Of a stretch of DNA of 14,497 bases, positions 1 through 14,497 are shown one piece after another. Under the pieces are notes generated by a model that had not been told where the DNA came from, searched no databases, and saw only the letters and a list, made by a program, of their open reading frames with translations. Source of the DNA: an uncultured Pseudomonadota bacterium (lineage in GTDB: Bacteria; Pseudomonadota; Gammaproteobacteria; Burkholderiales; SG8-39); contig CAIPGJ010000918.1 in the NCBI GenBank assembly GCA_903864555.1, positions 1 to 14,497 on the forward strand, given 5' to 3'. The position numbers were made by a program, and so were the translations under genes. How positions within the stretch are numbered: the first letter of the stretch is position 1; each line of letters opens with the position of its first letter.

Positions 1-2037
<2,037 letters not shown>

Positions 2038-2157
2038 AATGGCTTCCGAAAAATGATTGCGTTATTGTCTTCGCGGGATGCCCATGCATTATAGCCACCA
2101 CTTCTTTCAATTTAGACCATTGCACGAGTCCCGGTTGACAGCGAGGGATTTGTTGCA
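2038..2157. promoter_or_regulatory. Divergent promoter region between maeB and the aminotransferase gene
   Basis: This 120-base gap must drive both flanking genes. For maeB (minus strand) a perfect -10 hexamer TATAAT occupies 2088-2093, giving a leader of about 43 nt, but no good -35 sits 16-18 bp upstream (the closest hexamer is CTAAAT), so an activator may be needed. For the aminotransferase (plus strand) TTGTCT at about 2066-2071 with a poor -10 near 2089-2095 is the best I can find and is weak. TTGACA at 2135-2140 lies too close to the start codon to be a useful -35 for that gene. Confidence 0.45.
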
Positions 2158-3345
2158 ATGAAGCCAGATCCACGACTGAGATCCCACGCCGGCGTAGCGG
2201 CGAGGATGGCGGAGATCCAGCCCTTTCACGTGATGGAAATGATGGAGCGCGCCCGGCAACTGGAATCTGCAGGGCGCAGCATCATCCACATGGAAATCGG
2301 GCAGCCCAATTTCGGTGCACCACCGCAGGTCATTGCGCAGGCGGTGCGCGCCATGCAATCCGATACCCTGGGTTACACGACCACCCTGGGGATCCCGGCA
2401 TTGCGCGAGGCCATCGCCGCACACTATGCCAAACAGTATGGCGTGACAATTGCGCCGAAACGGGTGGCGATCACCGCCGGTGCTTCCGGCGCTTTCGTCA
2501 TTGCCATGGGTGTGCTGGTCAATCCGGGCGACGAAGTGCTGATGCCTGATCCCTGCTATTCCTGCAATCCCAATTTCGTGCGAATGTTCGACGGCATCCC
2601 CGTGTTCATGCCGGTCGATGAAACCCAAAACTACCAACCGGTGCTGGCCGATGTGCAGCGCAGGTGGACAGCACGCACCCGAGGCGTGTTGCTGGCCTCA
2701 CCGTCGAACCCCACGGGCACAGTGATGTCCCGGCAGGACATTCGCGCCATTGCCGACTGGGTGCATGCCCAAGGCGGTTTTGTGATCATGGATGAGATTT
2801 ACCAGGGGCTGGTCTACGACGAGCCATGGGCCACCGCCGCATCGCAATCATCCGACATCTGGATCATCAACAGTTTCTCAAAGTACTTTGGGATGACCGG
2901 CTGGCGCCTGGGCTGGATGCTGGTCCCGGAATACCGCATGCCAGAGGTGGAAAAACTGGCCCAGAATGCCTTCATCTGCCCCCCGGCACCAGCCCAGCAG
3001 GCAGCCTTGGCTGCGTTCCAGCAGGACACGCTGGAAGTGCTCGAGCGGAGGCGAGTGGAACTGCAGTGCCGGCGTGATTTCCTGCTGCCAGCACTGGCTG
3101 ACCTGGGCTTCAGGATTACCTCAAAGCCTGCCGGCGCGTTCTATGTCTATGCCGACTGCGCGGCATTCAGCGATGACAGCAGCGCGCTGGCGATGGACAT
3201 TCTCGAGAATGTTGGAGTTGCCATCACCCCAGGAGTGGATTTCGGCAATCATCGGGCCGCCCGGCATGTGCGATTCGCTTATACACGCTCGATGGAAGAA
3301 CTCGAGGAGGGCATAACTCGACTGTCGCGCCTGCCGATCAGATAG
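2158..3345 (+). CDS. PLP-dependent aminotransferase, class I/II (aspartate aminotransferase-like)
   Basis: A fold-type I aminotransferase of 395 residues, the usual length for the family. Seen: Asn184 in SPSNPTGTV, Asp212 and Tyr215 in MDEIYQG, the PLP Schiff-base Lys242 in SFSKYFGMTGWRLGW, and the substrate carboxylate-binding Arg372 in VRFAYTRS. These are the standard aspartate aminotransferase subgroup positions. Substrate cannot be told from sequence: an amino acid such as aspartate, alanine or an aromatic acid with 2-oxoglutarate is likely. The ATG at 2158 is preceded by GAGGGA (2143-2148) at 9 nt, which fixes the start. The gene stands alone: it diverges from maeB and its last 8 bases overlap the end of the convergent lytic transglycosylase. 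No gene symbol is given because several paralogues share all of these motifs. Confidence 0.93.
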   Translation: MKPDPRLRSHAGVAARMAEIQPFHVMEMMERARQLESAGRSIIHMEIGQPNFGAPPQVIAQAVRAMQSDTLGYTTTLGIPALREAIAAHYAKQYGVTIAPKRVAITAGASGAFVIAMGVLVNPGDEVLMPDPCYSCNPNFVRMFDGIPVFMPVDETQNYQPVLADVQRRWTARTRGVLLASPSNPTGTVMSRQDIRAIADWVHAQGGFVIMDEIYQGLVYDEPWATAASQSSDIWIINSFSKYFGMTGWRLGWMLVPEYRMPEVEKLAQNAFICPPAPAQQAALAAFQQDTLEVLERRRVELQCRRDFLLPALADLGFRITSKPAGAFYVYADCAAFSDDSSALAMDILENVGVAITPGVDFGNHRAARHVRFAYTRSMEELEEGITRLSRLPIR

Positions 3346-4051
3346 GCCGCTTGGCCACCACTTCGGCAATTGCCGCAGAACGCGAGGGCTGGGTTTCAGA
3401 GCGGCGCAGCACTTGTTCCATGCGATTGCGTTCCGCCATCACCTTCTGGGCATAGGCATTTTCTGGATCACCGAATGCGCCGGCATACAACTGCAGGCCG
3501 GCCTGCAGCCCACCGCCTCGGCGTATGCAGTCCTTGAGGATCTGGGCACCGACGAAAATGTTGGTGGATGGTTCCAGCACTGCGTCGATTCCACCGAAGG
3601 CTGCCAATCTGGCCTTGTGATGTTGGGGCATTACCTGCATCAGGCCCTTTGCCCCCATTTCGCTTTCGGCAATGGGGTTGAAGCGTGACTCGACTGCAAT
3701 CACGGACAGGATGAGCACCGGGTCCAGGCCCAGTTTGCGCCCCGTGTCGTTTGCCACCCCCACAAGGTCCTCCAGCGCATCGCGGGCAATCCGGTAACGC
3801 TGCGACAAGTGCGCGATGAGTGCGTAGTGACGGGCGTCCGGCTTTCCCGCAGACTCAACTGGATCAACCGGATCCGCAGCAACTGCAGCAACTGCAGCAA
3901 CCAGATTGCTAGCAGACAAAGCCGGTAAGTATGCTGATATCAGAAAGAGTGGGAGCAAGGCTAGTCCAACCAAAGCCATCCCGTTACGAAGGACCAGGAG
4001 TGGCCTTCTACATCGCGCCAGCCATTGGGTGAAATGCTGCTCTGCGTTCAT
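3338..4051 (-). CDS. Membrane-anchored lytic transglycosylase (SLT / Slt70 catalytic domain)
   Basis: Cleaves the MurNAc-GlcNAc bond of peptidoglycan with 1,6-anhydro product formation, acting on the periplasmic side. From the ATG at 4051 the protein has 237 residues: a basic N-terminus, one hydrophobic segment at about 24-47 (signal anchor or uncleaved signal), an Ala/Val/Pro linker, then the SLT domain. Seen: catalytic Glu121 in VIAVESRFNP, followed by GAKGLMQVMP and INxFVGAQILKD-type helix. The usual YNAG motif is replaced by LQLYAGAFG...NAYAQKV; I recall similar replacements in betaproteobacterial members. The start is chosen over an upstream in-frame codon at 4117 because a full GGAGGT lies 6 nt before 4051. 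It has its own promoter and a leader of about 220 nt. It may be a housekeeping or accessory transglycosylase; nothing nearby assigns it to a secretion system. Confidence 0.9.
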   Translation of the reverse strand: MNAEQHFTQWLARCRRPLLVLRNGMALVGLALLPLFLISAYLPALSASNLVAAVAAVAADPVDPVESAGKPDARHYALIAHLSQRYRIARDALEDLVGVANDTGRKLGLDPVLILSVIAVESRFNPIAESEMGAKGLMQVMPQHHKARLAAFGGIDAVLEPSTNIFVGAQILKDCIRRGGGLQAGLQLYAGAFGDPENAYAQKVMAERNRMEQVLRRSETQPSRSAAIAEVVAKRPI

Positions 4052-4179
4052 GCTTAACCTCCGTATCCACCAAGCGGCCACGGCAATTGCCGGCACATGA
4101 ATGCCAGACTTACCCAAAGCACAACTTACTGAATTATTTCGCTTTTCTCCGAAGCACTATGGAACAAGGCTCCGGACCG

Positions 4180-4221
4180 GTGACCAGAGAAGGTCACAAC
4201 TGATAGCCCTGAATGGCTATC
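4180..4221 (-). promoter_or_regulatory. Two adjacent perfect hairpins in the leader of the transglycosylase mRNA
   Basis: 4180-4185 pairs with 4192-4197 (GTGACC/GGTCAC, 6-nt loop), and 4202-4208 pairs with 4215-4221 (GATAGCC/GGCTATC, 6-nt loop), only 4 nt apart. They sit about 50-90 nt downstream of the predicted start of transcription and about 130 nt before the Shine-Dalgarno sequence. The pairing is seen directly; a regulatory role is inference. I compared it by eye with the c-di-GMP-I riboswitch consensus and it does not match. Confidence 0.4.
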
Positions 4222-4278
4222 TTTGCCAAGCACTGCTGTACCCGTTTGAGTATCAGGCGCTTCTATAGATAAAACGCT

Positions 4279-4307
4279 ATTCTAATGAAATAGTTAAGCG
4301 ATTTCAA
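4279..4307 (-). promoter_or_regulatory. Sigma-70 promoter for the lytic transglycosylase
   Basis: On the minus strand TTGAAA (4302-4307) and TAGAAT (4279-4284) are separated by exactly 17 bp. Each is a 5/6 match to consensus. Transcription would start near 4272, leaving a leader of about 220 nt before the ATG at 4051. Confidence 0.6.
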
Positions 4308-4372
4308 GCCCTACGATGGCCATCACGAAAGCATTCTATTGTGCACGTGAGAGTCCAAGCCAACGAAAAGAG

Positions 4373-4432
4373 CCCGGTTGGACTGCCTAATGACCTAATA
4401 GTCTAATCAAGTCACTCGGCTATCCAACCGGG
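4373..4432. repeat. 60-base element bounded by 10-base perfect inverted repeats
   Basis: CCCGGTTGGA at 4373-4382 is the exact reverse complement of TCCAACCGGG at 4423-4432. The 40 bases between are AT-rich with short, imperfect internal complementarity (a TGAC/GTCA pair flanks a TAATAG-like core). Reading on the minus strand, the closing arm is followed by CTCTTTTC, so it could act as a loose rho-independent terminator for the histone gene. A tiny remnant of a miniature inverted-repeat element is the other option; no target duplication is evident. Confidence 0.45.
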
Positions 4433-4455
4433 GGATATCCCTTGAAGCTGAATGT

Positions 4456-4486
4456 CTGCGGATCAGCCCTTGCAGGCTGTCCGCAG
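4456..4486. repeat. Bulged hairpin just past the histone H1-like stop codon
   Basis: CTGCGGA (4456-4462) pairs with TCCGCAG (4480-4486), and CAGCC (4464-4468) pairs with GGCTG (4475-4479), with one bulged T and a 6-nt loop. The 12 bp of pairing start 14 nt after the histone stop. No U-tract follows on either strand, so it looks more like an mRNA 3'-end protecting hairpin than an intrinsic terminator. Confidence 0.45.
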
Positions 4487-4499
4487 TCCATTCAAAACC

Positions 4500-4862
4500 C
4501 TAAGGCCTTGAGCCGGTCGGGAAAGGCCACGCCGCAGCAGGGTTCAGGGCGGTACGCGCCCCGGGGGCAGCTGCTGTGGACGGAGCTGAAGACTCCGATA
4601 CCACCGCTTTTGCCGCCGCTACTGCGGGCTTTCTAGCCTTCTTTGCCGGCTTCTTGGTCGCTTTCTTTTTTGCGGGCTTCTTCTTAGCCGGCTTTTTGCC
4701 GGCTTTTTTTGAGGCCGCTTTCTTTTTCGCGGGTTTTTTAGCCGCTTTCTTCTTTTTCGCAGCCTTCTTCTTCGCAGCCTTCTTTTTCGCAGCCTTCTTT
4801 TTCGCAGCCTTCTTCTTGGCTGGTTTCTTAGCGGCCTTCTTTGCTTTCTTCTTCGTTGCCAT
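4500..4862 (-). CDS. Histone H1-like, lysine/alanine-rich DNA-binding protein
   Basis: A very basic 120-residue protein. Residues 1-80 are almost entirely K, A and P in KKAAKK and KKPAKK repeats, like the C-terminal tail of eukaryotic H1 and the bacterial Hc1/BpH1/AlgP-type proteins, which bind and compact DNA without a folded domain. The rest is an Ala-rich linker ending in LNPAAAWPFPTG; I recall this tail as conserved in betaproteobacterial homologues. The start at 4862 is chosen over upstream codons because GGAGGT (4871-4876) lies 8 nt before it. Part of the repeat is a 15-bp tandem duplication at the DNA level (4757-4816). It follows the broken nrdA gene on the same strand, about 60 nt downstream. 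Expected role: nucleoid compaction or modulation of DNA access. Confidence 0.88.
   Translation of the reverse strand: MATKKKAKKAAKKPAKKKAAKKKAAKKKAAKKKAAKKKKAAKKPAKKKAASKKAGKKPAKKKPAKKKATKKPAKKARKPAVAAAKAVVSESSAPSTAAAPGARTALNPAAAWPFPTGSRP
4757..4816. repeat. Four tandem copies of a 15-bp unit inside the histone H1-like gene
   Basis: The plus-strand unit TCGCAGCCTTCTTYT occurs four times head to tail from 4757 to 4816, the copies differing only at one T/C position. Each unit encodes five residues of the K/A tail, so copy-number change would alter tail length without a frameshift. Confidence 0.85.
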
Positions 4863-4924
4863 GGTTACTACCTCCATCAAGAGTTAAAGGACAACATTAG
4901 GAAACCCACCCGTGCGGGCATGGG

Positions 4925-5686
4925 CTATCCGGCCGACAGGGAAAAATCCCTTCCAGCCGAATTTCTCGCCTGCTCCAGCATGGAGCAGGCATGGAAAGGC
5001 CGCGGCCTTTCCCAATTCGGATCGACAGCAAGTCTTTTCAAGCATCGTATGTATCGGGTAGGAACCAGTGATAGCTCTGGAGGGCCTGCGTTGAACAGCG
5101 TGGGAGTGCTACTCATGAAGTCAAAGCTGGACAGGTCTTTGTAAAACTCGATCGCCCGCGCTTCGCGGTCGATCTCGAGGAGGGACTGTCCCATTGGCTT
5201 ACGCACGCCTTCGTCAAGGACCGAGATGGTGAATTCCTTTACTCCAACCCCGGAGGATGCCTTGCGGGTGACAGCCTGCGATGCGCGCGCTTCTGCTCGC
5301 TTCTGGCGGTACAGGACATAGGAACGAGCAACTTCGTGCTCTCCGGAACGCATCAAGGCCAGTTCAACCTGATCCTGAATATCCTCGATATGGAACGTAC
5401 CGCCGCCTGCCTGGCGATGGACCAGAGCGTTCACCACCAAGTCTGTGAGACTAGCGACCAGCTCCCTGATGCGGGCCGAGGCGGCACCCTGCCCGCCCTC
5501 TACAGCGAGGAAAGCCCTGGTCATCGCCACTGATATTTTTGATGGCTCGAATACGACCACGGCGCCATTGCGCCGAATCACCTTGCCATCGGAACTGGAA
5601 GCAGCAACCGGGGCTGTACTACCCTGCGATTCCGCATGTGCGCCCATGATGGCGGAGGCGGTTGCTACTTCTGCAGAAACTTGCAT
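4925..5686 (-). pseudogene. nrdA: Remnant of ribonucleotide reductase large subunit (class Ia NrdA): ATP-cone kept, catalytic domain lost
   Basis: A full NrdA reduces ribonucleotides to deoxyribonucleotides with NrdB and has about 900 or more residues in this lineage. Here an open frame of 253 residues remains. Residues 35-135 are a complete ATP-cone (KVIRRNGAVVVFEPSKI, then HIEDIQDQVELALMRSGEHEVARSYVLYR), the allosteric domain. Residues 151-164 look like the start of a second cone (TISVLDEGVRKP). The frame then jumps to IDREARAIEFY..LSSFDFMSSTPTLFNAG (172-201), which in intact enzymes lies roughly 200 residues later: an in-frame internal deletion joined near 5182-5194. After residue 201 (near 5083) similarity stops where LSSCYL should follow, and the tail reads through palindromic DNA to a stop. 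None of the catalytic cysteines is present and no nrdB follows. The start at 5686 has GAGGAG (5694-5699) at 7 nt. It may still be made as an ATP-cone protein; function unknown. Confidence 0.87.
4957..5020. repeat. Nested palindromes that can fold as a three-way junction, just past the nrdA break
   Basis: A 7-bp outer stem (CCGAATT 4957-4963 with AATTCGG 5014-5020) encloses two hairpins: a perfect 10-bp stem with a 3-nt loop (4968-4977 with 4981-4990, arms GCCTGCTCCA/TGGAGCAGGC) and a perfect 20-bp palindrome (4993-5012, half-site GGAAAGGCCG). Almost every base of the 64-base block is paired. It is read through by the tail of the nrdA remnant on the minus strand. No long U-tract follows on either strand. 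It could be the old 3' transcript end of the RNR operon, a small structured RNA, or a repeat element. Confidence 0.65.
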
Positions 5687-5824
5687 CGGCGGTCTCCTCA
5701 ATTCTGGCATCAGCTGATTTCCGGTCCACTTTTACGCATTACCTGCGGAAGACTGGTTGCCGATCCAGCGCCTGCGCATGTCCACTGTTTGATGCAACGG
5801 TGCTGGAGTACCACTCACTCCAAA

Positions 5825-5871
5825 CCACAATATATAGTAGCTCACACAGGGACTGCAACTAATTCTAGTTG
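5825..5871. promoter_or_regulatory. Pair of NrdR boxes in front of the nrdA remnant
   Basis: Box 1 at 5825-5840 matches the published NrdR consensus (acaCwAtATaTwGtgt) at 13 of 16 positions, with the full central CAATATATAG. Box 2 at 5856-5871 matches at 9 of 16, including the conserved C, A, T and G positions, and sits in an 18-base perfect inverted repeat (GCAACTA/TAGTTGC, 5855-5872). The boxes are 31 bp apart, the three-turn spacing known for NrdR operators. Box 2 covers the predicted -10, as expected for repression. NrdR itself is not in the window. Confidence 0.8.
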
Positions 5872-5890
5872 CGAGGTTTTGAAGTTGCAA
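5862..5890 (-). promoter_or_regulatory. Sigma-70 promoter of the nrdA remnant
   Basis: On the minus strand TTGCAA (5885-5890) and TAGAAT (5862-5867) are separated by exactly 17 bp. The -10 lies inside NrdR box 2, and box 1 lies just downstream of the predicted start near 5855. The leader would be about 170 nt. No other feature was seen in 5687-5824. Confidence 0.62.
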
Positions 5891-5949
5891 GCAATTTCCC
5901 GCCACAGAATGCATTGCAAGTGCCGCCAAGGGCAGCCAAGCAGGTTGGA

Positions 5950-5975
5950 CTGGCGTGAAGGCGCCACTGCGCCAG
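5950..5975. repeat. Hairpin downstream of ampD
   Basis: CTGGCG (5950-5955) pairs with CGCCAG (5970-5975); TGGCG can instead pair with CGCCA at 5962-5966. It starts 11 nt past the ampD stop on the minus strand, but no U-tract follows, so termination there is uncertain. Confidence 0.3.
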
Positions 5976-5986
5976 CCTAGGCACGC

Positions 5987-6523
5987 TCAGCGAAGGAAGG
6001 AACGAAACAGCAACCAGTCGAAGCAGGGACCGGGATCGGTCTTTCGTCCGGGTGCTATGTCCGAATGACCTACCACGTCACTGATGGGATAAGCAGACTG
6101 CAATAGTGTCACCAACTGGGCAAGGCAACGGTACTGGACTCGTTCGTAGGGCAAATCCTCGCTGCCCTCAAGTTCGATGCCAATGGAGAAATCGTTGCAC
6201 CTTGGCCGGCCTGCCCACTGCGATGCACCAGCATGCCATGCACGCTGACAGCAAGGGACGAACTGAATCAGCGCACCGTCTCGACGTACGTAGAAGTGAG
6301 ACGAGACCCGCAACCCAACCAGACCAGCATAGTAAGGGTGTGCACCAGTGTCCAAAGTGTTCGTGAAAAGCTCCGCCACCTGATTGCCGCCGAATTCACC
6401 CGGCGGCAGGCTGATGCAATGTATGACGAGCAGCGATATGACAGTGCCTGAAGGCCTGGCATCACAATTGGGCGAATCCACCCTGCGGGCCTCGTCAACG
6501 CGTCCTTTGGCGTCCAGATTCAT
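5987..6523 (-). CDS. ampD: 1,6-anhydro-N-acetylmuramyl-L-alanine amidase AmpD
   Basis: A zinc amidase that removes peptides from anhydromuropeptides in the cytosol during cell-wall recycling, which also sets the level of beta-lactamase inducer in species with AmpR. 178 residues, close to E. coli AmpD (183). Seen: zinc ligands His35 (LLVIHCISLPPGEFGG), His153 and Asp163 (VVGHSDIAPGRKTDPGP), catalytic Glu117 (FSIGIELEG), and Lys161, in the same spacing as E. coli His34/His154/Asp164/Glu116/Lys162. The open frame extends further upstream into pilR, but the ATG at 6523 is the first that fits the family and lies 16 nt past the pilR stop. The Shine-Dalgarno sequence is poor, so translation probably depends on read-through from pilR. 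It supplies a recycling step downstream of lytic transglycosylases such as the one at 3338-4051. Confidence 0.95.
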   Translation of the reverse strand: MNLDAKGRVDEARRVDSPNCDARPSGTVISLLVIHCISLPPGEFGGNQVAELFTNTLDTGAHPYYAGLVGLRVSSHFYVRRDGALIQFVPCCQRAWHAGASQWAGRPRCNDFSIGIELEGSEDLPYERVQYRCLAQLVTLLQSAYPISDVVGHSDIAPGRKTDPGPCFDWLLFRSFLR

Positions 6524-6539
6524 GCCTGGCGATCCGGAA

Positions 6540-7943
6540 CTACTGTATCCCCAGCCGGGCCATTCGGTAGCGCAGCGCCCGGAAGGTGATTCCGAGCAAT
6601 TTGGCCGCGGCCGTGCGATTGAACCGCGTCTGGGAAAGCGCCTCAAGTATGGCCTCGCGCTCAACCCGGTCAAGGTAGGCCTGGAGCGGCCATTTGCCAT
6701 TCCCCCCTGCGTCGGCCGGACCTCCGCCTCCTGCGTCCAGCCTCGGGGGCTGCAATTGAAGGTCGTCAGGCACGATTTCATCGGCATTGGCAAGCGCAAC
6801 GGCCCGCTCGAGGACGTTCTCGAGCTCACGCACATTCCCCGGAAAATCGTAATCCGCGAGAGCCTCCTGAGCAGCGACGGACAATGTCGGAACCGAACTT
6901 CGGGACGTATCTGCGAATCGCGCAAGAATGGCGGCCGCAAGTACGGGAATGTCTTCCTTGTACTCCCTCAAGGAAGGCATGCGCAACTCGATCACGGCCA
7001 GCCTGTAGTAAAGATCCTGCCGGAAACGACCATCCTCCACTCGTTTGACAAGGTCCTCATGAGTGGCACAGATGACGCGCACGTCCACACCATCTTCTGC
7101 TGTTGCCCCGATCTTCCGAATGCGCTTCTCCTGGATTGCGCGCAGCAGTTTCACCTGCATGGAAAGAGGCAACTCTGCGATCTCGTCCAGAAACAGGGTG
7201 CCCCCGCTGGCTGCCTGGAAAAAACCGTCACGGTCGGACTCGGCGCCTGTAAACGCACCCTTCCTGTATCCAAAAAACTCACTCTCCATGAGGTTCTCTG
7301 GAATTGCCCCGCAATTGACAGGCACGAAGGGCTGTCCACGACGGCCACCCTGCTCATGGATGAGGCGGGCCGCTAGCTCCTTGCCGCTTCCGGACTCCCC
7401 CGTGATGTATACCGGCGCCTGGCTTCTGGCAACCCGCTGGATCATTCGCCTTGCCTGCTCTACAGGCAGGCTATCGCCAAGCAGGTCGCTGGCGCCACCA
7501 TCGCTGGACGTGCGTGCCGCGGGCAGTGAAAGCGCCGACTTTACGAGCGTGCGCAACTGCCCCAGGGACAGCGGCTTGGTCAGGTAATCAAATGCCCCTG
7601 CCTTGAGTGCAGCCACGGCATTCTCGGCAGTGCCATGCGCAGTAATCACTGCAACAGGTACGTCGGCACAATCACTGCCGATGTACCTTACAAGTTCGAG
7701 CCCGTCGCCATCAGGCAAGCGCATGTCTGTGAGGCAAAGATCGAAATGCCTGCTTTGCAGGATCGCCTTCGCATCCCCTACAGACTGCGCGGATTCGACG
7801 GTAAGCCCCATGCGTAGCAGGGAAAGTTCGAGGAGCTCCCGGATGTCGGCTTCATCATCAACTACGAGGACGGCAGGAACAGCTCCGGCGACAGGCCGCC
7901 GGTCGGTCTTTTCACTGCGCTTCACTTCCGATTGAGTCGCCAT
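6540..7943 (-). CDS. pilR: Sigma-54-dependent two-component response regulator, PilR type
   Basis: NtrC-family activator of 467 residues in three domains. Receiver at about 23-140 with acidic pocket Asp29-Asp30, phospho-acceptor Asp73 (LCLTDMRLPDG) and Lys123. AAA+ at about 155-375 with Walker A GESGSGKE (182-189), sigma-54 contact loop GAFTGA (229-234), Walker B GGTLFLDEI (Asp253-Glu254) and arginine-rich RFRQDLYYRL. A C-terminal Fis-type helix-turn-helix (NRTAAAKLLGITFRALRYRM) binds enhancer DNA. In known systems PilS-PilR turns on pilA, the type IV pilin gene; pilA is not in the window. The start at 7943 overlaps the end of pilS by 22 nt, showing translational coupling. The name depends on the partner kinase; the domain calls are certain. 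Confidence 0.9.
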   Translation of the reverse strand: MATQSEVKRSEKTDRRPVAGAVPAVLVVDDEADIRELLELSLLRMGLTVESAQSVGDAKAILQSRHFDLCLTDMRLPDGDGLELVRYIGSDCADVPVAVITAHGTAENAVAALKAGAFDYLTKPLSLGQLRTLVKSALSLPAARTSSDGGASDLLGDSLPVEQARRMIQRVARSQAPVYITGESGSGKELAARLIHEQGGRRGQPFVPVNCGAIPENLMESEFFGYRKGAFTGAESDRDGFFQAASGGTLFLDEIAELPLSMQVKLLRAIQEKRIRKIGATAEDGVDVRVICATHEDLVKRVEDGRFRQDLYYRLAVIELRMPSLREYKEDIPVLAAAILARFADTSRSSVPTLSVAAQEALADYDFPGNVRELENVLERAVALANADEIVPDDLQLQPPRLDAGGGGPADAGGNGKWPLQAYLDRVEREAILEALSQTRFNRTAAAKLLGITFRALRYRMARLGIQ

Positions 7944-9511
7944 AAGATTCTGAAAATCGCCCCACCAGGTCGGTCGATATACTCAAGTCTGGCCCCGTTG
8001 GCAGCGCACAGTTCGCGCGCTATGTAGAGCCCCAAACCCGTGCCACCACTGTAAGTCGTGAAGAAAGGCTCAAAAAGCTGGGTTTGCAGACTCTTCTGCA
8101 CGCCTTCCCCATCATCAACAACGTCCAATTCTAGCCGCCCCCCTTGGATGAACGCGGAAATCTTCACGCTCGAAGGCAGCTTGCGGCTATGCCGCCACGC
8201 GTTCCTGACAAGATTCCATACAACGCGGTTGAAGTGCACGGGATCGAAATCGACGCGCAGGCCGGCATCGATTTTGATTTGCAGCGCCTCCGCTCCAATC
8301 TTCTCCGTCTGTACAAACTCATCAACGAACTGATGCATGAATTCCTGCAGGGCGATACTCTCCTGCTGCACCCGGTCACGCTTGGAAAGCTCGAGCACGT
8401 CCCTGACCATGCGATCCAGGCGAAGGGCGTTTTCTCGGATGATTCGGATCAGCCGCGCACTTGCCGCGCTGGCCGCATCCTCCTGAAGCAAATCACCTGC
8501 ATGCGTAATAGCCGACAAGGGATTGCGAATCTCGTGGGCAATGTTGGCGGTGAGCCTGCCAAGTGCAGCCAGCTTCAGCTGCTGCGCATGCTCCTGTATG
8601 CGAGACTGGTCCTCAAGGAAAACGAGGGCAAAGCTGCCCCCGTCCACGCCGGCGGCGACGAATCTTGCCCGGACATGCTTACCGCTCTCCGGAAATCCGA
8701 GGGTGACGACGGAAGGCCCCCCACCATCGCGCCACTGCAGCAGGCATTCAGCAAGGTCCGATGAATAATTCTCGATTTGGTCCAGCTCCGGGGCAGGCCG
8801 GCCCATCAGGCCGCTGACAGCAGGATTCTGCTGACGCACCAGCCCGTTTGAATCGACCACGAGAATGGCATCCTGCACATCCTGAATGACCAACTGGTTG
8901 ATTTTCAGCTGATTGGCTAAATCTGTGCCACGCTGGCGTGCGACCCTCTCATTCATGATGACGCGTTGCGCCAGCTGATTCGTAATCAGCGCCGTAACAA
9001 AACAGCCAATGGCCAACAGCCCTGGCTGAAAGTAGTTGGCAGTGCTGACGTCATGAATAAGTATCCAGTAGGACTGCTCCAGGAGCAGGGCAATCGATGC
9101 AACCGCCGCATAAAAAAGCATCAGGGCGCCGCCGCTGACCAAGGCGGCAGCGGCCAGGGAGATCAAAAGCATCACCCCTATCCCGCTCCGAATGCCACCA
9201 GATGCATACATCATCACGGTGAGCGACGCGATGTCGGACAGCACATGAACGGAAAGCTGCAGGTCAAAGTAGACAGGCCATTTGCGGAGTGCCGCCTGAA
9301 AGACAATCGTTGCCCCCAGGTAGAGACCCGCAGTAAGCAGAAACAAGGGGCGCTCATGGCTCCCCAGGTTGAGCAGGTCGCCATAGATCAGCGCCGCCAG
9401 CAGGAACACCACAGCCAGGGAGAGGCGATAGAAATTGAAATACCGCAGAGAAACCCAGAATGACTCGATGGCATTCATGGAGCCGTAAGCCGCTCCCTGT
9501 AGGGAATACAT
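7922..9511 (-). CDS. pilS: Membrane sensor histidine kinase, PilS type
   Basis: About 529 residues from the ATG at 9511. Six hydrophobic segments lie in the first 175 or so residues (the first at about 30-46), followed by a PAS-like region (VIQDVQDAILVVDSNGLV), the H-box LTANIAHEIRNPLSA with His326, N-box NLVRNAWRHS, G1 DDGEGV and G2 GTGLGLYIA. A multi-helix membrane domain, PAS and HisKA/HATPase in this order is the PilS plan; PilS senses pilin in the membrane and phosphorylates PilR. The start is uncertain: 9511 lies 13 nt after the stop of the upstream gene; an ATG at 9478 fits the family equally well; an ATG at 9571 and a GTG at 9610 would overlap the upstream gene. None has a good Shine-Dalgarno sequence. 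Confidence 0.88.
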   Translation of the reverse strand: MYSLQGAAYGSMNAIESFWVSLRYFNFYRLSLAVVFLLAALIYGDLLNLGSHERPLFLLTAGLYLGATIVFQAALRKWPVYFDLQLSVHVLSDIASLTVMMYASGGIRSGIGVMLLISLAAAALVSGGALMLFYAAVASIALLLEQSYWILIHDVSTANYFQPGLLAIGCFVTALITNQLAQRVIMNERVARQRGTDLANQLKINQLVIQDVQDAILVVDSNGLVRQQNPAVSGLMGRPAPELDQIENYSSDLAECLLQWRDGGGPSVVTLGFPESGKHVRARFVAAGVDGGSFALVFLEDQSRIQEHAQQLKLAALGRLTANIAHEIRNPLSAITHAGDLLQEDAASAASARLIRIIRENALRLDRMVRDVLELSKRDRVQQESIALQEFMHQFVDEFVQTEKIGAEALQIKIDAGLRVDFDPVHFNRVVWNLVRNAWRHSRKLPSSVKISAFIQGGRLELDVVDDGEGVQKSLQTQLFEPFFTTYSGGTGLGLYIARELCAANGARLEYIDRPGGAIFRILWRLNRK

Positions 9512-9524
9512 CGAATGCGGCACG

Positions 9525-9752
9525 TCAGGAATCCGGTCGGCGAAGGTGCTCTTCGCTACAACAGTATCCATCTCCGTTGGGCTTGGCCTCGCTGAGGGGC
9601 AGGTGAACACCGCACCAGCAACTTACCATCGATTCTGGAGGGGCCGATCTGATGGAGGACGCCGACGAATCCCGCCTGCGAGTGCGCTTCAGAGATGCGA
9701 GCAGTACCAGAACCGCCACTAAGGCACATGCAAGCATTAGCACTTTGGCCAA
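9525..9752 (-). CDS. Small membrane-anchored protein with a zinc-knuckle-like motif (PP0621 family)
   Basis: 75 residues: one hydrophobic helix at about 4-19, a basic stretch, then a C-terminal motif MVSCWCGVHLPLSEA....YCCSEEH. This matches the PP0621-type small proteins that, as I recall, often precede pilS in proteobacteria; their function is unknown. Likely metal ligands are Cys45, Cys47, Cys64 or Cys65, and His69. Odd point: homologues as I remember them have CxxC where this has CxC. The start is a TTG at 9752 with GGGGGCG just upstream; an in-frame stop precedes it directly, and an ATG at 9737 is the alternative. It lies in line with pilS, pilR and ampD and is probably co-transcribed with them. 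Frame and motif are seen; the membrane location is inference. Confidence 0.72.
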   Translation of the reverse strand: MAKVLMLACALVAVLVLLASLKRTRRRDSSASSIRSAPPESMVSCWCGVHLPLSEAKPNGDGYCCSEEHLRRPDS

Positions 9753-9779
9753 TCACGCCCCCATTCCTGCGCAAACACA

Positions 9780-9798
9780 AGCGACTATATGTGTCGCT
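9780..9798 (-). repeat. Short hairpin between tRNA-Pro and the PP0621-like gene
   Basis: AGCGAC (9780-9785) pairs with GTCGCT (9793-9798) around a 7-nt loop. On the minus strand TTGTGTTTG follows, so it may act as a weak terminator for the tRNA. The pairing is seen; the role is inference. Confidence 0.3.
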
Positions 9799-9819
9799 GG
9801 AAATGTCGGGAGAAGTGAA

Positions 9820-9897
<78 letters not shown>

Positions 9898-10020
9898 AAT
9901 TGTTGCTATCCGGGAGGGCTGGGCTGACATCAACGCATCACAAGCCGTTCATGTATTCGCAAAGTCATCGGACGGAAGCAGCCCCATATACTATCAGTAC
10001 GGCACATCCCCCACAACCGT

Positions 10021-10044
10021 GAGAAAAGACCCCGACCTGGCGGG
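10021..10044 (-). terminator. Weak candidate terminator of ispB
   Basis: On the minus strand CCCG (10041-10044) pairs with CGGG (10031-10034) over a 6-nt loop, followed by GTCTTTTCTC. It lies about 16 nt past the ispB stop. The stem is short, hence low confidence. The rest of 9898-10059 shows nothing clear apart from space for the tRNA promoter. Confidence 0.35.
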
Positions 10045-10059
10045 AATGACAACACCCCT

Positions 10060-11028
10060 TCAGTAACGTCGGTCGACTGCAAACCTTGCAAGGCTGGTCA
10101 GGCATTTCTTGTAGTCCGAATCAGGCAGCAAGGCGATGGCCGTGATTGCCTGCTCGGCCTCCCGGCGTGCAGCAGCGCAGGCGTATTCAAGTGAACCCGT
10201 TGCCTGGATCGCCGCCAAGACACCCTCGAATCCCTCCCGTCCACCATGCTCGATCGCATTGCGCACGAGGCTTGCATGCTCGGGTGAACCGGTTTGCAGC
10301 ACATGTATCAGCGGCAACGTAGGCTTGCCCTCATTCAGGTCATCACCCAGATTCTTGCCGGTCGCTGCGGCATCTCCAGAGTAGTCCAGCACATCGTCGA
10401 TCAACTGAAAAGCAGTGCCCAGGTGCATTCCGTAGCGAGCCAGTCCACCCTCTATGTCCGTAGGCGCCTTGGCCACTATGCCGCCAATCTGGCCAGCCGC
10501 CTCAAACAGCTTGGCCGTCTTGCGATGGATTATGCGCAGATACCCGGCTTCCCCGATATCGGGATTGCGGGCGTTGAGAAGCTGAAGAACCTCTCCCTCT
10601 GCAATCGCATTAGTGGCGTTGGCCAGCACTTCCATGACCCGCATGTCCCCGACTGAGACCATCATCTGGAAGGCCCGCGAGTACAGAAAATCACCGACCA
10701 GCACGCTGGCGGCGTTGCCGAACTCCGTATTCGCGGTCTTGCGACCTCGCCTGAGATCGGACTCGTCCACCACGTCGTCATGCAGTAATGTGGCGGTGTG
10801 TATGAACTCCACTACTGCCGCAAGATCTATGTGAGAGGCGCCAGCGTAACCCGATGCGCGCGCAGCCAGTATCACCAACGCCGGCCGGAGGCGCTTGCCC
10901 CCCCCGCCGATAATGTGATCCGCAACCAGCCCCACCAAAGCGACATCGGAGGAAAGCCGCGCCCGGATCTGCCGATCCACGGCCTCCATGTCGGCAGACA
11001 CCACTGAACGAATGAAATCAGGCTGCAA
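10060..11028 (-). CDS. ispB: Octaprenyl (all-trans polyprenyl) diphosphate synthase
   Basis: Builds the long isoprenoid side chain of ubiquinone by adding isopentenyl diphosphate units to farnesyl diphosphate in the cytosol. Seen: GGGGKRLRP near the N-terminus (IPP binding), the first aspartate-rich motif LLHDDVVDESDLRRG, and the second FQLIDDVLDYSGD. The start is probably the TTG at 11028: it has GGAAG 9 nt upstream, gives 322 residues (E. coli IspB has 323) and a leader of about 30 nt from the predicted promoter. A GTG at 11049 would add 7 residues but has no Shine-Dalgarno sequence and only about 10 nt of leader. Chain length (8 or otherwise) cannot be fixed from sequence. It is divergent from rplU, as in many proteobacteria. 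Confidence 0.93.
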   Translation of the reverse strand: MQPDFIRSVVSADMEAVDRQIRARLSSDVALVGLVADHIIGGGGKRLRPALVILAARASGYAGASHIDLAAVVEFIHTATLLHDDVVDESDLRRGRKTANTEFGNAASVLVGDFLYSRAFQMMVSVGDMRVMEVLANATNAIAEGEVLQLLNARNPDIGEAGYLRIIHRKTAKLFEAAGQIGGIVAKAPTDIEGGLARYGMHLGTAFQLIDDVLDYSGDAAATGKNLGDDLNEGKPTLPLIHVLQTGSPEHASLVRNAIEHGGREGFEGVLAAIQATGSLEYACAAARREAEQAITAIALLPDSDYKKCLTSLARFAVDRRY

Positions 11029-11066
11029 GATCCAGATCTTCCGATGCACAAAACATTATTTAATTC

Positions 11067-11095
11067 ATAGTATTATGACGTTGACCGCGTGCCAA
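11067..11095 (-). promoter_or_regulatory. Sigma-70 promoter of ispB
   Basis: On the minus strand TTGGCA (11090-11095) and TACTAT (11067-11072) are separated by 17 bp, with transcription starting near 11060. The -35 is a 5/6 match and the -10 a 4/6 match. This placement favours the TTG start at 11028. Confidence 0.5.
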
Positions 11096-11150
11096 GCTAC
11101 AGTTTCAGCGAGCACTCCAGTCACACGGTTTCTAGAATACCATGGGAGGC

Positions 11151-11180
11151 TTGTTCGTTTGGTCCTGGCTGACGTATAAT
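11151..11180 (+). promoter_or_regulatory. Sigma-70 promoter of the rplU-rpmA operon
   Basis: A perfect TATAAT at 11175-11180 with TTGTTC at 11151-11156, spacing 18 bp. Transcription would start near 11187, giving a leader of about 25 nt, too short for an autoregulatory leader structure. Confidence 0.65.
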
Positions 11181-11211
11181 TGTTGGTTCTCAAAGCAATT
11201 CGGAGCAGGTC

Positions 11212-11523
11212 ATGTACGCTGTAATCAAGACCGGCGGAAAGCAATACCGCGTCAGCGAAGGCGAAAAACTAAAAGTCGAAAGTCTTGTTGCCGACGTTGG
11301 CAGCGAACTGGTTCTGGACAAGGTTCTCGCTTGTGGGGAAGGTGAGTCCGTGAAGATCGGAACCCCTCTGGTTCAAGGCGCCCAGGTGAAAGCCCGGGTC
11401 GTGGCGCATGGCCTCGGCGTCAAAGTCAAGATTTTCAAGCTTCGCCGCAGAAAGCACTATCAGAAACATCAGGGGCACAGGCAGGCTTACACCGAGATTG
11501 AGATCACCGGCATTTCGGCCTGA
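11212..11523 (+). CDS. rplU: 50S ribosomal protein L21
   Basis: 103 residues, the standard L21 length. Seen: N-terminus [23 protein letters not shown], and the basic RNA-binding C-terminal part [26 protein letters not shown]. It binds 23S rRNA in the large subunit. The ATG at 11212 follows GGAGCAGG. First gene of the rplU-rpmA transcript; rpmA starts 18 nt after its stop. Confidence 0.98.
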
Positions 11524-11541
11524 TCTTCCAGGAGAAAATTC

Positions 11542-13995
<2,454 letters not shown>

Positions 13996-14021
13996 ATCAC
14001 TTCAATATCAGGCTCAGGGCC

Positions 14022-14497
14022 TCAACGCTCGAAACCACCACGTCGTATATTCCTGATTGCATCTGACACGGATGTGACGCGGGCCAGTCGCGGACAAAAA
14101 TACTCCCTGGCAAGTTCGTTATGGTGACTCCTGAGGTTGGCTGCATAGCCCCCCCAGGCTGAAGCGCGGGCGACACCCCAAGTCTTGTCTGACTTTCCGA
14201 TAGCGTAGAGTTTTCTTTCCCGCGTTTCGCAGCGGACTCCCTCGAAGCTGACGTTCTCCCCTCCGGACTGGCTCCTGGCAACCATCACATACCGGATCAC
14301 GCCATCCTGACCAATATCTATTGAGGTCGCATCAACGGCCACCTCGAACGACTTCATAGACTCCAGCGGAATTCTGATCATGTTTTCCGACTTGGGAAAA
14401 GGTGGCAAACGCAAGCCCTGCTCGACCCACGGCTTTTCCTCTGAATCGTCAGACTGTGTCTGCCCCATGACGAAACCGCTGTGAAATAACAATGCGA
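14022..14497 (-). CDS. CNP1-like exported protein, 5' end cut by window edge
   Basis: At least 158 residues are open to the right edge, where the N-terminus is missing. The first visible residues, ALLFHSGFVMGQTQ, look like the end of a signal peptide. The body carries LPPFPKSENMI, DGVIRYVMVARS, NVSFEGVRCETRERKLYA and a late YFCP, the pattern of the CNP1-like family (a conserved, uncharacterised family of Betaproteobacteria including Neisseria). The two cysteines (RCET and YFCP) could form a disulfide. In many betaproteobacteria this gene sits next to proB, ahead of rppH and proS, from memory. It converges on proB with 26 bases between the stops and no clear terminator. Confidence 0.82.
   Translation of the reverse strand, partial: ALLFHSGFVMGQTQSDDSEEKPWVEQGLRLPPFPKSENMIRIPLESMKSFEVAVDATSIDIGQDGVIRYVMVARSQSGGENVSFEGVRCETRERKLYAIGKSDKTWGVARASAWGGYAANLRSHHNELAREYFCPRLARVTSVSDAIRNIRRGGFER

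What the first reader, a model, noticed from the sequence alone, without database searches (positions are those of the whole stretch)
4925..5686. nrdA reduced to its allosteric ATP-cone with an in-frame deletion and loss of the catalytic barrel
A class Ia nrdA gene sits in a natural-looking place (its own NrdR-controlled promoter, next to ampD) but keeps only an ATP-cone and a short piece ending at TPTLFNAG. The internal join near 5182-5194 preserves the frame, and the second break is near 5083. No catalytic cysteine and no nrdB remain in the window. Either this is a recent loss, with another RNR elsewhere in the genome, or the open frame is kept as a free ATP-cone protein that senses ATP/dATP, as NrdR does with its own cone. 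The intact start, RBS and frame across the deletion make the second idea worth testing.
Basis: partly seen in the sequence, partly recalled or inferred. Interest (0 to 1): 0.8.

Follow-up and report, generated by a model that had tools for sequence, protein, structure and literature searches.

The report
Dying nrdA gene, promoter still kept
This is the recently cut-down stump of a DNA-building-block enzyme gene in what looks like a betaproteobacterium; relatives that lost the enzyme kept its control switch, which probably now serves the histone-like gene next door.

Summary
The 253-codon ORF (5686-4925, minus strand) is NrdA's ATP-cone joined in frame to about 37 residues ending TPTLFNAG, then to the 3' end of a DUF2442 gene. 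In intact relatives the order is ampD-nrdA-nrdB-DUF2442-histone H1-like. Two deletions removed the rest of nrdA and all of nrdB. P0001, on another contig, shares both joins, so a misassembly is unlikely.

In seven sister genomes lacking nrdAB the same interval holds smaller remnants; six of the seven carry class II NrdJ. None keeps an intact cone; the best (G043) is badly eroded. The window's cone still evolves at a normal rate, so its truncation looks recent. A kept free sensor is not excluded, but relatives give it no support.

The unexpected part is the promoter. All eight intervals keep a canonical tandem NrdR-box promoter: 29/29 box bases identical in seven, 26/29 in the eighth, while linker and flanks mostly drifted. 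The histone H1-like gene follows in the same direction, with no further promoter found by a simple scan. Most likely nrdAB was lost from an NrdR-controlled operon and the promoter is kept for the histone gene. Expression is untested.

The parts
4925..5686 (-). Truncated nrdA ORF, 253 codons, ending at the position of the DUF2442 stop codon of relative G042
5294..5584 (-). ATP-cone domain (PF03477), unbroken in sequence
   Evidence: E 1.3e-16; 4 of 69 near-invariant sites changed
5194..5200 (-). Junction 1: in-frame loss of about 165 NrdA residues (about 159-323 of G042 NrdA)
5084..5194 (-). Second kept piece of NrdA (MGQSLLEIDREARAIEFY...TPTLFNAG)
5083..5084 (-). Junction 2: loss of the rest of nrdA, all of nrdB and the 5' part of DUF2442
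4925..5083 (-). Tail of the ORF, most likely from the DUF2442 3' end / pre-histone region, in the DUF2442 frame
   Evidence: alignment and frames, read by eye; DUF2442 in relative G042
5862..5890 (-). Sigma-70-type promoter: TTGCAA, 17 nt, TAGAAT; the -10 lies in NrdR box 1
   Evidence: the only promoter-like hit in 4400-6000 (shuffle mean 0.6)
5856..5869 (-). NrdR box 1 core (ACTAGAATTAGTTG)
5825..5839 (-). NrdR box 2 core (TACTATATATTGTGG), after a 16-nt variable linker
5684..5699 (-). Ribosome-binding-like GAGGAG and ATG start of nrdA
4500..4862 (-). Histone H1-like gene, the next gene downstream and the likely remaining client of the promoter
   Evidence: NF038053, 66.3 bits against a cut-off of 80; PF07382, 36.8 against 40
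5987..6505 (-). ampD, upstream neighbour
   Evidence: PF01510; synteny

Best explanation
The window shows a class Ia nrdAB operon being dismantled. Shown: in intact relatives the order is ampD, NrdR-box promoter, nrdA, nrdB, DUF2442, histone H1-like gene; in the window two deletions left an in-frame chimera of the NrdA ATP-cone, a short all-alpha-domain piece and a DUF2442-like tail. Inferred: the cell makes dNTPs with class II NrdJ, as six of seven sisters can, so nrdAB became dispensable, and the truncation is recent. Shown: sister lineages that lost nrdAB keep the promoter core almost unchanged while most of the nrdAB body is gone. Inferred: the promoter is kept because it transcribes the histone H1-like gene through the shrinking remnant, leaving a histone-like protein under the (d)ATP-sensing repressor NrdR. 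On this reading the cone ORF is passing leader sequence, not a new sensor.
For: Synteny with intact operons. Seven sister intervals with eroded remnants: G043, G051, G038, G050, G048, G052, G053. No NrdB in 6 of these 7 and a remnant in G048; NrdJ in 6 of 7, not found in G051, all six over the TIGR02504 cut-off; NrdR in 6 of 7, not found in G052. Promoter boxes 29/29 identical in 7 of 8 loci and 26/29 in G048; linker 3-15 of 16, flanks 4-22 of 40 over the 28 pairs. Published NrdR-box expression met in 8 of 8 at the canonical spacing. In the two sister pairs where the loss is most simply shared, the 35-base promoter core is 35/35 against fourfold sites at 0.52 (G050/G051) and 0.59 (G052/G053). 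Losses at four places on the tree. No sigma-70-type match between promoter and histone gene in 7 of 8 loci; the one in G052 lies inside the box region.
Against: No transcript data. The histone gene could have a promoter that my scan misses: the scan misses even the retained promoter in 5 of 8 loci. Terminator-like hairpins lie before the histone gene in G048, G050 and G038, and a similar sequence lies there in the intact relatives G002 and G003, so read-through may not hold everywhere. If each genome lost nrdAB recently and on its own, promoter conservation would date from before the loss. In G050/G051 the linker is conserved too (15 of 16), so box-specific constraint is not separable there. 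The window's NrdJ and NrdR were not seen.
Confidence: 0.6

Rival explanations
1. The truncated ORF is kept as a free ATP-cone protein that senses ATP/dATP, perhaps binding other partners.
For: Cone unbroken; start, ribosome-binding-like site and both joins in frame. Terminal-branch rate of the cone relative to flanking genes is 0.79, rank 14 of 23 taxa. 4 of 69 near-invariant sites changed, against 0-4 (mean 1.0) in 21 intact cones. A second allele, P0001, is also open over 253 codons.
Against: 7 of 7 sister loci have lost, cut or wrecked the cone; the best remnant (G043) has 22 of 53 near-invariant sites changed and a rate ratio of 16. Among the 120 listed of 4295 homologs only P0001 has this junction and tail; 114 of 120 align without a large internal gap to intact NrdA. 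The tail looks like DUF2442 debris. The window's 4 changed sites equal the highest count among intact cones. A recent truncation explains the same constraint.
Confidence: 0.15
2. Simple gene decay throughout: the promoter is conserved only because every loss is recent, and nothing depends on it now.
For: Losses at four places on the tree, with different remnants. The window's cone is fresh. Intact relatives in the same part of the tree (G001, G017, G042, G098) have the same 29 box bases, so selection before the loss can explain much.
Against: In G052/G053 and G050/G051 the promoter core is 35/35 while fourfold sites and remnants have diverged widely. Seven assemblies lacking nrdAB all keep it.
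Confidence: 0.2
3. The remnant is kept as a translated leader ORF: translation from the old nrdA start through the spacer prevents Rho-dependent polarity on the downstream histone gene.
For: A start codon with a purine-rich sequence before it is present in 8 of 8; ORFs from it run 54-253 codons, longer than shuffle means in 8 of 8 (p 0.0005-0.16; 4 of 8 below 0.05). In G050/G051 the start region is nearly identical beside diverged sequence.
Against: Remnants of coding DNA are biased towards open frames, so the shuffle null is too easy. I chose the start codons by eye, least surely in G052 and G053. G038 keeps only 54 codons, and 3 of the 8 cover less than two thirds of the spacer.
Confidence: 0.2
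4. Assembly artefact: a chimeric or collapsed contig.
For: No whole genome is held for the window and no reads were seen.
Against: P0001, on another contig with 4 amino-acid differences, has the same junctions. All markers from proB to maeB occur in the same order in L004, L011, L017 and L024.
Confidence: 0.03

Closest known systems
Class Ia ribonucleotide reductase large subunit NrdA (NCBIfam PRK07207 type)
   Same: Start, NrdR-type promoter, ATP-cone and genomic position
   Different: Lacks about 165 residues after the cone, the whole catalytic barrel and nrdB; 212.9 bits against a cut-off of 965
NrdR repressor (Zn-ribbon plus ATP-cone)
   Same: Small protein with an ATP-cone; NrdR-type boxes stand in front of this ORF
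   Different: No Zn-ribbon; the cone is the NrdA kind. NrdR itself is a separate gene in sister genomes
NrdR control of a gene outside the RNRs: topA in Pseudomonas aeruginosa (PMC4409342, passages read)
   Same: NrdR acting on a gene of DNA topology/packing
   Different: topA has a single box and is reported as activated; here a full tandem operator, inherited from a lost RNR operon, stands before a histone-like gene
Histone H1-like DNA-binding proteins (NF038053; PF07382 HC2)
   Same: Lysine/alanine repeats
   Different: Scores are below the curated cut-offs (66.3 against 80; 36.8 against 40). My searches showed no paper linking such a gene to nrdB (0 papers) or to NrdR (20 of 36 papers listed, titles and abstract starts seen)

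Membership tests
Class Ia NrdA | N-terminal ATP-cone | tested here: met
   PF03477, E 1.3e-16
Class Ia NrdA | Catalytic barrel (PF02867) with active-site cysteines | tested here: not met
   Residues 361-953 of the relative's NrdA absent; no PF02867 hit at E up to 1
Class Ia NrdA | Partner NrdB | tested here: not met
   None among the window's ORFs; the window's genome is not held. No NrdB in 6 of 7 sisters and a remnant in one
Conserved free ATP-cone sensor | Same architecture kept across lineages | tested here: not met
   0 of 7 sister loci keep an intact cone; one near-identical allele only among 120 listed homologs
Conserved free ATP-cone sensor | Cone under purifying selection | tested here: inconclusive
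   Normal rate on the window branch, but a recent truncation gives the same
Conserved free ATP-cone sensor | Binds ATP/dATP | not testable with these tools
   Needs biochemistry
NrdR-controlled promoter | Two boxes matching the published expression, 14-17 bp apart | tested here: met
   Expression of PMC12051234 met in 8 of 8 intervals, core spacer 21 (box distance 15); G053 has one further match inside the histone repeats
NrdR-controlled promoter | Boxes overlap the core promoter | tested here: met
   The -10 lies in box 1
NrdR-controlled promoter | NrdR encoded in the genome | tested here: inconclusive
   Window genome not held; found in 6 of 7 sisters
NrdR-controlled promoter | NrdR binds and represses | not testable with these tools
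   Needs EMSA or a reporter
Decaying pseudogene | Loss of domains needed for function | tested here: met
Decaying pseudogene | Relaxed constraint | tested here: not met
   Window ratio 0.79, mid-range; clearly relaxed only in G043

The most novel reading that the evidence does not exclude
Repeated loss of nrdAB has left an orphan NrdR operon: NrdR, the (d)ATP-sensing repressor, now controls a histone H1-like nucleoid protein through a tandem operator inherited from the lost enzyme genes. This would couple dNTP level directly to chromosome packing in bacteria whose remaining RNR is B12-dependent NrdJ, and where in most genomes checked no comparable site was found in front of nrdJ.
Probability: 0.4. 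Interest if true: 0.65.

Novelty: new variant of a known kind. Interest (0 to 1): 0.45.

Why it matters
Replacement of one ribonucleotide reductase class by another is usually seen only as presence or absence. Here the intermediate stages stand side by side in one family: intact operon, cone stump, traces, bare promoter. The survival of the operator without its enzyme suggests that NrdR has a client other than an RNR, a histone-like protein. That makes it testable whether bacteria tie DNA packing to dNTP supply.

Tried and rejected
Assembly artefact: set aside because P0001 carries the same junctions. Search of the window's own genome for other RNRs: not possible, no genome is held. Known RNAs at the locus: Rfam shows only a tRNA in the window and one tRNA in each of 5 of 7 loci scanned. 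NrdR boxes before nrdJ (400 bases before to 300 inside the frame): the published expression matched in G048 and, less convincingly, twice in G050, and in none of the other 6 of 8 genomes; my first looks used a wrong frame for G048, corrected. Boxes within 450 bases before nrdR: 0 of 11. dN/dS between alleles: not possible, P0001 came as protein only. A general nrdB-histone linkage in Betaproteobacteria: not so, a lysine-rich motif lies within 3.5 kb of nrdB in 17 of 44 first-scan loci with room to tell. Relaxed constraint of the window's cone: not found; there G044 and G001 have inflated ratios (9.3 and 6.2), and G044 holds two nrdA copies, which may explain it. Literature: ATP-cone with pseudogene (0 papers), phrases for lost or truncated nrdA or free cones (0 papers), nrdAB/nrdJ/pseudogene (20 of 25 listed, listing only), NrdR regulon (17 listed), histone H1-like in Bordetella (listing only).

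Which genomes were counted as losses. Of 98 family genomes, 14 have no match to the ORF, and G043 and G051 have only weak ones. G015, G083 and G095 still have nrdB matches, so a gap is likely. Intervals of G050 and G052 were located through the promoter pattern itself, the other five by synteny. To see whether this favoured promoter-bearing loci, the nine remaining genomes were searched with AmpD: six gave no match, G056 and G015 gave weak paralog-like matches, and in G071 the contig ends just after ampD. So no assembled ampD-histone interval without the promoter was met, but nine genomes say nothing. The box pattern was drawn from these loci, so their zero mismatches are partly by construction; 14 intact relatives have 0-9 mismatches to it.

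Full report
What is there. The ORF at 5686-4925 (minus strand) starts with an ordinary nrdA start region and reads through an ATP-cone (Pfam E 1.3e-16) into a short all-alpha-domain piece (E 1.7e-7), then a tail with no Pfam match. Against the 953-residue NrdA of relative G042 it keeps residues 1 to about 158 and about 324-360. The first junction is at about 5194-5200 and the second at 5083/5084. The tail aligns with the region just before the histone gene in relatives, where the intact G042 has a DUF2442 gene (Pfam E 8.2e-9). The window's ORF stops at the position where that gene stops (read by eye).

Is it real? The protein database holds P0001, 253 aa, from another (905-base) contig, 98% identical, with the same two joins and tail and four amino-acid differences; none of the other 119 listed homologs has them. 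That makes a misassembly unlikely. Of the 40 loci printed (80 compared, many too short), L004, L011, L017 and L024 hold all markers from proB to maeB in the window's order. In L004, nrdA, nrdB and the histone H1-like gene follow ampD.

Other reductases. The window's genome is not held, so relatives had to stand in. In 14 genomes behind first-scan loci, 12 have a class II NrdJ over its cut-off. In the family of G001, 84 of 98 genomes match the ORF and 93 of 98 have a PF02867 reductase. The five genomes scoring highest on flanking DNA (G043, G039, G038, G051, G052) have no match to the ORF or, in G043 and G051, only a weak one. On the tree the window's own clade is G043, G038 and G039, and the next neighbours G042 and G040 have nrdA. 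In the seven sisters whose ampD-histone interval is assembled (G038, G043, G048, G050, G051, G052, G053), NrdB is not found in 6 and is a remnant in G048. NrdJ is present in 6 and not found in G051, and all six pass TIGR02504. NrdR is present in 6 and not found in G052. These are draft genomes, so absences may be gaps.

A series of stages. G043 keeps an eroded cone; G051 keeps about the first 61 codons; G038, G050, G052 and G053 keep start-region traces and, by eye, DUF2442 debris; G048 has a start region fused to the nrdB end. A tree of 11 flanking proteins (34 taxa, 19-100% of columns filled per taxon) puts the losses at four places: the window with G043/G038/G039 (support 99), G050/G051 (100), G052/G053 (100), and G048 beside G003 (95). 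G039's interval is cut by a contig end, so its status is not counted.

Is the cone kept? The window's cone differs from the family at 4 of 69 near-invariant sites; 21 intact cones differ at 0-4 (mean 1.0), P0001 at 3, and G043's remnant at 22 of 53. With the tree fixed, the window's cone branch is 0.79 of its flank branch, rank 14 of 23, and G043's is 16. So the window's cone has evolved at a normal rate. A recent truncation and a kept function both fit. Because no sister keeps an intact cone, the recent truncation is the simpler reading.

The promoter. The window has one sigma-70-type match in 4400-6000, TTGCAA-17-TAGAAT, whose -10 lies in the first of two NrdR boxes. A published NrdR-box expression (PMC12051234, section 4.6 read; other passages) matches once in the window over both strands, and at the corresponding place in all 8 intervals with core spacer 21, a box distance of 15 bp; G053 has one more match inside the histone repeats. 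In seven loci all 29 box bases are identical; G048 has 26. Over the 28 pairs the linker between the boxes is identical at 3-15 of 16 positions, and flanks of 40 at 4-22. Over 98 family genomes the pair, with up to 3 mismatches, occurs in 37, with no hit for the reversed control. Two of the seven sister intervals (G050, G052) were located through this pattern; a search with AmpD of the nine other nrdA-lacking genomes found no assembled interval lacking it. Fourteen intact relatives have 0-9 mismatches to the pattern. In the two sister pairs with most simply shared losses, the promoter core (-35 plus boxes) is 35/35 while fourfold sites of six flanking genes are at 404/776 (G050/G051) and 462/782 (G052/G053) (Fisher p 2.4e-10 and 1.7e-8, uncorrected, sites treated as independent, one member of each pair found by the pattern). 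That indicates selection after the loss if the losses are shared, which is inferred by parsimony.

What the promoter may serve. The next gene in the same direction is histone H1-like (below curated cut-offs). My scan finds no sigma-70-type match between the promoter and this gene in 7 of 8 intervals, and the one in G052 lies inside the boxes. Its sensitivity is limited: it recovers the retained promoter itself only in the window, G043 and G048, since the -35 is TTGCAT in the other five. Terminator-like hairpins precede the histone gene in G038, G050 and G048, and were not found in the other five. No comparable site was seen before nrdJ except in G048 and weakly in G050, of 8 genomes checked, nor before nrdR (0 of 11). 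So in most of these genomes the orphan promoter is the only clear NrdR site I found; no genome-wide scan with a loose pattern was done. NrdR control outside the RNRs has a precedent, topA of Pseudomonas aeruginosa (PMC4409342, passages read). Searches for NrdR with histone H1 (20 of 36 papers listed) and for nrdB with histone H1-like and operon (0 papers) showed no paper making this link; I saw listings, and passages of one listed paper that did not bear on it (PMC4989314).

Leader frame. From the old nrdA start the frame stays open for 54-253 codons, longer than the shuffle mean in 8 of 8, with p below 0.05 in 4 of 8. Coding remnants favour open frames, and I chose the starts by eye, so this is weak evidence for a translated leader.

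Verdict. It is best read as one recent stage of repeated nrdAB loss in a family in which most genomes examined carry NrdJ. The cone-sensor idea is not excluded for this species, but finds no support in its relatives. The more telling fact is the NrdR promoter that survives without its enzyme, probably for the histone-like gene.

Noticed in passing
L004, L110, L113 between nrdB and the histone gene: A DUF2442 gene (open in G042 and G028, seemingly broken in G001) sits between nrdB and the histone H1-like gene; what looks like its debris remains in several loci without nrdAB.
   Followed up: partly
L026 (genome G003), 10001-12855: nrdA is split into two frames (594 and 336 codons): either a frameshift error or an early stage of loss in the sister of G048.
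   Followed up: no
P0003, P0022, P0035, P0096, P0098: Five other NrdA fragments of the 120 listed have internal gaps of 93-125 residues between the cone and the barrel, in the same stretch as the window's first junction; their genomic context was not seen.
   Followed up: partly
window 4500-4862 and sister loci: The histone H1-like protein ends in a nearly invariant ALNPAAAWPFPTGSRP although its lysine-rich part varies in length.
   Followed up: no
genome G044, contigs C36 and C388: Two nrdA copies with frames of 967 and 961 codons, each with its own identical NrdR-box pair.
   Followed up: no
L169 (genome G048), upstream of nrdJ: A tandem NrdR-box pair precedes nrdJ, unlike in most of the genomes checked.
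   Followed up: partly
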